Source of the DNA: Hamadaea flava
Lineage (GTDB): Bacteria > Actinomycetota > Actinomycetes > Mycobacteriales > Micromonosporaceae
Assembly (NCBI RefSeq): GCF_024172085.1
Contig: NZ_JAMZDZ010000001.1
Span: forward strand, 7,006,001 to 7,070,000
DNA: 64,000 bases
Direction: 5' to 3'
Shown here: in pieces, positions 1 to 64,000 of the stretch
Numbering within the stretch: position 1 is the first letter of the stretch
Layout of the letters: every line of letters starts with the position of its first letter
The notes under the pieces: model-generated
The model's input: only the letters and a program-made list of their open reading frames with translations
What the model was told of the DNA's origin: nothing
The model's database searches: none
Made by a program: the position numbers and the translations under genes

Positions 1-30
1 CCGCGCGGCCACCCCCGTGGGCTTTCCGCG

Positions 31-118
31 CGATCATGAACTATCGGTCGTGATCAACCGGCGTGTCGTGTCCCGGCGGCCCTGATCAACTCCGCAGGTG
101 CCTGATCAACTCGGCAGG
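31..118 (-). repeat. GATC-type intergenic repeat, family A copy 1
   Basis: Seen directly: read on the minus strand this matches the repeats at 13002-13090 and 26188-26270. It has two GTTGATCAGG units followed by ACACGACACGCCGGT and a TGATC...CATGATC inverted pair. It overlaps the 3' end of the methyltransferase gene, whose TGA stop lies inside the GTTGATCAGG unit. Function unknown; it behaves like a REP-type dispersed element. Confidence 0.75.
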
Positions 119-918
119 GTGGCGGTGAAGATCGCCGTACCGGGGATGATGTCCCCGCGATGTGGACTCCAGCCGCCCCAGACCTGTTCGTTGCCGACCG
201 TCCACTCCGGTTCGACCAGGTCGGTCAGGTGGAATCCGGCTCCGGTGATCAGGCGTACCCAGTCGCCGACCGTCCGGTGATGCTCCACGTAGACCGCCGT
301 GCCGTCGGCGTCCTCCTCGACGTACGGGCGGCGGTCGAAGTAGGAACTGACCGCGTACAGGCCCTCTTCGCCAGGCTCGTCGAGGAAGCACCACCGGATC
401 GGGTGCGAGACGGAGAACACGAAGCGGCCGCCGGGGCGCAGCACCCGGGCCACCTCGGCGAGCACGCCGCCGGCGTCGGCGACGAACGGCATCGCCCCGT
501 ACGCCGAACACACGAGGTCGAAGGAGCCCGGGGCGAACGGCAGGTGCACCGCGTCGGCCTGCACCACCGGCAGGCGTACGCCGGACCGCGCGTCCAGTTC
601 CCGCGAGTGAGCCAGTTGGCGGCCGGACAGTTCGAGCCCGATCGCCGTCGCGCCCTGCGTGAGCAGCCAGCGACCGCACTGCCCGGCGCCGCAGCCGATC
701 TCCAGGACGTGCCTGCCTTCGACGTCGCCGAGCAGCCGGGCCCACGCCTCGTCCAGGCCCTCGGGTCCCCAGATGAATCGGGCGTCGCCGAGGAACTCGC
801 CGTGTTCGGCCTGGTACGCGTCGGCGGCGCCGTCCCACCAGTGGCGGCTGGCGCGCATCGTCTCGTCGGCGGCGACGGGCCGCCGGTTCGGCCGGGCCCC
901 TTGATCGGGATAAGTCAC
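106..918 (-). CDS. class I SAM-dependent methyltransferase
   Basis: A 270-residue cytosolic protein of the Rossmann-fold methyltransferase superfamily. Motif I (VLEIGCGAGQCGRWL, about residues 70-84) binds S-adenosylmethionine. An acidic residue at the end of the second strand (IGLELS) and the VQADAVHLPF and LRPGGRF segments fit the rest of the fold. The pattern is that of small-molecule or quinone/lipid methyltransferases of the Methyltransf_11 type, but the substrate cannot be told. It is the last gene of a minus-strand run, 10 bases beyond the GH114-type lipoprotein gene. Its stop codon sits in a dispersed repeat (31-118), so the final residues (LPS) may be repeat-derived. Confidence 0.85.
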   Translation of the reverse strand: MTYPDQGARPNRRPVAADETMRASRHWWDGAADAYQAEHGEFLGDARFIWGPEGLDEAWARLLGDVEGRHVLEIGCGAGQCGRWLLTQGATAIGLELSGRQLAHSRELDARSGVRLPVVQADAVHLPFAPGSFDLVCSAYGAMPFVADAGGVLAEVARVLRPGGRFVFSVSHPIRWCFLDEPGEEGLYAVSSYFDRRPYVEEDADGTAVYVEHHRTVGDWVRLITGAGFHLTDLVEPEWTVGNEQVWGGWSPHRGDIIPGTAIFTATLPS

Positions 919-928
919 CTGATCATTG

Positions 929-1837
929 TCACGGGCACACCGAACGCCATGCGTCCAGGTCCAGGTGCTTGCGCATCGAGGCGAACCGCAGCTTTCTCGT
1001 GGCTGGGCAGAACTGGGCGGGGGACAGGTCGTACTCGACGTGGAACACCGGTTTGCCCGCGGTGACGAACACGCTCAGCCGGGCGCATTCGGCGTACTGG
1101 GCGCACTCCTCGTTCACTGCGAAGTCGAACGACGGCTGCAACTGTTTGGCCTGGTCGACGTCGTTCTTGAGGCCCACCGCCAGCCCGTGCCGGTGTGCCA
1201 GGTCGGCCACCCGGCGGTTGAAGGCGAGCTGATCCGCGGCGGTCAGGGAGAACCCGCTGTCATTCGCGTACGCCTCCAGGTTGTCCGGCTCGACGCCGTC
1301 GAAGCCCTTGTCCCGGCACATCTTCATCCGGTCGGTGAGGATGGGGGACAGCAGGTCCCAGCGCCGGATGTCGACCCAGTGCTCGCCGGGCCAGCCGTCC
1401 AGCTCCTTGCCGAGCACCGACTTCGGGTACCGGCCGGAGTCTGTGCGGAAGTCCTCCTGCGCGCCCGCGTTCAGGTAGCAGATCACCTTCCGGCCGGCCT
1501 TGTGGAGGGCAGCGACCTGGGCTGCCGTCGTCGTGAACAGGTCGACGTCGTACACCTCGGCCGGCACGGTGAGGTCGAGTCTCCCGGACAGCTGCCATTG
1601 CCAGGTCTGCCCGACCCGGGGCTTCCATCGGGCGGTGCTCGCACTCTCCGTCGGCGCGGCCGTGGCCGTCGCGGCGGCCGGGGACGAAGACGCCGTCGCG
1701 GACGCGGGTTCTGCTGTCGGCGTACCACTGGGGGAAGTTGATGCCGAATGGGCCGCGACCGACGGGCCGGACGCGGACCCGCAGCCGGCGGTCGCGAGCG
1801 TGAGGGCTAGCATGATTGTTATCCACAGAGGACGCAC
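929..1837 (-). CDS. GH114-type (endo alpha-1,4 polygalactosaminidase-like) secreted lipoprotein
   Basis: The protein begins with a short lipoprotein signal ending in a lipobox (LATAG-C), then a Ser/Thr/Ala/Pro-rich linker of about 50 residues. The catalytic TIM-barrel domain of the GH114 family follows: the strands YDVDLFTTT, KVICYLNAGAQEDFR, WVDIRRWD and FDGVEPDNLEAY are characteristic, with acidic residues in the last placed as in this family. Known members cleave galactosaminogalactan-type polymers or are of unknown specificity, so the substrate is inferred only. I start at the GTG at 1837, because the ATG at 1891 would put 18 extra residues before a complete signal peptide. It faces rpsA divergently across the leader. 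Confidence 0.75.
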   Translation of the reverse strand: MRPLWITIMLALTLATAGCGSASGPSVAAHSASTSPSGTPTAEPASATASSSPAAATATAAPTESASTARWKPRVGQTWQWQLSGRLDLTVPAEVYDVDLFTTTAAQVAALHKAGRKVICYLNAGAQEDFRTDSGRYPKSVLGKELDGWPGEHWVDIRRWDLLSPILTDRMKMCRDKGFDGVEPDNLEAYANDSGFSLTAADQLAFNRRVADLAHRHGLAVGLKNDVDQAKQLQPSFDFAVNEECAQYAECARLSVFVTAGKPVFHVEYDLSPAQFCPATRKLRFASMRKHLDLDAWRSVCP

Positions 1838-2174
1838 GGCGTCATGATGCCCGACGAGGCATCTCGAGGCGAATAGTGACCTGGGCCACATGATCGACTG
1901 CGGCTCGGCCGATCAGTGTGATCAGACACACGTTCGGTCGCGAAGCGTGCCCGACCCGGGACTTGCGAGCGGAAGTCTTCTTCTCAAAGCTGATGGGGTT
2001 GCGACGTGTGCTAGTGGGCACGGTAAGCTGTTCAATGCACTTACGCCGCCGCGTGCCTCGGTAGGGAGAAGGTTCGCAGCCGTCGATGCGACCTCGTTGG
2101 AGGGAGCGTCCTCGGCGGGCGTCGAGGGGTGCACCTGTCTTACCTGACACCATCCGACCGGAGCAACAGTCCAC
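1838..2174. other. rpsA leader / divergent intergenic region
   Basis: 337 bases between the divergent GH114-type gene and rpsA, noticeably less GC-biased than the flanking genes. A possible rpsA promoter is TTGCGA (1999-2004) with TAAGCT (2024-2029), spaced 19 bases, which is weak. The remaining ~145 bases would be a 5' untranslated leader ending in a GGAG-type ribosome site just before 2175. No riboswitch or gene was recognised. Confidence 0.35.
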
Positions 2175-3647
2175 ATGACGAGCAGCATCGAGGCCACCTC
2201 GAGCGTCACCAGGGTCACTCACGACGATCTGGGTTCTGAGGAAGCTTTCCTCGCCGCGATCGACGAGACCATCAAGTACTTCAACGACGGCGACATTGTC
2301 GAAGGCACCGTCGTCAAGGTCGATCGGGACGAGGTCCTGCTCGACATCGGCTACAAGACCGAGGGCGTCATCCCCTCGCGCGAGTTGTCGATCAAGCACG
2401 ACGTGGACCCCTCCGAGGTCGTCTCCGTTGGTGACCACATCGAGGCCCTTGTTCTCCAGAAGGAGGACAAGGAGGGTCGCCTGATCCTCTCGAAGAAGCG
2501 TGCGCAGTACGAGCGGGCGTGGGGCACCATCGAGAAGATCAAGGACGAGGACGGCGTCGTCCGCGGCTCCGTCATCGAGGTCGTCAAGGGTGGTCTCATC
2601 CTGGACATCGGCCTGCGGGGCTTCCTGCCCGCGTCTCTCGTCGAGATGCGCCGGGTGCGCGACCTGCAGCCGTACGTCGGCCGCGAGCTCGAGGCGAAGA
2701 TCATCGAGCTGGACAAGAACCGCAACAACGTGGTCCTGTCCCGTCGCGCCTACCTCGAGCAGACGCAGTCCGAGGTCCGGACCGAGTTCCTCAACAAGCT
2801 CGGCAAGGGTCAGGTCCGCAAGGGTGTCGTGTCCTCGATCGTGAACTTCGGCGCGTTCGTCGACCTCGGTGGGGTCGACGGCCTGGTGCACGTCTCCGAG
2901 CTGTCCTGGAAGCACATCGACCACCCGTCCGAGGTCGTCGAGGTCGGCCAGGAGGTCGAGGTCGAGGTTCTCGACGTCGACCTGGACCGCGAGCGGGTCT
3001 CGCTGTCGCTCAAGGCGACGCAGGAGGACCCGTGGCGTCAGTTCGCCCGGACCCACGCGATCAACAACATCGTGCCGGGTAAGGTCACCAAGCTGGTTCC
3101 GTTCGGCGCGTTCGTCCGCGTCGAGGACGGCATCGAGGGCCTGGTCCACATCTCCGAGCTGGCCGAGCGCCACGTCGAGATCCCGGAGCAGGTCGTCCAG
3201 GTCGGCAGCGAGGTCATGGTCAAGGTCATCGACATCGACCTCGAGCGTCGCCGCATCTCGCTGTCGCTGAAGCAGGCCAACGAGGGCTTCGTCGAGGGCG
3301 AGGAGCACTTCGACCCGACGCTCTACGGCATGTCGGCGTCCTACGACGCCGAGGGCAACTACATCTACCCCGACGGCTTCGACCCCGACACGGGCGAGTG
3401 GCTCGAGGGCTACGACAAGCAGCGCGAGGCGTGGGAGACGCAGTACGCCGAGGCCCGCACGCGCTGGGAGGCCCACACCAAGCAGGTCCAGACCTCGCGG
3501 GCGGCGGACGCTGCCGCCGTCAACGAGGCTCCGTCCGGCAACGTCTCGACGTCGACCCCGGCGAAGGCCACCGAGGAGCCCACGGGCACCCTGGCCACCG
3601 ACGAGGCGCTCGCGGCGCTGAAGGAGAAGCTGGCCGGCGGCAAGTGA
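2175..3647 (+). CDS. rpsA: 30S ribosomal protein S1
   Basis: S1 helps the 30S subunit bind mRNA. The 490-residue protein carries four S1 RNA-binding domains at about residues 36-110, 124-193, 212-285 and 297-370. Each shows the GTVxxVxxFGAFVDLG...GLVHxSEL pattern, clearest in the third and fourth. A 120-residue acidic, Tyr-rich then Ala/Thr-rich tail follows (SYDAEGNYIYPDGFD, then ...EEPTGTLATDEALAALKEKL). Four domains and this tail are usual for actinobacterial S1, compared with six domains in E. coli. The ATG at 2175 follows GGAGCAA. Codon use is strongly biased to C-ending codons, as in highly expressed genes. A strong terminator follows at 3665-3699. Confidence 0.97.
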   Translation: MTSSIEATSSVTRVTHDDLGSEEAFLAAIDETIKYFNDGDIVEGTVVKVDRDEVLLDIGYKTEGVIPSRELSIKHDVDPSEVVSVGDHIEALVLQKEDKEGRLILSKKRAQYERAWGTIEKIKDEDGVVRGSVIEVVKGGLILDIGLRGFLPASLVEMRRVRDLQPYVGRELEAKIIELDKNRNNVVLSRRAYLEQTQSEVRTEFLNKLGKGQVRKGVVSSIVNFGAFVDLGGVDGLVHVSELSWKHIDHPSEVVEVGQEVEVEVLDVDLDRERVSLSLKATQEDPWRQFARTHAINNIVPGKVTKLVPFGAFVRVEDGIEGLVHISELAERHVEIPEQVVQVGSEVMVKVIDIDLERRRISLSLKQANEGFVEGEEHFDPTLYGMSASYDAEGNYIYPDGFDPDTGEWLEGYDKQREAWETQYAEARTRWEAHTKQVQTSRAADAAAVNEAPSGNVSTSTPAKATEEPTGTLATDEALAALKEKLAGGK

Positions 3648-3664
3648 GTCGCTAGTTCCGCTAC

Positions 3665-3699
3665 AGAAGCCCCGCTCGGCATCGCCGGGCGGGGCTTCT
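3665..3699 (+). terminator. rpsA terminator hairpin
   Basis: Perfect 11-bp arms AGAAGCCCCGC (3665-3675) and GCGGGGCTTCT (3689-3699) around a 13-base loop, 18 bases after the rpsA stop. There is only a short T/C run (GCCTTTCC) downstream, as is common for actinobacterial terminators. Confidence 0.8.
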
Positions 3700-3730
3700 G
3701 CCTTTCCGCCTCCGCCATCCCGGCTTTCCG

Positions 3731-3792
3731 TGCAGATCACGGTTATGCATGCTTCCGGTGCCCAAGATCGCATGCAGATCCGTGATCTGGCG
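3731..3792. repeat. GATC-type intergenic palindrome, family B copy 1
   Basis: Inverted repeat opening with CAGATCACGG (3732 on) and closing with CCGTGATCTG (ending 3789), with GCATGC inner arms. It is flanked by TTTCCG on the left and CGGGAAA on the right. It shares its core with copies at 6607, 6843 and 29667. It lies downstream of the rpsA terminator. Confidence 0.75.
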
Positions 3793-3836
3793 GGAAAGGG
3801 GGCCGCAGTGGAACCGGCCGCGGTGCAAAAAAGGGT

Positions 3837-4037
3837 TCAGGGGGCGAAGATCGCCGCTATCGCCATCGCGCCCGCCGCCGTGGCGTACCCGCTGATCATG
3901 AGCAGGGTGGCGCTGAGCGCGAGCGTCACGCCGAGCGCACGGGGCGCGGCGATCCGGCCCGTGCGGCGAAGATGGCGTGGGGGAGCGGCGCGGACGGTGA
4001 GCGGGCGGCGTGTGCCGCTGCGGTGCCGTCCTGTCAT
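3837..4037 (-). CDS. small basic predicted membrane protein
   Basis: A 66-residue open frame divergent from coaE. The first 35 residues are very basic (RHRSGTRRPLTVRAAPPRHL), followed by one or two hydrophobic segments (ALGVTLALSATLLMISGYAT and AAGAMAIAAIFAP). An AAGG ribosome-site candidate lies about 10 bases before the ATG at 4037. The hydrophobic tail and divergent placement favour a real gene, but there is no domain I recognise. It could be spurious given the high GC content. Confidence 0.4.
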   Translation of the reverse strand: MTGRHRSGTRRPLTVRAAPPRHLRRTGRIAAPRALGVTLALSATLLMISGYATAAGAMAIAAIFAP

Positions 4038-4091
4038 GGAACCGGACCTTATGTCGGATAAATGCGGCAGGCCGCACGCCACGCCGCGTCG

Positions 4092-4097
4092 TACGCT
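4092..4097 (+). promoter_or_regulatory. coaE -10 element, leaderless
   Basis: TACGCT ends six bases before the coaE ATG at 4104 and no Shine-Dalgarno lies between, so transcription probably starts at or next to the start codon. This fits the TANNNT -10 consensus of actinobacterial housekeeping promoters. Confidence 0.45.
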
Positions 4098-4103
4098 GTC
4101 GGC

Positions 4104-4718
4104 ATGCTTTTCGTAGGGCTGACCGGCGGCATCGGGTCGGGTAAGAGTTCGGTCGCGGCGCGGCTGCGGGAGCTGGGCGCGGTCGTCATCGACTCCGACC
4201 GGCTCGCCCGCGAGGTCGTCGAACCAGGCACCGACGGGCATGCCGAGGTCGTGGCGCGATTCGGGACCGGGGTGCTGGCGGCGGACGGATCGATCGACCG
4301 CGCGGCCCTGGCAGCCAAGATCTTCGGCGACGCCGACGCGCGCAAGGCACTCGAAGGCATCATCCATCCGCGGGTGCGGGCGCGTACCGCCGAACTCGCG
4401 ATGGCTGCCTCATCGGACGCGGTCGTGGTCAACGACGTCCCGCTCCTCGTCGAGGCCGGATTGGCTGGGACGTACCAGATGGTCGTGGTGGTGCTGGCGA
4501 GCGAGGAGATCCGCGTCGCCCGGCTCGTCGCCACACGCGGCATGACCGAGGCGGAGGCGCACTCGCGGATCGCCGCCCAGGCCACCGACGAGCAGCGCAA
4601 GGCGGTCGCCGACGCGCTGATCGTCAACGAAGGCACGCTCGAGGACCTGCGCGCGCAAGTGGATCAGGCGTGGCCTTCGCTCGCCGACCGCGCACGGCAG
4701 GGCGCTTCAGACGACTGA
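4104..4718 (+). CDS. coaE: dephospho-CoA kinase
   Basis: Phosphorylates the 3' hydroxyl of dephospho-CoA with ATP, the last step of coenzyme A synthesis in the cytosol. The 204-residue protein starts MLFVGLTGGIGSGKSS, with the P-loop GGIGSGKS at residues 8-15. It then has the family's IDSDRLAREVVEPG (CoA-side binding), IIHPRVR and VVNDVPLLVEAGL segments. The start at 4104 is chosen because the fold begins directly there and a -10 element sits just upstream. It is a single-domain enzyme without the GrpB-like C-terminal extension seen in mycobacterial CoaE. It converges on the next gene with a five-base gap. Confidence 0.95.
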   Translation: MLFVGLTGGIGSGKSSVAARLRELGAVVIDSDRLAREVVEPGTDGHAEVVARFGTGVLAADGSIDRAALAAKIFGDADARKALEGIIHPRVRARTAELAMAASSDAVVVNDVPLLVEAGLAGTYQMVVVVLASEEIRVARLVATRGMTEAEAHSRIAAQATDEQRKAVADALIVNEGTLEDLRAQVDQAWPSLADRARQGASDD

Positions 4719-4723
4719 GCCCT

Positions 4724-6373
4724 TCAGACGCGTGCGGGCAAGGTGGGCAGCGGCTTGCTGAAGTCGATGTCGAGCTGGGCGAACCCCAACGGCGTCCGGA
4801 TCTCCAGCCGCCGGACGACGCCGGTCGGGTCGACCCAGTAGCGCATCAGCGCCGCCCCCGGCGGGCTCGCCGCGTCCGCCGCCGTGTGGATCTCGAACAC
4901 CGCGACCGGCCGGCCCTTCAGCTCGTCCAGGCGCAGCCGGTAGGCGCTCTTGGCCAGTTCCTTCGGGTCGTCGCGCCCCGACAGGCCCACCGACAGCGCC
5001 TCGTGCAGCAACACGTCCAGCTCGGTCGCGGGCACCCGCACGCCCAGGTCGTTCCAGGACCGCCGCTCCCACTTGCCGCGCGGCGCGGGAAGCGGCGGCT
5101 GCTTGTCGGTGCTCGCTCTCATCGCCACAGTGGTACGCCCAGCGTGCACGAGCACGTTCCGCGCGTCATCATCCAGATCATGTGCCAGGGCGTACGCGAC
5201 TCCGCCCCGCCAGTCGAGCCAGCCGTCGACGAAGATCATCCGGGCCGGCGGGAGGGGCAGATTCACGGTGAACTGCCCGCCCCGGGCGGCTCGGGTGCGC
5301 GTACGCATGACGGACAGGGCCTTCGCCTCGGCCGCGGTGACCCTGCGGGGATTGACGACGCCGCCACCGAACGCCGCGACCGCGGTCAGCTCCGGCCGTC
5401 GCGTCCGGTCGAAGTCCACGCGGGCCCGGATGCCGTCGGACAGCAGCGCCTCCATTCGGCGTACGCGGGCGGTTCCGTCCACCCAGTAGCCCACCGGACC
5501 ACCGTGCGCCAGCAGGGAACGCGGATCCGGCGACGGGCTGGCGCTCGGCGCCTGCGCCGATTGCGTCTTTGCGGTTGGAGTCTTCGCGGTCGGAGTCGGC
5601 GGCTTGACTCCGGTGGGGTTCAGGCCCGGCTTTCTCGTCGCACTGGCACTGGCACTGGCACTGCTGCTTGTGTCGGGGCGGGTGCTCGGGCCGGCGCTCG
5701 TGCTGGGGCTGGTTGTGGACGCGATCTTCTGCGTCGGGATGACGGCCGGGCCGAGCAGCACCTCGACCGGCGTTCCGTCGACTGTGTCGCTGCGAAGCCA
5801 TTGCGTCTGCAGATCGCGCAAGAGATCCGGATCATCGGCGTTGGCGGAGCCCAACTGAAGCAACACCGCGATCAGCCCGTCCAGCGGATCCGGCTTCTCC
5901 GGCACCGGCAAACCCAGCGGGCGTACGCGCCAGCTCCCGGTCGGCGGCTCGGTCGGCGGCTCTGCGGTGGCCGACGGCGTGTCCTCGGCCCGAATCGCGA
6001 TGATGCCGGGCATCGCCTGGATCAGCAGGCCCGGCATGCCCTTCCGCTCCGCCGTACGCACATACAGCAGCGACCGCCGCCAGTCGATCCACCCCGCGAA
6101 CCGGACGTCCTTCGGCTTGCCATCGGGATCCTTCCCGGCCACGACACCGGAGATCGTGGCACGCTGATCCTCATAGTTGTGCAGCCGGACGTCGGCGAGC
6201 TTGCCGGCCTCGACCGCGGTCAGCGGCCTGGCCTTCGGGGCGTCCGCGGCCTCATCCGGGCCGGAACAGGACGTCATGCCCTGGCTGAGCCCGGCTACGG
6301 CGCCTACAACGAGACACCCGGCGAGGAGAACAGTGGCGATCTTGCGGCGGCGATTCGGTCGGGCAGACTCCAC
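4724..6373 (-). CDS. membrane-anchored extracytoplasmic protein with internal duplication, unknown function
   Basis: 549 residues, function not recognised. An N-terminal membrane anchor (about 12-30, IATVLLAGCLVVGAVAG) precedes two homologous halves. Half one has AVEAGKLADVRLHNYEDQ, FAGWIDWRRSLLYVRTAE and YWVDGTARVRRMEALLSDG. Half two repeats these in order as AAEAKALSVMRTRTRAARGG, FVDGWLDWRGGVAYALAHD and YWVDPTGVVRRLEIRTPLG. A Ser/Thr/Ala/Pro-rich segment (about 220-290) with SASASASA runs is inserted in the first half. The repeated beta-rich YWVD...VRR...F.DFS pattern recalls the LppX/LolA-like fold, an inference only. It is probably exported and anchored to the membrane. Confidence 0.75.
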   Translation of the reverse strand: MESARPNRRRKIATVLLAGCLVVGAVAGLSQGMTSCSGPDEAADAPKARPLTAVEAGKLADVRLHNYEDQRATISGVVAGKDPDGKPKDVRFAGWIDWRRSLLYVRTAERKGMPGLLIQAMPGIIAIRAEDTPSATAEPPTEPPTGSWRVRPLGLPVPEKPDPLDGLIAVLLQLGSANADDPDLLRDLQTQWLRSDTVDGTPVEVLLGPAVIPTQKIASTTSPSTSAGPSTRPDTSSSASASASATRKPGLNPTGVKPPTPTAKTPTAKTQSAQAPSASPSPDPRSLLAHGGPVGYWVDGTARVRRMEALLSDGIRARVDFDRTRRPELTAVAAFGGGVVNPRRVTAAEAKALSVMRTRTRAARGGQFTVNLPLPPARMIFVDGWLDWRGGVAYALAHDLDDDARNVLVHAGRTTVAMRASTDKQPPLPAPRGKWERRSWNDLGVRVPATELDVLLHEALSVGLSGRDDPKELAKSAYRLRLDELKGRPVAVFEIHTAADAASPPGAALMRYWVDPTGVVRRLEIRTPLGFAQLDIDFSKPLPTLPARV

Positions 6374-6606
6374 GGCATGCTGAACGCGAGAGGGGCGCGC
6401 GAGTAACGGCCGTCACCCGCTTTGCACTGCTCGCCCAGCTCACCCGCTCCGCCCGGCTCGGCCCCGCTCCGCCCCGCTTCGCTCGCGTCACGCCGCGCTG
6501 CCGCCGGGCCGCGCTGCCGCCGGGCCGCCGCCGCGCCGCCGCATCGCTTGGCGTCCACCGCCCGGCGGCGCGTCCGCCCGGCGGCCCGGACGCCGCTCCG
6601 TTTGCG

Positions 6607-6670
6607 GCAGATCACGGATATGCATGCTTAAACCGCCCAAGATCGCATGTACATCCCTGATCTGCTCCTA
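6607..6670. repeat. GATC-type palindrome, family B copy 2
   Basis: Begins GCAGATCACGGATATGCATG and ends CCCTGATCTGC, with GCATGCTTA / AAGATCGCATGT inside. It matches copy 1 at 3731 at most positions and copy 3 at 6843 completely over this span. The right end continues CTCCTAACGGAGCGGC. Confidence 0.8.
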
Positions 6671-6842
6671 ACGGAGCGGCGTGCGAACGAGCGGGGCGCT
6701 CCGCCCCGCTCCGCCCCGCTCCGCCCCGCTTCGCTCGCGTCACGCCGCGCTGCCGCCGGGCCGCCGCCGCGCCGCCGCATCGCTTGGCGTCCACCGCCCG
6801 GCGGCGCGTCCGCCCGGCGGCCCGCACGCCGCTCCGTTTGCG

Positions 6843-6908
6843 GCAGATCACGGATATGCATGCTTAAACCGCCCAAGATCGCATGTACATCCCTGATCTG
6901 CTCCTAAC
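6843..6908. repeat. GATC-type palindrome, family B copy 3
   Basis: Second copy within the duplicated unit. The sequence from GCAGATCACGG to CTGATCTGCTCC is the same as in copy 2. Confidence 0.8.
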
Positions 6909-7472
6909 GGAGCGGCGTGCGAGCGCGCGGGACGGAGCGGCGTGCGAGCGCGCGGGGCTAGCGCGCGGGGCGGCACGGCCCGTAGGGCGGGAGGGTGCGT
7001 AGGGCGGCGGCCCGTAGGGCGGGGCGAGCGCGGAGCGGGGCATGGCGGCAGCGCGGGGCGGGGAGGGTGCGCAGGGCGCGGGAGGGTGTGGCCGCAACAA
7101 GGGGGGAGTGGTGGGAACAGGGAGACGGGTTGCCGCGTTGCCAGCAGGTGAGACTAGGCGCAAAGGAAGCCGCAGAACGTAAGGACGCCCGCGGCGGCCG
7201 GTCAGCGCGCTAGGCGCGCGACCACAGGGGTGCGCTCACCGGGCCCGCGACGCCCTCGCCGTTTGGGACAGCGGTGACGTCGCCGCGGGAGCAGCGACCC
7301 AGCGCCGAGGGGATCGGCCGGTGTGGAGGTCCGATCACAGCCCCGGTCGGCCGCCGCGAGCGGCCTACGGCTATTGACGGTACTCGGATGGTTCACGTCA
7401 CACAATCGCAATATCGACCCGGATCGCCCCTCTGGGCGAGGTCGATCAAGGTGCGATGTCATACGCAGGCGT

Positions 7473-7478
7473 TAGGTT
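7473..7478 (+). promoter_or_regulatory. uvrB -10 element, leaderless
   Basis: TAGGTT ends seven bases before the ATG at 7486, the spacing expected for a leaderless transcript. This is one of the reasons for preferring 7486 over 7456 as the uvrB start. No LexA-type box was seen nearby. Confidence 0.4.
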
Positions 7479-7485
7479 GGATGGC

Positions 7486-9624
7486 ATGGGTTTGGAGATT
7501 CCCCGCATCGACGGCACGTTCGAGGTCATCAGTGACTACGTCCCCTCGGGCGACCAGCCGACGGCGATCGCCGACCTCGAGCGGCGGGTCCGGGCGGGGG
7601 AGAAGCACGTCGTCCTGATGGGCGCGACCGGCACGGGCAAGAGTGCGACGACCGCGTGGCTCGTCGAGAAGCTGCAACGGCCGACGTTGGTGCTGGCCCC
7701 CAACAAGACGCTGTGCGCCCAGCTCGCCAAGGAGTTCCGCGAGCTGATGCCCAACAACGCCGTCGAATACTTCGTGAGCTATTACGACTACTACCAGCCT
7801 GAGGCGTACATCCCGCAGACGGACACCTACATCGAGAAGGACTCCTCGATCAACGAGGAGGTCGAGCGGCTGCGCCACTCGGCGACGATGTCGCTGCTGA
7901 CCCGGCGGGACGTGGTCGTGGTGGCCACCGTCAGCGCCATCTACGGCCTCGGGACGCCGCAGGAATACCTCGACCGCACGGTGAAGATCGTCAAGGGCGA
8001 GGAGCTGGACCGCGACCAGCTGCTGCGGCGGTTGGTCGACATTCAATACGCGCGTAACGACATCGCGTTCAACCGTGGCACTTTCCGCGTACGCGGGGAC
8101 ACGCTGGAGATCATCCCGGCTTATGAGGAGCTGGCGATCCGCATCGAGATGTTCGGTGACGAGGTCGAGCGACTGTCCTATCTGCACCCGTTGACCGGTG
8201 ACGTGGTCCGCGAGGTCGACCAGCTGCTGGTCTTCCCGGCGACGCACTACACCGCCGGGCCGGAGCGGATGGAGCGCGCGCTGATCGGCATCGAGAAGGA
8301 GCTGGAGGAGCGGCTGGCCGAGTTGGAGCGGCAGGGCAAGCTCCTGGAGGCGCAGCGGCTGCGGATGCGGACCAGCTACGACATCGAGATGATGCGCCAG
8401 GTCGGGTTCTGCTCGGGCATCGAGAACTACTCCCGGCACATCGACTGGCGCGAGGCGGGCAGCCCACCGCACTGCCTGCTCGACTACTTCCCCGACGACT
8501 TTCTGACCGTCATCGACGAGTCGCATGTGACGGTGCCCCAGATCGGCGGCATGTACGAGGGCGACGCCTCCCGCAAGCGCGTCCTGGTGGAGCACGGCTT
8601 CCGGCTGCCGTCGGCGATGGACAACCGCCCGCTGCGGTTCGACGAGTTCCTGGAACGGGTCGGTCAGCAGGTCTTCCTCTCCGCCACCCCGGGCCCCTGG
8701 GAGCTGCGGCAGAGCGGCGGCGAGTTCGTCGAGCAGGTCATCCGCCCGACCGGCCTGGTCGACCCGCAGGTGGTGGTCAAGAAGACCAAGGGTCAGATCG
8801 ACGATCTGATGCACGAGATCAACCTGCGGACCGCCAAGGACGAGCGCGTACTGGTGACGACGCTGACCAAGAAGATGGCCGAGGATCTCACCGACTATCT
8901 GCTGGAGCACGGCATCCGGGTGCGGTACCTGCACTCCGAGGTCGACACCCTGCGCCGGGTCGAGCTGCTCAAAGAGCTGCGCAAGGGCGACTACGACGTC
9001 CTCGTCGGCATCAACCTGCTCCGCGAGGGTCTCGACCTCCCCGAGGTCTCGCTGGTCGCGATCCTCGACGCCGACAAGGAGGGCTTCCTGCGCTCCGGCA
9101 CGTCGCTGATCCAGACCATCGGCCGCGCGGCGCGAAACGTCTCCGGCGAGGTCCACATGTACGCGGACAAGATCACCCCGTCGATGGCGAACGCGATCGA
9201 GGAGACCAACCGGCGTCGGGCGAAGCAGGTCGCGTACAACGAGGCGAACGGGGTCGACCCGCAACCGTTGCGGAAGAAGATCCACGACATCCTCGACGAC
9301 ATCTACCGGGAGGCCGAGGAGACCGAGAGCGCCCTGGCCGGGCACGGCCCGGGTGGCGCGGTCGTCACCAGTTCGGGGATGGGCAGCGGCCGGGCGCAGA
9401 GCCGGGGCAAGACGCCGACGCCGACCGCGTCCAGCCGCAACAAGGGCCGGATCGAGGCGAAGACGCAGGGCATGGCGCGCGAGGAGCTGGCGCGGCTCAT
9501 CACCGATCTCAACGGGCAGATGCTCGCCGCTGCCGGGGAGTTGCAGTTCGAGCTGGCCGCCCGGATCCGGGACGAGATGCAGGAACTGAAGAAGGAGTTG
9601 CGGACCATGGAGGTCGCGCTCTGA
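7486..9624 (+). CDS. uvrB: excinuclease ABC subunit B
   Basis: UvrB receives damaged DNA from UvrA, opens it with a helicase-like motor and recruits UvrC for incision. The 712-residue protein has Walker A GATGTGKS (46-53), the damage-verification beta-hairpin [13 protein letters not shown] (about 98-110), the [11 protein letters not shown] Walker B region and the helicase C-terminal motif IGRAARN. A C-terminal UVR domain ([19 protein letters not shown]) contacts UvrC. An ATG at 7456 preceded by AAGGTG would add ten residues. I prefer 7486 because family members start at MxLxIPRxDGxFEV and a -10 box precedes it. UvrC and UvrA lie further along this window. Confidence 0.96.
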
Positions 9625-9670
9625 GCTGCGTCTTGTTTGGACACCGCGACTGGATGGGAATCTGCGCGCG

Positions 9671-10330
9671 GTGTTCGAGGGATTCCAGCAGCGACGGGTG
9701 GACGTCGGCGGCGGCCTGATTCTGCGAGCCTGGACCGGCGGTTCGGGTCCGCCGGTCCTGCTGCTGCCCGGCCGGCCGAACAGCGGCGGTCGGCTGAACA
9801 GCGGCGGTCGGCTGAACATGCCTGGCCGTCCGCGTACGCCGAGGCTGCCGCGTACGCCGAAGACGTGGCACGAGGTGGCGCCGATGCTGTCCGTCGGCTT
9901 CACCGTCGTGTGCCCGGATCTGTCGCCCTTCGGTGAACCCGCCCAGCAGGCCGCAGACTGCGTACGCCTGATGGCGCAGCTCGGGCACCGGAACTTCGCC
10001 GTCGTCGGACCGGATCGTGGGGCGTACGTGGCGCAGCGGCTTGCCACGGATCATCCGGAGCTGGTGAGTCACCTCGTGGTGATCGACGCGCTGCCGTTGG
10101 AGGCTCCGGCGCGGATCACGTGCCCGACGCTGGTGCTGTGGAGCACCGAGGGCGCCGATCTGGTCGCCCGCTGGCAGGTCTGGGCCGACGCCGTACGCGG
10201 TGTCGCCCTGGGTTCGGGTCCGGGGCCGATCGCGGCCGCACCCGATCAGGTCGCGCTGGTGTTGCGGGACTTCCTCGGCGGCCCGGCCGGCCCGATGCCG
10301 CCCGCGACGGCCGAGGTCAGGAGCGCATGA
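9671..10330 (+). CDS. alpha/beta hydrolase-like protein, reduced cap, repeat insertion
   Basis: 219 residues resembling the haloacetate-dehalogenase/epoxide-hydrolase branch of the alpha/beta hydrolases. PPVLLLPG stands for the oxyanion strand, TVVCPDLSPFG follows, and GPDRGAYVAQRLATDHPE is the nucleophile elbow (Asp as nucleophile in this branch). Two oddities are visible. Between LLPG and the expected WHEVAPML there is a low-complexity insertion (RPNSGGRLNSGG..., RPRTPRLPRTP) made of 18-bp direct repeats (9779-9814 and 9830-9860). The cap domain between VVIDALP and CPTLVLW is nearly absent. The last 14 bases overlap the end of the convergent hydrolase gene. Activity is doubtful. Confidence 0.65.
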   Translation: MFEGFQQRRVDVGGGLILRAWTGGSGPPVLLLPGRPNSGGRLNSGGRLNMPGRPRTPRLPRTPKTWHEVAPMLSVGFTVVCPDLSPFGEPAQQAADCVRLMAQLGHRNFAVVGPDRGAYVAQRLATDHPELVSHLVVIDALPLEAPARITCPTLVLWSTEGADLVARWQVWADAVRGVALGSGPGPIAAAPDQVALVLRDFLGGPAGPMPPATAEVRSA

Positions 10331-11036
10331 CCCACTGGGCGATGCGTTCCAGCAACTCGGGCGGCGCCGCGTTCTCGGCGTGGCCGAAGCCGTGCTCGAT
10401 CCAAAGCTCCTTGGGTTCGGCGGCGGCGTCGAAGAGCTGGTGTGCGTGCTCCAACGGGAAGTACGCGTCCTGGTCGCCGTGCACGACGAGCAACGGCGTC
10501 GGCGTGACCTTGCCGACCACCTCGAAGGGCGCGGGCGGCACCGGACTCCAGCCTTCGCTGGCGATCCGCGTACGCAGCACGACCCGGCTCACGAGCCGTC
10601 CCGTCGGCTTCTCGATCACCCAGTGGACCCGCCGCATCGGCACGGTGCCCCGGTAGTACCACCGCGCCGGCCCGCTGACCGCGGCGACCGCGTCGACCCC
10701 ACGGATCAACGCGGCGTGCCGGATCGCGACGGACGCGCCCATGGAGAAGCCGATCGTGGCGATCCTGCCGTAGCCCAGCTCGCGCGCCCACGCCACGGCG
10801 GCTTCGAGATCGTCGATCTCCCGATCGCCCACCGTCGACCGGCCCCCGGACCGGCCGTGCCCTCGGAAATCGAAGGACACCACACCCCCGTGCCGGGCGA
10901 AGACCGCCCCCGCCCGGCGTACCGCCGGCTTGTTCCAGGCCCCCGTGAAGCCATGAGCCAGCACGAAGGCCAGGTCCCGCGGGCCTGGGTCATGATGTGC
11001 ATCGATTTGTACGCCGTCCGCGGCGACCAGTTTCAC
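10317..11036 (-). CDS. alpha/beta hydrolase (serine esterase/lipase-like)
   Basis: A 239-residue cytosolic hydrolase with a complete triad. The nucleophile Ser is in GFSMGA, the acid in HGDQDAYFP and His in GFGHAENA. AHGFTGAW carries the oxyanion HG, and FDFRGHGRSGG follows. The family cleaves esters, amides or lactones; the substrate is unknown. It is translationally coupled to the upstream antibiotic-monooxygenase-like gene (ATGA overlap, 11033-11036). It converges on the preceding hydrolase with overlapping stops. Confidence 0.85.
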   Translation of the reverse strand: MKLVAADGVQIDAHHDPGPRDLAFVLAHGFTGAWNKPAVRRAGAVFARHGGVVSFDFRGHGRSGGRSTVGDREIDDLEAAVAWARELGYGRIATIGFSMGASVAIRHAALIRGVDAVAAVSGPARWYYRGTVPMRRVHWVIEKPTGRLVSRVVLRTRIASEGWSPVPPAPFEVVGKVTPTPLLVVHGDQDAYFPLEHAHQLFDAAAEPKELWIEHGFGHAENAAPPELLERIAQWVMRS

Positions 11037-11323
11037 GGCAGGTACGCGAAGTGCTCGACCACCGGAGGCTCGGCGAAGTGCGGGCCGATGAGCGCGCGCC
11101 AGGCCGGGAAGCGGTCGGAACCGCGGAAGCCGACCTCATGGGCCTCGACGGTGTCCCACTCGACAAGCAGGACGAAACGGGACGGGGACTCGACGCCGCG
11201 CGTCATGCGCGCGTCGCGGAAGCCCGGCGTCTGCGCGAGGAGCGCCCGGCCCTCGACGTACGCGGCCTCGAACGCCTCCTCCGCACCCGGCGTGATCTCG
11301 AATTGTGCGATCTCCAACACCAT
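11033..11323 (-). CDS. antibiotic biosynthesis monooxygenase (ABM) domain protein
   Basis: A 96-residue protein with the dimeric ferredoxin-like ABM fold: MVLEIAQFEITPGAEEAF, then GFRDARMTRGVESPSRFVLL and VEWDTVEAHEVGFRGSD. The ending ALIGPHFAEPPVVEHF is also typical. Relatives act as quinol/heme monooxygenases or are uncharacterised cofactor-free oxygenases. The start at 11323 is chosen because the fold begins there and AGGATGCC lies upstream. The longer reading frame to 11446 runs into the divergent terC leader. Coupled to the alpha/beta hydrolase downstream. Confidence 0.8.
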   Translation of the reverse strand: MVLEIAQFEITPGAEEAFEAAYVEGRALLAQTPGFRDARMTRGVESPSRFVLLVEWDTVEAHEVGFRGSDRFPAWRALIGPHFAEPPVVEHFAYLP

Positions 11324-11400
11324 GACGGCATCCTGCCACGGCGTGCCGCCCACCCCTGTTGGGCCTGGGGGGACTTCGTGAGCAACAATGGAGCCCGACT

Positions 11401-11520
11401 GGGAGGGGAGTATCCCCCGCGGCGGCTTCGTCAGCACGGTTCGCACATCGGAACCCGGGGCCGCCGGTCACGAGCGTCAGCACGTGGCGGGAGAGACCTC
11501 CGGGGCATCACGCTGCCGAC
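11401..11520 (+). promoter_or_regulatory. yybP-ykoY (Mn2+-sensing) riboswitch ahead of terC
   Basis: The leader carries the conserved pieces of this class: GGGGAGTA (11404-11411) closing a stem with TCCCCC, the GGCGGCTTCGTCAGCACGG hairpin, and the second arm CCGCCGGTCACGAGCGTCA (11461 on). GGGAGAGACCTCCGGGGCAT follows at 11489-11508. yybP-ykoY elements commonly precede TerC/Alx genes in actinobacteria and turn on expression when Mn2+ is high. Identification rests on motif recognition, not on a covariance search. Confidence 0.8.
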
Positions 11521-11534
11521 CGGAGGATCTCTGC

Positions 11535-12689
11535 ATGAACGTGTCCACGCTGGAATGGACCATCACCCTGGTAGCCCTGGTGGCTCTACTGGTCGTCGAT
11601 CTCATGATCGTCGGCCGGAGACCCCACGAGCCGTCATTCAAGGAATCGTCGCTGTGGGTCACGTTCTACGTGGGCCTGGCGGTGCTGTTCGGCGTCTGGG
11701 TCTACATCTCGCACGGCGCACAGTACGGCGGTGAGTTCTTCGCCGGCTGGCTGACCGAATACAGCCTCTCCGTCGACAACCTCTTCGTCTTCGTGATCAT
11801 CATGGCCCGCTTCGCGGTGCCGCGCATCTACCAGCAGAAGGTCTTGCTGGTCGGCATCGTGATAGCGCTCGTCATGCGTGGCGCGTTCATCGCGGCCGGC
11901 GCGGCCGTGGTGAGCCGGTTCTCCTGGGTCTTCTACATCTTCGGCGCCTTCCTGATCTACACCGCTTGGGGCCTGGTCAAGCACGGCGAGGACGACGAAG
12001 GCGACTACAAGGAGAACATCATGATCCGGACGGCGCGCCGGATCCTGCCGATGAGCAAGCAGTCCGACGGTGCGAAGCTCACCACCCGGGTCAACGGCAG
12101 ACTCCTGTTCACCCCGATGCTCATCGTGATGATCGCGATCGGCACCACCGACCTGATCTTCGCGCTCGACTCCATCCCGGCGATCTTCGGCCTGACGAAG
12201 GAGCCGTACCTGGTCTTCACCGCGAACGTGTTCGCGCTGATGGGTCTGCGCCAGCTGTACTTCCTGCTCGGCGGACTACTCGACCGGCTCGTCTACCTGT
12301 CGATCGGGCTGTCGGTCGTCCTCGCGTTCATCGGCGTGAAGCTGTTCCTCGAAGCGCTCGCCACGAACAACGTGCCGTTCATCAACGGCGGCGAGCCCGT
12401 CAGCTGGGCGCCCCACGTGCCGATCTGGCTCTCGCTCACCGTGATCATCGGTACGCTCGTCATCGCGACGATCGCCAGCCTGATCAAATCCAGCCGAGAT
12501 GCTCGGAAGGAGGCGGCGCTCGCCTCCGCAGCGCAGTCCTCCGCCGGCACCTCTTCTGGTTCCTCGGCCGATCCGTCGGCTCCGTCGACTGGTCCGTCGG
12601 CCGGCTCGGGGGATGCTCGGCCGGAGTCCTCTCGCGATCAGCCGACCTCTTCGCGTGACGAGTCGCACCGGGTACGCGGCCAGGGCTGA
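11535..12689 (+). CDS. TerC/Alx family membrane protein, probable Mn2+ exporter
   Basis: 384-residue polytopic membrane protein of the TerC family. The paired acidic signatures are present: EYSLSVDNLFVFVIIM and GTTDLIFALDSIPAIFG. About nine hydrophobic segments lie between residues 8 and 320, e.g. TLVALVALLVVDLMIVG and IWLSLTVIIGTLVIATIASL. Relatives (E. coli Alx, B. subtilis YkoY/MeeF) export Mn2+ and metallate exoenzymes. The Mn2+-type riboswitch in its leader supports that role here. The ATG at 11535 is preceded by GGAGG at 11522-11526. The C-terminal 65 residues are a cytosolic Ser/Ala-rich, charged tail. Confidence 0.9.
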   Translation: MNVSTLEWTITLVALVALLVVDLMIVGRRPHEPSFKESSLWVTFYVGLAVLFGVWVYISHGAQYGGEFFAGWLTEYSLSVDNLFVFVIIMARFAVPRIYQQKVLLVGIVIALVMRGAFIAAGAAVVSRFSWVFYIFGAFLIYTAWGLVKHGEDDEGDYKENIMIRTARRILPMSKQSDGAKLTTRVNGRLLFTPMLIVMIAIGTTDLIFALDSIPAIFGLTKEPYLVFTANVFALMGLRQLYFLLGGLLDRLVYLSIGLSVVLAFIGVKLFLEALATNNVPFINGGEPVSWAPHVPIWLSLTVIIGTLVIATIASLIKSSRDARKEAALASAAQSSAGTSSGSSADPSAPSTGPSAGSGDARPESSRDQPTSSRDESHRVRGQG

Positions 12690-12759
12690 CGCTCCCCGCG
12701 CGGGTGCGCGGCGAACGTCGTATGCCCGCACTCGGGCGCGGCCGGGGCGTCGCGCTCGT

Positions 12760-12820
12760 GATCTCCGGAAGCCCACGTACCTGATCTTGGCGTCGTGGGG
12801 TGCGTGGCCTTCCGGAGATC
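12760..12820. repeat. GATC-ended inverted repeat, family E
   Basis: Arms GATCTCCGGAAGCCCACG (12760 on) and CGTGGCCTTCCGGAGATC (ending 12820) pair except at one position around a 25-base centre that itself holds CTGATCTTGG. A half copy (GCTTCCGGAGATCGTT) occurs at 36203-36218. Confidence 0.75.
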
Positions 12821-13001
12821 GTTTCGGAGCTCGGGTGAACGCCGTTTCGGGGTCGGGCGAGCGCGGCTTCGGCGCGCGGGTGAACGCCGCTTCGGGCTCG
12901 GGTGAACGCCGCGCGAGTCCAGCGGAGATCCGGCACCGAGTGCGGCGGAGCCGACCAAGGTGCGGCAGGAGCCGTTCGGGTGCCGGGGAACCCAGTGCCT
13001 C

Positions 13002-13090
13002 GGAGTTGATCAGGGTGCCGCGGAGTTGATCAGGGTGCACGGCACACGACACGCCGGTCGATCATGACCGAAAGTCCATGATCAACGGGA
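13002..13090 (+). repeat. GATC-type intergenic repeat, family A copy 2
   Basis: Two direct GGAGTTGATCAGGGTG units (13002 and 13021) are followed by ACACGACACGCCGGT, CGATCATGACCG and CATGATCAACGGGAAAG. Same order as copies at 31-118 (minus) and 26188-26270. Confidence 0.8.
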
Positions 13091-13112
13091 AAGGGCGGGG
13101 CGAGCGGGAGCG

Positions 13113-14072
13113 TCAGAGCGGGACGCGATGAGCAGCGACGAGCGTGTCCGCCCGCTTTCCGCGTACCTCTTCGATCACGACTTCCCGTTGTTCGGAGCAC
13201 GCGTGCAGCATGATCCGGGTGTCGCCGCGTGGTGCCGAGGCGACGAATCCGACGTGGTGCACCCGCTGCCCCGGGCGCGCGAAGAAGTAGAGGTCGCCGG
13301 GCCGTTCGGTGCCGAACGGGATGGGTGTGGTGTAGGCCGCCTGGTTGTACGCGTCCCGGGGCAGGGTGACCCCGTGCCGTCGCCAGGAGAGGTGGACGAG
13401 GCCGGAGCAGTCGATGCCGAACGGCGACAGCCCACCCCACACGTACGGCGTCTCGCGCAGCATCGCCGCGGTTTTGAGCACTTCTCGGGGGGTCACGGTG
13501 GTGGGCGCGGGAGCCAGGTCGAGGCTGCGCGCCCACAACGGTTCCGGGTGGCCGGGCACGTCCACGGCGCACCAGCCGCTGGCGGAGGTGGTGGAGCGGC
13601 CCGGTCCGGTGAGCGGCGCTCGGCGGAGTCGCGTACCGAGGACGACGGCGGGCAGCACGAGGTCGCCGTCGGGCACGTCGCGCAGCGTCGTCGCGGTCAC
13701 GGCGACCACGAGGTCCGCACCAGCCGAGGAGTCCGTCAGACCGGAAGCCGCCAAGGAAGCCGCGGAGGCGGCAACGGATGGAGCGAGCTGGCAGGACGGC
13801 AGCCACCCCGGATAGCCGCGCGGATCGAGGTCGGTCGCGGGCTGCCCGGTGAGCACCACCTTGGACCAGCCGTCGACAGTGGAGTCGACGATCGCGGGTT
13901 CGCCCAGCAGCGCCTGACTGACCACGGCGGTCCGCAGCCGTTCGGCCGGTTCCAGCGACGCGACCCATTTGCGTACGTCGGTGACCGGGGCGAGGGCGGG
14001 GGCATCCAGCGGCCGGTCGGTCGTCGGTTCGCGGAACAAAGTCGCGGTGGCGACCCCGATCCGGGCCGTCAC
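13113..14072 (-). CDS. NlpC/P60 family endopeptidase, YkfC-like
   Basis: 319 residues: an SH3-like N-terminal region (about 1-190) and a C-terminal NlpC/P60 cysteine peptidase domain. Cys222 lies in GIDCSGLVHLSW, His273 in VHHVGFVA, and the third polar residue is His290 in LHACSE. YkfC-type enzymes cleave gamma-D-Glu-diaminopimelate bonds of L-Ala-D-Glu-DAP peptides. There is no evident signal peptide, which fits cytosolic recycling. The GTG start overlaps the stop of the dipeptide epimerase by four bases, so the two are coupled, as in the B. subtilis ykf operon. That pairing is the main support for the murein-recycling assignment. Confidence 0.85.
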   Translation of the reverse strand: MTARIGVATATLFREPTTDRPLDAPALAPVTDVRKWVASLEPAERLRTAVVSQALLGEPAIVDSTVDGWSKVVLTGQPATDLDPRGYPGWLPSCQLAPSVAASAASLAASGLTDSSAGADLVVAVTATTLRDVPDGDLVLPAVVLGTRLRRAPLTGPGRSTTSASGWCAVDVPGHPEPLWARSLDLAPAPTTVTPREVLKTAAMLRETPYVWGGLSPFGIDCSGLVHLSWRRHGVTLPRDAYNQAAYTTPIPFGTERPGDLYFFARPGQRVHHVGFVASAPRGDTRIMLHACSEQREVVIEEVRGKRADTLVAAHRVPL

Positions 14073-15136
14073 AGCGAGACGCCCAGTCCTGGCGCGTCCG
14101 GCAGGACGACGGCCGAACCCTCGTACCGGATGCCGCCGGTCACGGGGGACGAGGCCAGCCACCACGCGGCGTCGAGGTCGCTGACCGCGGTGGTCGGGTA
14201 GGCGGCGACCAGCGAGGCGGCCGCGCCGATGCCGATCGGGCCTTCCATCATCGAGCCGACGACCGTGCCGAGGCCGTGTGCGCGGGCCAGTTCCAGCAGC
14301 GTCCTGGCGTTCGTCAGGCCGCCGCACTTGGCCAGCTTGACGTTGACGAGATCGGCCGCGCGCCGCCGGATCACCTCGACCAGGTCCCGCACGCCGAACA
14401 CCGACTCGTCGGCCATGATCGGGGTGTCGACCCGCTCGCTCACCCAGGCCAGGCCCTCGAGGTCCCAACGCGGCACCGGCTGCTCCACGAACTCGATGCC
14501 CAGCCGGGCGTCCTCCAGACCGTGGATGATCTTCACCGCGTCCCGCGCGGTCCAACCCTGGTTGGCGTCCAGGCGGATCGTCACGCCCGGCCCGGCGGCT
14601 TCGCGTACCGCTTGGATCCGGGCCAGGTCGCCGACGGCGTCGGTGCCCACCTTCAGCTTCAGGGTGGTGAAACCCTCCTTGACCCGCGCGGTGGCGGCTT
14701 CGCGCAGGCCGTCGGCTTCACCGGCCGACAGGGTCACATCAGTTTGTACGCTCAGCGCAGCGCCGCCCAGCGTGCGTACCAGGGGAAGTCCGGTGCGGCG
14801 AGCGGCCAGATCGTGCAGCGCGCAGTCGATGGCCGTCTTGGCCGCCTCGTTCCCGACGACCGCCCGTTCGACGGCCCGGCTGAGCCCGACGACCTCGGCC
14901 GGGTCGGCGCCGGTGACCAGCGGCCCGAGGATCTGCTCGACGCAGGCCCGCGAGCCGTCGATGCTGTCCCCGGTGACCTGCCAGACTTGCGGCGCCTCGC
15001 CGAAGCCCGACCGGCCGTCTTCGTCGACGAGTTCGACGATCAGGCTCGCGACGTGCGTCGTCCGCCGCAGCGCGGTGACGAACGGGGTGTGCAGGGGAGC
15101 GGTGAGGCGGTGCGTGCGCACTTCGACGATCGGCAC
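14069..15136 (-). CDS. dipeptide epimerase (L-Ala-D/L-Glu epimerase type), enolase superfamily
   Basis: 355-residue enolase-superfamily protein. The capping domain is followed by the barrel with the KxK base (TTLKLKVGTD), metal ligands RLDANQGW, IEFVEQPV and IMADESVF, the opposite Lys in VNVKLAKCGG, and the DLDAAWWL segment whose DxD is typical of dipeptide epimerases. It would convert L-Ala-D-Glu to L-Ala-L-Glu so the peptide can be degraded. The partner is the overlapping YkfC-like peptidase. Specificity towards Ala-Glu is inferred from the DxD and the neighbour. The ATG at 15136 lies at the usual start of the fold (MPIVEVRTHRLTAPL). Confidence 0.88.
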   Translation of the reverse strand: MPIVEVRTHRLTAPLHTPFVTALRRTTHVASLIVELVDEDGRSGFGEAPQVWQVTGDSIDGSRACVEQILGPLVTGADPAEVVGLSRAVERAVVGNEAAKTAIDCALHDLAARRTGLPLVRTLGGAALSVQTDVTLSAGEADGLREAATARVKEGFTTLKLKVGTDAVGDLARIQAVREAAGPGVTIRLDANQGWTARDAVKIIHGLEDARLGIEFVEQPVPRWDLEGLAWVSERVDTPIMADESVFGVRDLVEVIRRRAADLVNVKLAKCGGLTNARTLLELARAHGLGTVVGSMMEGPIGIGAAASLVAAYPTTAVSDLDAAWWLASSPVTGGIRYEGSAVVLPDAPGLGVSL

Positions 15137-15145
15137 CAGGCCACT

Positions 15146-15985
15146 TTATGTGAAGGCTTTTCGGTCCCGCCAGGCCGCCGCCGCGATCCGGGCCACCAGG
15201 GCGGCCCCTTCGGTCTCGCCGAGCAGCGTCGTCGTGCACACCACGAGGGTGAACGGCGGCTCGCCGGCGGGCAGAACGACCCCCGCCCCGTGGCGTACGC
15301 CGGTCACCCAGCCGTTCTTCGCGGCGACCGGGGTGCCCGGCGGCAACCCCGCCGGCAGGTCCTCGCGGTACTCCTGGGCCTGCAGAGTGCGCAGCATCGC
15401 CGTGCAGCTGTCGGCCGAGGCGGCGCTCCCGTCGGCGATCGCGGAGAACAGGGCGGCCAGGTCGGCCGCGGTGACCAGGTTCGTCACGCCCTCGGCGCGG
15501 GCGGCCGCGTCCTCGATGCCCCGGCCGGTGACGGAGTGCCGGGCGCCGACCGATCGCCAGACCTCGGCCACGGGCGCGACGCCTACTCGGGAGATCACGA
15601 GGTTGGTGGCCAGGTTGCTCGACCGCACGATCATGCGCTCGGCCAGCCAGCCGAGGGTGGTCCGCTGCCCGAGCCGGTCGGTGACCTCGTCGTCGTTGTC
15701 GTCGGTGACGTCGATCGAGAAGTCGCCCGCCCCCGGCCAGACCGAGGGGAACTCGTTGCGGATCTCGATCTCGTCGTCGAGGCTCAGCTCGCCCGCCTCC
15801 GCCAGGCGGTACAAGGCGACCAGCACCGCGGCCTTCATCGTGCTCGCCGCGTAGTGGGTCGCGTCGGCGTCGCGGGCGTACGCGGGCGGCCCCCCGACGG
15901 GCCCGGCCCAGATCGAGATGGTGCCGTTTCCGTCGGCGACCAGCGAATCCAGCTCCGGGGTGAGGGCGTCGAGTTCGGGCGTCAT
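15146..15985 (-). CDS. class A beta-lactamase-like serine hydrolase
   Basis: 279 residues with the three signatures of the penicillin-recognising fold: ASTMKAAVL (SxxK), RSSNLATNL (SDN-like) and AAKNGWVTG (KTG-like, with Asn and Trp replacing Thr-Gly). No signal peptide is visible, which is unusual for a beta-lactamase. The cytosolic position and the nine-base gap to the epimerase suggest a role in murein-peptide handling rather than resistance. The start at 15985 (MTPELDALTPEL) is preferred, because the 18 residues beyond it look non-conserved; 16039 is an alternative. The actual substrate is unknown. Confidence 0.75.
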   Translation of the reverse strand: MTPELDALTPELDSLVADGNGTISIWAGPVGGPPAYARDADATHYAASTMKAAVLVALYRLAEAGELSLDDEIEIRNEFPSVWPGAGDFSIDVTDDNDDEVTDRLGQRTTLGWLAERMIVRSSNLATNLVISRVGVAPVAEVWRSVGARHSVTGRGIEDAAARAEGVTNLVTAADLAALFSAIADGSAASADSCTAMLRTLQAQEYREDLPAGLPPGTPVAAKNGWVTGVRHGAGVVLPAGEPPFTLVVCTTTLLGETEGAALVARIAAAAWRDRKAFT

Positions 15986-16096
15986 GGTCCAGCACGCTAC
16001 CTGGTCGGGAATCGATTCCCCGTCCCGAGTGGCCGCCATCGGCCTAGACGGGTACGGTTCCGAGGTTCGTACTGGAGCACGGGGAGGAACACCAGT

Positions 16097-17002
16097 ATGC
16101 GTAAATCGTGGTTCGCTGTCCCACTCGCCGTGACCTTGGCGGGCGTCAGCCTGGCCGGACTGGCCGCATGGGGTTTCGCCGACGTCGCGACGTCGTCGTC
16201 CACGTCGGCCGAGGCCACTCCGGCCGCCGCCGACGAGCCGGCCGTCGCTCCGGCGGGCCAGGTGGCAGCTCCGTCGGCGACACCGTCGTCCGGGGCGGCC
16301 GTCGCGGCCTCACCCTCCACGTCGACCTCGGCCGGTACGCCGAAAGTGCGCCGCAGCAACGCCGGAGTGCCCTTGCCGCGCCGTTCCGACATCTCCGAGG
16401 CCCTCCCGCCGACCCTGCCCCGGCGAAGCGGTCTGCACCCGGGGACCGGCTGCCCCTTCCATGAGGGTGTCGACGCCGCCAAGGCGGACGTCCGGGTCGC
16501 GCTCGAAACCGCCGCGCAGAAGCCGTTCTGGGCGAACGACCCCCGATATGCGAGCGTGACTCTCCCACCGGCCCTGATCAAAGCGGTTGCCTGGATGGAG
16601 AGCGGCTGGCAGTCGACGATCGTCGCCTGCGACGGCGGCATCGGGACGATGCAGATCATGCCGGACACCGCCACCTGGATGAACCAGCGCTTCGGCACCA
16701 GCTACGACCTGCACACCCTCGGCGGCAACACGATGATCGGCGCGGAGTATCTCCAGTGGCTCATCGCGTACTTCGGCTCCGCGTACTTCGGCAGCGACTA
16801 CACCCTCGACGCGGCCGACTGCGTGAGCACCGATCCCGCAGTGCCCGACTATCAGACGCCGTGCCTGCTCAACGCGGTGATCGCGGCCTACAACTACGGG
16901 CCGGGCAACGTTGAGGTCGGCGACCACATCGTCATCCCGAATCCGGACTACGTCCGGCCGGTCCGGGCGCTGATGGTCAGCTGCCCCTGCTCGCAGTACT
17001 GA
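16097..17002 (+). CDS. secreted lytic transglycosylase (SLT domain)
   Basis: 301 residues. An N-terminal signal sequence (about 5-28, FAVPLAVTLAGVSLAGLAAW) precedes about 80 residues of Ala/Ser/Thr/Pro-rich linker. The SLT domain then runs from about 160: LIKAVAWMESGWQS carries the catalytic Glu, followed by GIGTMQIMPDTATWMN and AVIAAYNYGPGNV. It should cleave the MurNAc-GlcNAc bond of peptidoglycan outside the membrane, forming 1,6-anhydro ends. Start at 16097 follows GGGGAGG. Cys pairs (CPF, CDG, CVS, CLL, CPC) may form disulphides. It stands alone, divergent from the beta-lactamase-like gene. Confidence 0.9.
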   Translation: MRKSWFAVPLAVTLAGVSLAGLAAWGFADVATSSSTSAEATPAAADEPAVAPAGQVAAPSATPSSGAAVAASPSTSTSAGTPKVRRSNAGVPLPRRSDISEALPPTLPRRSGLHPGTGCPFHEGVDAAKADVRVALETAAQKPFWANDPRYASVTLPPALIKAVAWMESGWQSTIVACDGGIGTMQIMPDTATWMNQRFGTSYDLHTLGGNTMIGAEYLQWLIAYFGSAYFGSDYTLDAADCVSTDPAVPDYQTPCLLNAVIAAYNYGPGNVEVGDHIVIPNPDYVRPVRALMVSCPCSQY

Positions 17003-17054
17003 TCGCCGGCCGAACGGCGGTGAAAACGGGGCGGCGCGACGCGCGTCGCCCCGC

Positions 17055-17060
17055 TACGCT
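17055..17060 (+). promoter_or_regulatory. -10 element of the zinc-ribbon membrane protein gene
   Basis: TACGCT ends nine bases before the GTG at 17070, with no Shine-Dalgarno between. A leaderless or near-leaderless transcript is likely. Confidence 0.35.
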
Positions 17061-17069
17061 CCTGCATCC

Positions 17070-17735
17070 GTGACTGATCTTTTCCCGCCGAACCTGTCGG
17101 ACCGGCCGGCGGCTCCAGTGCCACACGCTCCGGCGCTGGACATCAGCTGCCGATACTGCGGCAGCCGTCCCGCGGTCGACGTGACCTTCAAGCGCCACAC
17201 CGGCATGTTCATCATGCGGCAGACCGTGACCTACCCCGGCCCGTTCTGCCGCGACTGCGGTCTGAGCGTCTTCCGGTCGGCCACCGCACATACCGTGGGC
17301 GTCGGCTGGGCCGGCCTGCTGTCGCTGTTCATCTTCCCGTTCGTCGTGCTCGGCAACCTGCTCAGCCGGCGGAAGCTGACCGGCCTGGCCGAGCCGACCC
17401 CGCCCGTCGACGCGCCGGTACGCCCGGCGCACCCAGGCAAGCCGCTGCTCCTGCGGCCGCTGGCGTACGTGCTGCTGGTGCCGATCCTCATCCTCGGGCT
17501 GGGGGCGTGGGCCGCCGCCAAGGACACCGCGGAGAACCAGGTCGGCCGGTGCGTCACCGTGCTCACCGACACCGACGTGGACATCGTCGACTGCGCGCAA
17601 CGGCATGACGGGGTGATCGTCTCGGTGGTCGACCGGGACGCGTCCTGCCCGGCGTCGGCGATCGGCGAGGTCGAGCGCATGTCCGGCGATCTCAACCGGG
17701 ACGGCGGCAAGAAGCTCTGCGTCGGCGAGGGCTGA
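17070..17735 (+). CDS. zinc-ribbon membrane protein, unknown function
   Basis: 221 residues. The N-terminal cytosolic part has paired Cys motifs (CRYCGS near 29 and CRDCGL near 61) that look like a zinc ribbon. Two hydrophobic segments follow (VGWAGLLSLFIFPFVVLG and ALAYVLLVPILILGLGAW-like, about 140-160). The C-terminal extracytoplasmic domain, GRCVTVLTDTDVDIVDCAQR then HDGVIV, resembles the Cys..Cys..H pattern of actinobacterial septum-formation/DUF-type domains. Function is not known. Starts with GTG at 17070; a strong bidirectional terminator follows the stop. Confidence 0.8.
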   Translation: MTDLFPPNLSDRPAAPVPHAPALDISCRYCGSRPAVDVTFKRHTGMFIMRQTVTYPGPFCRDCGLSVFRSATAHTVGVGWAGLLSLFIFPFVVLGNLLSRRKLTGLAEPTPPVDAPVRPAHPGKPLLLRPLAYVLLVPILILGLGAWAAAKDTAENQVGRCVTVLTDTDVDIVDCAQRHDGVIVSVVDRDASCPASAIGEVERMSGDLNRDGGKKLCVGEG

Positions 17736-17755
17736 TCCCCTCGGAGGAAACACGA

Positions 17756-17786
17756 ACGGGGCGGTCCGAATCGGACCGCCCCGTTG
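17756..17786. terminator. bidirectional terminator between convergent genes
   Basis: Perfect arms AACGGGGCGGTCCGA (17756-17770) and TCGGACCGCCCCGTT (17772-17786). It sits between the zinc-ribbon gene (stop 17735) and typA on the other strand (stop 17797), so it can serve both. Confidence 0.85.
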
Positions 17787-17796
17787 TGCGTATCAG

Positions 17797-19662
<1,866 letters not shown>

Positions 19663-19773
19663 ACCGACCATTGTTCCGGGTGGACCGCCATGATCCGGCA
19701 TCGGGGGCGGGGGTAGCGGCGAAGATCACGCCGTTCTCGCACTTTATAGGTATTAACGGGTTATCGTCGATTT

Positions 19774-20856
19774 ATGGCAAGTCTGCGAAGGTTTGCCGCG
19801 ATTGCGCTCGGTGTCGGGCTTTCGCTGTCGCTCGCTCCGCCGGTTTTCGCGGCATTTTCTCCTGGTGCTGGGCGCGCGGTGGTCCAGTCCAAGGTCGGGC
19901 TCAACGTCCGCTCCGGCCCGCGTCTCGCCGACCGCGTCCAGTCGCGCCTCGCGCATCGCCAGCCTGTCTCGGTCACCTGCCGGGTACGCGGACAGCAGAT
20001 CGTCGGCTCGATCCGCACCACGACGACCTGGGTACGCCTGACGAGCGGCGGATACGCCTCCGACGCGTTCCTGTCGTGGACCACCCGGCGCGCGGCGACG
20101 CCGTCCTGCTCCGCGCTCGCTGTGCCAGCCGGCACGGCAGTGGTGAACCTGCCGTTCCCGTTGAACGTGCGATCCGGCCCGGCCACCTCGCACGCCATCG
20201 TGTCCACAGTGACCGGATCACTCCGGCCGCTGTGCCAGGCCTGGTCGCAGGCGGTCAACGGCAATCCCGTCTGGTACCAGCTCGGCGTACGCCGCTTCGT
20301 CACCGCGGCCTTCGTGCGCTGGCCCAACGGCCAACCGCGGCTGCGCTGGTGCGGCGCGGCGGCCCCGTCGACCCCGGCGTCGAACCAGGCCTTCCTGGCG
20401 TCCGTGATCGGGCCGGCCCAGGCCAGCGCCCGTAAATGGAAGGTGCCCGCCTCGGTCACCATCGCCCAGGCCATCCTCGAATCCGGCTGGGGCCGCAGCC
20501 CGCTCGCCGTCACCGAGCACAATCTCTTCGGCATGAAATGCTTCGGCGACCCCGGCGCGGTCGCGCTCGGCTGCACGACGTACGCCACCCGCGAATGCGC
20601 TGCCTCCCGGTGCTACTCCACTCGGGACTCGTTCCGGGCGTACCGGCGGGTGGGGGACTCCTTCGAAGACCACGGACGGGCGCTGGCTCGGCTGCCGTAC
20701 TACAAGACGGCCATGAGGTACGCGGCCACCCCGAACCGGTTCGCCCTGGAGCTGCAACGCGCCGGGTACGCGACCGCTCCGGCGTACGCCGCTCACCTTG
20801 TCGGGGTGATGCGGGACTTCAACCTCTATCGGTACGACCTCCGGCCCCTCGCCTGA
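19774..20856 (+). CDS. secreted SH3-domain glucosaminidase (GH73-like)
   Basis: 360 residues. Signal peptide (about 1-27, ALGVGLSLSLAPPVFA), then two bacterial SH3 domains (VGLNVRSGPRL near 41 and PLNVRSGPATSHAIV near 129), then a GH73/LytG-type endo-beta-N-acetylglucosaminidase domain from about 215. ASVTIAQAILESGWGRSPL holds the catalytic Glu, followed by HNLFGMKCFGDP. It should cut GlcNAc-MurNAc bonds in the wall, with the SH3 domains for targeting. It is a close paralogue of the protein at 22626-23753. The short leader (19663-19773, shared with divergent typA) contains an AT-rich TTTATAGGTATTAA stretch that could hold its promoter. Confidence 0.88.
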   Translation: MASLRRFAAIALGVGLSLSLAPPVFAAFSPGAGRAVVQSKVGLNVRSGPRLADRVQSRLAHRQPVSVTCRVRGQQIVGSIRTTTTWVRLTSGGYASDAFLSWTTRRAATPSCSALAVPAGTAVVNLPFPLNVRSGPATSHAIVSTVTGSLRPLCQAWSQAVNGNPVWYQLGVRRFVTAAFVRWPNGQPRLRWCGAAAPSTPASNQAFLASVIGPAQASARKWKVPASVTIAQAILESGWGRSPLAVTEHNLFGMKCFGDPGAVALGCTTYATRECAASRCYSTRDSFRAYRRVGDSFEDHGRALARLPYYKTAMRYAATPNRFALELQRAGYATAPAYAAHLVGVMRDFNLYRYDLRPLA

Positions 20857-20905
20857 CCAGGCGCCCCTGTGCGCCCGCCCTTGTGCGCCCGCCCTTGCGC
20901 GTCGC

Positions 20906-20911
20906 TAGGCT
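20906..20911 (+). promoter_or_regulatory. -10 element, leaderless
   Basis: TAGGCT ends six bases before the GTG at 20918, without a Shine-Dalgarno. TTGTGC at 20881-20886 (19-base spacer) is a possible -35. Confidence 0.4.
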
Positions 20912-20917
20912 GCCGCG

Positions 20918-21442
20918 GTGTCCTCCCTCGCCAGCCTTTTCCTCCTGCCCGTCGATCGCCTGCCCGCGCTGGCCACCGAGGCGACCGCGCCCTACGACTT
21001 CCTCGACACGGCCGCCGAGGAAGTCGATCCCGACCTCTTCCTCTGGCCCGGTCACGGCCTGGTGTTGACCGTGTTGTACCTGGACGAGCAGGGCGTCGAT
21101 CTGGCCGACACCCGGCACCGCGCGGAACAGGACCGGCTCTGCGACGACTGGGGCTACACGCTGGTGCTGCCCGACGAGCACAAGCGGCATCTCCCGGCGC
21201 TCGCCGTGGCCCGGTATCCCGCCGACGAGCTGCGGCAGTACTTCGCGACGATGGGCCTTGACCTGGACCCCGAGGAGTTCGAGGAGTTCATCGACGACGC
21301 TTTCGGTCGCCTCGACGGAGGGCCATGGCTGGTGCCATCTTGGATGGTTTCCGTCGCTGGGGCGACGTTTTCCGTTCAAGATCACGGCGTCGGAGTCGAT
21401 CTAGGCGGGATGGGGCGGCCTGGGCGACCATTTCCCGCCTAG
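20918..21442 (+). CDS. acidic hypothetical protein with repeat-derived C-terminus
   Basis: 174 residues, no domain I recognise. It is acidic and mostly helical, e.g. TAAEEVDPDLFLWPGHG, YPADELRQYFATMGLD and PEEFEEFIDDAFGRL. About residue 140 the character changes: the last ~35 residues (from about SWMVSVAGATF to GRPGRPFPA) are encoded by a dispersed family C repeat (21338-21445), which also supplies the stop. The conserved protein probably ends near GRLDGGPWLVP. GTG start with a leaderless -10 upstream. The gene follows the glucosaminidase on the same strand but is probably transcribed separately. Confidence 0.65.
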   Translation: MSSLASLFLLPVDRLPALATEATAPYDFLDTAAEEVDPDLFLWPGHGLVLTVLYLDEQGVDLADTRHRAEQDRLCDDWGYTLVLPDEHKRHLPALAVARYPADELRQYFATMGLDLDPEEFEEFIDDAFGRLDGGPWLVPSWMVSVAGATFSVQDHGVGVDLGGMGRPGRPFPA

Positions 21443-21445
21443 ATC
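21338..21445. repeat. GATC-type repeat, family C copy 1
   Basis: Two inverted repeats in series. ATCTTGGATGG...TTCAAGATC spans 21338-21383 with GTCGC/GCGAC inside. GATCTAGGCGGGA (21398-21410) pairs with TCCCGCCTAGATC (21433-21445). The same two modules recur at 53036-53228. The repeat runs through the end of the 20918 gene. Confidence 0.8.
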
Positions 21446-21482
21446 ACCTCGACGATCACCTCGACGCCGGGGTTGGTGGGGA

Positions 21483-22517
21483 TCAGCGGACGTAGGAGGG
21501 GTTGGCCAGCGCCCAGGTCGGCACGGTGTCGTTGCCGACCGACTCCCACAGCTCGGTCGCCTTCGCGGTGTCGGACTTGACCACGCTCTGCCCGTCGATG
21601 GTCGGCGTACTGCCGGTGGGGTTGGTCAGGAAGGTGACGTCCGAGCTGCCGATCGCCCGCAGCGCCCAGGCCAGGTTGAGCGGCGACAGGGTGTCGTCGA
21701 CGGTGATCGCGCTCGCGGTGGCGCTGAGGAACGAGGTCAGCTTGGTCAGGTCGGTGACCGTCCCGGTGCTGGTGGCCTTGTCCATGACCGCCTTGATGAT
21801 CTGGTGCTGGTGGGCGATCCGGGCGAAGTCGCCATCGGGGAACTGCTTGCGCTGGCGGGCGTAGTCGAGCGCGGTCGCGCCGTCCATGTGGGTGGTGGTG
21901 CCCGCCTTGTTCTTCGTGAACTTCCGGTACGGCGAGTGGATCGAGGTGAACGTCTTGTCCACCTTGATGTCGATGCCCCCGACGGCGTCGATGATCTCCT
22001 TGAAGCCCGCGAAGTCGATCATCATCACGTGGTCGAGCTGGAGACCGGTGAACTTCTCGACGGTCTGCACCATCAGGTCGGCGCCGCCCCAGGCGTACGC
22101 GCTGTTGATCTTGGCATATTCGCCGCCCTCGCCGTCGCTGGACTGGGGAACGTAGACCCAGGTGTCGCGGGGGATCGAGACGAGCTGGACGTCTTTGTGG
22201 TCCGCGCTGATGTGGGCCACCATGATCGTGTCCGTACGCGAGCCGCTGGTCTTGTCAGGGTCCCGGGAGTCGCTGCCGAGCAGCAGGATGTTCATCGCGC
22301 CGGCGGCGACGCCTTCGGGGGTGCTGGACTTCTTGCTGTCGCTCAACGCGGCGACCGAGATGCGGTCCACCTTCTTGTCGACGCCGCGCAGGTAGAGCCA
22401 GCCGCCGACGCCGGCCGCCCCGAGCAGCACCACGACGGCGAGCCCGCCGGCGATGATGTACCGCCGCACCCGTCGCCGGGTCCGTGATCTGGACGTATAG
22501 ACCGATCCATCTGCCAT
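21483..22517 (-). CDS. LCP (LytR-CpsA-Psr) family cell-wall polymer ligase
   Basis: 344 residues. A basic N-terminus (RSRTRRRVRRY) and one membrane helix (about 21-43) anchor an extracytoplasmic LCP domain. Its signatures are NILLLGSDSRD, SRTDTIMVAHIS, VSIPRDTWVYVP, AKINSAYAWGG, MMIDFAGFKEIIDAVGG and ALDYARQR. LCP proteins transfer lipid-linked wall polymers (teichoic acid or arabinogalactan type) to peptidoglycan. The ATG at 22517 gives the usual short cytosolic tail. It is divergent from the second SH3-glucosaminidase across 108 bases and belongs to the wall-enzyme region 13-24 kb. Confidence 0.92.
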   Translation of the reverse strand: MADGSVYTSRSRTRRRVRRYIIAGGLAVVVLLGAAGVGGWLYLRGVDKKVDRISVAALSDSKKSSTPEGVAAGAMNILLLGSDSRDPDKTSGSRTDTIMVAHISADHKDVQLVSIPRDTWVYVPQSSDGEGGEYAKINSAYAWGGADLMVQTVEKFTGLQLDHVMMIDFAGFKEIIDAVGGIDIKVDKTFTSIHSPYRKFTKNKAGTTTHMDGATALDYARQRKQFPDGDFARIAHQHQIIKAVMDKATSTGTVTDLTKLTSFLSATASAITVDDTLSPLNLAWALRAIGSSDVTFLTNPTGSTPTIDGQSVVKSDTAKATELWESVGNDTVPTWALANPSYVR

Positions 22518-22625
22518 GGGGCGTAACGCTAGCCGGGTTGCCTCGGGGCGACCATGAATGTTGCTGAGACCAACGCCACTGTCCGGACTTATCGTGCAGT
22601 GACGGTAACTTCGGAATTGCGTTGA

Positions 22626-23753
22626 ATGGGTATGAAGTTCTTCGGTGTCGTCGGGCTCGGCCTGCTCCTCGGTACGTTTGCCCTGGCCAGCCCCACGAGC
22701 GCCGCCGCGCCCCGGGATCAGGCGATGCCGCTCGACCGAGCGGTCGCCAAGGCCGGCGTGGAGGCGATCGTGCGTGCCCCCGGTGGTCTCAACGTCCGAT
22801 CCGGCGCGGCGACCGATCGGTCGATCTTGGGAACCGTCGACGACGGCTCCCGGGTCCGAGTCGTCTGCCAGGTCTGGGGCCAGCAGGTGAAGGGGACGCA
22901 GCGTACGGCCGCTCTCTGGGATCGGCTGGACTGGGGCCACGGCCACGTCGCCGACGGTTTCCTCCAGTGGCCGTCCGGCCGCCCGGCCCTGCCGTGGTGC
23001 GGCGACCCGCCTGTGGACGCGACGTCGTCGGCGGTCGACATCACGTCCGGAAGTCTCAACGTCCGCTCCGGGCCGAGCACCAAACACTCCACTGTCGGCT
23101 CGCTCGGCGACGCGGCCGGGCTGCGCGTCGAATGCCGCAGCTGGGGCAGCACGGTCGACGGCAACGCCGTCTGGGATCGCATCGGCCCGGGTCGCTACGT
23201 CGCCGACAAGTACGTCCACTGGGCCCCGACGACGCCGCGATACCCCTGGTGCGGTCAGGCGCCGGCGACCGTACCGGCGGCGACCAAGGACGGCTTCCTC
23301 GCCCGGGTGGCCGGGGCGGCCCAGGCGAGCGCCCGCACCTGGAAGGTGCCCGCCTCGGTCACCATCGCCCAGGCCATCCTCGAATCCGGCTGGGGTCGCA
23401 GCACCCTCACCCGGGTCGACCACAGCTACTTCGGCATGAAGTGCTTCGGCGGGCCCGGTCCGATCGCGGTCGGCTGCTCGACTTATGTCACGCAGGAATG
23501 CTCCAACGGCAAGTGCCGCAGCACCCGGGCGTCCTTTCGGGCGTACCGGGCGACGGGGGATTCGTTCGACGACCACGGGCGGCAGCTCGCGACGCTGCCC
23601 CGCTACCAGACCGCGATGAAGTACACCAACGACCCCGAGCGGTTCGCCCGCGAGATCCACAAGGCCGGGTACGCCACCTCACCCACGTACGCGAACAACC
23701 TCATCGACCTGATGCGCCGCTTCGACCTGACCAAGTACGACCGGAGGTCCTAA
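22626..23753 (+). CDS. secreted SH3-domain glucosaminidase (GH73-like), second copy
   Basis: 375 residues with the same order as the 19774 gene: signal peptide (about 1-24), SH3 domain one (GGLNVRSGAATDRSIL, about 54), SH3 domain two (GSLNVRSGPSTKHSTV, about 140), glucosaminidase domain from about 225. The latter has ASVTIAQAILESGWGRSTL and HSYFGMKCFGGPGP. The stretch around the catalytic Glu is almost identical to the paralogue, indicating a local duplication, though an LCP gene and another gene lie between. ATG at 22626; the stop overlaps the convergent citrate synthase gene by four bases. Confidence 0.9.
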   Translation: MGMKFFGVVGLGLLLGTFALASPTSAAAPRDQAMPLDRAVAKAGVEAIVRAPGGLNVRSGAATDRSILGTVDDGSRVRVVCQVWGQQVKGTQRTAALWDRLDWGHGHVADGFLQWPSGRPALPWCGDPPVDATSSAVDITSGSLNVRSGPSTKHSTVGSLGDAAGLRVECRSWGSTVDGNAVWDRIGPGRYVADKYVHWAPTTPRYPWCGQAPATVPAATKDGFLARVAGAAQASARTWKVPASVTIAQAILESGWGRSTLTRVDHSYFGMKCFGGPGPIAVGCSTYVTQECSNGKCRSTRASFRAYRATGDSFDDHGRQLATLPRYQTAMKYTNDPERFAREIHKAGYATSPTYANNLIDLMRRFDLTKYDRRS

Positions 23754-24901
23754 GCGGGATCGGGGACGGGCTGGGGCGGCGGCGGTCCGACGTACCGCGA
23801 GTCCGGCCGGATGATCTTCGAGTCCTCGGCCTGCTCCAGCACGTTGGCGCACCATCCGATGACCCGGCTGGTGGCGAAGGTCGGCGTGAACATCTCGCGC
23901 GGAAGACCGCACAGCTCCATGACGACGCCGGCGTAGTACTCCACGTTGGTGTGCAGTTCCCGGCCCGGCTTCAGCTCGGCGAGCAAGGCCAGCACTCGTG
24001 CTTCGACGGCGACCGCGAAGTCCACCAGGTCCCCGCCGAGCGACTGGGCGACGCCCTTCAGCATGCGCGAACGGGGGTCTTCGGTGCGGTAGATCGGGTG
24101 GCCGAAGCCCATGATCCGGTCGCCGTTGAGGATTCGCTCTCGAAGCCAGCCGTCCGCCCGGGAAACCGAGCCGATCGCGTCCAATGTATCCAGTGCTCGG
24201 CTCGGGGCGCCGCCGTGCAGGGGGCCCGACAGGGCGCCGAGCGCGCCGCCGATGCAGGCGTACAGGTCGGCGCCGGTAGAGGCGATGACGCGGGCGGTGA
24301 AGGTGGACGCGTTGAAGCCGTGGTCGACGGTCGCGATCAGGTACTTCTGGATCGCGCTGACCTGTTCCGTCGAGGGAACCGAACCGGTGATCATGTAGAG
24401 ATAGTTGGCCGTGTGCGACAGGTCGTCCCGTGGCGCGATCGGGTCGAGGCCGGACGACAGGCGGTACAACGCCGCCAACAGTGATGGGGTCAGCGCACAG
24501 AGGCGCATCGCCTGCGAGCGCCGCTCATCGGGAGACGTGTCGTACAGCGGGCGAGCCCCGGCGGCCAGGCCGGCGACGGCGAGCGCTGCGCGCAGTCCGC
24601 CCATGGGATCGGCGGTGGTGGAGGCGGCGGCGATCGAGGGGAGGGCTGCGGCGACCGCCGGTGGGATGTGGCGCAACGGTGCGATCTCGGCCGAGAGCGA
24701 GCCGGCCGACGCGCTGGAAACGGGCAGCGCGCCGTCGATCAACAGCGCCCAGACGTCTTCGAGCGAACGACGCTCGGCGAGGTCGATCGCCGAGTACTGC
24801 CGGTAGTGGTAGAAGCCTTCGCGGCCGCGTACGTGGCCGATCGTGGTGTCGGTGACCACGACTCCGGCGAGTCCGCGCGGGACGGTGACGAGTTCAGGCA
24901 T
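23750..24901 (-). CDS. citrate synthase family enzyme
   Basis: 383 residues of the citrate/2-methylcitrate synthase fold. VDHGFNASTFTARVIAST holds the first active-site His, LSGPLHGGAPSRALDTL the second, and MGFGHPIYRTEDPRSR the segment with the third His/Arg. FAVAVEARVL and LHTNVEYYAGVVMELCGLP follow. The catalytic Asp region near ELHTNVEYY is shifted from classic enzymes, so the precise acyl-CoA substrate is uncertain. Upstream of the ATG at 24901 the frame continues only to a TTG at 24952, which would run over the candidate operator. The divergent neighbour is an HTH-fused citrate synthase. Confidence 0.88.
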   Translation of the reverse strand: MPELVTVPRGLAGVVVTDTTIGHVRGREGFYHYRQYSAIDLAERRSLEDVWALLIDGALPVSSASAGSLSAEIAPLRHIPPAVAAALPSIAAASTTADPMGGLRAALAVAGLAAGARPLYDTSPDERRSQAMRLCALTPSLLAALYRLSSGLDPIAPRDDLSHTANYLYMITGSVPSTEQVSAIQKYLIATVDHGFNASTFTARVIASTGADLYACIGGALGALSGPLHGGAPSRALDTLDAIGSVSRADGWLRERILNGDRIMGFGHPIYRTEDPRSRMLKGVAQSLGGDLVDFAVAVEARVLALLAELKPGRELHTNVEYYAGVVMELCGLPREMFTPTFATSRVIGWCANVLEQAEDSKIIRPDSRYVGPPPPQPVPDPA

Positions 24902-24930
24902 GCCGCGAGCGTCGCTCCGACGAACCGCCT

Positions 24931-24955
24931 CAGTCAACGTTGATTCAGTCAATGT
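24931..24955. promoter_or_regulatory. direct-repeat operator candidate between the two citrate synthases
   Basis: CAGTCAACGT (24931-24940) and CAGTCAATGT (24946-24955) are direct repeats 15 bases apart. The first overlaps the perfect palindrome TCAACGTTGA (24934-24943). This is the only AT-richer patch in the 68-base divergent gap. The HTH-fused citrate synthase next to it is the obvious candidate to bind here (inference). Confidence 0.45.
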
Positions 24956-24969
24956 GAGATCATGGCCAC

Positions 24970-26136
24970 ATGGCCGACGATCAGCTGCTGACCACCGCCG
25001 AAGTCGCCCAGCGGCTGCGGATCAAGCCGGAGACCATTTACGCGTACGTGAGCCGGGGGCTGTTGACTCGCGTCAAGGTTCCGGGCGAGCGGATCAGCCG
25101 GTTCCGGCTCTCGGACGTGGAACGGCTGGCCTCGCGTACGCAGGGAACCAGGCCGGAGCGGGATGCCGCACCGGCCATGCGGACGGCGATCACGCTCATT
25201 GCGTACAACCGGCTCTTTTATCGAGGCCGGGAGGCCGCGAGCCTGGTGGACACCCCGTTCGAGCAAGTGGCCACGTGGCTGTGGGGTGGTGGCGCGACCG
25301 AGTTCGCGGCACCGGGCGAGGCGCTGGAGCGGGCGCGGAGCGCGAGCGCGCACCTGCCGCCGCACGCGCGGCTGGCCGACCGGCTGCCGGTGATCGTCGC
25401 GGTGGTGGCGGCGACGGACCCGCTGCGGTTCGATCTGTCTCCGTCCACTGTGGTTACCCGCGCGCCAGAGCTGGTCGCGACCATGGTCGACGCGTTGCCC
25501 GCGCGAGGCGAGCCGGCCGATCGCACCGTCGCGGCCCGCCTGTGGTCGCGACTGACCGAACGCGCACCCTCCGCGCGGGACCTTCGGGCCATCAACGCGG
25601 CACTCGTTCTGCTCGCGGACCATGACTTAGCCGCTTCGACCATCGCGGTACGCGTCGCCGCATCGACCCGAGCCCACCCGTACGCCGTGGTGTCGGCCGG
25701 ATTAGGCGCGTTGGACGGGCCGATGCACGGCGCGGTCGGAGCCGGCGTCTACCGGCTGATCGAGACCGCCGCCCGGGACGGAGCGGCGTCCGCGATCGCC
25801 GAGCACCTGCGGAGTGGTGGACTACCGGGGTTCGGGCACTCGCTCTATCCGGACGGCGATCCCCGAGCGCGGGCGCTGCTCGACCTCGTGCCGATCCCCG
25901 ACGACCTCCAAGTGACGCTTGACGACCTCGTCCGGACGGCGAACGCGAAGCCGAACATCGACTTCGCGGTGGCGGCGCTCGCGCACTCGGCCGGGATGGG
26001 CGCGGGGGCGGCCGAGGTGATCTTCGCTGTCGCCCGGACCGCGGGCTGGATCGCGCACGCCATCGAGGAGTACGCCCAGCCGCCCCACCGGTTCCGCTGG
26101 AGCAGCGGCTACACCGGCCCGACGCCGGAGGCGTGA
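24970..26136 (+). CDS. citrate synthase-like protein fused to N-terminal helix-turn-helix domain
   Basis: 388 residues. Residues 1-55 form an excisionase/MerR-type winged HTH (LLTTAEVAQRLRIKPETIYA, then YVSRGLLTRV and RFRLSDVERL). The rest is a citrate synthase-like domain: AITLIAYNRLFYRGREA, VRVAASTRAHPYAVVSAGL, LDGPMHGAVGAGVYRLI, GFGHSLYPDGDPRARALL and PNIDFAVAAL. The first active-site His of the partner enzyme (VDHGFNAS) is replaced here around DHDLAAST, where His is kept but the motif differs. Two TTA codons (25627-25629, 25702-25704) occur, rare in such a genome. It may sense a metabolite and regulate the divergent gene; catalytic activity is open. Confidence 0.85.
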   Translation: MADDQLLTTAEVAQRLRIKPETIYAYVSRGLLTRVKVPGERISRFRLSDVERLASRTQGTRPERDAAPAMRTAITLIAYNRLFYRGREAASLVDTPFEQVATWLWGGGATEFAAPGEALERARSASAHLPPHARLADRLPVIVAVVAATDPLRFDLSPSTVVTRAPELVATMVDALPARGEPADRTVAARLWSRLTERAPSARDLRAINAALVLLADHDLAASTIAVRVAASTRAHPYAVVSAGLGALDGPMHGAVGAGVYRLIETAARDGAASAIAEHLRSGGLPGFGHSLYPDGDPRARALLDLVPIPDDLQVTLDDLVRTANAKPNIDFAVAALAHSAGMGAGAAEVIFAVARTAGWIAHAIEEYAQPPHRFRWSSGYTGPTPEA

Positions 26137-26187
26137 CCGCCTTCCCTCCGAAGGCGTGACCGCCTTCCCTCCGAAGGCGTGACCGCC
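26131..26187 (+). repeat. 23-bp tandem repeat over the end of the HTH-citrate synthase gene
   Basis: GCGTGACCGCCTTCCCTCCG followed by AAG repeats at 26131-26153 and 26154-26176, then a partial copy to 26187. The first unit includes the gene's TGA stop. It abuts family A copy 3. Confidence 0.85.
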
Positions 26188-26270
26188 GGAGTTGATCAGG
26201 GTGCTGGGGAGTTGATCAGGGTGCCCGGGACACGACACGCCGGTCGATCATGGCCGAAGGTTCATGATCG
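26188..26270 (+). repeat. GATC-type intergenic repeat, family A copy 3
   Basis: GGAGTTGATCAGGGTGCTGG, GAGTTGATCAGGGTGCCCGG, ACACGACACGCCGGTCGATC and then GAAGGTTCATGATCGCGCC, in the same order as copies 1 and 2. Confidence 0.8.
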
Positions 26271-26311
26271 CGCCCCCAAGGCGCACGCGAGGGGGAGTCT
26301 CCATCAAGCGA

Positions 26312-26341
26312 TTGACGGAGCGGCGGGCGGGCCGTTAGCCT
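26312..26341 (+). promoter_or_regulatory. tetR-operon promoter, leaderless
   Basis: TTGACG (26312-26317), an 18-base spacer and TAGCCT (26336-26341), ending six bases before the ATG at 26348. This is the clearest sigma70-type promoter in the window, and the spacing implies leaderless translation of the TetR gene. Confidence 0.65.
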
Positions 26342-26347
26342 GCGGGG

Positions 26348-26926
26348 ATGCCGGAGGAGAAGGCCAGCCGGGACCGCGTACTCGAGGCCGCGACGCGCTT
26401 GTTCGCCGAGCGCGGCTATGACGGCACCAGCACGCGGGAGATCGGCCGGGCGAGTGGACTGAACATCGCCACCGTGGCGTACCACGTGGGTGCCAAGGCG
26501 GATCTGTATCGCGAGGTCATGCGGCACGCGTACGAGTTGGAACGCGAAGCGCTCGACAGCGCGATCCGGGACTTGCGCGCGGAGCGGGACCCGATGCTGG
26601 GCGTGCAGGTGCTCGTGCGGCGCTATCTGGACTTCTGCCTGGCCAATTCGTATGTGCCCGCGCTGTGGATGCGGCGGTGGCTCGCGGACGCCGCCGATGT
26701 GACCGGCCTGGAGCAGGAGTACGCCTGGCCGCTGATCGACCTGGTCCGGGACGCGATCGGAATTGACGACGACATGACACTCTGGACCGTCATGTGGAGC
26801 ATCCACGGCTTCGTCCAGGCCGGCGTGCTGGACGCCGACGGCAAGCGGCACGTGCACGATCTCGCCACGGTGGACCGCTACCGGGCGCATCTGGACACCC
26901 TCGTAGCGAAGTGGATGGCGGCGTGA
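26348..26926 (+). CDS. TetR/AcrR family transcriptional regulator
   Basis: 192 residues. The HTH lies at about 10-55: DRVLEAATRLFAERGYDGTS, then TREIGRASGLNIATVAYHVG and KADLYREVM. The remaining helices form the ligand-binding/dimer domain (LVRRYLDFCLANSYVPALWM, WTVMWSIHGFVQAGVL). It should repress its own operon until an unknown ligand binds. The stop overlaps the GTG of the transporter by four bases, and the transporter is followed two bases later by the PLP enzyme. The three genes are therefore one unit, and the regulator presumably senses something exported, imported or degraded by them. Confidence 0.92.
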   Translation: MPEEKASRDRVLEAATRLFAERGYDGTSTREIGRASGLNIATVAYHVGAKADLYREVMRHAYELEREALDSAIRDLRAERDPMLGVQVLVRRYLDFCLANSYVPALWMRRWLADAADVTGLEQEYAWPLIDLVRDAIGIDDDMTLWTVMWSIHGFVQAGVLDADGKRHVHDLATVDRYRAHLDTLVAKWMAA

Positions 26927-28224
26927 ACAAGGGCCGACTCGCCGGGTACGGCGTGGGATCGATCGGCACCGGGGTCTTCTCGACTGTTCCGGGGCTGCTC
27001 CTGCTGTTCTTCCTGACCGATGTGCTGGCCGTGCCGGCGGCGCTGGCCGGGGTCGTGGTGGTGGCGCCGAAGGCGCTGGACGTGCTGTTCAATCCGATCA
27101 TCGGGGCGGCCAGCGACCGGGAGGCGGTCCGCACGGCGCGCCGCACGAAGCTGTTGCTGACCGGGGCGCTCCTGATGCCGGTGGCGTTCGCGACGATGTT
27201 CCTGAGCCCGTCGAGCGGGTACGCCGGCGCGGTCTGGGTGACGCTGGCGTTCATCGGCGCCTCGGTGGCGTTCGCCGCCTTCCAGGTGCCGTACGTCGCG
27301 TTGCCCGCCGAGATGTCCGACGAACCCGATACGCGGCTGCGCGTGATGACCTGGCGGATCGTCTTCCTGACCTTGGGCATTCTGATCGCCGGTGGGCTCG
27401 CCCCCGCTGTCGTGGACCTCGGTGGCGGCGGTCGTCCCGGGTACGCCCTGATGGGAGCGGTCGTCGGGGCGATCGTCCTCGCGGCCTGCGTGACGGCGAC
27501 GCTGTCGACGCGGTGGGTGCGGTCGCGGCCGGGCGGCGAGGTGCTGGGCCTGGTGGCGGCGTTCCGGACGGCCCGGGGGAACCGGCCGTTCTTCCTGCTC
27601 ATGGCGGCCTTCGTGACACAGGCCGTGGGCATCGCGATCATGCTCGCCGCCGTGCCGTACGTGGCGACGTATTGGCTCGGCGACTACAGCCTCACCTCGA
27701 TCCTGTTCGTCTGCGTCGTCGGCCCGAGCGCGCTCGCCGTACCGGTGTGGTCGGCGCTCGCCAGGCGGTTCGGCCGGCTGCGCTGCTTCACCGTGGCCAT
27801 GATCGTTTTCACGGTGGCGGCGGCGCTCAACTACCCGCTCGGCCGGGCGTCCGTCACGGCCGGAGTGCTGTCCGCCGCCGCCGTGCTCGGGCTCTGCTAC
27901 GCGGCGTTGCAGGTGCTGCCGCTGGCGATGATGCCGGACGCCATCGTCGCCGACGCGGCGCGTACGGGGCAGGTTCAGGCCGGGGCGTTCACCGGCGCCT
28001 GGACCGCGGGGGAGACGGCCGGACTCGCCGTCGGCCCCGGCCTCTACGCCCTGATGCTCGCGGCGGGCGGCTTCCTGTCCTCCACCTTCGACGCGCCGGT
28101 CACCCAGCCCGGCTCGGCGAAAACGGCTCTGCTGCTGGGGTTCACCGTTGTACCGGCGCTGCTCATGCTGGCGTCGCTGCCCATCCTGCGTGCCTACGGG
28201 CGCGCCCGCACCACGGGAAATTGA
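26923..28224 (+). CDS. MFS transporter, GPH/MelB-like
   Basis: 433 residues with about twelve membrane segments. It starts VNKGRLAGYGVGSIGTGVFS, and the loop PKALDVLFNPIIGAASDRE after the second segment is typical of the glycoside-pentoside-hexuronide:cation symporter branch of the MFS. FQVPYVALPAEMSDEPDTR is the equivalent conserved loop after the fourth segment. The substrate is not known. It is translationally coupled to tetR (GTGA overlap) and two bases ahead of the PLP-dependent decarboxylase/lyase gene. Confidence 0.88.
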   Translation: MNKGRLAGYGVGSIGTGVFSTVPGLLLLFFLTDVLAVPAALAGVVVVAPKALDVLFNPIIGAASDREAVRTARRTKLLLTGALLMPVAFATMFLSPSSGYAGAVWVTLAFIGASVAFAAFQVPYVALPAEMSDEPDTRLRVMTWRIVFLTLGILIAGGLAPAVVDLGGGGRPGYALMGAVVGAIVLAACVTATLSTRWVRSRPGGEVLGLVAAFRTARGNRPFFLLMAAFVTQAVGIAIMLAAVPYVATYWLGDYSLTSILFVCVVGPSALAVPVWSALARRFGRLRCFTVAMIVFTVAAALNYPLGRASVTAGVLSAAAVLGLCYAALQVLPLAMMPDAIVADAARTGQVQAGAFTGAWTAGETAGLAVGPGLYALMLAAGGFLSSTFDAPVTQPGSAKTALLLGFTVVPALLMLASLPILRAYGRARTTGN

Positions 28225-28226
28225 AC

Positions 28227-29663
28227 ATGTTGCCTGAACACGGCCGATCCTCGGCTGAGCTGCTGGACGAATTGCGGCAGCTGCGCGCTGCCGACCTGCC
28301 CACCCAAGGCGGCCGCACGACGGCGTACGTCTATGACAGCGGCCGTCCCGAGGTCCGCGCGGCCGCGCAGGCGGCGTACCTGGAGATGCTGGAGGTCAAC
28401 GGGCTCGATCCGACCGCCTTCCCCAGCATCGTCCGGCTGGAGCGCGAGGTGGTCGCGGCGGTCGCGAGCCGGCTCGGCGGCGACGACGCCACCCCCGGGA
28501 TCTTCACCAGCGGCGGCACGGAGTCGATCATCCTGGCGGTCAAGGCCGCGCGCGACTCGCGTCCCGACGTGGCCGAGCCGGAGATCGTGGTCCCGACCAC
28601 GGTCCACGCGGCCTTTCACAAGGCCGGTCACTACCTAGGGGTACGCGTAAAGCAGGTCCCGGTCTCGCCGTCTTCCTTTCGGGCTGACGCGGCGGCGACA
28701 GCCGACGCGATCACGGAGAACACCGTCCTCGTGGTCGCGTCCGCACCGTCCTACGCGCACGGTGTGATCGATCCCGTCACCGAGATCGCCGCCGTCGCGC
28801 TGGAGCGCGGGATCGCGTGCCACGTCGACGCGTGTGTCGGCGGCTGGCTGCTGCCCTGGCTGGCCGACGCCGGAGCCGACGTGTCGCCGTTCGATCTCAG
28901 CGTTCCCGGCGTGACCTCGCTGTCGGTCGACCTCCACAAGTTCGGGTACGCCCCCAAGGGCGCCTCGGTCCTGTTGTTCCGCGACTCGGAGCTGCGGCTG
29001 GCGGCGTACTTCGCGTGCGCGGAGTGGCCCGGCTACACCGTGATCAACTCGACGATCCAGAGCAGCAAGGGCGCCGGTCCGCTGGCGGGCGCCTGGGCGA
29101 CCTTGCAGGCCCTGGGCACCTCCGGCTACCGGCAGCTCGGGGCGTCGGCCTTGGCGGCCACTCGCCAGGTTGTGCGCGGCATCGCGGACATTCCCGGCTT
29201 GAAGGTGCTCGGCTCGCCGGATGCGACCCTGGTGGCGTTCACCGTGGACGACGATCCCGGCTTGGACCTGTTCACGATCGCCGACGAGGCCCGGGCCCGG
29301 GGCTTCTTTCTCCAACCCCAGCTCAGCTACGCCGGGATGCCCGCCAGCCTGCACCTGACCCTGACCGGAGTCAGCGCGGAAGGCGTCGACGCGCTGCTGG
29401 CCACGCTCACGATCGCGGTGGAAGCGGCGCGGGCGATCGGGCCGGCGCCGACGGCCGGGCTCGCCGAGATGATCGGCGGGCTGGACTTCGCCGCGCTCGA
29501 CGACGCCACGTTCGCCTCGTTGCTGCCGGCCGTGGGGGTTTCCTTCGCCGAGGGCACGCCCCGGATGGCCGCCGTCAACGGGGTGCTCGACGGGCTGCCG
29601 CCCGCCGCGCGCGAGGCGTTGCTGACGCGGTTCCTCTCGGCGCTCTACAGCCCCGCCCTCTAG
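28227..29663 (+). CDS. PLP-dependent decarboxylase/lyase, sphingosine-1-phosphate lyase-like
   Basis: 478 residues of the group II PLP-dependent decarboxylase family (fold type I). GIFTSGGTESIILAVKAARD binds the phosphate, HVDACVGGWLLPWL holds the Asp contacting the pyridine nitrogen, and SVDLHKFGYAPKGASVLLF contains the Schiff-base Lys. HKFGYAPKG and the neighbouring NSTIQSSKGAGPLAGAWATL closely follow the sphingosine-1-phosphate lyase branch, which cleaves phosphorylated long-chain amino alcohols. A C-terminal ~80-residue helical extension follows. Whether the substrate is a sphingoid base or an amino acid is open. Encoded with tetR and an MFS transporter; ends at a perfect terminator palindrome. 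Confidence 0.87.
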   Translation: MLPEHGRSSAELLDELRQLRAADLPTQGGRTTAYVYDSGRPEVRAAAQAAYLEMLEVNGLDPTAFPSIVRLEREVVAAVASRLGGDDATPGIFTSGGTESIILAVKAARDSRPDVAEPEIVVPTTVHAAFHKAGHYLGVRVKQVPVSPSSFRADAAATADAITENTVLVVASAPSYAHGVIDPVTEIAAVALERGIACHVDACVGGWLLPWLADAGADVSPFDLSVPGVTSLSVDLHKFGYAPKGASVLLFRDSELRLAAYFACAEWPGYTVINSTIQSSKGAGPLAGAWATLQALGTSGYRQLGASALAATRQVVRGIADIPGLKVLGSPDATLVAFTVDDDPGLDLFTIADEARARGFFLQPQLSYAGMPASLHLTLTGVSAEGVDALLATLTIAVEAARAIGPAPTAGLAEMIGGLDFAALDDATFASLLPAVGVSFAEGTPRMAAVNGVLDGLPPAAREALLTRFLSALYSPAL

Positions 29664-29666
29664 CTG

Positions 29667-29723
29667 CAGATCACGGTTACGCAGGCCAAAACCGCCGGTT
29701 TTGGCCTGCGTAACCGTGATCTG
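29667..29723. terminator. perfect 27-bp palindrome, family B copy 4, bidirectional terminator
   Basis: Arms of 27 bases (29667-29693 and 29697-29723) pair perfectly around a 3-base loop, beginning CAGATCACGGTTACGCAGG. It starts three bases after the PLP enzyme stop and ends 12 bases before the stop of the convergent protease gene. The outer CAGATCACGG links it to the family B repeats. Confidence 0.85.
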
Positions 29724-29735
29724 TCGGGAACGCTG

Positions 29736-30599
29736 TCACCAGTGGTGGGGGACGTAGGTGTACTCCATGCCGTAGAGGCAGAGCGCCGCCGTCGCCAGGT
29801 ACGCCGCTCCGATGGCCCAGCGCGTACTGGCGGGGACGTCGAAGAAGGCGCTGGTCCGCCCGGCTTTGCGATCCTTCCAACGGCGGTAGGTCTCGATGCC
29901 GCCCATGATCAGGACGAAGATCAGGATCGGGTTGGGCCGCAGGATGAGGAAGACTGCCGCGCCTACCAGTCCGGCGATCCAGATGGCGGGGTGCAGTGCG
30001 CCCGCGACCCGGCCGCCGTCCAGTGGCAGCACCGGGAACAGGTTGAACAGGTTGATCAGGAAGCCGGAGTACGCCAACGCCGTCAACAGCGGGGATCCGC
30101 TCGACTGGGCTGCGGCGAGGACGGCGATCGTGCCGACCACTCCGGCGATCGGCCCGGCGAGTGCTGAGGCCGCCTCCTGCGCCACCGAGCGCTGTTCGCC
30201 CTCGATCTTGACGAACGCGCCCAGGAATGGGACGAACATCGGCGCGCTGGCCTTCACACCCTGGAACCGCAGCACGATGACGTGCCCGATCTCGTGGACG
30301 AAGATCAGCAGGACGAAGCCGATCGCGAACCACCAGCCGTAGAAGATGGCGTACCCGACGACCGACAGCAGCATGGTGAAGGCCGTCTTGAAGTGGGCGA
30401 ACAGCCAGACGCCCTTGAGCAGGCCGACGAGTTTGCCCGCGCCCGCGACCTTGGTGGCGCCGGCCGCCACGGCGACGCCCGCGCCCGCTTTGCCCGCACG
30501 ATCCCGCCAGGTCTTCTTCTTCTGCATGACCTGGGACTCGACCTGCGACACCGTCGGTGGAGGCTGGGTAACAGTTTGCGGCGGAGGGGAGGGTTCCAC
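29736..30599 (-). CDS. site-2 protease-like M50 membrane metallopeptidase
   Basis: 287 residues. The zinc motif VHEIGHVIVL (about residue 100) and the NLFPVLPLDGGRVAGAL motif that gives the third ligand define the M50 family. Several membrane helices flank them (e.g. GYAIFYGWWFAIGFVLLIF). The N-terminal 30 residues are Pro/Thr/Gln-rich. Relatives cleave membrane proteins within the bilayer, often anti-sigma factors; no such partner is adjacent. The GTG at 30599 is preceded at seven bases by TACTTT (30607-30612, minus strand), a leaderless -10. Divergent from the FAD oxidoreductase gene. Confidence 0.9.
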   Translation of the reverse strand: MEPSPPPQTVTQPPPTVSQVESQVMQKKKTWRDRAGKAGAGVAVAAGATKVAGAGKLVGLLKGVWLFAHFKTAFTMLLSVVGYAIFYGWWFAIGFVLLIFVHEIGHVIVLRFQGVKASAPMFVPFLGAFVKIEGEQRSVAQEAASALAGPIAGVVGTIAVLAAAQSSGSPLLTALAYSGFLINLFNLFPVLPLDGGRVAGALHPAIWIAGLVGAAVFLILRPNPILIFVLIMGGIETYRRWKDRKAGRTSAFFDVPASTRWAIGAAYLATAALCLYGMEYTYVPHHW

Positions 30600-30629
30600 G
30601 ACCGCCAAAGTAGCGCAAGACTGCACCTT

Positions 30630-32273
30630 ATGGCGTTCCCCGAAGAACCTCCGCGGCCTCATCGTGCCTACCGGCACGGGCGGTACCAGATGATCATCAT
30701 CGGGGGAGGGCACAACGGCTTGGTGGCCGCCGCCTACCTGGCGCGGGCCGGGCAGCGGGTGCTGGTGCTGGAGCGGCGCGAGGTCGTGGGCGGTGCGGCC
30801 GTGACCGAGCGGCCGTTCGGGCCGGACTTCGCGGTGACCTCGTTGTCCTATGTGGTCAGTCTGCTCGATCCCGGGATGGTGCGCGACCTGCGGCTTGCCG
30901 AGCACGGTTATCACGTGTACCCGCAGGGGCCCTATTTCGCGCCGCGCCGCGACGGCCGAGCGCTGCGGCTGGCCGACGACCCGGCCGACCGGTACGCGGA
31001 GATCGCGAAATTCTCGCCGCGCGACGCCGACGCCTACGAGCAGTGGGACGCCTGGATGAGCCGGCTCGGCGGCCTGGTCGGGCCGCTGCTGAAGGAGATA
31101 CCGCCGAAGGTCGGCTCGAAGCGGCCCGGTGACCTGCTTGGGCTGGCCCGGATCGGGGCGAAACTGCGCAAGGTCGACGTACGCGCGGCGTTCGACCTCA
31201 CGCGGCTGTTCACGGCCAGCGTCGCCGATCTGGTCGAGGAGCGGTTCGAGTCGGACGCGATGCGGGGGCTGCTCAGCGTCTCCGGAGTGATCGGCGGCTG
31301 GGCCGGTCCGCGCAGTGCCGGGACGGCGTACGTGCTGCTCCATCACCATGTCGGGGAGGCCGTCGACGGGCAGACCGGCGCGTGGGGCTTCCCTCGGGGC
31401 GGGATGGGCGCGGTGACGCAGGCGCTCGCAGCCGCCGCCCGCGGCTTCGGAGCCGAGATCCGCACGTCGGCCCCGGTCGCCCGGATCTCGACCCGCGACG
31501 GTCGCGTCACCGGCGTCGTCCTGGCCGACGGCGAGGAGATCGCGGCACCCGTCGTCATCACGACGGCGCATCCGAAGATCTCGTTCCTGCGGTTGCTGGA
31601 CCGAGCCGAGTTGCCGCCGGACTTCGTGGCCGACATCGAGTCCTATCAGACCCGGTCCGGCACGGTGAAGGTGAACTTCGCGGTCGATCGGCTGCCGGAG
31701 TTCGCGGCGCACCCGTCCTACGACCCGGCGGTGCACGGCGGCACGATCGTGCTGTCGGAGTCGCTCGACGACGTGGAGACCGCGTTCCAGGAGGCGGTCG
31801 CGGGCCGGCCGGCCACTCTGCCGTTCGCCGACGTCTGCATACCCAGCGTCTTCGACCCGACGCTGGCTCCGGAAGGCAAGCACGTCGTCTCGATGTTCAC
31901 CCAATGGGTTCCGCACACCTTCGCCTCCGCTCCGTTCGACGACGAGCTGTCGGCGTACGCCGATCGGCTGACCGAGCGCATGGAGCTGGTCGCGCCCGGG
32001 TTCACGGCGTCGATCCTGAGCCGTCAGGTGATCGGACCGCACCGCATGCAGGAGGAGTACGGACTCGTCGGCGGCAACATCTTCCACGGCGAGCTGACCG
32101 CCGGCCAGATGTTCCACTGCCGCCCGGCCGCCGGATACGCCGATCTGCGTACGCCGATCCGAGGGCTGTATCAAGCCGGTTCGGCGACCCATGGCGGGGG
32201 AGGCGTGACGGGTGTTCCGGGCCGGAACGTGGTCCGGCAGATCCGGCGTGATCTGCGGTTCCGTCGCAGGTGA
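30630..32273 (+). CDS. FAD-dependent oxidoreductase, PYROXD2/phytoene desaturase-like
   Basis: 547 residues. The FAD-binding motif MIIIGGGHNGLVAAAYLARA (about 21-40) ends in the ribose-binding Glu of VLVLERREVVGG. The amine-oxidase/phytoene-desaturase superfamily fold follows. GGMGAVTQALAAAARGFGAE and the C-terminal FAD motif (RTPIRGLYQAGSATHGGGG) are typical of the PYROXD2-like branch. The substrate is unknown. The start is uncertain: ATG 30630 leaves only 30 bases from the divergent protease start, and ATG 30690 begins directly at the FAD motif. I keep 30630, because residues RYQ before the motif look like part of the first strand. Confidence 0.85.
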   Translation: MAFPEEPPRPHRAYRHGRYQMIIIGGGHNGLVAAAYLARAGQRVLVLERREVVGGAAVTERPFGPDFAVTSLSYVVSLLDPGMVRDLRLAEHGYHVYPQGPYFAPRRDGRALRLADDPADRYAEIAKFSPRDADAYEQWDAWMSRLGGLVGPLLKEIPPKVGSKRPGDLLGLARIGAKLRKVDVRAAFDLTRLFTASVADLVEERFESDAMRGLLSVSGVIGGWAGPRSAGTAYVLLHHHVGEAVDGQTGAWGFPRGGMGAVTQALAAAARGFGAEIRTSAPVARISTRDGRVTGVVLADGEEIAAPVVITTAHPKISFLRLLDRAELPPDFVADIESYQTRSGTVKVNFAVDRLPEFAAHPSYDPAVHGGTIVLSESLDDVETAFQEAVAGRPATLPFADVCIPSVFDPTLAPEGKHVVSMFTQWVPHTFASAPFDDELSAYADRLTERMELVAPGFTASILSRQVIGPHRMQEEYGLVGGNIFHGELTAGQMFHCRPAAGYADLRTPIRGLYQAGSATHGGGGVTGVPGRNVVRQIRRDLRFRRR

Positions 32274-32402
32274 GCATGGTTGTGGTGTGAGCCACGTCAC
32301 GAAGATCTCTGAGCTAACCGCCGCGTAATGCTGGGATAGACGATCACCGGCGTCTACGGTTGTCGGACCGCCCCCCGATAACGCCGCATTCGAGGAGCTG
32401 CT

Positions 32403-34448
32403 GTGCAACCCCTCCTGCATGATCTCGTGAGCGTCGTTCACGCCCCCGCTTCGGCTCTCGGCGGCGCCGACGGCCAGCTCCGGCCGACCGGTGCGCAGGG
32501 TCTGTTCCACGCCGACTACCGGGTGATCTCCGAAGCCGTGCTGCGAGTGGACGGTCGAGAACCGGTGGCGGTCGCGCACAGCCTGACCGGGCCGGGCGCC
32601 GCCGTCTTCGTCGGGCTGCTGCCCTGGCTGGGCGATCTGTCACCCGACCCGACCGTACGCGTCGAGCGCCGTCGCCGGCTGACCGCCGACGGGATGACGG
32701 AGCACGTCACGTTCGCCAACACCTCCCACGAGCCCGTGACTCTCGGCCTCACCATCGACCTGGCCTGCGATCTCGCCGCCATCGAGACGGTGAAGTCGGG
32801 CGGCTTGACCGCTCCGGTCGCGGTGCACCTGGACGGCGACCACCCGGTCTGGCGGCAGGGCGGACTGGCGGTCGGCGTCGCCGCACCGGACGCCCGGGTC
32901 GACGCCGCCGACACGACGGTCCAGCTGAGCTGGGCGATCACGGTCGAGTCGGGGTCGACGACCGAGGTGAGCTGGGCGGCGACGGTCAGCGATCCGCGCG
33001 CCGTCCTGATCGAGCCGGCCGGCCCGGTCGAATGGGAGCGCCCCGAGCTGGTCGCCGACGACCGGCGGCTGACCCGGCTGCTGGAGCAGTCGCTCGACGA
33101 CCTGGAATCGCTGCGCCTGGCCGAAGCCGGTACGCCCGAGGACGTCTTCCTCGGCGCCGGAGTGCCCTGGTACCTGACGTTGTTCGGACGCGACAGCCTG
33201 TGGGCGGCCCGGATGCTGCTGCCCCTCGGCACCGAGCTGGCCGCCGGGACACTGCGTACGCTGGCGCGCCGCCAGGGCCGGGCATTGGATCCGAGGTCGG
33301 GGGAGGCCCCGGGGAAGATCCTGCACGAGCTGCGGCGGCACGAGTTCCATGTGGCGCTCGACGGCGAGGAGCTGTCGCTGCCCCCGGCGTACTACGGGAC
33401 GGTCGACGCGACCACGTTGTGGATCAGCCTCCTGCACGACGCCTGGCGCTGGGGGCTGGCCGAGGACGTCGTCGAGGAGCTGCTGCCCACCCTGGAAGCC
33501 GCGCTGACCTGGCTCGACGAGTACGCCGACCCGGACCGCGACGGCTTCCTGGAGTACCTCGACACCAGTGGGCTCGGCCTGGCCAACCAGGGCTGGAAGG
33601 ACTCCGGCGACGCAGTGCGGTTCGCCGACGGCCGGCTCGCCGAAGCCCCGATCGCGCTCGCCGAGGTCCAGGCGTACGCCTGCCAGGCGGCGACGAACGC
33701 GGCCGCGCTGCTCGACGCGTTCGGCCGGCCCGCCGCCGACAAGTGGCGCACGTACGCCGTCGAGCTGTCCAAGCGCTTCCGGTCGGCGTTCTGGGTGGAC
33801 GGCCCGCGCGGGGCGTACCCGGCGATGGCGCTCGACCGGGCCAAGCGGCCGGTCGACGCCCTGACGAGCAACATCGGCCACCTGCTCGGCACCGGGATGC
33901 TGACCGCCGAGGAGTCGGCCCGGGTCGCCGAGCTGCTGGCGTCGCCGGAACTGGCGGGCGGCTACGGGCTGCGGACGATGTCCGACCGGGACGGCGGCTA
34001 CAACCCGCTGTCGTACCACTGTGGATCGATCTGGGCGCATGACACCGCGATCGCCGTGACGGGGCTGGCCGCGGAGGGCCACGCGGACGCGGTCGCAGTG
34101 CTCACGGAGGGCCTGCTCATCGCGGCGGAAGCCGTCGGCTATCGGCTGCCCGAGCTGCACGGCGGCGACGCCCGGACCGACCTTCGCCGCCCGACGCCGT
34201 ACCCGGCTGCGTGCCAGCCGCAGGCCTGGTCGGCGGCGAGCGCCGTCGCGATCGTGCACGCGGCGTCGGGCCTGCGCCCGGACGTGCCCGGCGGTCAGAT
34301 CACCCTGCGTCCGCTCGCGGGCGCGCCGCTCGGCGGCTTCACGGTCCGCGGTCTGCGCGTCGCCGGTCGCCGCGTCTCGGTCACCGTCGGCCGTGACGGC
34401 TCAGCTTCCCTCACCGGTACGCCGAGCGCCCTCACCATCCTCCCCTAA
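32403..34448 (+). CDS. glycogen debranching enzyme-like protein (amylo-alpha-1,6-glucosidase family)
   Basis: 681 residues. The N-terminal beta-sandwich region (to about 220; GLFHADYRVISEAVLRVDG is typical) is followed by an alpha/alpha-toroid glucosidase domain. Its motifs include TLFGRDSLWAARML, GKILHELR, LANQGWKDSGDAVRFADG and YNPLSYHCGSIWAHDTAIA, with acidic residues in WKDSGDA and at HDTA. This order matches GH133/GH63-like proteins annotated as glycogen debranching enzymes. Cytosolic; no signal peptide. The GTG start at 32403 follows GAGGAG. It lies alone between the oxidoreductase and a repeat. Confidence 0.88.
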   Translation: MQPLLHDLVSVVHAPASALGGADGQLRPTGAQGLFHADYRVISEAVLRVDGREPVAVAHSLTGPGAAVFVGLLPWLGDLSPDPTVRVERRRRLTADGMTEHVTFANTSHEPVTLGLTIDLACDLAAIETVKSGGLTAPVAVHLDGDHPVWRQGGLAVGVAAPDARVDAADTTVQLSWAITVESGSTTEVSWAATVSDPRAVLIEPAGPVEWERPELVADDRRLTRLLEQSLDDLESLRLAEAGTPEDVFLGAGVPWYLTLFGRDSLWAARMLLPLGTELAAGTLRTLARRQGRALDPRSGEAPGKILHELRRHEFHVALDGEELSLPPAYYGTVDATTLWISLLHDAWRWGLAEDVVEELLPTLEAALTWLDEYADPDRDGFLEYLDTSGLGLANQGWKDSGDAVRFADGRLAEAPIALAEVQAYACQAATNAAALLDAFGRPAADKWRTYAVELSKRFRSAFWVDGPRGAYPAMALDRAKRPVDALTSNIGHLLGTGMLTAEESARVAELLASPELAGGYGLRTMSDRDGGYNPLSYHCGSIWAHDTAIAVTGLAAEGHADAVAVLTEGLLIAAEAVGYRLPELHGGDARTDLRRPTPYPAACQPQAWSAASAVAIVHAASGLRPDVPGGQITLRPLAGAPLGGFTVRGLRVAGRRVSVTVGRDGSASLTGTPSALTILP

Positions 34449-34467
34449 CCTCCTTCCCGCCCGCTTT

Positions 34468-34534
34468 CCGTTGATCATGGAGTTAACCGTGGTCTCGACG
34501 GTGTGTCGCGACCGGAAGCTCCATGATCAACGGC
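34468..34534. repeat. GATC-type inverted repeat, family A variant
   Basis: CCGTTGATCATGGA (34469 on) and TCCATGATCAACGG (ending 34533) form outer arms. The centre contains GACGGTGTGTCGCGACC, a diverged form of the family A core. It begins with the shared CTTTCCG border and lies between convergent genes, so it may act as a terminator. Confidence 0.7.
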
Positions 34535-34543
34535 GGTGGAGGG

Positions 34544-35575
34544 TCAGGCGATCTCGTTGACGACGCCGGTCATCACGTCGCCGAGCGGCAGCCCGAGCCG
34601 GGAGCCGGCCAGGTCGGCCAGGTCGGCGCCGCGGGTCGGGTCGTCCCGGAAGCACGGCGTGATGGCCCGCCAGACGCGTACGCGAGTCTCGGGCTCGCTG
34701 AGGTCGAGCGCACCCAGGTCGAGCCGGTCGAGGATGCGGTCGAGCCGGGCCAGCTGCGCCGGCCGCCGCGCGCCCAGGACGATCCGCAGCGCTTGCTCAG
34801 GGCCGTGCCGAACCAGGAGCTCGGCGGGGTCGGTGCCGTCGGGCAGGGTGGCGATGTCGACCGGCCCCGCCCACGTACGCAGCAGCGGCAGCCAGCGTTC
34901 GAAGGCGTCCCGCCCGGCGTCGTCGCCGTCGAGCAGGAGGCTGAGCGAGGCGGTCGGGCCGATCGCCTTCCGCAGCAGCCGCAGGTGATGCTCGGTGAGG
35001 ACGATCCCGCACAACGCCACCGGCAGCAGCTGCTCCGGCGCGTGGTCGTGGACCATGCGGTGCACCGCGATGGCGTCGGCCGCGCCTTCCACGACGAAGA
35101 CCCGGATCGGCCGCCGATCGCGCCGCCGCCGGTGTGCCAGCTGGAGGCTGAGGCCGAACAGCGCCTCGCCCTTGTGGTAGATCGTGGTCGTCGGGGTGTT
35201 GAGATACTTCGGGGCGTCCGTTCGGCCGGACAGGTCCCGGCCGGTGAAGCCGATGACGTTGCCGCGCTGGTCGTGGATGGGGAAGACGACCCGCTGCCGC
35301 AGATAGTCGATGAGCCGTCCGGTCCGCGATCGCCGGACCAGACCCGCGGCCAGCAGCTCTTCCGGGGTGAAGCCGAGCCCGGTCAGCCGGTCGAGGACGG
35401 CGGTCCAGGTGGCCGGGGCGAAGCCGGGCTGCCACCACGATCCCGCGGCCGCCTCGATGCCGCGTTCTCGCAGGTACCGCCGGGCGGCCGGGACCTGCCG
35501 GAGCTGGGCGGCATAGAACGCCGCGGCGGCCCGGTTGGCCGCCAGCAGACGGGATGTCGCGGGTACGAACTCCAT
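34544..35575 (-). CDS. DnaG-like primase/Toprim protein lacking the zinc-binding domain
   Basis: 343 residues. It begins at the primase catalytic-core N-terminal subdomain (ARRYLRERGI, RVVFPIHDQRGNVIGFTGRD, APKYLNTPTTTIYHKGEALF) and continues into a Toprim domain with the catalytic Glu in VFVVEGAADAIAVH and the DxD in LLLDGDDAGRDAFERW. The CHC2-type zinc finger that precedes this core in DnaG is absent, as is a DnaB-interacting tail. Such standalone proteins are often linked to plasmids, phages or defence islands, so the role is uncertain. The ATG at 35575 is fixed by GGAAGGTGCC just upstream. A near-perfect palindrome covers the promoter. Confidence 0.82.
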   Translation of the reverse strand: MEFVPATSRLLAANRAAAAFYAAQLRQVPAARRYLRERGIEAAAGSWWQPGFAPATWTAVLDRLTGLGFTPEELLAAGLVRRSRTGRLIDYLRQRVVFPIHDQRGNVIGFTGRDLSGRTDAPKYLNTPTTTIYHKGEALFGLSLQLAHRRRRDRRPIRVFVVEGAADAIAVHRMVHDHAPEQLLPVALCGIVLTEHHLRLLRKAIGPTASLSLLLDGDDAGRDAFERWLPLLRTWAGPVDIATLPDGTDPAELLVRHGPEQALRIVLGARRPAQLARLDRILDRLDLGALDLSEPETRVRVWRAITPCFRDDPTRGADLADLAGSRLGLPLGDVMTGVVNEIA

Positions 35576-35586
35576 GGCACCTTCCA

Positions 35587-35608
35587 TGTTCGCACACGTG
35601 TACGAACA
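35587..35608 (-). promoter_or_regulatory. palindromic operator candidate ahead of the primase-like gene
   Basis: TGTTCGCACACGTGTACGAA then CA: 22 bases with ten of eleven pairs matching. It lies 12-33 bases before the start codon at 35575 and just downstream of TTGACC (35622-35617, minus strand), a plausible -35. Binding would block transcription; the regulator is not evident nearby. Confidence 0.5.
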
Positions 35609-35659
35609 CGGAAAGTGGTCAAGCCGGGGAGGCTCTCGGGCGAGCCGCCAGGAGTGCGT

Positions 35660-35923
35660 TCAGTCCACTGAGCGACGCATCGAGTAGGTGACGGCGTACA
35701 GGCGGTGCGGCTCGCCGTGGTGATAGACCGGGCTGCGGTCGTACGACTGCCAGCCTTCGGCGCCGGCGCGGTTGAGGTGACGCAGGTCGTCGAAGCGCTC
35801 GTCGGTGCCCCAACGCTGCACCCCGCCTGGGTGATAGAACACGGCGTCCCAGTCCAGGAACCGGTCGTTGCCGAGCGTTCCCGCCGAGCGGTACTCCAGC
35901 CGTGCGTACTCCCAGAGCCTCAT
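35660..35923 (-). CDS. small protein, DUF4177-like
   Basis: 87 residues beginning MRLWEYARLEYRSAG. The strand WEYARLEY, the helix HLNRAGAEGWQSYDR and the final strand YAVTYSMRRSV follow the beta-helix-beta pattern of DUF4177-type proteins (WEYK...LNxxGAEGWE...xxxLKR). Function is unknown. In-frame ATG/GTG codons up to 35959 are possible; 35923 is where the conserved part starts. It is 84 bases upstream of the primase-like gene on the same strand, though the operator there suggests a separate promoter. Confidence 0.6.
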   Translation of the reverse strand: MRLWEYARLEYRSAGTLGNDRFLDWDAVFYHPGGVQRWGTDERFDDLRHLNRAGAEGWQSYDRSPVYHHGEPHRLYAVTYSMRRSVD

Positions 35924-36228
35924 GGCGTCCATTGTGCCCATCGGGTCCGAGACCCGCACTCCCGCCCTTTACCGCTTATCCGGACAGAGCGCGCTGGAAC
36001 GCAGTCGACCCTACGGGCGACCAGTGAGGTAGCTGGTGTTCCACCGGCGGACGGCCGACCCGGAATCCGCCTACCCACCGACGGAACGGCCAACGACTGC
36101 GAGGCCCACGACCGGGAGGCCCACGACCGCGAGGTGCCGGCGGGTGAACGGCCCGACTTCCGGATGGTCACGCACCGAACCGGTGCGGGGAAAGGTATCC
36201 GGGCTTCCGGAGATCGTTCAGGGCGCAC
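35924..36228. other. gene-free stretch with short tandem and half-palindrome repeats
   Basis: 305 bases. It holds two tandem GAGGCCCACGACCGG/C units (36101-36130) and a half copy of the family E palindrome (GCTTCCGGAGATCGTT, 36203-36218) next to the HNH gene stop. Composition is less GC-rich than the surroundings. No gene is supported. Confidence 0.5.
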
Positions 36229-37251
36229 CTACGAAGCGCTCCCCGAGCCGCCCTGAAGCCCCCATGGCGGTAGCTCAGCACGGTAGATGTTCTGGTGGTG
36301 CCACCGGAGATACGCAGCGCCGGGCAGTGTCGCGCCCTGCGGTAGAACGATCCGATCCCGTAACGGTGGCCGACCGAAGACGGCGGCGACCGCCGGATCT
36401 TGGCGCGCCGCCTTCAGCTGTTCCGGCTTCACATGGATGCGCAGTCCGCCGTTGACTGTGATCAGGCCGGTATCGAAGGCAACGTCATGGGTCGGGCATG
36501 CGGCGAGGCCGTTGGCCGGGTCCAGCCGTTCCTCCGCGGTGCTGGCCCGCCACGGTTTGATGTGACTGGCGACGAGCATGCGGCGAGCGCGGACGCCCCC
36601 CGCGGTGACGGCGAGTCCGCAGAAACCGCACCGGTGACCATGGTTCCGCAGCACGGCGCCGGCGAACACGTGCTGCCCCACTCTTGCCTTCGCGACCAGC
36701 AGCTGTTCGGTGACCCGACTCTCCAGGCCAGAGATGGCCGCCAGCGTACGGGACTGTTCCTGGACCGATTTCTCGACCTCGTTGTGATCCAGTTCGTCCT
36801 GCCCGAGAAGGTCGCCAGCCGTCGCTTCCAGGCCGAGGAAGTCGGGCAGCTCTACGGGTCCGATCCCAACGTCGCGAGCCGCCTCGAGCAGACGACAGTA
36901 GATATGAGCCAGCAGCCCAGGCGTCCCCATCAGGTGCCGTGTGACGTCGAGATCGTGGCGGCCGCCGTGCGACCGGCTGCCGTCCAGGTTGGCCATCTTC
37001 GCGAGGATGCTGCTGTTCGGGCGATGGAACAGCGCGGCAAGTTGCGGCACGGGAAACGGTGCGCGCGGTGCTGAGCTGCTGCCGAACGTGCTGTGATCGA
37101 CCAGAAAGCCGGCGGCCAGGCACATGATCGTCTCTACCGGGCTGAAGACGACCTGCCTCCCGGAGGGGGCGTCGGAGCGGTGCGCGATTGCTTCCCATTG
37201 CTGTCGAGCAGACTGCGGCGACGGCTCCAGATACTCGGCGGCATCAGCCAC
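36229..37251 (-). CDS. HNH endonuclease (HNH_2 type), standalone
   Basis: 340 residues. The C-terminal half carries an HNH nuclease: HRCGFCGL (zinc-type Cys pair), then MLVASHIKPWRAS with the catalytic His, RLDPANGLAACPTHDVAFDT with the Asn and second His, and GLITVNGGLRIHV. This pattern is the HNH_2 family found in restriction-type enzymes. The N-terminal ~200 residues are helical and not recognised; they may bind DNA. No methyltransferase or partner gene is adjacent. GTG start at 37251 follows GAGGAG. The gene is less GC-biased than its neighbours, suggesting horizontal acquisition together with the primase-like gene. Confidence 0.85.
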   Translation of the reverse strand: MADAAEYLEPSPQSARQQWEAIAHRSDAPSGRQVVFSPVETIMCLAAGFLVDHSTFGSSSAPRAPFPVPQLAALFHRPNSSILAKMANLDGSRSHGGRHDLDVTRHLMGTPGLLAHIYCRLLEAARDVGIGPVELPDFLGLEATAGDLLGQDELDHNEVEKSVQEQSRTLAAISGLESRVTEQLLVAKARVGQHVFAGAVLRNHGHRCGFCGLAVTAGGVRARRMLVASHIKPWRASTAEERLDPANGLAACPTHDVAFDTGLITVNGGLRIHVKPEQLKAARQDPAVAAVFGRPPLRDRIVLPQGATLPGAAYLRWHHQNIYRAELPPWGLQGGSGSAS

Positions 37252-37380
37252 AGGCTCCTCATCCCGCTTGCCTCGAACGGAATCGCGATCACATCGGACA
37301 GACGGCGATCGTACCGCTGCCGCTCGTTGCTGGCGGGTTCGTTCCGCGACCAGGAGCCGACGGGATGAGGATGCATGCGG

Positions 37381-38244
37381 TCACGAGTTGAAGGTGTCGC
37401 AGACCTTGGGATCGCCGCCTTCGTACCCGGTGCTGAACCAGTGCTGCCGCTGCGCCGCCGAACCGTGCGTGAACTTCGATTCGTCGACGTGCCCGGTCGT
37501 CTTGCGCTGGATCGTGTCGTCGCCGACGGCTGCCGCCGCGTCCAGGGCGGACTGGATGTCGGCCTGCGACAGGCTTTTGATCAGGGGACGGCCGCTGGCG
37601 TCGGTGGTCTGCGTCGCGTGTTTGGCCCAGACCCCGGAGTAGCAGTCGGCCTGTAGCTCGACGGGAACCGAGTCGCCCTGGCCGCCGACTCCGACGCCGA
37701 GGAGGTTCTGCACGTGGTGGCCGTACTCATGGGCCAGCACATACGCCTGCGCGAATACACCCCGGGCGCCGAACCGCGATTCCAGCTCGTCGTAGAACGA
37801 CAGGTCGATGTAGACCTTGCCGTCCGGCGGGCAGTAGAACGGGCCGACCGACGAGTCGGCCTGGCCGCAGCCGGTGCTCACCGCTTGGCTGAAGAAGACC
37901 GTCTTGGCCTGCTGGTACTGCTTGCCGGCGGTCGCGGGCAGCGCGTCCTGCCAATAGTCCTGAATGGACGTGACGAAGAGCGCGCTGCGGCAGTCGGGCT
38001 CGTCGAGCCGGTTGGGGTTAGACGCCGCACACTTCGCCGCGAGGTCGCCGGAGTCGCCGCCGTCGCTGAGCATGTTGCCGCCCAGCACGCCGCCGCCCGC
38101 GAGGGCGACGAGGAGGAAGACGATGGTGACGATCCAGCCGCCGCGTCCGCTCGGCAGGGGGATGCCGCTCAACCCACCGCCACCCGCGCCGCGCCGATCC
38201 TCGATCTGACCGGTGTCGATCTGAGCGTCTTTGTTGAGGTCCAC
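37381..38244 (-). CDS. neutral zinc metallopeptidase, YpfJ/KPN_02809 family
   Basis: 287 residues. A ~35-residue cytosolic Gly-rich N-terminus and a single membrane helix (GWIVTIVFLLVALAGGGVLG) precede an extracytoplasmic domain. It has the zinc site YVLAHEYGHHVQNLLG and the third ligand in VELQADCYSGVWA. Conserved context includes FYCPPDGKVYIDLSFYDEL and four or more Cys likely in disulphides (CAAS/CRS, CGQ/CPP). Physiological substrates of this family are unknown. GTG start at 38244. It lies 30 bases downstream of the racemase-like gene on the same strand and could be the last gene of that run. Confidence 0.88.
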   Translation of the reverse strand: MDLNKDAQIDTGQIEDRRGAGGGGLSGIPLPSGRGGWIVTIVFLLVALAGGGVLGGNMLSDGGDSGDLAAKCAASNPNRLDEPDCRSALFVTSIQDYWQDALPATAGKQYQQAKTVFFSQAVSTGCGQADSSVGPFYCPPDGKVYIDLSFYDELESRFGARGVFAQAYVLAHEYGHHVQNLLGVGVGGQGDSVPVELQADCYSGVWAKHATQTTDASGRPLIKSLSQADIQSALDAAAAVGDDTIQRKTTGHVDESKFTHGSAAQRQHWFSTGYEGGDPKVCDTFNS

Positions 38245-38274
38245 GCCGGACCTCTACCCAGGACGCGCGATCGT

Positions 38275-39387
38275 CTACCGTGCCAAGCTCAGCACCTCGG
38301 TCGCGGTGGTCGCGTCGGCCAGCGCGTCCGGGTCCGGGTCGACGCCGATCCCCGGCCCGGTGGGGACCGCGAGATGCCCGTCTTCCAGGACGAACGGCCG
38401 CGTGATGTCGCGCGCGTAGTAGCGGCTCGACGCGGACGTGTCGCCAGGCAGGGTGAAGTCCGGCAACGCGGCCAGCGCGACGTTCGCGGCCCGGCCCAGG
38501 CCCGTCTCCAGCATGCCGCCGGCCCACACCGCCACGCCGTTGGCCGCGCACACGTCGTGGATGCGCCGTGCTTCCAGATATCCGCCGACCCGCCCCGGCT
38601 TGATGTTCACGATCGAGCACGCGCCCAGCGCGATGGCATCGGCCGCAGCACGCGCCGAGATGATCGACTCGTCCAGACAGATAGGGGTACGCACAACGCG
38701 CGCCAGTTCGGCGTGACCGCGTACGTCGTCTTCCGGGAGCGGCTGTTCGATGAGCAGCAGATCGAACGGGTCGAGCCGGGCCAGGTGCCGGGCGTCGGCC
38801 AGGGTGTACGCCGTGTTGGCGTCGACCTGCAGCAGGATGTCGTCGCCGAACCGTTCGCGGACGGCCCGGACCGCCTCGACGTCCCAGCCCGGTTCGATCT
38901 TCAGCTTGATCCGCAGGTACCCCTCGGCGAGGTAGCCGGCGACCGCGTCCAGCAGTTCGGGGATCGAGTCCATGATGCCGACCGAGACGCCGGACGGGAC
39001 GGCTGGGCGTACGGCGCCGAGGTAGGAGCCCAGCGACATGCCGGAGGCGCGCAGTTGCGCGTCGAGGACGGCGGTCAGCACTGCGGCCTTCGCCATCGGA
39101 TGCCCCTTGATCGGGGCGAAGGCACGCTCGACGGTGTGTGCCTCCATGGTGTCCAGTCCGGCCAGCGCCGGGACGAGGAAGCGGCGGATCACGTCGGCCG
39201 CGCCTTCGACGTACTCGGAGGAGTAGAGCGGCTCGTCCATCGCGACGCATTCGCCCCAGCCCTCGGCGTCCGGCCCGTACGCCCGGACCAGCAGCACGTC
39301 TCGGGCGTACTCGACGCCGAACGAGGTGCGGAACGGGGCGACCAGGGGCATCGCGACCCGGCGCAGTTCGATTCCGGTCAGCTTCAT
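38275..39387 (-). CDS. menC: o-succinylbenzoate synthase / N-succinylamino acid racemase (MenC2-type)
   Basis: 370-residue enolase-superfamily enzyme. The KxK base is in LRIKLKIEPGW, and the metal ligands are in LLQVDANTAY, LLIEQPLPEDD and PICLDESI. The second Lys is in CSIVNIKPGRVGGYLEA. The N-terminal RTSFGVEYARDVLLVR is typical of the OSBS/NSAR subgroup. OSBS makes o-succinylbenzoate for menaquinone; NSAR members racemise N-succinylamino acids. The gene is coupled (ATGA overlap, AAGGAG upstream) to a GNAT of the type that accompanies NSAR enzymes, and no other men gene is present, so NSAR activity is favoured. The symbol is family-level only. Confidence 0.85.
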   Translation of the reverse strand: MKLTGIELRRVAMPLVAPFRTSFGVEYARDVLLVRAYGPDAEGWGECVAMDEPLYSSEYVEGAADVIRRFLVPALAGLDTMEAHTVERAFAPIKGHPMAKAAVLTAVLDAQLRASGMSLGSYLGAVRPAVPSGVSVGIMDSIPELLDAVAGYLAEGYLRIKLKIEPGWDVEAVRAVRERFGDDILLQVDANTAYTLADARHLARLDPFDLLLIEQPLPEDDVRGHAELARVVRTPICLDESIISARAAADAIALGACSIVNIKPGRVGGYLEARRIHDVCAANGVAVWAGGMLETGLGRAANVALAALPDFTLPGDTSASSRYYARDITRPFVLEDGHLAVPTGPGIGVDPDPDALADATTATEVLSLAR

Positions 39388-40076
39388 GCGGGCTCCTTCA
39401 ACGCGTACGCCCCGTCGTCGGTGAATCCGGCGATGGTCCAACCGGCCGCCATCGGCCCTTGCAGTCCCTCGCGGACGGCGTACCGCCAGCTCGCCGCCGC
39501 AGCCGGGTCGGCCGAGCGCAGACCCTCGATGTCGGCAGGCGTGGCCACGAATCGGGTCGCCGCGGCCAGATCGGGGTCGGCGACCGGCTGCTCCAGCTCC
39601 CAGCAGATGTAGAGCCGGTCGCTCGGATCGCCGACGTTGATGCCGTCGGTCAGCGCGCCGTAGAAGTCTTCGAGGTACTCGGTCGCCCCGGCGCCCAGCT
39701 TCCGCAGATTGAAATACGCGTTCCGGCGTACCAGTGGGTCGAAGGTCCACCGGATGCGTGCGATGCCGTGGTGCCGTGACCAGTCGCGTTGATGGAGCTT
39801 GAGGGCGTGACCGACGCCCGCGCCTTGACCACCGGGGACCACGCCGGTGACGTGCGAGTGGAGGTGGTCGTCGCCGCGGAAGGCGACGCTGGCCCCGACC
39901 AGCTGCCCGTCCCGGTACGCCCCCACGACGTAGTTTCCGGCGTGGGCGAGGGCGCGCAAGGTGGACAGGTTGAGGATCTGGTCGGGCGAGTCCGCGCCCC
40001 AGACACGTTGCAGCAGCTCGCCGACGTCTGTGAGGCGGGCGACGTCGTCCAGCTCGATGATCTCCAGCTCCGCCAT
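39384..40076 (-). CDS. GNAT acyltransferase, COG3375 type, coupled to the racemase
   Basis: 230 residues. The N-terminal GNAT part has VWGADSPDQILNLSTLRAL, VVGAYRDGQLVGASVAF and the CoA-binding loop VVPGGQGAGVGHALKL. IRWTFDPLVRRNAYFNLRKLG is the hallmark of the family found beside OSBS/NSAR genes (COG3375). In characterised NSAR operons the GNAT partner succinylates D-amino acids before racemisation. That role is inferred here from the overlap with the racemase gene. It is read nine bases downstream of another GNAT gene. Confidence 0.85.
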   Translation of the reverse strand: MAELEIIELDDVARLTDVGELLQRVWGADSPDQILNLSTLRALAHAGNYVVGAYRDGQLVGASVAFRGDDHLHSHVTGVVPGGQGAGVGHALKLHQRDWSRHHGIARIRWTFDPLVRRNAYFNLRKLGAGATEYLEDFYGALTDGINVGDPSDRLYICWELEQPVADPDLAAATRFVATPADIEGLRSADPAAAASWRYAVREGLQGPMAAGWTIAGFTDDGAYALKEPA

Positions 40077-40085
40077 GCCGGGAGT

Positions 40086-40718
40086 CTAGGCCGTCAGCCA
40101 GTCCCGGCACTCGGCCAATCCGTCGATCTTGACGGCCGGCCCGCCATGCTGCTCGCGCCAGGCTTCGACCGGCAGCCGCAGTCGGACCATGTCGTCGGCC
40201 CCGTCGCCGTCGGCGTGGCGGTAGACGCCGTTGGGCAGGTAGCCGAGGCTGCGCGAGACGCCGACCGAGGCGGTGTTGTGGTGCCAGGCCTCGGTCTCCG
40301 CGACCAGCGCGTCGAGGTGATCGAAGGCGAGCGCCAAGACAGCCCGCCGCATGCGTTTGCCGATGCCCTGCCCGCGTGCCCCGGTGACCAGCCAGGACGC
40401 CGTCTCGACGGTACGCAGCCTGCCGAACTCCCGGGCCTCGAGCGTCTGCTCGCCGAGGATGCGGCCGTCGCGGAGCACCACGAACGGCAGTGTCCAGGTG
40501 CCCGGCCTGGAGTCGGCCCGATTCCGCCAGTACTGCTGGTAGACCCGCGCCGTGCGGTCGAGCCGGGGGTCGCCGTCGGCACCTGGCAGGGCCGGATTGA
40601 GTTCGACGTCGTCGGGGAGCGTCGCGGCCAGCGCCGGGAGGTCGGCCTCGGTCGTCGCCCGCAGGGTGAGGTCGTCGGCGGTCAGCTGGAGGTGAAGGAG
40701 CGCCTGCATGACCGTCAT
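40086..40718 (-). CDS. GNAT N-acetyltransferase, RimJ/RimL-like
   Basis: 210 residues. It starts with LTLRATTEADLPALAATLPD and has FVVLRDGRILGEQTLEARE, TASWLVTGARGQGIGKRMRR (the acetyl-CoA pyrophosphate loop GQGIGKRM) and NTASVGVSRSLGYLPNGVYR. This is the RimJ/RimL-type order for protein or small-molecule acetylation; the substrate is unknown. The start is at ATG 40718 or 40709, neither with a good ribosome site. It sits between the orphan antitoxin and the COG3375 GNAT, all on the minus strand. Confidence 0.85.
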   Translation of the reverse strand: MTVMQALLHLQLTADDLTLRATTEADLPALAATLPDDVELNPALPGADGDPRLDRTARVYQQYWRNRADSRPGTWTLPFVVLRDGRILGEQTLEAREFGRLRTVETASWLVTGARGQGIGKRMRRAVLALAFDHLDALVAETEAWHHNTASVGVSRSLGYLPNGVYRHADGDGADDMVRLRLPVEAWREQHGGPAVKIDGLAECRDWLTA

Positions 40719-40723
40719 TGTGC

Positions 40724-40766
40724 GACCGGCCCCGGATTGCCGCGCGGGCTTTTCGGCAGGCCGGTC
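40724..40766 (-). terminator. imperfect hairpin over the antitoxin stop codon
   Basis: GACCGGCC (40724-40731) pairs with GGCCGGTC (40759-40766), and inner TGCCG (40738-40742) with CGGCA (40754-40758), leaving a six-base bulge. It contains the first base pairs of the antitoxin stop and lies before the GNAT start at 40718. It may reduce read-through into the GNAT genes; no strong T-run follows. Confidence 0.35.
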
Positions 40767-41037
40767 AGCGCGGGTTTCCGCCAGGCGGGCGGTGTTCGGC
40801 GGTGAGCCCGAACTGGCGCCGGGTCGGCGTGGCCTCCGATGCGCTCGCGGTGTCGCTGGTCAGCCGGATCAGCGGCTGGTCGGCCGCCTCCAGCCGGTCC
40901 AGGTCCTCCGCGGAGACGAGGGCGACGATCGGCTTGCCGTGGCGCGTCACGACCACCCGCTCGCCGCCGTAGACGACGCGGTTGACGAGGTCGGCGAACT
41001 CGGCGCGGGCCTGCGTCACCGGGACTTCATGGGTCAC
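40765..41037 (-). CDS. Phd/YefM family antitoxin-like protein without adjacent toxin
   Basis: 90 residues. The N-terminal Phd/YefM fold is clear: HEVPVTQARAEFADLVNRVV, GGERVVVTRHGKPIVALVSA, then EDLDRLEA. The C-terminal third (SDTASASEATPTRRQFGLT...) is low-complexity and would be the toxin-neutralising part in a true antitoxin. No RelE/ParE/Doc-type gene lies on either side. The upstream region has two TGTACA sites, the hexamer recognised by YefM-type repressors, so the protein probably acts as the regulator of this divergent promoter pair. The start at 41037 gives 59 bases to the divergent ClpP-like gene. Confidence 0.85.
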   Translation of the reverse strand: MTHEVPVTQARAEFADLVNRVVYGGERVVVTRHGKPIVALVSAEDLDRLEAADQPLIRLTSDTASASEATPTRRQFGLTAEHRPPGGNPR

Positions 41038-41054
41038 CCTTCAGATGGTACGCT

Positions 41055-41079
41055 CTGTACAGAACTTACGTCCTGTACA
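41055..41079. promoter_or_regulatory. paired TGTACA operators between antitoxin and ClpP-like genes
   Basis: CTGTACA occurs at 41055-41061 and 41073-41079, the palindromic TGTACA cores being 18 bases apart. The stretch is AT-rich compared with its surroundings (CAGAACTTACGT between). TGTACA is the known core of YefM-YoeB operators (spacing 12 in E. coli). One regulator bound here could control both directions. Confidence 0.65.
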
Positions 41080-41096
41080 AATTAGGAGTCGTTCCC

Positions 41097-41702
41097 ATGA
41101 GCCACCTCCCGATGATCAATGAACGGACCGCCCGCTCCGAGTACCAGCTGGACCCGTACTCCAAGGCCTTCGGCGACCGGGTGGTCTTCCTCGGCACCGC
41201 GCTGGACGACCAGACCGCCAACGACGTCCTCGTCCAGCTGCTCTACCTCGACGCCGACAACCCTGGCCGGGACATCGGGGTGTACATCAACTCGCCTGGC
41301 GGCTCGCTGACCGCGATGCTCGCCGTGTACGACACGATCCGCAGCCTGGCCAGCGACGTGCAGACGGTGTGCGTGGGCCAGTGCGGCCCGGAGGCGGCGA
41401 TGCTGCTCGCCGCGGGCGCGAAGGGCAAGCGGATGATGCTGCCGAACGCGCGGGTCATCCTCCATCAGCCGTCGCTCGACGTTCAGCAGGGCGCGACCCA
41501 GGATCTCCGGGTGCAGGCCCAGGAACTGCTCCGGCAGCGGGCGGCGCTGGAGGCGATCCTCGCCGAGCACACCGGCCGGACCGCCGAGCAGATCCGGGAC
41601 GACCTGTCTCGCCCGCAGGTGCTGGACGGCCCGGCCGCGATCGCGTACGGGCTCGTCGACGTGGTGCTGGGCGATCGCAAGAACCTCGCGACGGCGGCCT
41701 GA
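41097..41702 (+). CDS. ClpP-like protein lacking catalytic Ser and Asp (pseudoprotease)
   Basis: 201 residues with the ClpP fold: DRVVFLGTALDDQTANDVLV, IGVYINSPGGSLTAMLAVYD, LLAAGAKGKRMMLPNARVIL, HQP, then EHTGRTAEQIRDDLSR. The catalytic Ser segment (GQAASMGA in ClpP) reads GQCGPEAA, putting Pro98 at the nucleophile position. His123 is kept. The Asp of the RDRFLSA-type segment is replaced by Pro173 (SRPQVLDGPAA). It therefore resembles ClpR-like inactive subunits, which might assemble with an active ClpP. The ATG at 41097 follows TTAGGAG. It is two bases ahead of a small helical protein gene and divergent from the Phd/YefM-like regulator. Confidence 0.9.
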   Translation: MSHLPMINERTARSEYQLDPYSKAFGDRVVFLGTALDDQTANDVLVQLLYLDADNPGRDIGVYINSPGGSLTAMLAVYDTIRSLASDVQTVCVGQCGPEAAMLLAAGAKGKRMMLPNARVILHQPSLDVQQGATQDLRVQAQELLRQRAALEAILAEHTGRTAEQIRDDLSRPQVLDGPAAIAYGLVDVVLGDRKNLATAA

Positions 41703-41704
41703 CG

Positions 41705-41998
41705 ATGGACGAGATGCTGCGCATGCCCGCCCTGACCCGGGCGGAGGCCGACGTCGTCGACAGCTACAGCGCGCTGCTGGAGAATCTGGCCCGCGTCAAC
41801 CCGGCCCGGCAGGACGAGACCTACCGCGCGCTGCGCGCCGCGCAAGCCCTGGTCAGCCAGGCCACCGCGCTTCGCGACGCGCTCGCGCTGATGTTCCAGC
41901 GCGGCGAGACCACCATCCATTCCTCCACATTGGTACGCGCACTGCTGATCCTCGACGCCGACAAGGCGGTCGACCGGCTGACCCTTGCGGGCCGCTGA
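41705..41998 (+). CDS. small helical protein cotranscribed with the ClpP-like gene
   Basis: 97 residues, unrecognised. Predicted almost entirely helical: LTRAEADVVDSYSALLENLA, TYRALRAAQALVSQATALRD, LALMFQRGETTIHSSTLVRA, LLILDADKAVDRL. There is no signal or membrane segment. The two-base gap to the ClpP-like gene makes cotranslation and a shared function likely, for instance as an assembly factor or adaptor; this is inference. It ends before a separate secreted hydrolase gene. Confidence 0.75.
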   Translation: MDEMLRMPALTRAEADVVDSYSALLENLARVNPARQDETYRALRAAQALVSQATALRDALALMFQRGETTIHSSTLVRALLILDADKAVDRLTLAGR

Positions 41999-42049
41999 GC
42001 CGAAGGCGTATGAACGGCTGCACCACTCCCGTCATCAAAGGAGATGCGT

Positions 42050-44047
42050 GTGACCCCCGCCCGGACAGCGCGCGTCGTGCTGGCGATCGTGGCGGTGACC
42101 GGCCTCGTCCTGGCCGGTCCCGCCGCCGCCGCTCAACCGCCCCAGCACCCCGCCGCCTGCGACCCCTACGACGACACCGCCTGCCTGCTGCCGTTCCCGA
42201 ACGACCTGTTCACCGTCCGCGACCCGAGCAGCGCCACCGGACGCCGGGTCAATCTCACCGCCGAGCAGATGCCGGCCTCCGTCGCCGGTACGCACATCGA
42301 CCCGGCCGAGTGGAACCGCCAGGACGGTTTCAGTCCCGGTACGCCCATCCTGGTCCGCGTACCGGGCGTGGACGTCGTTCGCAGCGGCATCCCGCCGGTG
42401 ACCGACATCGGCCGCTCGCTGGACCGCGACGCCCCGATCGTGCTGCTGAACACCCGGACCGGCGAGCGTACGCCGTTCTGGGCCGAGCTGGACGCGCACT
42501 CGGCGGCCCGACCGGACAGGCAGGTGCTGATCATCCGGCCGGCCGTCGCGCTGGCCGAAGGCACCCGGTACGTCGTGGCGCTGCGGAACCTGCGCGACAG
42601 CGCCGGAGCCCGGATCCCGGCGCCCGAGGCGTTCGCGTCCTATGTCACCGGCAACGGCCCGGAACCCCGCGATCCCCGTAAGCAGGACGTCAAACGTGTC
42701 CTCGCCGAGCTGACCACGGCCGGGGTGAAGCGGCACGACCTGTTCCTCGCGTGGGACTTCACCGTCGCGAGCGGGGAGAACCTGACCGGACGCCTGCTCG
42801 CGATGCGCGACAGCGCGTTCGCCGCGCTCGGCTCGGCCGCGCCGGCGTACCAGGTCACGGGGGTCACCGAGTTCACCCCGGCGCAGGACGCCCGCATCGC
42901 CCGGCAGATCCGCGGCACGGTCAGCGTGCCCAGCTACCTGACCGGAACCGGCGGACCCGGATCACGGCTGCACTACGACTCGGCCGAGCCGGACGCCGTG
43001 CCGACGCCGTCGGGCGGCACGATCGCCGCGGACTTCGTCTGCAACCTGCCCCGCAGCGCGACCGCCGCCAGCCCAGCCCACCTGTCGCTCTACGGCCACG
43101 GACTGCTCGGCGCGCCGACCGAGATCAACGCGGGCAACGTCAAGGACATGGCGTACGGGCAGGACTTCCTGTTCTGCGCCACGAGCTGGATCGGGATGGC
43201 CGCGGCCGACGTGCCGTTCGTGGCGAGCGTCTTCGGCGACCTGACCCGGTTCGCCGCGGTCGCCGACCGGCTCCAGCAGAGCTACCTCGACTTCCTGTTC
43301 CTCGGGCGGCTCATGGCCCACCCGGCCGGGTTCGCAGTGAACCCCGCGTTCCAGGACGGGACCGGGAACTCGCTGCTGGACCTCGCCGGGGGGATGCACT
43401 ACGACGGCAACAGCCAGGGCGGCATCAACGGCGGCGCGCTGACCGCAGTCGCCCAGGACTGGACGCGCTCGGTGCTCGGCGTACCGGCGATGAACTACAG
43501 CACGCTGCTCCAGCGCAGTGTGGACTTCGCGCCGTTCCAGCAGATCATGGACTCGGCGTACCCGGACCCGGCCGACCAGCAGCTCATCTTCGGGCTGCTG
43601 CAGATGCTCTGGGACCGGGCCGAGGCCAACGGCTACGCCCAGCACCTGACGCGCGACCCGATGCCCGGTACGCCCGTCCACCAGGTGTTGATGCACGTGG
43701 CCTTCGGCGATCATCAGGTGTCCCCGGCGGCGGCCGAGGTGGAGGCGCGGACGATCGGTGCCCGGCTGCACGTCCCGGCGCTGGCCGACGGCTGGTCGGA
43801 CGAGGTCGAGCCGTTCTGGGGCATCCGGCCCATCCGGAGCTACCCGTACGCCGGCTCCGCGATCGTCGTGTGGAACAGCGGTCTCGCCGCCGCCCTGCCG
43901 CCGACGAACCTCGCGCCGTCCGGGCCGGAGTACGGCCAGGATCCGCACTCGTTCCCGCGCTCGCAGCCGGAGGCGCAGCAGCAGAAGGCCACCTTCCTGC
44001 TCACCGGCCAGGTCGTCGACGTCTGCGAAGGTACGCCGTGTAGCTGA
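42050..44047 (+). CDS. secreted alpha/beta hydrolase-like protein
   Basis: 665 residues. Signal peptide (about 1-26, VVLAIVAVTGLVLAGPAAAA), then CDPYDDTACLLPFPNDLFT, a conserved opening of this secreted family, and a beta-rich N-terminal region. The hydrolase part has LSLYGHGLLG, FLFCATSWIGM and HYDGNSQGGINGGALTAV, whose GNSQGG is the nucleophile elbow. VLMHVAFGDHQVS probably holds the acid/His. The substrate is unknown; lipase/esterase activity is likely. AAAGGAG at 42037-42043 touches the ATG at 42044 but is six bases from the GTG at 42050, so GTG is the start. Confidence 0.82.
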   Translation: MTPARTARVVLAIVAVTGLVLAGPAAAAQPPQHPAACDPYDDTACLLPFPNDLFTVRDPSSATGRRVNLTAEQMPASVAGTHIDPAEWNRQDGFSPGTPILVRVPGVDVVRSGIPPVTDIGRSLDRDAPIVLLNTRTGERTPFWAELDAHSAARPDRQVLIIRPAVALAEGTRYVVALRNLRDSAGARIPAPEAFASYVTGNGPEPRDPRKQDVKRVLAELTTAGVKRHDLFLAWDFTVASGENLTGRLLAMRDSAFAALGSAAPAYQVTGVTEFTPAQDARIARQIRGTVSVPSYLTGTGGPGSRLHYDSAEPDAVPTPSGGTIAADFVCNLPRSATAASPAHLSLYGHGLLGAPTEINAGNVKDMAYGQDFLFCATSWIGMAAADVPFVASVFGDLTRFAAVADRLQQSYLDFLFLGRLMAHPAGFAVNPAFQDGTGNSLLDLAGGMHYDGNSQGGINGGALTAVAQDWTRSVLGVPAMNYSTLLQRSVDFAPFQQIMDSAYPDPADQQLIFGLLQMLWDRAEANGYAQHLTRDPMPGTPVHQVLMHVAFGDHQVSPAAAEVEARTIGARLHVPALADGWSDEVEPFWGIRPIRSYPYAGSAIVVWNSGLAAALPPTNLAPSGPEYGQDPHSFPRSQPEAQQQKATFLLTGQVVDVCEGTPCS

Positions 44048-44099
44048 CGGTGTCGGCAACCAGGCAGCGATCTAGGAGTCGACGGCGGCCAATGGAGGC

Positions 44100-44651
44100 A
44101 TGACCGACTCCGACCTTCCCGTCTGGAAGCTTCGCCGCGCCGACCTCTGGTGGTTGCTGGGATACCCGGTCTACCAGATTCTCGGGACGATTCGCCACGA
44201 GGGCAGCCATGCCCTCGTGGCGAAACTCGAAGGCGCCGACGTCACGAACTTCGTGTTCTGGCCGCAGACCGATCTCGGCCGGTTCACCTGGGGTTACACC
44301 CAGTGGACCGGCGACACCGGCTGGGCCACCGACGCCGCGCCCTACCTCTGCGACCTGCTCTGGTTCGTGGGCTTCTTCTTCCTGCTGACCCGGCTGCCGA
44401 TCCGCAACCACCTCGTCTGGCTGAACCTCGCGATCATCGGGCTGCTCTCGCCCGCGGTGAACTCGTTCTGGCAGTGGCTGGCCGGGATCTTCGGCAGCGA
44501 CGAGACCGACGTGGCGAAATGGCTCGACGCCTGGCCCGATGTCGTCGTCCACCTCTACTTCGTGGTGACCGTGACGGCGTACGTGATCGGAATCGTCGCC
44601 GTGACCCTCCGGGTGCCCAAGCAACTGCTGCCGGAACCGGCCGTCGCCTGA
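44100..44651 (+). CDS. membrane protein with HExxH motif, M50-like
   Basis: 183 residues with four hydrophobic segments (e.g. WWLLGYPVYQILG, LLWFVGFFFLLTRLP, LNLAIIGLLSPAVNSF, VVVHLYFVVTVTAYVIGIVA). IRHEGSHALVAKLEG near residue 33 is an HExxH zinc motif at a membrane edge, as in M50-type membrane peptidases. The second ligand motif (NPDG/LDGG) is not evident, so peptidase activity is uncertain. ATG at 44100. Probably its own transcription unit between the secreted hydrolase and pxpB. Confidence 0.7.
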   Translation: MTDSDLPVWKLRRADLWWLLGYPVYQILGTIRHEGSHALVAKLEGADVTNFVFWPQTDLGRFTWGYTQWTGDTGWATDAAPYLCDLLWFVGFFFLLTRLPIRNHLVWLNLAIIGLLSPAVNSFWQWLAGIFGSDETDVAKWLDAWPDVVVHLYFVVTVTAYVIGIVAVTLRVPKQLLPEPAVA

Positions 44652-44686
44652 TCCGCTCGGACTCGCCGACCCGGCATGATTCAGAG

Positions 44687-45295
44687 GTGAGGATTCTGCC
44701 GGTCGGCCTGACCGGGTGGCTGGTCGAGACGGAGTCTCCCGAGGAGTCTCCCGAGGAGTTGTACGCCTACCTGCGGGACCGGGCGCTGCCGGAGGTCGCC
44801 GACCTCGTCCCGGGCGCCCGGACCGTGCTGCTCGACTGTGCCGGGCTGGCCGAGGCCGCCCTCCGGGCGGTGCTCGACGGCTTCACGCCGGGCGGGACGC
44901 CGGCGACCATCGGCGAGATCGTGGAGATCCCGGTGCGCTACGACGGGCCGGACCTCGACGACGTCGCCCGGTACGCGGGCTGCACGCCGGACGAGGTCGT
45001 CGCCCTGCACACCGGGGCCGATCTCCGGGTCGCCTTCTGCGGCTTCGCGCCCGGGTTCGCGTACCTGACCGGGGTGCCCGAACGGCTGCACGTACCGCGG
45101 CTGAGCAGTCCGCGTACGGCGGTGGCGGCGGGGAGCGTCGCCCTCGCGGGCGGCTACGCGGCCGTCTACCCGCGTCGCTCGCCCGGCGGCTGGCGCGTCG
45201 TCGGCCACACCTCGGTACGCCTCTGGGACGAACGGCGTACGCCGCCCGCCCGGCTCGTTCCCGGAACGCGCGTCCGCTTCGTGGTGGCGTCGTGA
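44687..45295 (+). CDS. pxpB: 5-oxoprolinase subunit B (KipI-like)
   Basis: 202 residues of the KipI/PxpB family. The C-terminal domain has IVEIPVRYDGPDLDDVARYA, FCGFAPGFAYLTGVPERLHV, LSSPRTAVAAGSVALAG and GYAAVYPRRSPGGWRVVGHT. With PxpC (and PxpA) it forms the ATP-dependent 5-oxoprolinase that opens pyroglutamate to glutamate; B. subtilis KipI also inhibits the sporulation kinase KinA. The N-terminal part (residues 1-60) is shorter and contains a PEESPEE duplication. GTG at 44687 is the best start. Its stop overlaps the pxpC start by four bases. No pxpA (LamB/YcsF) gene is adjacent. Confidence 0.9.
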   Translation: MRILPVGLTGWLVETESPEESPEELYAYLRDRALPEVADLVPGARTVLLDCAGLAEAALRAVLDGFTPGGTPATIGEIVEIPVRYDGPDLDDVARYAGCTPDEVVALHTGADLRVAFCGFAPGFAYLTGVPERLHVPRLSSPRTAVAAGSVALAGGYAAVYPRRSPGGWRVVGHTSVRLWDERRTPPARLVPGTRVRFVVAS

Positions 45296-46140
45296 TCCAG
45301 GTCCTGCGGCCGGGTCTGCTCAGCACGATCCAGGACCTTGGGCGTACCGGGCTGGCGAGCCTGGCGGTGCCCCGCTCGGGCGCGGCGGACCGGACCGCCC
45401 TGCGGCTGGCCAACCGCCTCGTCGGCAATCCCGAGGGACTGGCCGGGATCGAGACCACGCTGCTCGGCGTCGATCTCCGCTTCACCGAGGCACGCTGGGT
45501 CGCGGTCACCGGCGCGTTGTGCCCCGTACGCGTCGACGGCCGACCATCGACTATGGACCGGCCAGTCCACATCCCGGCTGGGGGAGTGCTGTCGCTTGGG
45601 GCGGCGGCGGAAGGCGTACGCAGCTATCTCGCCGTGGCCGGCGGGATAGCGGTCGAACCCGTGCTCGGCAGCCGATCCACCGACACCATGTCCGGGCTCG
45701 GCCCGCCCCGGCTGGCCGCCGGCGACCTACTGCCCTTGGGCACGCCGTTGGGCGTACCAGCTGAAGTGGATTGGGCGCCGCGGAGCCCTGCGCCCGCCAC
45801 GGCCCTGGTACGCCTCCTGCCCGGGCCGCGCGACGACTGGTTCGAGTTGACCGCCCTGGTCGAGTACGCCGTGGACCCGGCGAGTGACCGCGTGGGTGTG
45901 CGGCTGCGCGGACCGGCGCTCGCGCGGGTCCGGGACGGCGAGCTCCCGAGTGAGGGGATGCTGCCCGGCGCGGTGCAGGTGCCGCCGGACGGCCAGCCGG
46001 TGATCATGCTCGCGGACCACCCGACGACGGGCGGCTATCCCGTCGTCGGCGTGGTCCACCCGGACGACCTGAGCCTCGTCGCTCAGGCCCGCCCGGGTAC
46101 GGCGATCCGGTTCGCGGTCAGCCCGCGATCGCGGCCCTGA
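45292..46140 (+). CDS. pxpC: 5-oxoprolinase subunit C (KipA-like)
   Basis: 282 residues of the biotin-dependent-carboxyltransferase-like family. The signature opening is VLRPGLLSTIQDLGRTGLAS, followed by VPRSGAADRTALRLANRLVG, VRSYLAVAGGIAVEPVLGSR and STDTMSGLGPPRL. Near the C-terminus are MLPGAVQVPPDGQPVIMLAD and TTGGYPVVGVV. Partner of PxpB in 5-oxoproline cleavage; the GTGA overlap ensures coupled translation. The end overlaps the convergent 46118 gene by 23 bases. Confidence 0.9.
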   Translation: MIQVLRPGLLSTIQDLGRTGLASLAVPRSGAADRTALRLANRLVGNPEGLAGIETTLLGVDLRFTEARWVAVTGALCPVRVDGRPSTMDRPVHIPAGGVLSLGAAAEGVRSYLAVAGGIAVEPVLGSRSTDTMSGLGPPRLAAGDLLPLGTPLGVPAEVDWAPRSPAPATALVRLLPGPRDDWFELTALVEYAVDPASDRVGVRLRGPALARVRDGELPSEGMLPGAVQVPPDGQPVIMLADHPTTGGYPVVGVVHPDDLSLVAQARPGTAIRFAVSPRSRP

Positions 46141-46555
46141 CCAGCTGGAACGCCTCGTACTCGTCCTTCTGGTCGACCGGCAGCTGGTAGAACGCGGCGG
46201 TGATCTTCGGCACCGACGGGATCACCGACAGCCGGAACTTCTGTCCGTCCTTCGTCGACACGACGAAGCGGCCTTGCAGATCCCGCTTCTTCACAGCGCC
46301 CCGGTTCTCGTCGGTGATCGTCACCGGCTGGCCGGCCGTGACCTGGCCGCCGTCCTCGTCGACCGGCACGATGACCAGCTCGGTCCCGCCCGGCTTGAAG
46401 CCGACCGCGTAGTTGTAGACCGTGGTGCTCTGGTAGACGATGAAGTTCCGCTGCTTCATGTCCGAGGCGTAGACCTTGGTGTAGCTCGAGCCGTCCGGCA
46501 CGACCTGGTCGAACGCCGCGTGGATCGCCGCCTTCAGCTCTTCCTTGCTCGCCAC
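46118..46555 (-). CDS. hypothetical cytosolic protein
   Basis: 145 residues, function not recognised. It opens MASKEELKAAIHAAFDQVVP (helical), continues with YASDMKQRNFIVYQSTTVYN, GFKPGGTELVIVPVDEDGGQ and RFVVSTKDGQKFRLSVIPSV, and ends in a helix (EYEAFQLVRAAIA). An alpha-beta fold with no signal or membrane segment. GTG start preceded by GGAGGA three bases upstream, a good ribosome site. Converges on pxpC with overlapping ends. Confidence 0.75.
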   Translation of the reverse strand: MASKEELKAAIHAAFDQVVPDGSSYTKVYASDMKQRNFIVYQSTTVYNYAVGFKPGGTELVIVPVDEDGGQVTAGQPVTITDENRGAVKKRDLQGRFVVSTKDGQKFRLSVIPSVPKITAAFYQLPVDQKDEYEAFQLVRAAIAG

Positions 46556-46685
46556 TGCTCCTCCGTCGATTGCTAGGCAACCGGCGGATCCTAATTGGAG
46601 CTTATGGTGTTAGTCCACTTTGGAAATGAACGGCTGAACTGCGCGTATCCGTGTGGCCGAGCGGTAACGGCCCGACTGGTCAGCG

Positions 46686-47357
46686 CTAGCCGGCGAGGGC
46701 TCGGAGCATGACGCGCCGGGCGGGCTCGTCCTCGGTCGGCAGCCAGGCGCCGGGGTCGGCCAGCGTCGCCTGGATCTCGGCCTCGGTCAGCGGCTGGGCG
46801 GCGTCCCAGTCGCCGTCGTCGGCTTCGCGGATCTCGATCATCTCGCGTTCGATCAGGTCGGCCACGATGGTGGCGAAATGCGGAACCAGCACGCGAAGCG
46901 CATCGGTGTCCGCCTCCCGGAGGAAGTCGGGGATGACCTCGGTGAGGTAGCCCTCCTCCAGCGCGTTCGTCATCACGCAGCGTTCCTCCGGCGTCAGGAA
47001 ATCCCAGAAGCTGCTGGATTCCAGCTGACCCTCGAACGGCTCGCCCCGGAACTCGGTCACCACGGACGCCCCGTGGTGCTCGCGAAGGAACGCCGTGAGC
47101 TGCTCCCGGTCACCGGATTCCAGGGTGGCCAGGTCGCCGCGGCGAGGCTGGAACGCCGCCAGGATCGCAGCCGTCAGGTCATCGTCGAGCAGGGATTGCG
47201 TCGAGGACACCACCTCGGACACCCGCCGGGCCGGACTGCCCGACTCGGAATCGGCGCTACTCTTCGCCACATGCCCGAGGCGTACGGCGGGCGAGTCGGG
47301 CTGTTGGTTCGCGACCAGCCAGGACTCGTGAATCCAGGAGGTCGTTCGATTGGGCAT
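46686..47357 (-). CDS. acidic hypothetical protein
   Basis: 223 residues, function not recognised. After a variable N-terminus (MPNRTTSWIHESWLVANQQP) it is acidic and helical: LLDDDLTAAILAAFQPRRGD, ESGDREQLTAFLREHHGA, SSSFWDFLTPEERCVMTNAL, LREADTDALRVLVPHFATIV. The FWDFLTPEER segment looks like a conserved surface motif. The start at 47357 has GGTGA upstream; a longer frame to 47399 is possible. Divergent from the RDD-family gene across 140 bases. Confidence 0.65.
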   Translation of the reverse strand: MPNRTTSWIHESWLVANQQPDSPAVRLGHVAKSSADSESGSPARRVSEVVSSTQSLLDDDLTAAILAAFQPRRGDLATLESGDREQLTAFLREHHGASVVTEFRGEPFEGQLESSSFWDFLTPEERCVMTNALEEGYLTEVIPDFLREADTDALRVLVPHFATIVADLIEREMIEIREADDGDWDAAQPLTEAEIQATLADPGAWLPTEDEPARRVMLRALAG

Positions 47358-47497
47358 CAAGTCACCATCCACAGGCGTACGCCGGTCATCCGAGCACATT
47401 GGACTCCATATCAGACCATGAGGGGAAAACGCCGAGTTATCGGGGTCGTCCCGAGGTCCGCGGGCTTCATGATCTCGGCCTGAATAAGATCACGCCC

Positions 47498-48064
47498 GTG
47501 ACGACGCCCGCGCCCGCCCGGCCGAAGACCCGGCTCGACTTCGCCAGGGAGCACGCCGAACAACTGCTGGGGCCGAAGACGGCCAAGCGCCTCAGCACCT
47601 TCCGCGACGGCACCATCTTTATCAAGGCCGGTGAGGGCAAGCGGTTCCTCGCCTGGCTCATCGACGTCATCGCGTACGCCGTGATCGCCTGCCTCGGTCT
47701 GGCCGTCGTCGCCGTCATGTACTCGACGGGAAAGATCTCCGCCGGGCTGCTCTTGGGTCTGATGGCGGCGGTCGTCGTGGGCGTACCCGTGCTCTATGGG
47801 TCGTTCTTCGGCGACGGCCGGGCCCTCGGCGGCGTGCTGACCGGCACGCACCTCGTGCGGAACGCCGACGGCAGTCGCGTCGGCTACCGGGCCTGCTGGG
47901 CCATGACGGTCCGCATCCTGCTTCTGCCGTTGCTGCTGCTCGCCGTGGTGGCGGCCGCATTCGCGGGAGGTAGTGGCGGCGGTGGTGGCGGCGGCTCGGA
48001 GGTCCGGGTGTGCGTGGACCGCGCGGCCACCAAACGACTGCACGCGGCGGGCATCATCCGGTAG
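47498..48064 (+). CDS. RDD family membrane protein
   Basis: 188 residues. The RDD domain is recognised by FLAWLIDVIAYAVIACLGL (the Arg/Asp variants at its start) and LGGVLTGTHLVRNADGSRVG, with hydrophobic segments at about 52-75, 82-105 and 135-160. Gly-rich linker (GGSGGGGGGGS) near the C-terminus. The family is of unclear function; some members transport ions or osmolytes. GTG start at 47498, no clear ribosome site; TGAATAAGAT just upstream may contribute to a promoter. It converges on the MBL hydrolase gene with a six-base gap. Confidence 0.85.
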   Translation: MTTPAPARPKTRLDFAREHAEQLLGPKTAKRLSTFRDGTIFIKAGEGKRFLAWLIDVIAYAVIACLGLAVVAVMYSTGKISAGLLLGLMAAVVVGVPVLYGSFFGDGRALGGVLTGTHLVRNADGSRVGYRACWAMTVRILLLPLLLLAVVAAAFAGGSGGGGGGGSEVRVCVDRAATKRLHAAGIIR

Positions 48065-48070
48065 CGGCTG

Positions 48071-48667
48071 CTACCAGCCGCGGGCGCGCCACTCGGGGAG
48101 CGAGGAACGTTCGGCGCCGAGCGTCGTCGGCTTGCCGTGACCAGGCCAGACGACGGTCTCGTCGGGCAGCCGATCGAAGATCTTGGTGGTGACGTCGTCG
48201 ATCAGGGTGGCGAAAGCGGCCGAGTCACCCCAGGTGTTGCCGACGCCACCGGGGAAGAGGCTGTCGCCGGTGAAGATCTGCGGCGGGTCGCCCCGGTACA
48301 GCAGCGCGATCGAGCCGGGCGTATGCCCGACGAGGTGGATCACCTCGAGATCCACTGCGCCGACCGTGATCACGTCGCCGTCGTGGACGGAATCGGTGGG
48401 GACCGGCAGCGCGGCAGCGTCCAGCGGATGCGCGAGCAGGCGCGCCCCGGTCCTCGTGGCGAGGGCGGCCAGCGCCCGCCAGTGGTCGGCATGGCGATGA
48501 GTGGTCACTATGGTGGCCAGGCCGCCGTCGCCGACCAGGTCGAACAGGCGGGTGGGCTCGTCGGCCGCGTCGATCAGCAACTGCTCGCCGGTCGACTCGC
48601 ACGTCAGCAGGTACGCGATGTTGTCGGCGGGGCCGACGGAGCGGCTCCGGACCCGAAGAGCGGCCAT
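48071..48667 (-). CDS. MBL-fold metallo-hydrolase (glyoxalase II-like)
   Basis: 198 residues of the metallo-beta-lactamase fold. THRHADHWRALAAL carries HxHxDH, LVGHTPGSIALLY the next His, FTGDSLFPGGVGNTWGDS the bridging Asp, and VVWPGHGKPTTLG the last His. This spacing fits glyoxalase II-like thioesterases or related hydrolases; cytosolic. The substrate is not determined. ATG at 48667 is 72 bases from the divergent rsgA start. Confidence 0.9.
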   Translation of the reverse strand: MAALRVRSRSVGPADNIAYLLTCESTGEQLLIDAADEPTRLFDLVGDGGLATIVTTHRHADHWRALAALATRTGARLLAHPLDAAALPVPTDSVHDGDVITVGAVDLEVIHLVGHTPGSIALLYRGDPPQIFTGDSLFPGGVGNTWGDSAAFATLIDDVTTKIFDRLPDETVVWPGHGKPTTLGAERSSLPEWRARGW

Positions 48668-48739
48668 TCGCCGAGCGTACGCGGCTGGGCCGGGGAAATT
48701 GGGGTGCGCCGGAGCCGGGCGCACTTGACCATGGGGGTA

Positions 48740-49804
48740 ATGGCTGAAAAGGAAACGAGGCAGATGAGAGCGCTCGGGTGGGACGACCACTTCGCGGCGG
48801 CGTACGCGCCGTTCGACCGGATCGACGCGCGCCCGGGTCGGGTGCTGCGGGTGGATCGCGGTGTGTGCACGGTGCTGACGACGCAGGGCGCCGACCGGGC
48901 CAGTCTCGGCGGGGGCGTGATGGCCCAGGCCGCGGCGGACTCGGTGCAGCTGCCGTGCACCGGCGACTGGGTGGTGGTGCGGGACTGGCCGGACCGGCGT
49001 ACCACCATCGAGGCGGTGCTGCCGCGGCGTACCCAGATTGTGCGAAGGACCGCGGACAAGGACGCGAGCGGGCAGGTCCTGGCCGCGAACATGGACACGG
49101 CCGCGGTGATAGAGCCGCTGGACAGCGGCCCGGACCTGGGCCGTATCGAGCGTCTGCTGGCGCTGGCCTGGGATTCGGAGGCCGAGCCGATGGTGGTGCT
49201 GACCAAGGCGGACGTGACGCGGTATCCCGACGCGATCGTGGACCAGGTGCGGGAGATCGCGCCGGGTGTGGTGGTGCTCGCGGTCAGCGCGGACACCGGC
49301 GCGGGGCTGGACGAGCTGCGGCCGCAGGTGGCGGAGGGCCGGACCATGGCGCTGCTCGGGCGCTCCGGCGCGGGCAAGTCGACGTTGGTCAACGCGTTGG
49401 CCGGGACGACCGTCATGACCACGCAAGCGGTACGCCGAGTGGACGGCAAGGGCCGGCACACCACGACGCATCGGGCGCTGATTCCGGTTCCGGGCGGCGG
49501 CGCGATCATCGACACGCCGGGGCTGCGGGGCGTCGGCCTGCTCGATGGCTCGGAAGGCCTGGTGGCGGCGTTCTCCGACGTCGACGAGCTGGCGCTGCGC
49601 TGCAAGTTCGCGGACTGTTCGCACACGACGGAGCCGGGCTGTGCGGTGCAGGCGGCGCTCGACGACGGCGAGCTGACCGGTCGCCGGTGGGCGAGCTGGC
49701 TGCGGCTGCAACGTGAGCTGGCGCACGAGAGCAAGCGGAAGGCGGTACGCCTCCGGGAGGAGCAGCGGGCCGCCCGGCAGCGGGCGCGGGAACGACACGC
49801 CTGA
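48740..49804 (+). CDS. rsgA: ribosome small-subunit-dependent GTPase A
   Basis: 354 residues. An OB-fold N-terminus (VLRVDRGVCTVLTT..., TGDWVVVRDW) precedes a circularly permuted GTPase: G4 VVLTKADVTRYP comes before G1 LLGRSGAGKSTLVNALAG and G3 IDTPGLRGVGL. A C-terminal zinc site (LRCKFADCSHTTEPGCAV, Cys-Cys-His-Cys) follows. RsgA aids late maturation of the 30S subunit. Candidate starts are 48731, 48740 and 48764; 48740 (MAEKETRQMRALGWDD) is chosen. A strong terminator follows at 49816. Confidence 0.95.
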   Translation: MAEKETRQMRALGWDDHFAAAYAPFDRIDARPGRVLRVDRGVCTVLTTQGADRASLGGGVMAQAAADSVQLPCTGDWVVVRDWPDRRTTIEAVLPRRTQIVRRTADKDASGQVLAANMDTAAVIEPLDSGPDLGRIERLLALAWDSEAEPMVVLTKADVTRYPDAIVDQVREIAPGVVVLAVSADTGAGLDELRPQVAEGRTMALLGRSGAGKSTLVNALAGTTVMTTQAVRRVDGKGRHTTTHRALIPVPGGGAIIDTPGLRGVGLLDGSEGLVAAFSDVDELALRCKFADCSHTTEPGCAVQAALDDGELTGRRWASWLRLQRELAHESKRKAVRLREEQRAARQRARERHA

Positions 49805-49815
49805 GGACAGGCGGG

Positions 49816-49861
49816 AGCGGGTGGCTTCGGACAGGTGTCCGAAGCCACCCGCTATTGTTTT
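49816..49861 (+). terminator. rsgA Rho-independent terminator
   Basis: Perfect 18-bp arms (49816-49833 and 49836-49853; AGCGGGTGGCTTCGGACA and its complement) followed by ATTGTTTTAG. The strongest classical terminator in the window. Confidence 0.9.
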
Positions 49862-49978
49862 AGCCTGGTGGCGCGGGTCGGACTAATCTTTGGCTCGTTC
49901 TTGTCATACCTCCCGGATACAGTCCGCTCGCAGCGGGACCCTGCCTGCCATCACCTGTCCGATCTAGGAGCTTTTGCG

Positions 49979-52879
<2,901 letters not shown>

Positions 52880-52919
52880 CGCCTGGGTCACAGCTTGGGG
52901 CGCTGGCCGCGTTTGCCGG

Positions 52920-52997
52920 GGGGCTTGGCGTTTGCGGGGGGCTTGGCGTTTGCGGGGGGCTTGGCGTCTGCGGGGGGCTTGGCGTCTGCGGGGGCTT
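52920..52997 (+). repeat. 18-bp minisatellite, about four copies
   Basis: CTTGGCGTTTGCGGGGGG recurs with a period of 18 from 52924 (52924, 52942, 52960, 52978), with T to C changes in the later units, then a partial copy. Because 18 is a multiple of three it keeps frame on both strands. Confidence 0.85.
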
Positions 52998-53035
52998 GGC
53001 CCGCGCGGGCGCGGCCATGGGCCGGGGCGCTAGCT

Positions 53036-53228
53036 GTGATCTTGGACGGCTTCCGTCGTCATGGCGACATTTTCTGTTCAAGATCGCCAGACCGCGAGTT
53101 GATCTACGCGGGAAATGGTGGCCCGGGCGACCCTTGCCCGCCTAGATCAACACGGTCCCGGACGACGCTTGCCCGCCCTAGATCAACACGGTCCCGGGCG
53201 ACCCTTGCCCGCCTAGATCGACACGGTA
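53036..53228. repeat. GATC-type repeat, family C copy 2 with tandem triplication
   Basis: GATCTTGGACGG...TTCAAGATC (about 53038-53086) matches the first module of copy 1 at 21338. It is followed by GATCTACGCGGG... and three tandem ~38-base units (from about 53120, 53152 and 53190), each containing CCCGGGCGACCCTTGCCCGC (or a close variant) then CTAGATC. Ends next to the stop codon of the 53235 gene. Confidence 0.8.
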
Positions 53229-53234
53229 TTGAAG

Positions 53235-53822
53235 CTAGGCGCCGAAACGTTCCCTGGCCCGGTCCCGGGCGGCCTTGCGAAGCCGGGTGAGCTCGTCGGG
53301 GTCGTCGGCAAGCTGCCGGAGCGCCGCGGAGAGGGCGGCCGGGTCGCCGGCCGGGACGAGCACGGCGGCGTCGCCGAAGGCCGCCCGCTGCGGGGCGGTG
53401 TCGGAGGTGACGACCGCGCAGCCCGCGGCGGCCGCTTGGTAGACCTCGGTCGGCACGACCGACAGCGCGCGCCGGGACGTGCCGAAGATGCCCAGGCAGA
53501 CGTCGTGCCCGGCGATCAGGCCGGGCAGCTCGTGCGCGGCCACCCACTCGCGCCAGGTGACCCAGGCGTTCGGGGCGGCCGCCGTACGCGTGGCAGGTAG
53601 GTCGGGGCCGGACCCGACGACGGTGAAGACGAAACGCGGGTCGCCGGAGAGCGCCGCGATCGCCGTGCCGACGACCGGCGCGCCCTGGACCGGGGTGAAC
53701 CGGCCGAAGAAGGCGACGTGGACCAGCTCGGTGTCGCGGGCCGGCCGGGCCGAGAACCAGGGCGCGGTCGCCTGCCGTAGCGCCTGGTCGGGCGAGGTGA
53801 TCAGGTTCATCACGTCCTCCAA
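53235..53822 (-). pseudogene. truncated glycosyltransferase (C-terminal GT-B half only)
   Basis: 195 residues corresponding only to the C-terminal nucleotide-sugar-binding half of a GT4/GT1-like glycosyltransferase: VHVAFFGRFTPVQGAPVVGT, VFTVVGSGPDLP, HELPGLIAGHDVCLGIFGTS, SVVPTEVYQAAAAGCAVVTS (donor-site Glu) and DAAVLVPAGDPAALSAAL. A whole enzyme needs about 170-200 further N-terminal residues for the acceptor domain. Only about 110 bases separate this start from the divergent Rieske gene, so no frameshifted N-terminal half can be present. It is likely a remnant, though a short protein could still be made from 53822. Confidence 0.65.
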
Positions 53823-53899
53823 CGAGCCCGCCGGTGTGACGTGATCGTCATGTCTGCGGTGCGAGACCGGGCCACAGGAAATTGTGATGGTTCAACTAC

Positions 53900-53927
53900 T
53901 TACAACGCGTTTTCTGGCCGCTAGCCT
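53900..53927 (+). promoter_or_regulatory. Rieske-gene promoter, leaderless
   Basis: TTACAA (53900-53905), a 16-base spacer and TAGCCT (53922-53927), ending seven bases before the ATG at 53935. No Shine-Dalgarno. An AT-richer patch in a GC-rich background. Confidence 0.5.
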
Positions 53928-53934
53928 GTCTGAA

Positions 53935-54426
53935 ATGACCGAGCGGACCGAGAACACCCCATCCACCTCCCGCCGTACGCTGTTCGCCTCGGCGGGCGCA
54001 GTCGGCGCGGCGGCCCTGCTCACCGCCTGTTCGGCCGACGAGACGCCGGCTGCCGCCCCGACCACCGCCGCGGGCGGCGGCTCGACGGGCGCGACTGCCG
54101 GAGCCACCGGCGGCAGCACCGGCAACACTGGTGGCGGCGGCGCGGCGATCGCGAAGACCAGCGACATCCCGGTCGGCGGTGGCAAGGTCATCACCGCCGC
54201 CGGCGTGGTCGTCACCCAGCCCACCGCCGGCACCTTCAAGGCCTTCGACAGCATGTGCACCCACCAGCAGTGCCCGCTGTCCGGGGTGTCGAACGGCACG
54301 ATCAACTGCGACTGCCACTTCAGCAAGTTCTCCATCACGGACGGCTCAGTGGTGAGCCCGCCCGCGACCAAGGCACTGGCCGAGAAGACGATCGTCGTCG
54401 ACGGCGCCGACATCAAGCTCTCGTGA
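53935..54426 (+). CDS. Rieske [2Fe-2S] Tat-type lipoprotein
   Basis: 163 residues. The N-terminus has a twin-arginine motif (TSRRTLFASAGAVGAAALLT) ending in a lipobox Cys (LLTAC, about residue 32), so it should be exported folded and lipid-anchored. A Gly/Thr/Ala-rich linker (about 35-75) is followed by the Rieske domain with cluster motifs CTHQQCPL and CDCHFSKFS. This supplies the Cys-His and Cys-His ligand pairs, with two more Cys for the disulphide. Electron transfer partners are not evident. The start at 53935 is supported by the leaderless promoter. Confidence 0.88.
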   Translation: MTERTENTPSTSRRTLFASAGAVGAAALLTACSADETPAAAPTTAAGGGSTGATAGATGGSTGNTGGGGAAIAKTSDIPVGGGKVITAAGVVVTQPTAGTFKAFDSMCTHQQCPLSGVSNGTINCDCHFSKFSITDGSVVSPPATKALAEKTIVVDGADIKLS

Positions 54427-54474
54427 TCCCCGCCGGTGGCGGGGCAGCGAAGCGATCTTGTCAGCCGTCCTGAG

Positions 54475-54480
54475 TAGGCT
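54475..54480 (+). promoter_or_regulatory. uvrC -10 element, leaderless
   Basis: TAGGCT ends six bases before the GTG at 54487. TTGTCA at 54458-54463 is too close (11-base spacer) to be the -35, so the -35 is not clear. Confidence 0.35.
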
Positions 54481-54486
54481 TGCGGC

Positions 54487-56418
54487 GTGGCCGATCCTTC
54501 GACGTACCGCCCCGCCACCGGCACCATTCCGGAGTCGCCGGGGGTCTATCGGTTCCGCGATCCGAGCGGCCGGGTGATCTACGTCGGCAAGGCCAAGAGC
54601 CTGCGCCAACGACTCAACTCGTACTTCGCCGACCTGTGGTCGCTGCATCCACGGACGCAGCAGATGGTCACCACCGCCTCCTCAGTGGACTGGGTGACGG
54701 TCGGCACCGAGGTCGAGGCGCTCCAGCTCGAATACGCCTGGATCAAGGAGTTCGACCCGCGGTTCAACGTCAAGTACCGCGACGACAAGTCGTACCCGTT
54801 CCTGGCGGTCACCCTCGACGAGGAATATCCGCGCCTGCAGGTGATGCGGGGCGCGAAGCGCAAAGGCGTGCGCTACTTCGGTCCTTACTCGCACGCCTGG
54901 GCCATCCGCGAGACGCTCGACCTGCTGCTGCGGGTCTTCCCGGCCCGCACGTGCAGCGCCGGGGTGTTCAAACGGGCGAACCAGATCGACCGGCCCTGCC
55001 TGCTCGGCTACATCGGCAAATGTTCGGCGCCCTGCGTGGGCCGGGTGTCCGCGGCCGAGCACCGGGCGATCGTCGACGAGTTCTGCGACTTCATGGCGGG
55101 CGGCACCGACAAGCTGCTCAAGCGGCTGGAACGGGAGATGTTCGGCGCTTCGTCCGAGATGGACTACGAACGCGCCGCCCGGCTCCGCGACGACCTGAGC
55201 GCCGCCCGCAAGGCACTGGAGAAGCAGGCGGTCGTGCTCGGCGACGGCACCGACGCCGACGTGGTGGCGTTCGCCGAGGACCAGCTCGAAGCCGCGGTTC
55301 AGGTCTTCCACGTGCGGGGCGGCCGGGTGCGGGGCCAGCGCGGCTGGGTCGTCGAGAAGACCGAGCAGCTCACCACGGGCGACCTGGTGCACCACTTCTG
55401 CTCGCAGATCTACGGCGACACCGCCGAGGGCGCCGACGTGCCCCGGGAGGTGCTCGTCCCCGAGCTGCCCGCCGACGCCGACGCGTTGGAGGCGTGGCTC
55501 GCCGACCGGCGCGGATCGCGGGTGTCGTTGCGCGTACCGCAGCGGGGAGACAAGAAGACGCTGATGGAGACGGTCGCCCGCAACGCGGCCGAGGCGCTGA
55601 CCCGGCACAAGCTGCGGCGGGCCACCGACCTGACGGCGCGCAGCGCCGCGCTGGAGGAGATCGCCGAGGCGCTCGCCCTGCCGACCGCGCCGCTGCGCGT
55701 GGAGTGCTTCGACATCTCCCAGATCCAGGGCACCGACGTGGTCGCCAGCATGGTCGTGTTCGAGGACGGACTCGCCCGAAAGAGTGAGTACCGGCGGTTC
55801 ATCATCAAGGGCGCGACGGACGACGTCTCGGCGATCTCCGAGGTCATCCGGCGGCGCTTCGCGGCGTACCTGGCCGAACGGGACGCCGAGCCGTCGCTGG
55901 AGGACGACGGACGGGCGAAGAAGTTCGCGTACCCGCCGCAGCTGGTCGTCGTCGACGGCGGTCAGCCCCAGGTCAACGCGGCCGCGTCGGTGCTGGCCGA
56001 ACTGGGCGTCGTCGACGTCGCCGTCTGCGGTCTGGCCAAGCGACTGGAGGAGGTCTGGCTGCCCGACGACGACCTGCCGGTCATCCTGTCGCGCAGCTCG
56101 GAGGGGCTCTACCTGCTCCAACGCGTACGCGATGAGGCCCACCGGTTCGCCATCACGTTCCACCGGCAGCGGCGCTCGAAGCGGATGACCACCTCGGCGC
56201 TCGACGAGGTGCCCGGCCTCGGCGAGGTACGCCGTAAGGCGCTCCTGCGCCATTTCGGCTCGGTGAAGAAGCTGGGTGCGGCGTCGTTGGCCGAGATCGC
56301 GGCGGTGCCCGGGATGGGCCCGCGGACGGCGGCGGCGGTGCTGGCGGCCCTGCACGGCGAGGCCAAAGCCGACAGCGACCCCAAAGGCACCGATCAGACC
56401 CCCGAACCACCTCGGTAG
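54487..56418 (+). CDS. uvrC: excinuclease ABC subunit C
   Basis: 643 residues. UvrC makes both incisions around a lesion bound by UvrB. The GIY-YIG nuclease domain is at about 12-95 ([20 protein letters not shown]), and the small UVR domain contacting UvrB near 210-245 ([20 protein letters not shown]). The UvrC homology/RNase H-like domain follows ([20 protein letters not shown] and [14 protein letters not shown]). Two C-terminal helix-hairpin-helix motifs end it ([34 protein letters not shown]). GTG start with a -10 element directly upstream. Confidence 0.97.
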
Positions 56419-56486
56419 ACTCTGCGGCGGGGCGCCGCGGCCTGCCTGGTCGTGCGCGGGGATGCTGGGCAGGGGAGTGGCGAGCG

Positions 56487-57389
56487 GTGACGGAAGCCGA
56501 GACCTCGGCCGTGGAGGCGGCCTCGCGGTCGAAGACCGACCTGGTGATCGTGACGGGGGTGTCCGGCGGGGGTAGGTCGACGGTCGCGCGGGCGTTGGAG
56601 AACGTCGGCTACTACGTCGTCGACAACCTTCCGCAGGCGTTGATGGTGCAGATGGCGGAGCTGGCCCATGAGGCCGGCGGCGCGGCCCGGCAGACGGCGA
56701 TGGTGCTCGACGTCCGCAGCCGGGCCTTCTCGACGGATCTCGCCGGTGCGGTGAAGGCGTTGCGCGAGCGCGGGTTCGCCCCGCGCGTGGTCTTCGTCGA
56801 CGCCGATGACGACGTGTTGATCCGCCGGTTCGAGAACGTCCGCCGGTCGCATCCGCTGCAGGGCAACGGACGGCTGTCCGACGGGATCGCGGCCGAGCGG
56901 GAGCTGCTGGCCGAGGCCCGGGATCTGGCCGACGTCGTGATCGACACCAGTCACCTGAACGTGAACCAGCTACGCAGCCGGGTCGAGGAGCTGTTCGCCG
57001 GCGAGGACGCGCTGAAGCTGCGGGTGACGGTGCTGTCGTTCGGGTTCAAGTACGGCTTGCCGCCGGACGCGGATTTCGTGCTGGACGCGCGGTTCCTGCC
57101 GAACCCGTTCTGGGTGCCGGAGCTGCGCGACCACACCGGTCGCGACAGCGACGTGAGCCGTTACGTGCTGGGCCAGCGGGGCGCGGCGACCTTCGTCGAG
57201 ACGTACGCCCGCCTGATCAACGCGACCGCGCCGGGCTTCGAACGGGAGGGCAAGCGCTACCTCACCGTCGCCGTCGGCTGCACCGGCGGTAAGCACCGCA
57301 GTGTGGCGATCGCCGAGGAGCTGGCGCGTCGGCTGCGGGAGCTGCGGGTGGTGGCGAGCGCGCAGCACCGGGACTTGGGGCGCGAGTGA
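56487..57389 (+). CDS. rapZ: RNase adapter RapZ-type nucleotide-binding protein
   Basis: 300 residues. The P-loop reads VTGVSGGGRSTVARALE (about 21-37); Arg in place of the usual Lys is common in actinobacterial RapZ as I recall. GYYVVDNLPQALMVQMAELA, VLDVRSRAF and the C-terminal RYLTVAVGCTGGKHRSVAIA match the family. In E. coli RapZ controls amino-sugar metabolism through the GlmZ sRNA; its actinobacterial role is unclear. It overlaps yvcK by four bases and lies ahead of whiA, the conserved rapZ-yvcK-whiA order. TAGACT at 56416-56421 may be the operon's -10. Confidence 0.93.
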   Translation: MTEAETSAVEAASRSKTDLVIVTGVSGGGRSTVARALENVGYYVVDNLPQALMVQMAELAHEAGGAARQTAMVLDVRSRAFSTDLAGAVKALRERGFAPRVVFVDADDDVLIRRFENVRRSHPLQGNGRLSDGIAAERELLAEARDLADVVIDTSHLNVNQLRSRVEELFAGEDALKLRVTVLSFGFKYGLPPDADFVLDARFLPNPFWVPELRDHTGRDSDVSRYVLGQRGAATFVETYARLINATAPGFEREGKRYLTVAVGCTGGKHRSVAIAEELARRLRELRVVASAQHRDLGRE

Positions 57390-58330
57390 GGATCGTCGCC
57401 TTCGGAGGCGGGACCGGCCTGTCGGCGTCGTTGCGGGCGCTGCGGGCGATCCCCGCGTCACTCGACATCACCGCGATCGTCACGGTCGGCGACAACGGCG
57501 GCTCCAGCGGCCGGCTGCGCCTCGACCGCGGGGCGCTGCCGCCCGGCGATCTGCGTCAGGCGCTGGCGGCGCTGGCCGACGACGACCCGGTCAGCCGCCG
57601 GTCGGCTGACCTGTTCCAGCACCGGTTCGCCGGAACGGACGCGCTGGCGGGTCATCCGGTCGGCAACATCGTGCTGCTGGGCCTGATGGAGCAGTTCGGC
57701 GACCCGGTGGTCGCTCTGGAGCACGCGGCGGCCATGGTCCGCGCGCAGGGTCGAGTGCTGCCGATGTGCCGGCTGCCGGTCACCCTCGAAGCCGACATCC
57801 GCGGTGGCGACCCCGCCCGGCCGGACGACATCGTCACCGTTCAGGGGCAGCACGAGATCGCGGTGTCGCCTGGTGACATCGAGGTGGTGCGGTTGCTCCC
57901 GCCCGCGCCGGAGGCCTGCCCGGAGGCGGTCGCGGCCGTACTGTCGGCCGATTGGCTCCTGTTCGGTCCGGGCAGCTGGTACACCAGTGTCATCCCGCAT
58001 CTGCTGGTACCGGAATTGGCGGCGGCCGTCGTCAAAACCCGGGCAAAGCGGTTGATCACCCTGAATCTGGCGGCTGAGGGCGAAACCGGTGGTTTGTCGC
58101 TCGCCGACCATCTCGGGGCGTTGACCCGTTACTTGCCAGATTTCCGGGCAGATATTGTTCTTGCCGACGGGGACGCCGTCGAGGACCCGGCAACCGTCGG
58201 GGCCGCGGCGCGGTCGATGGGCGCGCGGCTCGCCCTCGGCCGGCTCGCCGTCGGCCGGACGGTGCCGCGACACGACCCGCCCGCCCTGGCCACGGCGTTG
58301 GAGCCACTGCTCAAGGCGGGGAAGGCGTGA
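57386..58330 (+). CDS. yvcK: YvcK/CofD-like gluconeogenesis factor
   Basis: 314 residues. [20 protein letters not shown] at the N-terminus and [20 protein letters not shown] (about 31-50) are typical of the YvcK family. So are [35 protein letters not shown] and [20 protein letters not shown]. YvcK binds UDP-GlcNAc and is needed for gluconeogenic growth and wall morphology in Bacillus and mycobacteria. GTG start overlaps rapZ; 148 bases separate it from whiA. Confidence 0.93.
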
Positions 58331-58478
58331 CAAACGCCGAGTGTTGGCGGAGAAAGGCAGTGCGGAGCCGCCGCACCGCTCGTTAAGCACTGACGACCGG
58401 CGCGCAGGAGCGCGGCGCCGGACGAGGCCTGAGCGCCCGAGGCGACCCGAAGCACGAGGCATGAGGTGGAGTGACACG

Positions 58479-59462
58479 ATGGCGATGACCGCGGCGGTCA
58501 AGGACGAGCTCAGCCGGGTGGACGTGCCGAAGCCGTGCTGCCGGCGGGCCGAGATGGCCGCGCTGCTGCGCTTCGCGGGCGGTTTGCACATCGTCTCCGG
58601 CCGGGTCGTCGTGGAGGCGGAACTGGACACCGGGGCGGTTGCCCGGCGGCTGCGGGCCACCGTCGCCGACCTGTACGGCTACCCGAGCGAGATCCACATC
58701 CTCGCCTCCGGCGGGCTGCGGAAGGGCAGTCATTACATCGTGCGCGTCGTCAAGGACGGCGAGGCGCTGGCCCGGCAGACCGGGCTGCTCGACGTGCGCG
58801 GCCGCCCGGTGCGCGGCCTGCCGCCGCACGTCGTCTCAGGCAACATGTGCTGCCAGGTCGCGGCGTGGCGGGGCGCGTTCCTCGCGCACGGCTCGCTGAC
58901 CGAGCCGGGCCGTTCCTGCGCGCTGGAGATCACCTGCCCCGGGCCGGAGTCGGCGCTAGCGCTGGTCGGCTCGGCGCGGCGACTGGGCATCAGCACCGCC
59001 AAGGCCCGCGAGGTCCGCGGGGTGGACCGGGTCGTGGTCAAGGACGGCGACGCGATCGCCGCGCTGCTCGCCCGGGTCGGCGCGCACGCGAGTGTGCTCG
59101 CCTGGGAGGAGCGACGGGTACGCCGAGAGGTGCGGGCGACGGCCAACCGGTTGGCCAACTTCGACGACGCGAACCTGCGGCGCTCCGCGCGGGCGGCGGT
59201 CGCGGCAGCGGCCCGGGTGACCCGAGCGCTCGAGATCCTCGCCGACGACGCCCCCGGGCACCTGACGAGCGCCGGCCGTCTGCGGCTCGAGCACCGGCAG
59301 GCGTCGCTGGAGGAGCTGGGCGCGCTGGCCGACCCGCCGCTGACCAAGGACGCGATCGCCGGCCGGATCCGCCGTCTGCTGGCGCTGGCCGACAAGCGAG
59401 CCCGCGACCTGGGCATCCCAGACACTGAAGCCGCCGTAACCCCCGACATGCTCTCCGTCTGA
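58479..59462 (+). CDS. whiA: sporulation/cell division regulator WhiA
   Basis: 327 residues. The N-terminal homing-endonuclease-like domain begins [20 protein letters not shown] then [20 protein letters not shown], with [20 protein letters not shown] further on. The C-terminal HTH is [20 protein letters not shown] followed by [14 protein letters not shown]. In Streptomyces WhiA with WhiB controls the switch from hyphal growth to sporulation septation. The ATG at 58479 has GGTGGAG upstream. It closes the rapZ-yvcK-whiA block; a palindrome cluster then separates it from gap. Confidence 0.96.
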
Positions 59463-62078
<2,616 letters not shown>

Positions 62079-62864
62079 ATGGCTGAGGCGAAGCGCCGGC
62101 CCCTGATGGCCGGCAACTGGAAGATGAACCTCAACCACCTCGAGGCCATCGCGCTGGTGCAGAAGCTGGCTCACACGCTGACCGAGAAGGAGCTGACCGA
62201 CGTCGAGGTCGTCGTGCTGCCGCCGTTCACGGACATCCGCAGCGTGCAGACCGCGATCGACGGTGACAAGTGGCTCATCGGCTACGGCGCGCAGGACGTC
62301 TCGGCGCACGTGTCCGGGGCGTACACCGGGGAGATCTCCGGCGCGATGCTGGCCAAGCTCGGCTGCCAGTACGTCGCCGTCGGCCACTCCGAGCGGCGTG
62401 AGTACCACAACGAGGACGACGCGCTGGTCAACGCCAAGGTCAAGGCGGCGCTGGCCAACGAGATCGCGCCGATCCTCTGCGTCGGCGAGGGCCTGGAGAT
62501 CCGCGAGCGCGGCGAGCACGTGACGCACACCCTCGCCCAGCTCGACGGGGGCCTGGACGGCCTCAAGGCCGAGCAGGTCGAGAAGGTCGTCGTCGCGTAC
62601 GAGCCGGTCTGGGCGATCGGCACCGGCAAGACCTGCGGCGCGGAGGACGCGCAGGAGGTCATCGGCGCGATCCGGGGCCGGATCGCCGAGGTCTTCGGCG
62701 CCGACGTCGCGCAGAAGGTGCGCATCCTCTACGGCGGCTCGGTGAAGGCGGCGAACGCGGCCGGCATCATGGCGCAGCCCGATGTGGACGGCACCCTGGT
62801 CGGCGGGGCCAGCCTGGTCCTGGAGGAGTTCGCCGGGATCGTCCGGTACGCCAAGGCGGCCTGA
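62079..62864 (+). CDS. tpiA: triose-phosphate isomerase
   Basis: 261 residues of the TIM barrel. [16 protein letters not shown] has the substrate Lys, [17 protein letters not shown] the catalytic His, and [20 protein letters not shown] the catalytic Glu and flexible loop. [14 protein letters not shown] and LVGGASLV close the phosphate site. Interconverts dihydroxyacetone phosphate and glyceraldehyde-3-phosphate. A hairpin follows instead of the secG gene that often comes next in actinobacteria. Confidence 0.97.
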
Positions 62865-62884
62865 TCCGCCCGGCTTAGAACCGA

Positions 62885-62921
62885 GTTCGGCGCGATGTCC
62901 CAGCGGGGCGTCGCGCCGAAC
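62885..62921 (+). terminator. terminator hairpin after tpiA
   Basis: Arms GTTCGGCGCGA (62885-62895) and TCGCGCCGAAC (62911-62921) pair perfectly around a 15-base loop, 20 bases after the tpiA stop. Confidence 0.65.
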
Positions 62922-63003
62922 TGCTTCATGGAAAACTCTCGCTGTCGCGATCGGCGGATCGCGAGGTCACGGTCCACTTCGGACCGACTTCACGGGAGGA
63001 ACC

Positions 63004-63435
63004 ATGAAACGAGTCATCGCGGTGGCGACCGCGCTCGTAGCGTGTGCGACGGTCCTGCTGCCGGCGTCCCCGGCCGCGGCGGCGACGCCGGTCTGCACCA
63101 GCTCCGTCCTGCAGCCCACCACGGGCATCGACCCCTACACCGGCGCCCGGCTGTCCGCCAGCGTCCCCTCGGCCAGCGGCAGCACGAACTGCCACCTCCA
63201 GTCGGGGATCGCCAACGCGGCGGTGAAGGTGCTCCAGCGGGAGCTGAACGACTGCTACCAGACCGGCCTGACGGTCGACGGGATCTACGGCTCGGCCACC
63301 AAGGCGAAGGTCGCGTCGATCCAGGACGCGTACAACATCAACGCCGACGGGATCTACGGCCCCACCACCCGCTCGGTGATGTACTGGGCGACCCGGAACG
63401 ACTTCGCCCAGCTGCGCTGCTTCCGGCTCCAGTGA
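63004..63435 (+). CDS. secreted peptidoglycan-binding domain protein
   Basis: 143 residues. Signal peptide of about 26 residues (VIAVATALVACATVLLPASPAAA) then a Cys-containing segment. A PG_binding_1-type domain follows: AAVKVLQRELNDCYQTGLTV, DGIYGSATKAKVASIQDAYN and ADGIYGPTTRSVMYWAT. There is no catalytic domain, so it is probably an accessory wall-binding protein; four Cys may form disulphides. ATG at 63004 follows CGGGAGGA. Placed between tpiA and an ABC binding protein with terminators on both sides. Confidence 0.87.
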   Translation: MKRVIAVATALVACATVLLPASPAAAATPVCTSSVLQPTTGIDPYTGARLSASVPSASGSTNCHLQSGIANAAVKVLQRELNDCYQTGLTVDGIYGSATKAKVASIQDAYNINADGIYGPTTRSVMYWATRNDFAQLRCFRLQ

Positions 63436-63468
63436 TCCGGAGCCGGCCGGTGACGCGCTGAGTCATCG

Positions 63469-63502
63469 ACTCCTGACCTTGCGTCAGGTCAAGGTCAGGA
63501 GT
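63469..63502. terminator. terminator hairpin before the binding-protein gene
   Basis: ACTCCTGACCTT (63469-63480) and AAGGTCAGGAGT (63491-63502) are perfect 12-bp arms around a 10-base loop that holds a second GTCAGGTC overlap. Ends the PG-binding gene transcript. Confidence 0.75.
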
Positions 63503-63579
63503 TGATTGCGAAAGGCCGCCCGGGTTCCCGCGCGTGCGGCGCAAACCATAGAGTGTCTGGCGTCCCATCCCCACCCCCC

Positions 63580-64000
63580 ATGAGGACGAGCATGCACCGC
63601 CATGTCACCGCCCCAGCCTGGCGTCGCCGGGCCGCGTACGGGGTCACCGCCGCGCTGGTCCTGAGCGGCGTCGCCGCCTGCGACTCGGCCGCCAGCACGG
63701 AGGCCGACGCCCCCGCGAAGGGCGGCACCCTCACCGTCTTCGTCGGGGCCCTGCCCGATCACCTCGATCCGCAGATCATCAACGCCGCGCTCGAGGTCAA
63801 CATCAGTCGCCTGATCACCCGGACGCTGACGACGACCAAGGCGGAGCCGGGTGACGCGGCCAGCGAGATCGTGCCCGACCTGGCCACCGACACCGGGCGG
63901 CCGTCCGACGGGAACAAGACCTGGGAGTTCAAGCTCCGCGACGGGGTGAAGTGGCAGGACGGGACCCCGGTCACCTGCAAGGACCTCAAGTACGGCGCCG
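63580..64000 (+). CDS. ABC transporter substrate-binding lipoprotein, oligopeptide type (partial)
   Basis: The first 140 residues; the gene runs off the window. A basic start and hydrophobic stretch (AAYGVTAALVLSGVAAC) end in a lipobox Cys near residue 34. The SBP_bac_5 pattern then begins: GGTLTVFVGALPDHLDPQII, ISRLITRTLTTTKAEPGDAA, IVPDLATDT and WEFKLRDGVKWQDGTPVTCK. It should capture peptides or related solutes for an ABC importer whose other genes would lie beyond 64000. ATG at 63580 or 63592; neither has a Shine-Dalgarno. TAGAGT at 63549-63554 may be a -10. Confidence 0.9.
   Translation, partial: MRTSMHRHVTAPAWRRRAAYGVTAALVLSGVAACDSAASTEADAPAKGGTLTVFVGALPDHLDPQIINAALEVNISRLITRTLTTTKAEPGDAASEIVPDLATDTGRPSDGNKTWEFKLRDGVKWQDGTPVTCKDLKYGA

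What the first reader, a model, noticed from the sequence alone, without database searches (positions are those of the whole stretch)
40765..41998. Orphan Phd/YefM regulator divergent from a dead ClpP paralogue and a small helical partner
Seen: a Phd/YefM-type protein without any toxin gene, 59 bases of divergent DNA with two TGTACA hexamers, then a ClpP-fold gene and a 97-residue helical gene two bases apart. Established: TGTACA is the core operator motif of YefM-YoeB, and Phd/YefM proteins bind DNA with their N-terminal domain. Inference: the antitoxin fold has been recruited as a repressor of a pseudoprotease module, possibly one that remodels the main ClpP complex under stress. I know of no named system of this composition.
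Basis: partly seen in the sequence, partly recalled or inferred. Interest (0 to 1): 0.82.

Follow-up and report, generated by a model that had tools for sequence, protein, structure and literature searches.

The report
Antitoxin-like repressor controlling a spare ClpP
A three-gene unit shared by many Streptomyces-type bacteria pairs an antitoxin-like repressor, without any recognisable toxin, with a spare ClpP protease subunit that has often lost its cutting site and with a small helical protein, which suggests a hidden switch on the cell's main protein-degrading machine.

Summary
In a Hamadaea-like genome a Phd/YefM protein with no recognisable toxin is divergent, over 59 bp, from a ClpP-like gene and a 97-aa helical gene. 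The ClpP lacks catalytic Ser and Asp (both Pro). The arrangement is not local. Of 121 Streptomyces genomes, the Phd occurs in 98, the helical protein in 99, both in 97. The operator, TGTAC-type sites at a 9-bp period, lies just upstream of the ClpP or helical gene in 96 of 102 loci (shuffled: 0.24). It stays with the operon when phd drifts away. Published YefM operators have 12-bp spacing. 'Dead protease' is only part of the story: the ClpP is a ClpP2 paralogue under purifying selection, its triad intact in 37 of 98 Streptomyces copies and broken in 61, in 27 forms, while the ATPase-docking Tyr is invariant. ClpP can be lost; Phd, operator and helical protein remain. Best reading: a Phd-repressed operon for a catalysis-optional ClpP2-like docking ring plus a helical partner; the ClpP is probably the literature's clpP5. 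Repression, assembly and the helical protein's role are inferred, not shown.

The parts
40765..41037 (-). Phd/YefM-type protein (90 aa), proposed repressor; conserved N-terminal domain and conserved C-terminal tail motif (RQFGLTAEHRP)
41048..41079 (.). operator: four NTAC-type sites at a 9-bp period (GTAC 41048-41051, TGTACA 41056-41061, TTAC 41066-41069, TGTACA 41074-41079)
41097..41702 (+). ClpP-like subunit (201 aa), ClpP2-type, catalytic Ser and Asp both Pro, His kept
41705..41998 (+). 97-aa protein of no named family, predicted as three helices; second gene of the operon

Best explanation
The locus is a conserved accessory Clp module. The Phd/YefM protein is a local repressor, not a toxin antidote: it binds a phased array of TGTAC-type sites over the divergent promoters and shuts the clpP-like/helical operon (its own gene too, where adjacent). 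The ClpP-like protein is a ClpP2 paralogue. In Streptomyces ClpP1 supplies the catalysis and ClpP2 docks the ATPases (PMC9765437), so a ClpP2-type ring can lose its triad and still work; when induced it joins ClpP1 as an alternative docking ring and redirects or tunes the housekeeping protease. The helical protein is the near-constant companion of the Phd, probably binding the Phd's conserved tail (anti- or co-repressor) and perhaps the Clp complex. Shown here: conservation, co-inheritance, operator array and its linkage to the operon, ClpP2 kinship, repeated triad loss under purifying selection, retained docking Tyr. Inferred: DNA binding, repression, assembly with ClpP1, role of the helical protein, inducing signal.
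For: Co-inheritance in 121 Streptomyces genomes: 97 both, 1 Phd only (an assembly gap of N lies where the helical gene would be), 2 helical only, 21 neither (tallied by hand). In G649 and G655 both genes are also present in a second nearby pair. Operator: GTAC-9-GTAC in 76 of 80 upstream regions (dinucleotide shuffles 0.3) and within 200 bp upstream in 96 of 102 drawn loci (mononucleotide shuffles 0.24). When Phd is displaced (gap over 200 bp), the repeats are at the operon and not within 150 bp of phd in 8 named and 18 drawn loci. ClpP: best kin among the genome's own ClpPs is the one I label ClpP2 (49% for the window, 57-63% for three relatives; the one I label ClpP1 37-44%), and it falls inside the module clade. 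Docking Tyr62 (E. coli mature numbering) is Y in 98 of 98, while catalytic His ranks 147 of 172 columns. dN/dS 0.12-0.16 for the dead Hamadaea ClpP, the neighbouring MenC-type gene 0.09-0.13. A ClpP2 Ser mutant leaves the ClpP1P2 core fully active and ClpP2 docks the ATPases (PMC9765437, section 6 read). The Phd tail motif is kept, in a looser form, in loci L151 and L152 that lack a whole ClpP.
Against: No binding, expression or interaction data. In Hamadaea the third docking position (E. coli F82) is Ser and position 60 Gly, so docking may be altered in the window itself. The scan found no sigma-70-like promoter in the intergenic stretch. The loose four-site pattern TAC at a 9-bp period has 5 hits in the genome against 6 for its reversed control, so period alone is not distinctive. 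G608 has a second Phd without a second helical gene. ClpP-helical pairs without Phd or operator exist in another class (L154, L155), and helical proteins with neither partner exist (L023-L025; L211, L247). The helical fold gives no functional hint.
Confidence: 0.5

Rival explanations
1. Poison subunit: the ClpP-like protein breaks up or blocks the housekeeping ClpP1P2 core, as accessory ClpP_ADEP prevents ClpP1 tetradecamers, giving a Phd-controlled brake or antibiotic-protection device.
For: ClpP_ADEP precedent (PMC12607617 passages); triad broken in the window and in 61 of 98 Streptomyces copies.
Against: ClpP_ADEP is reported closest to ClpP1, this protein is closest to ClpP2; 37 of 98 copies keep the triad; the docking Tyr is invariant, which a pure poison would not need.
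Confidence: 0.2
2. Rearranged toxin-antitoxin pair: the helical protein is a toxin (or ex-toxin) neutralised by the Phd tail; the ClpP is a passenger or the protease part that destroys the antitoxin.
For: Near-perfect Phd/helical co-occurrence; conserved Phd tail; ClpP missing or a remnant in L021/L091 (one genome), L151, L152, L045.
Against: Divergent, not co-operonic; when Phd drifts away its gene loses the operator, so the autoregulation typical of TA is lost; no toxin family matched; helical genes without Phd exist.
Confidence: 0.13
3. Decaying ClpP paralogue: the dead ClpP is a pseudogene on its way out and only Phd and the helical protein matter.
For: Truncated, frame-disrupted or absent ClpP in some loci (L045, L046, L055, L058, L069, L081, L091, L151, L152).
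Against: 98 of 102 drawn loci keep a full-length ClpP; dN/dS 0.07-0.24 in 13 of 15 pairs of broken copies, 0.30 and 0.46 in the other two; 41 of 172 compared columns are at least 98% uniform.
Confidence: 0.1

Closest known systems
Streptomyces ClpP5 (S. lividans clpP5, described as monocistronic; PMC9765437 passage)
   Same: Streptomyces genomes with five ClpPs (G222, G327, G381) hold two adjacent pairs plus the single module ClpP, so it is probably clpP5.
   Different: Identity with S. lividans clpP5 was not checked by sequence; here a helical gene follows directly and a Phd gene is divergent, which the passages seen do not mention.
YefM-YoeB / Axe-Txe toxin-antitoxin operons
   Same: Phd/YefM N-terminal domain; TGTACA-type operator.
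   Different: No toxin gene found; sites 9 bp apart in a tandem of two to four, not two palindromes 12 bp apart (PMC7730913, PMC3303803 passages).
ClpP2 of actinobacterial ClpP1P2
   Same: Closest ClpP kin; docking Tyr kept.
   Different: Triad optional; separate Phd-linked operon with a helical partner.
ClpP_ADEP of Streptomyces hawaiiensis (PMC12607617 passages)
   Same: Accessory ClpP outside the housekeeping operon that acts on the main core.
   Different: Reported closest to ClpP1 and functional with ClpP2; linked to an antibiotic cluster.
ClpR non-catalytic subunits of plastids and cyanobacteria (PMC6508832, PMC7966870: search listing only)
   Same: Catalytically dead ClpP paralogue kept as a ring subunit.
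   Different: Triad lost repeatedly and incompletely here; different lineage and regulation.

Membership tests
Type II toxin-antitoxin (YefM-YoeB type) | Phd/YefM antitoxin domain | tested here: met
   PF02604, TIGR01552 over cut-off
Type II toxin-antitoxin (YefM-YoeB type) | toxin gene (YoeB/RelE, Doc or other) in the same operon | tested here: not met
   no toxin family among eight proteins scanned, the three module proteins and five neighbours; the three module proteins also gave nothing in PADLOC-DB; an unknown toxin family is not excluded
Type II toxin-antitoxin (YefM-YoeB type) | two TGTACA palindromes 12 bp centre to centre | tested here: not met
   9-bp period; 18 bp between the two TGTACA
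Type II toxin-antitoxin (YefM-YoeB type) | toxicity relieved by the antitoxin | not testable with these tools
   needs expression
ClpP serine peptidase (S14) | ClpP family match | tested here: met
   PF00574 E 4e-58
ClpP serine peptidase (S14) | Ser-His-Asp triad | tested here: not met
   window Pro-His-Pro; intact in some relatives
ClpP2-type ring subunit | groups with ClpP2 rather than ClpP1 | tested here: met
   ClpP1 and ClpP2 of the genome labelled by me from their pairing and kinship
ClpP2-type ring subunit | ATPase-docking pocket residues | tested here: inconclusive
   Tyr62 kept in 98 of 98 Streptomyces copies; window Gly-Tyr-Ser at 60/62/82
ClpP2-type ring subunit | heterotetradecamer with ClpP1 | not testable with these tools
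   biochemistry needed
Streptomyces ClpP5 | fifth, unpaired ClpP of the genome | tested here: met
   the three Streptomyces genomes with five ClpPs among eight searched
Streptomyces ClpP5 | sequence identity with S. lividans clpP5 | not tested
   that sequence was not at hand

The most novel reading that the evidence does not exclude
A protease-sensing feedback switch built from antitoxin parts: Clp, which degrades many antitoxins, destroys the Phd repressor, so Clp load sets the supply of an alternative, catalysis-free docking ring and of a helical ex-toxin that holds the Phd tail. The Phd tail motif [FY]G[ILV] may even enter the ClpP docking pocket as Clp-ATPase loops do (that resemblance is recalled, not tested).
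Probability: 0.12. Interest if true: 0.85.

Novelty: new variant of a known kind. Interest (0 to 1): 0.63.

Why it matters
It would give the fifth ClpP of Streptomyces, for which the passages I saw give no function, a regulator, a partner and a testable job, and would show an antitoxin fold turned into a plain repressor with a new operator geometry. It also offers a natural series of ClpP subunits that have lost different triad residues while being kept by selection, a direct test of the idea that the ClpP2 ring is for docking and not for cutting. The operator and the purified parts can be tested in ordinary laboratory Streptomyces.

Tried and rejected
Rejected: chance hexamers; neutral pseudogene. 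A wider Phd regulon is not claimed: the window's genome has no other exact CTGTACA-N11-CTGTACA site, and in eight Streptomyces genomes hits with up to one mismatch were about as frequent as for the reversed control. GNAT neighbours as toxins: only general GNAT matches and weak ones below cut-off.

Corrected on the way: one search used a wrong column for the catalytic Asp (redone); one search used a spacer one base short (redone); two searches were replaced by 8 and 9.

Full report
What is there. The window lies in a one-contig 8.86-Mb genome whose nearest named kin for this locus are two Hamadaea genome bins. A 90-aa Phd/YefM protein is encoded at 40765-41037 on the minus strand; 59 bp further a ClpP-like gene (41097-41702) and, two bases later, a 97-aa gene (41705-41998) run on the plus strand. 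Pfam and NCBIfam name the first two; no family names the third. The ClpP is dead by two of three triad residues: Ser and Asp are both Pro.

Is it conserved? The 97-aa protein was found in 11 of 200 family genomes, the window's own included, and its profile in 12 of 396 genomes drawn across the phylum, again with its own: 9 of one genus and 2 of another class besides. So it is patchy except in that one genus. A scan of named species genomes kept 80 loci of 93 relatives, mostly Streptomyces, also Actinacidiphila, Hamadaea, Planosporangium, Dactylosporangium and Parafrankia. Of these 80, 71 show matches to Phd, ClpP and helical gene together, some with a disrupted ClpP frame (L046, L058); Phd was not found in 7 and ClpP not in 3, one locus lacking both (counted). 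The module Phd (E at or below 1e-12) is in 98 and the helical protein (E at or below 1e-6) in 99. Both are in 97; the one Phd-only genome, G603, has a run of N where the helical gene would be; two, G652 and G693, have only a divergent helical relative; 21 have neither. Fisher p is 3e-20, which ignores shared ancestry. G649 and G655 carry a second Phd and helical gene close together, with a full-length, intact ClpP (L209, L215). G608 has a second Phd without a second helical gene.

The operator. Across 80 upstream regions (the window and 79 named loci; L052 was cut at a contig end) GTAC followed by GTAC 9 bp later occurs in 76, dinucleotide shuffles give 0.3; distance 9 was counted 80 times, no other more than 10. 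In the drawn set it lies within 200 bp upstream of the ClpP (or, without ClpP, helical) gene in 96 of 102 loci, mononucleotide shuffles give 0.24. Of the other six, three have an extra gene at the front of the operon and the repeat before that gene, one has lost ClpP and keeps the repeat further up, and two are the orphan helical genes, without it. The Streptomyces consensus is GTACGTCCTGTACATTTT followed by TTAC. Among loci where phd and operon lie more than 150 bp apart, 8 named and 18 drawn have the repeats at the operon and none within 150 bp of phd; the reverse was seen in 8, of which seven have the front gene (so the repeat is still before the operon) and one is the ClpP-less L152. Four more drawn loci have no Phd in the stretch fetched and keep the operator. 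Against distinctiveness: in the window's genome the loose pattern of four TAC at a 9-bp period has 5 hits and its reversed control 6. YefM operators are 12 bp apart in E. coli, and in Streptomyces yefM/yoeB too (PMC7730913, PMC3303803; passages).

The ClpP. It is closest to the ClpP2 of its own genome (49%; ClpP1 37%; the labels are mine, from pairing and kinship) and that ClpP2 falls within its clade. Among 78 named rows, window included, 14 keep Ser-His-Asp (four rows are truncated or frame-disrupted). In the drawn set 98 of 102 loci hold a full-length ClpP: 37 intact, 61 broken in 27 different triad states; two of the 61 differ only by Asn or Glu for Asp and might still work. On a quick tree of these and seven reference rows at least 11 changes between intact and broken are needed (triad columns not left out). 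On the careful tree of named rows three changes are needed: the Hamadaea group with one kin whose only change is Glu for Asp, the Streptomyces crown, and the genome's own ClpP4. Yet dN/dS in 15 pairs of broken copies that I picked is 0.07-0.24 in 13, 0.30 and 0.46 in two; five intact pairs give 0.07-0.33. In the drawn copies the docking Tyr (E. coli 62) and Leu 23 and 114 are invariant, while the catalytic His ranks 147th of 172 columns. This fits the finding that in Streptomyces ClpP1 gives the catalysis, ClpP2 the ATPase docking, and a core with a ClpP2 Ser mutant is fully active (PMC9765437, abstract, passages and section 6). Against: the window's own docking set is Gly-Tyr-Ser, so its docking may differ.

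Who needs whom. Phd, operator and helical gene remain without ClpP in Planosporangium thailandense (L021/L091, the same contig) and G360 (L152), with a 54-codon ClpP remnant in G392 (L151), and in L045 with phd about 1 kb away. ClpP plus helical gene without Phd or operator in the stretch held occur in two genomes of another class (L154, L155). Helical relatives with neither exist (L023-L025, L211, L247). The Phd tail carries a motif, strict form in 88 of 96 Streptomyces proteins and looser forms in the other 8, L151 and L152 among these. I infer that the tail binds the helical protein rather than the module ClpP. AlphaFold gives three helices (12-31, 39-65, 73-96; mean pLDDT 80, pTM 0.66), with no informative fold match.

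How it most likely works. Phd represses the operon from a phased array; on release, a ClpP2-like ring that need not cut joins ClpP1 and changes what the main protease does; the helical protein links Phd and perhaps Clp. The regulatory link rests on conservation (about 0.85 likely), the ClpP2-substitute role on kinship and residues (about 0.5), the helical protein's role is a guess (about 0.3).

What is known. Three of eight Streptomyces genomes searched have five ClpPs: two adjacent pairs and the module ClpP, so it is probably clpP5, called monocistronic in S. lividans (PMC9765437 passage); the sequence was not compared. ClpP_ADEP shows that an accessory ClpP can rebuild the core (PMC12607617 passages). 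Searches of the open library listed no paper whose title or abstract start describes a Phd, ClpP and helical-protein module; subscription papers are not covered. PLSDB annotates one copy as Phd/YefM antitoxin, ClpP subunit and hypothetical protein.

Noticed in passing
L048, L054, L072, L073, L176, L209, L215: A variant with about 1.1-1.2 kb between Phd and ClpP. In the three tested (L048, L054, L072) a gene with a Pfam thioesterase domain lies there; all seven have the operator next to phd and an intact ClpP triad.
   Followed up: partly
L034 3677-4198: A gene with an Excalibur calcium-binding domain lies between the displaced phd and the operator.
   Followed up: partly
L003 1501-2040 (G000:C1:8399113-8399652): The genome's ClpP4-like protein has Ala at the catalytic Ser position, so a second ClpP of this genome is probably non-catalytic.
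   Followed up: no
L023, L024, L025, L211, L247: Orphan relatives of the helical protein without Phd, ClpP or operator found nearby.
   Followed up: partly
L154, L155: ClpP plus helical gene without Phd in two genomes of another class of the phylum; the L155 ClpP reads as keeping Ser, His and Asp.
   Followed up: partly
window 38275-40718: An o-succinylbenzoate synthase/racemase-type enolase and two GNAT genes lie next to the module and keep that place in the two Hamadaea bins.
   Followed up: no
L260, L261; plasmid records NZ_CP139046.1, NZ_CP081497.1: Helical-protein relatives on two contigs of the viral collection (not read) and on two large Streptomyces plasmids.
   Followed up: partly
L259: A long run of N follows the ClpP in G603, where the helical gene is expected.
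   Followed up: yes
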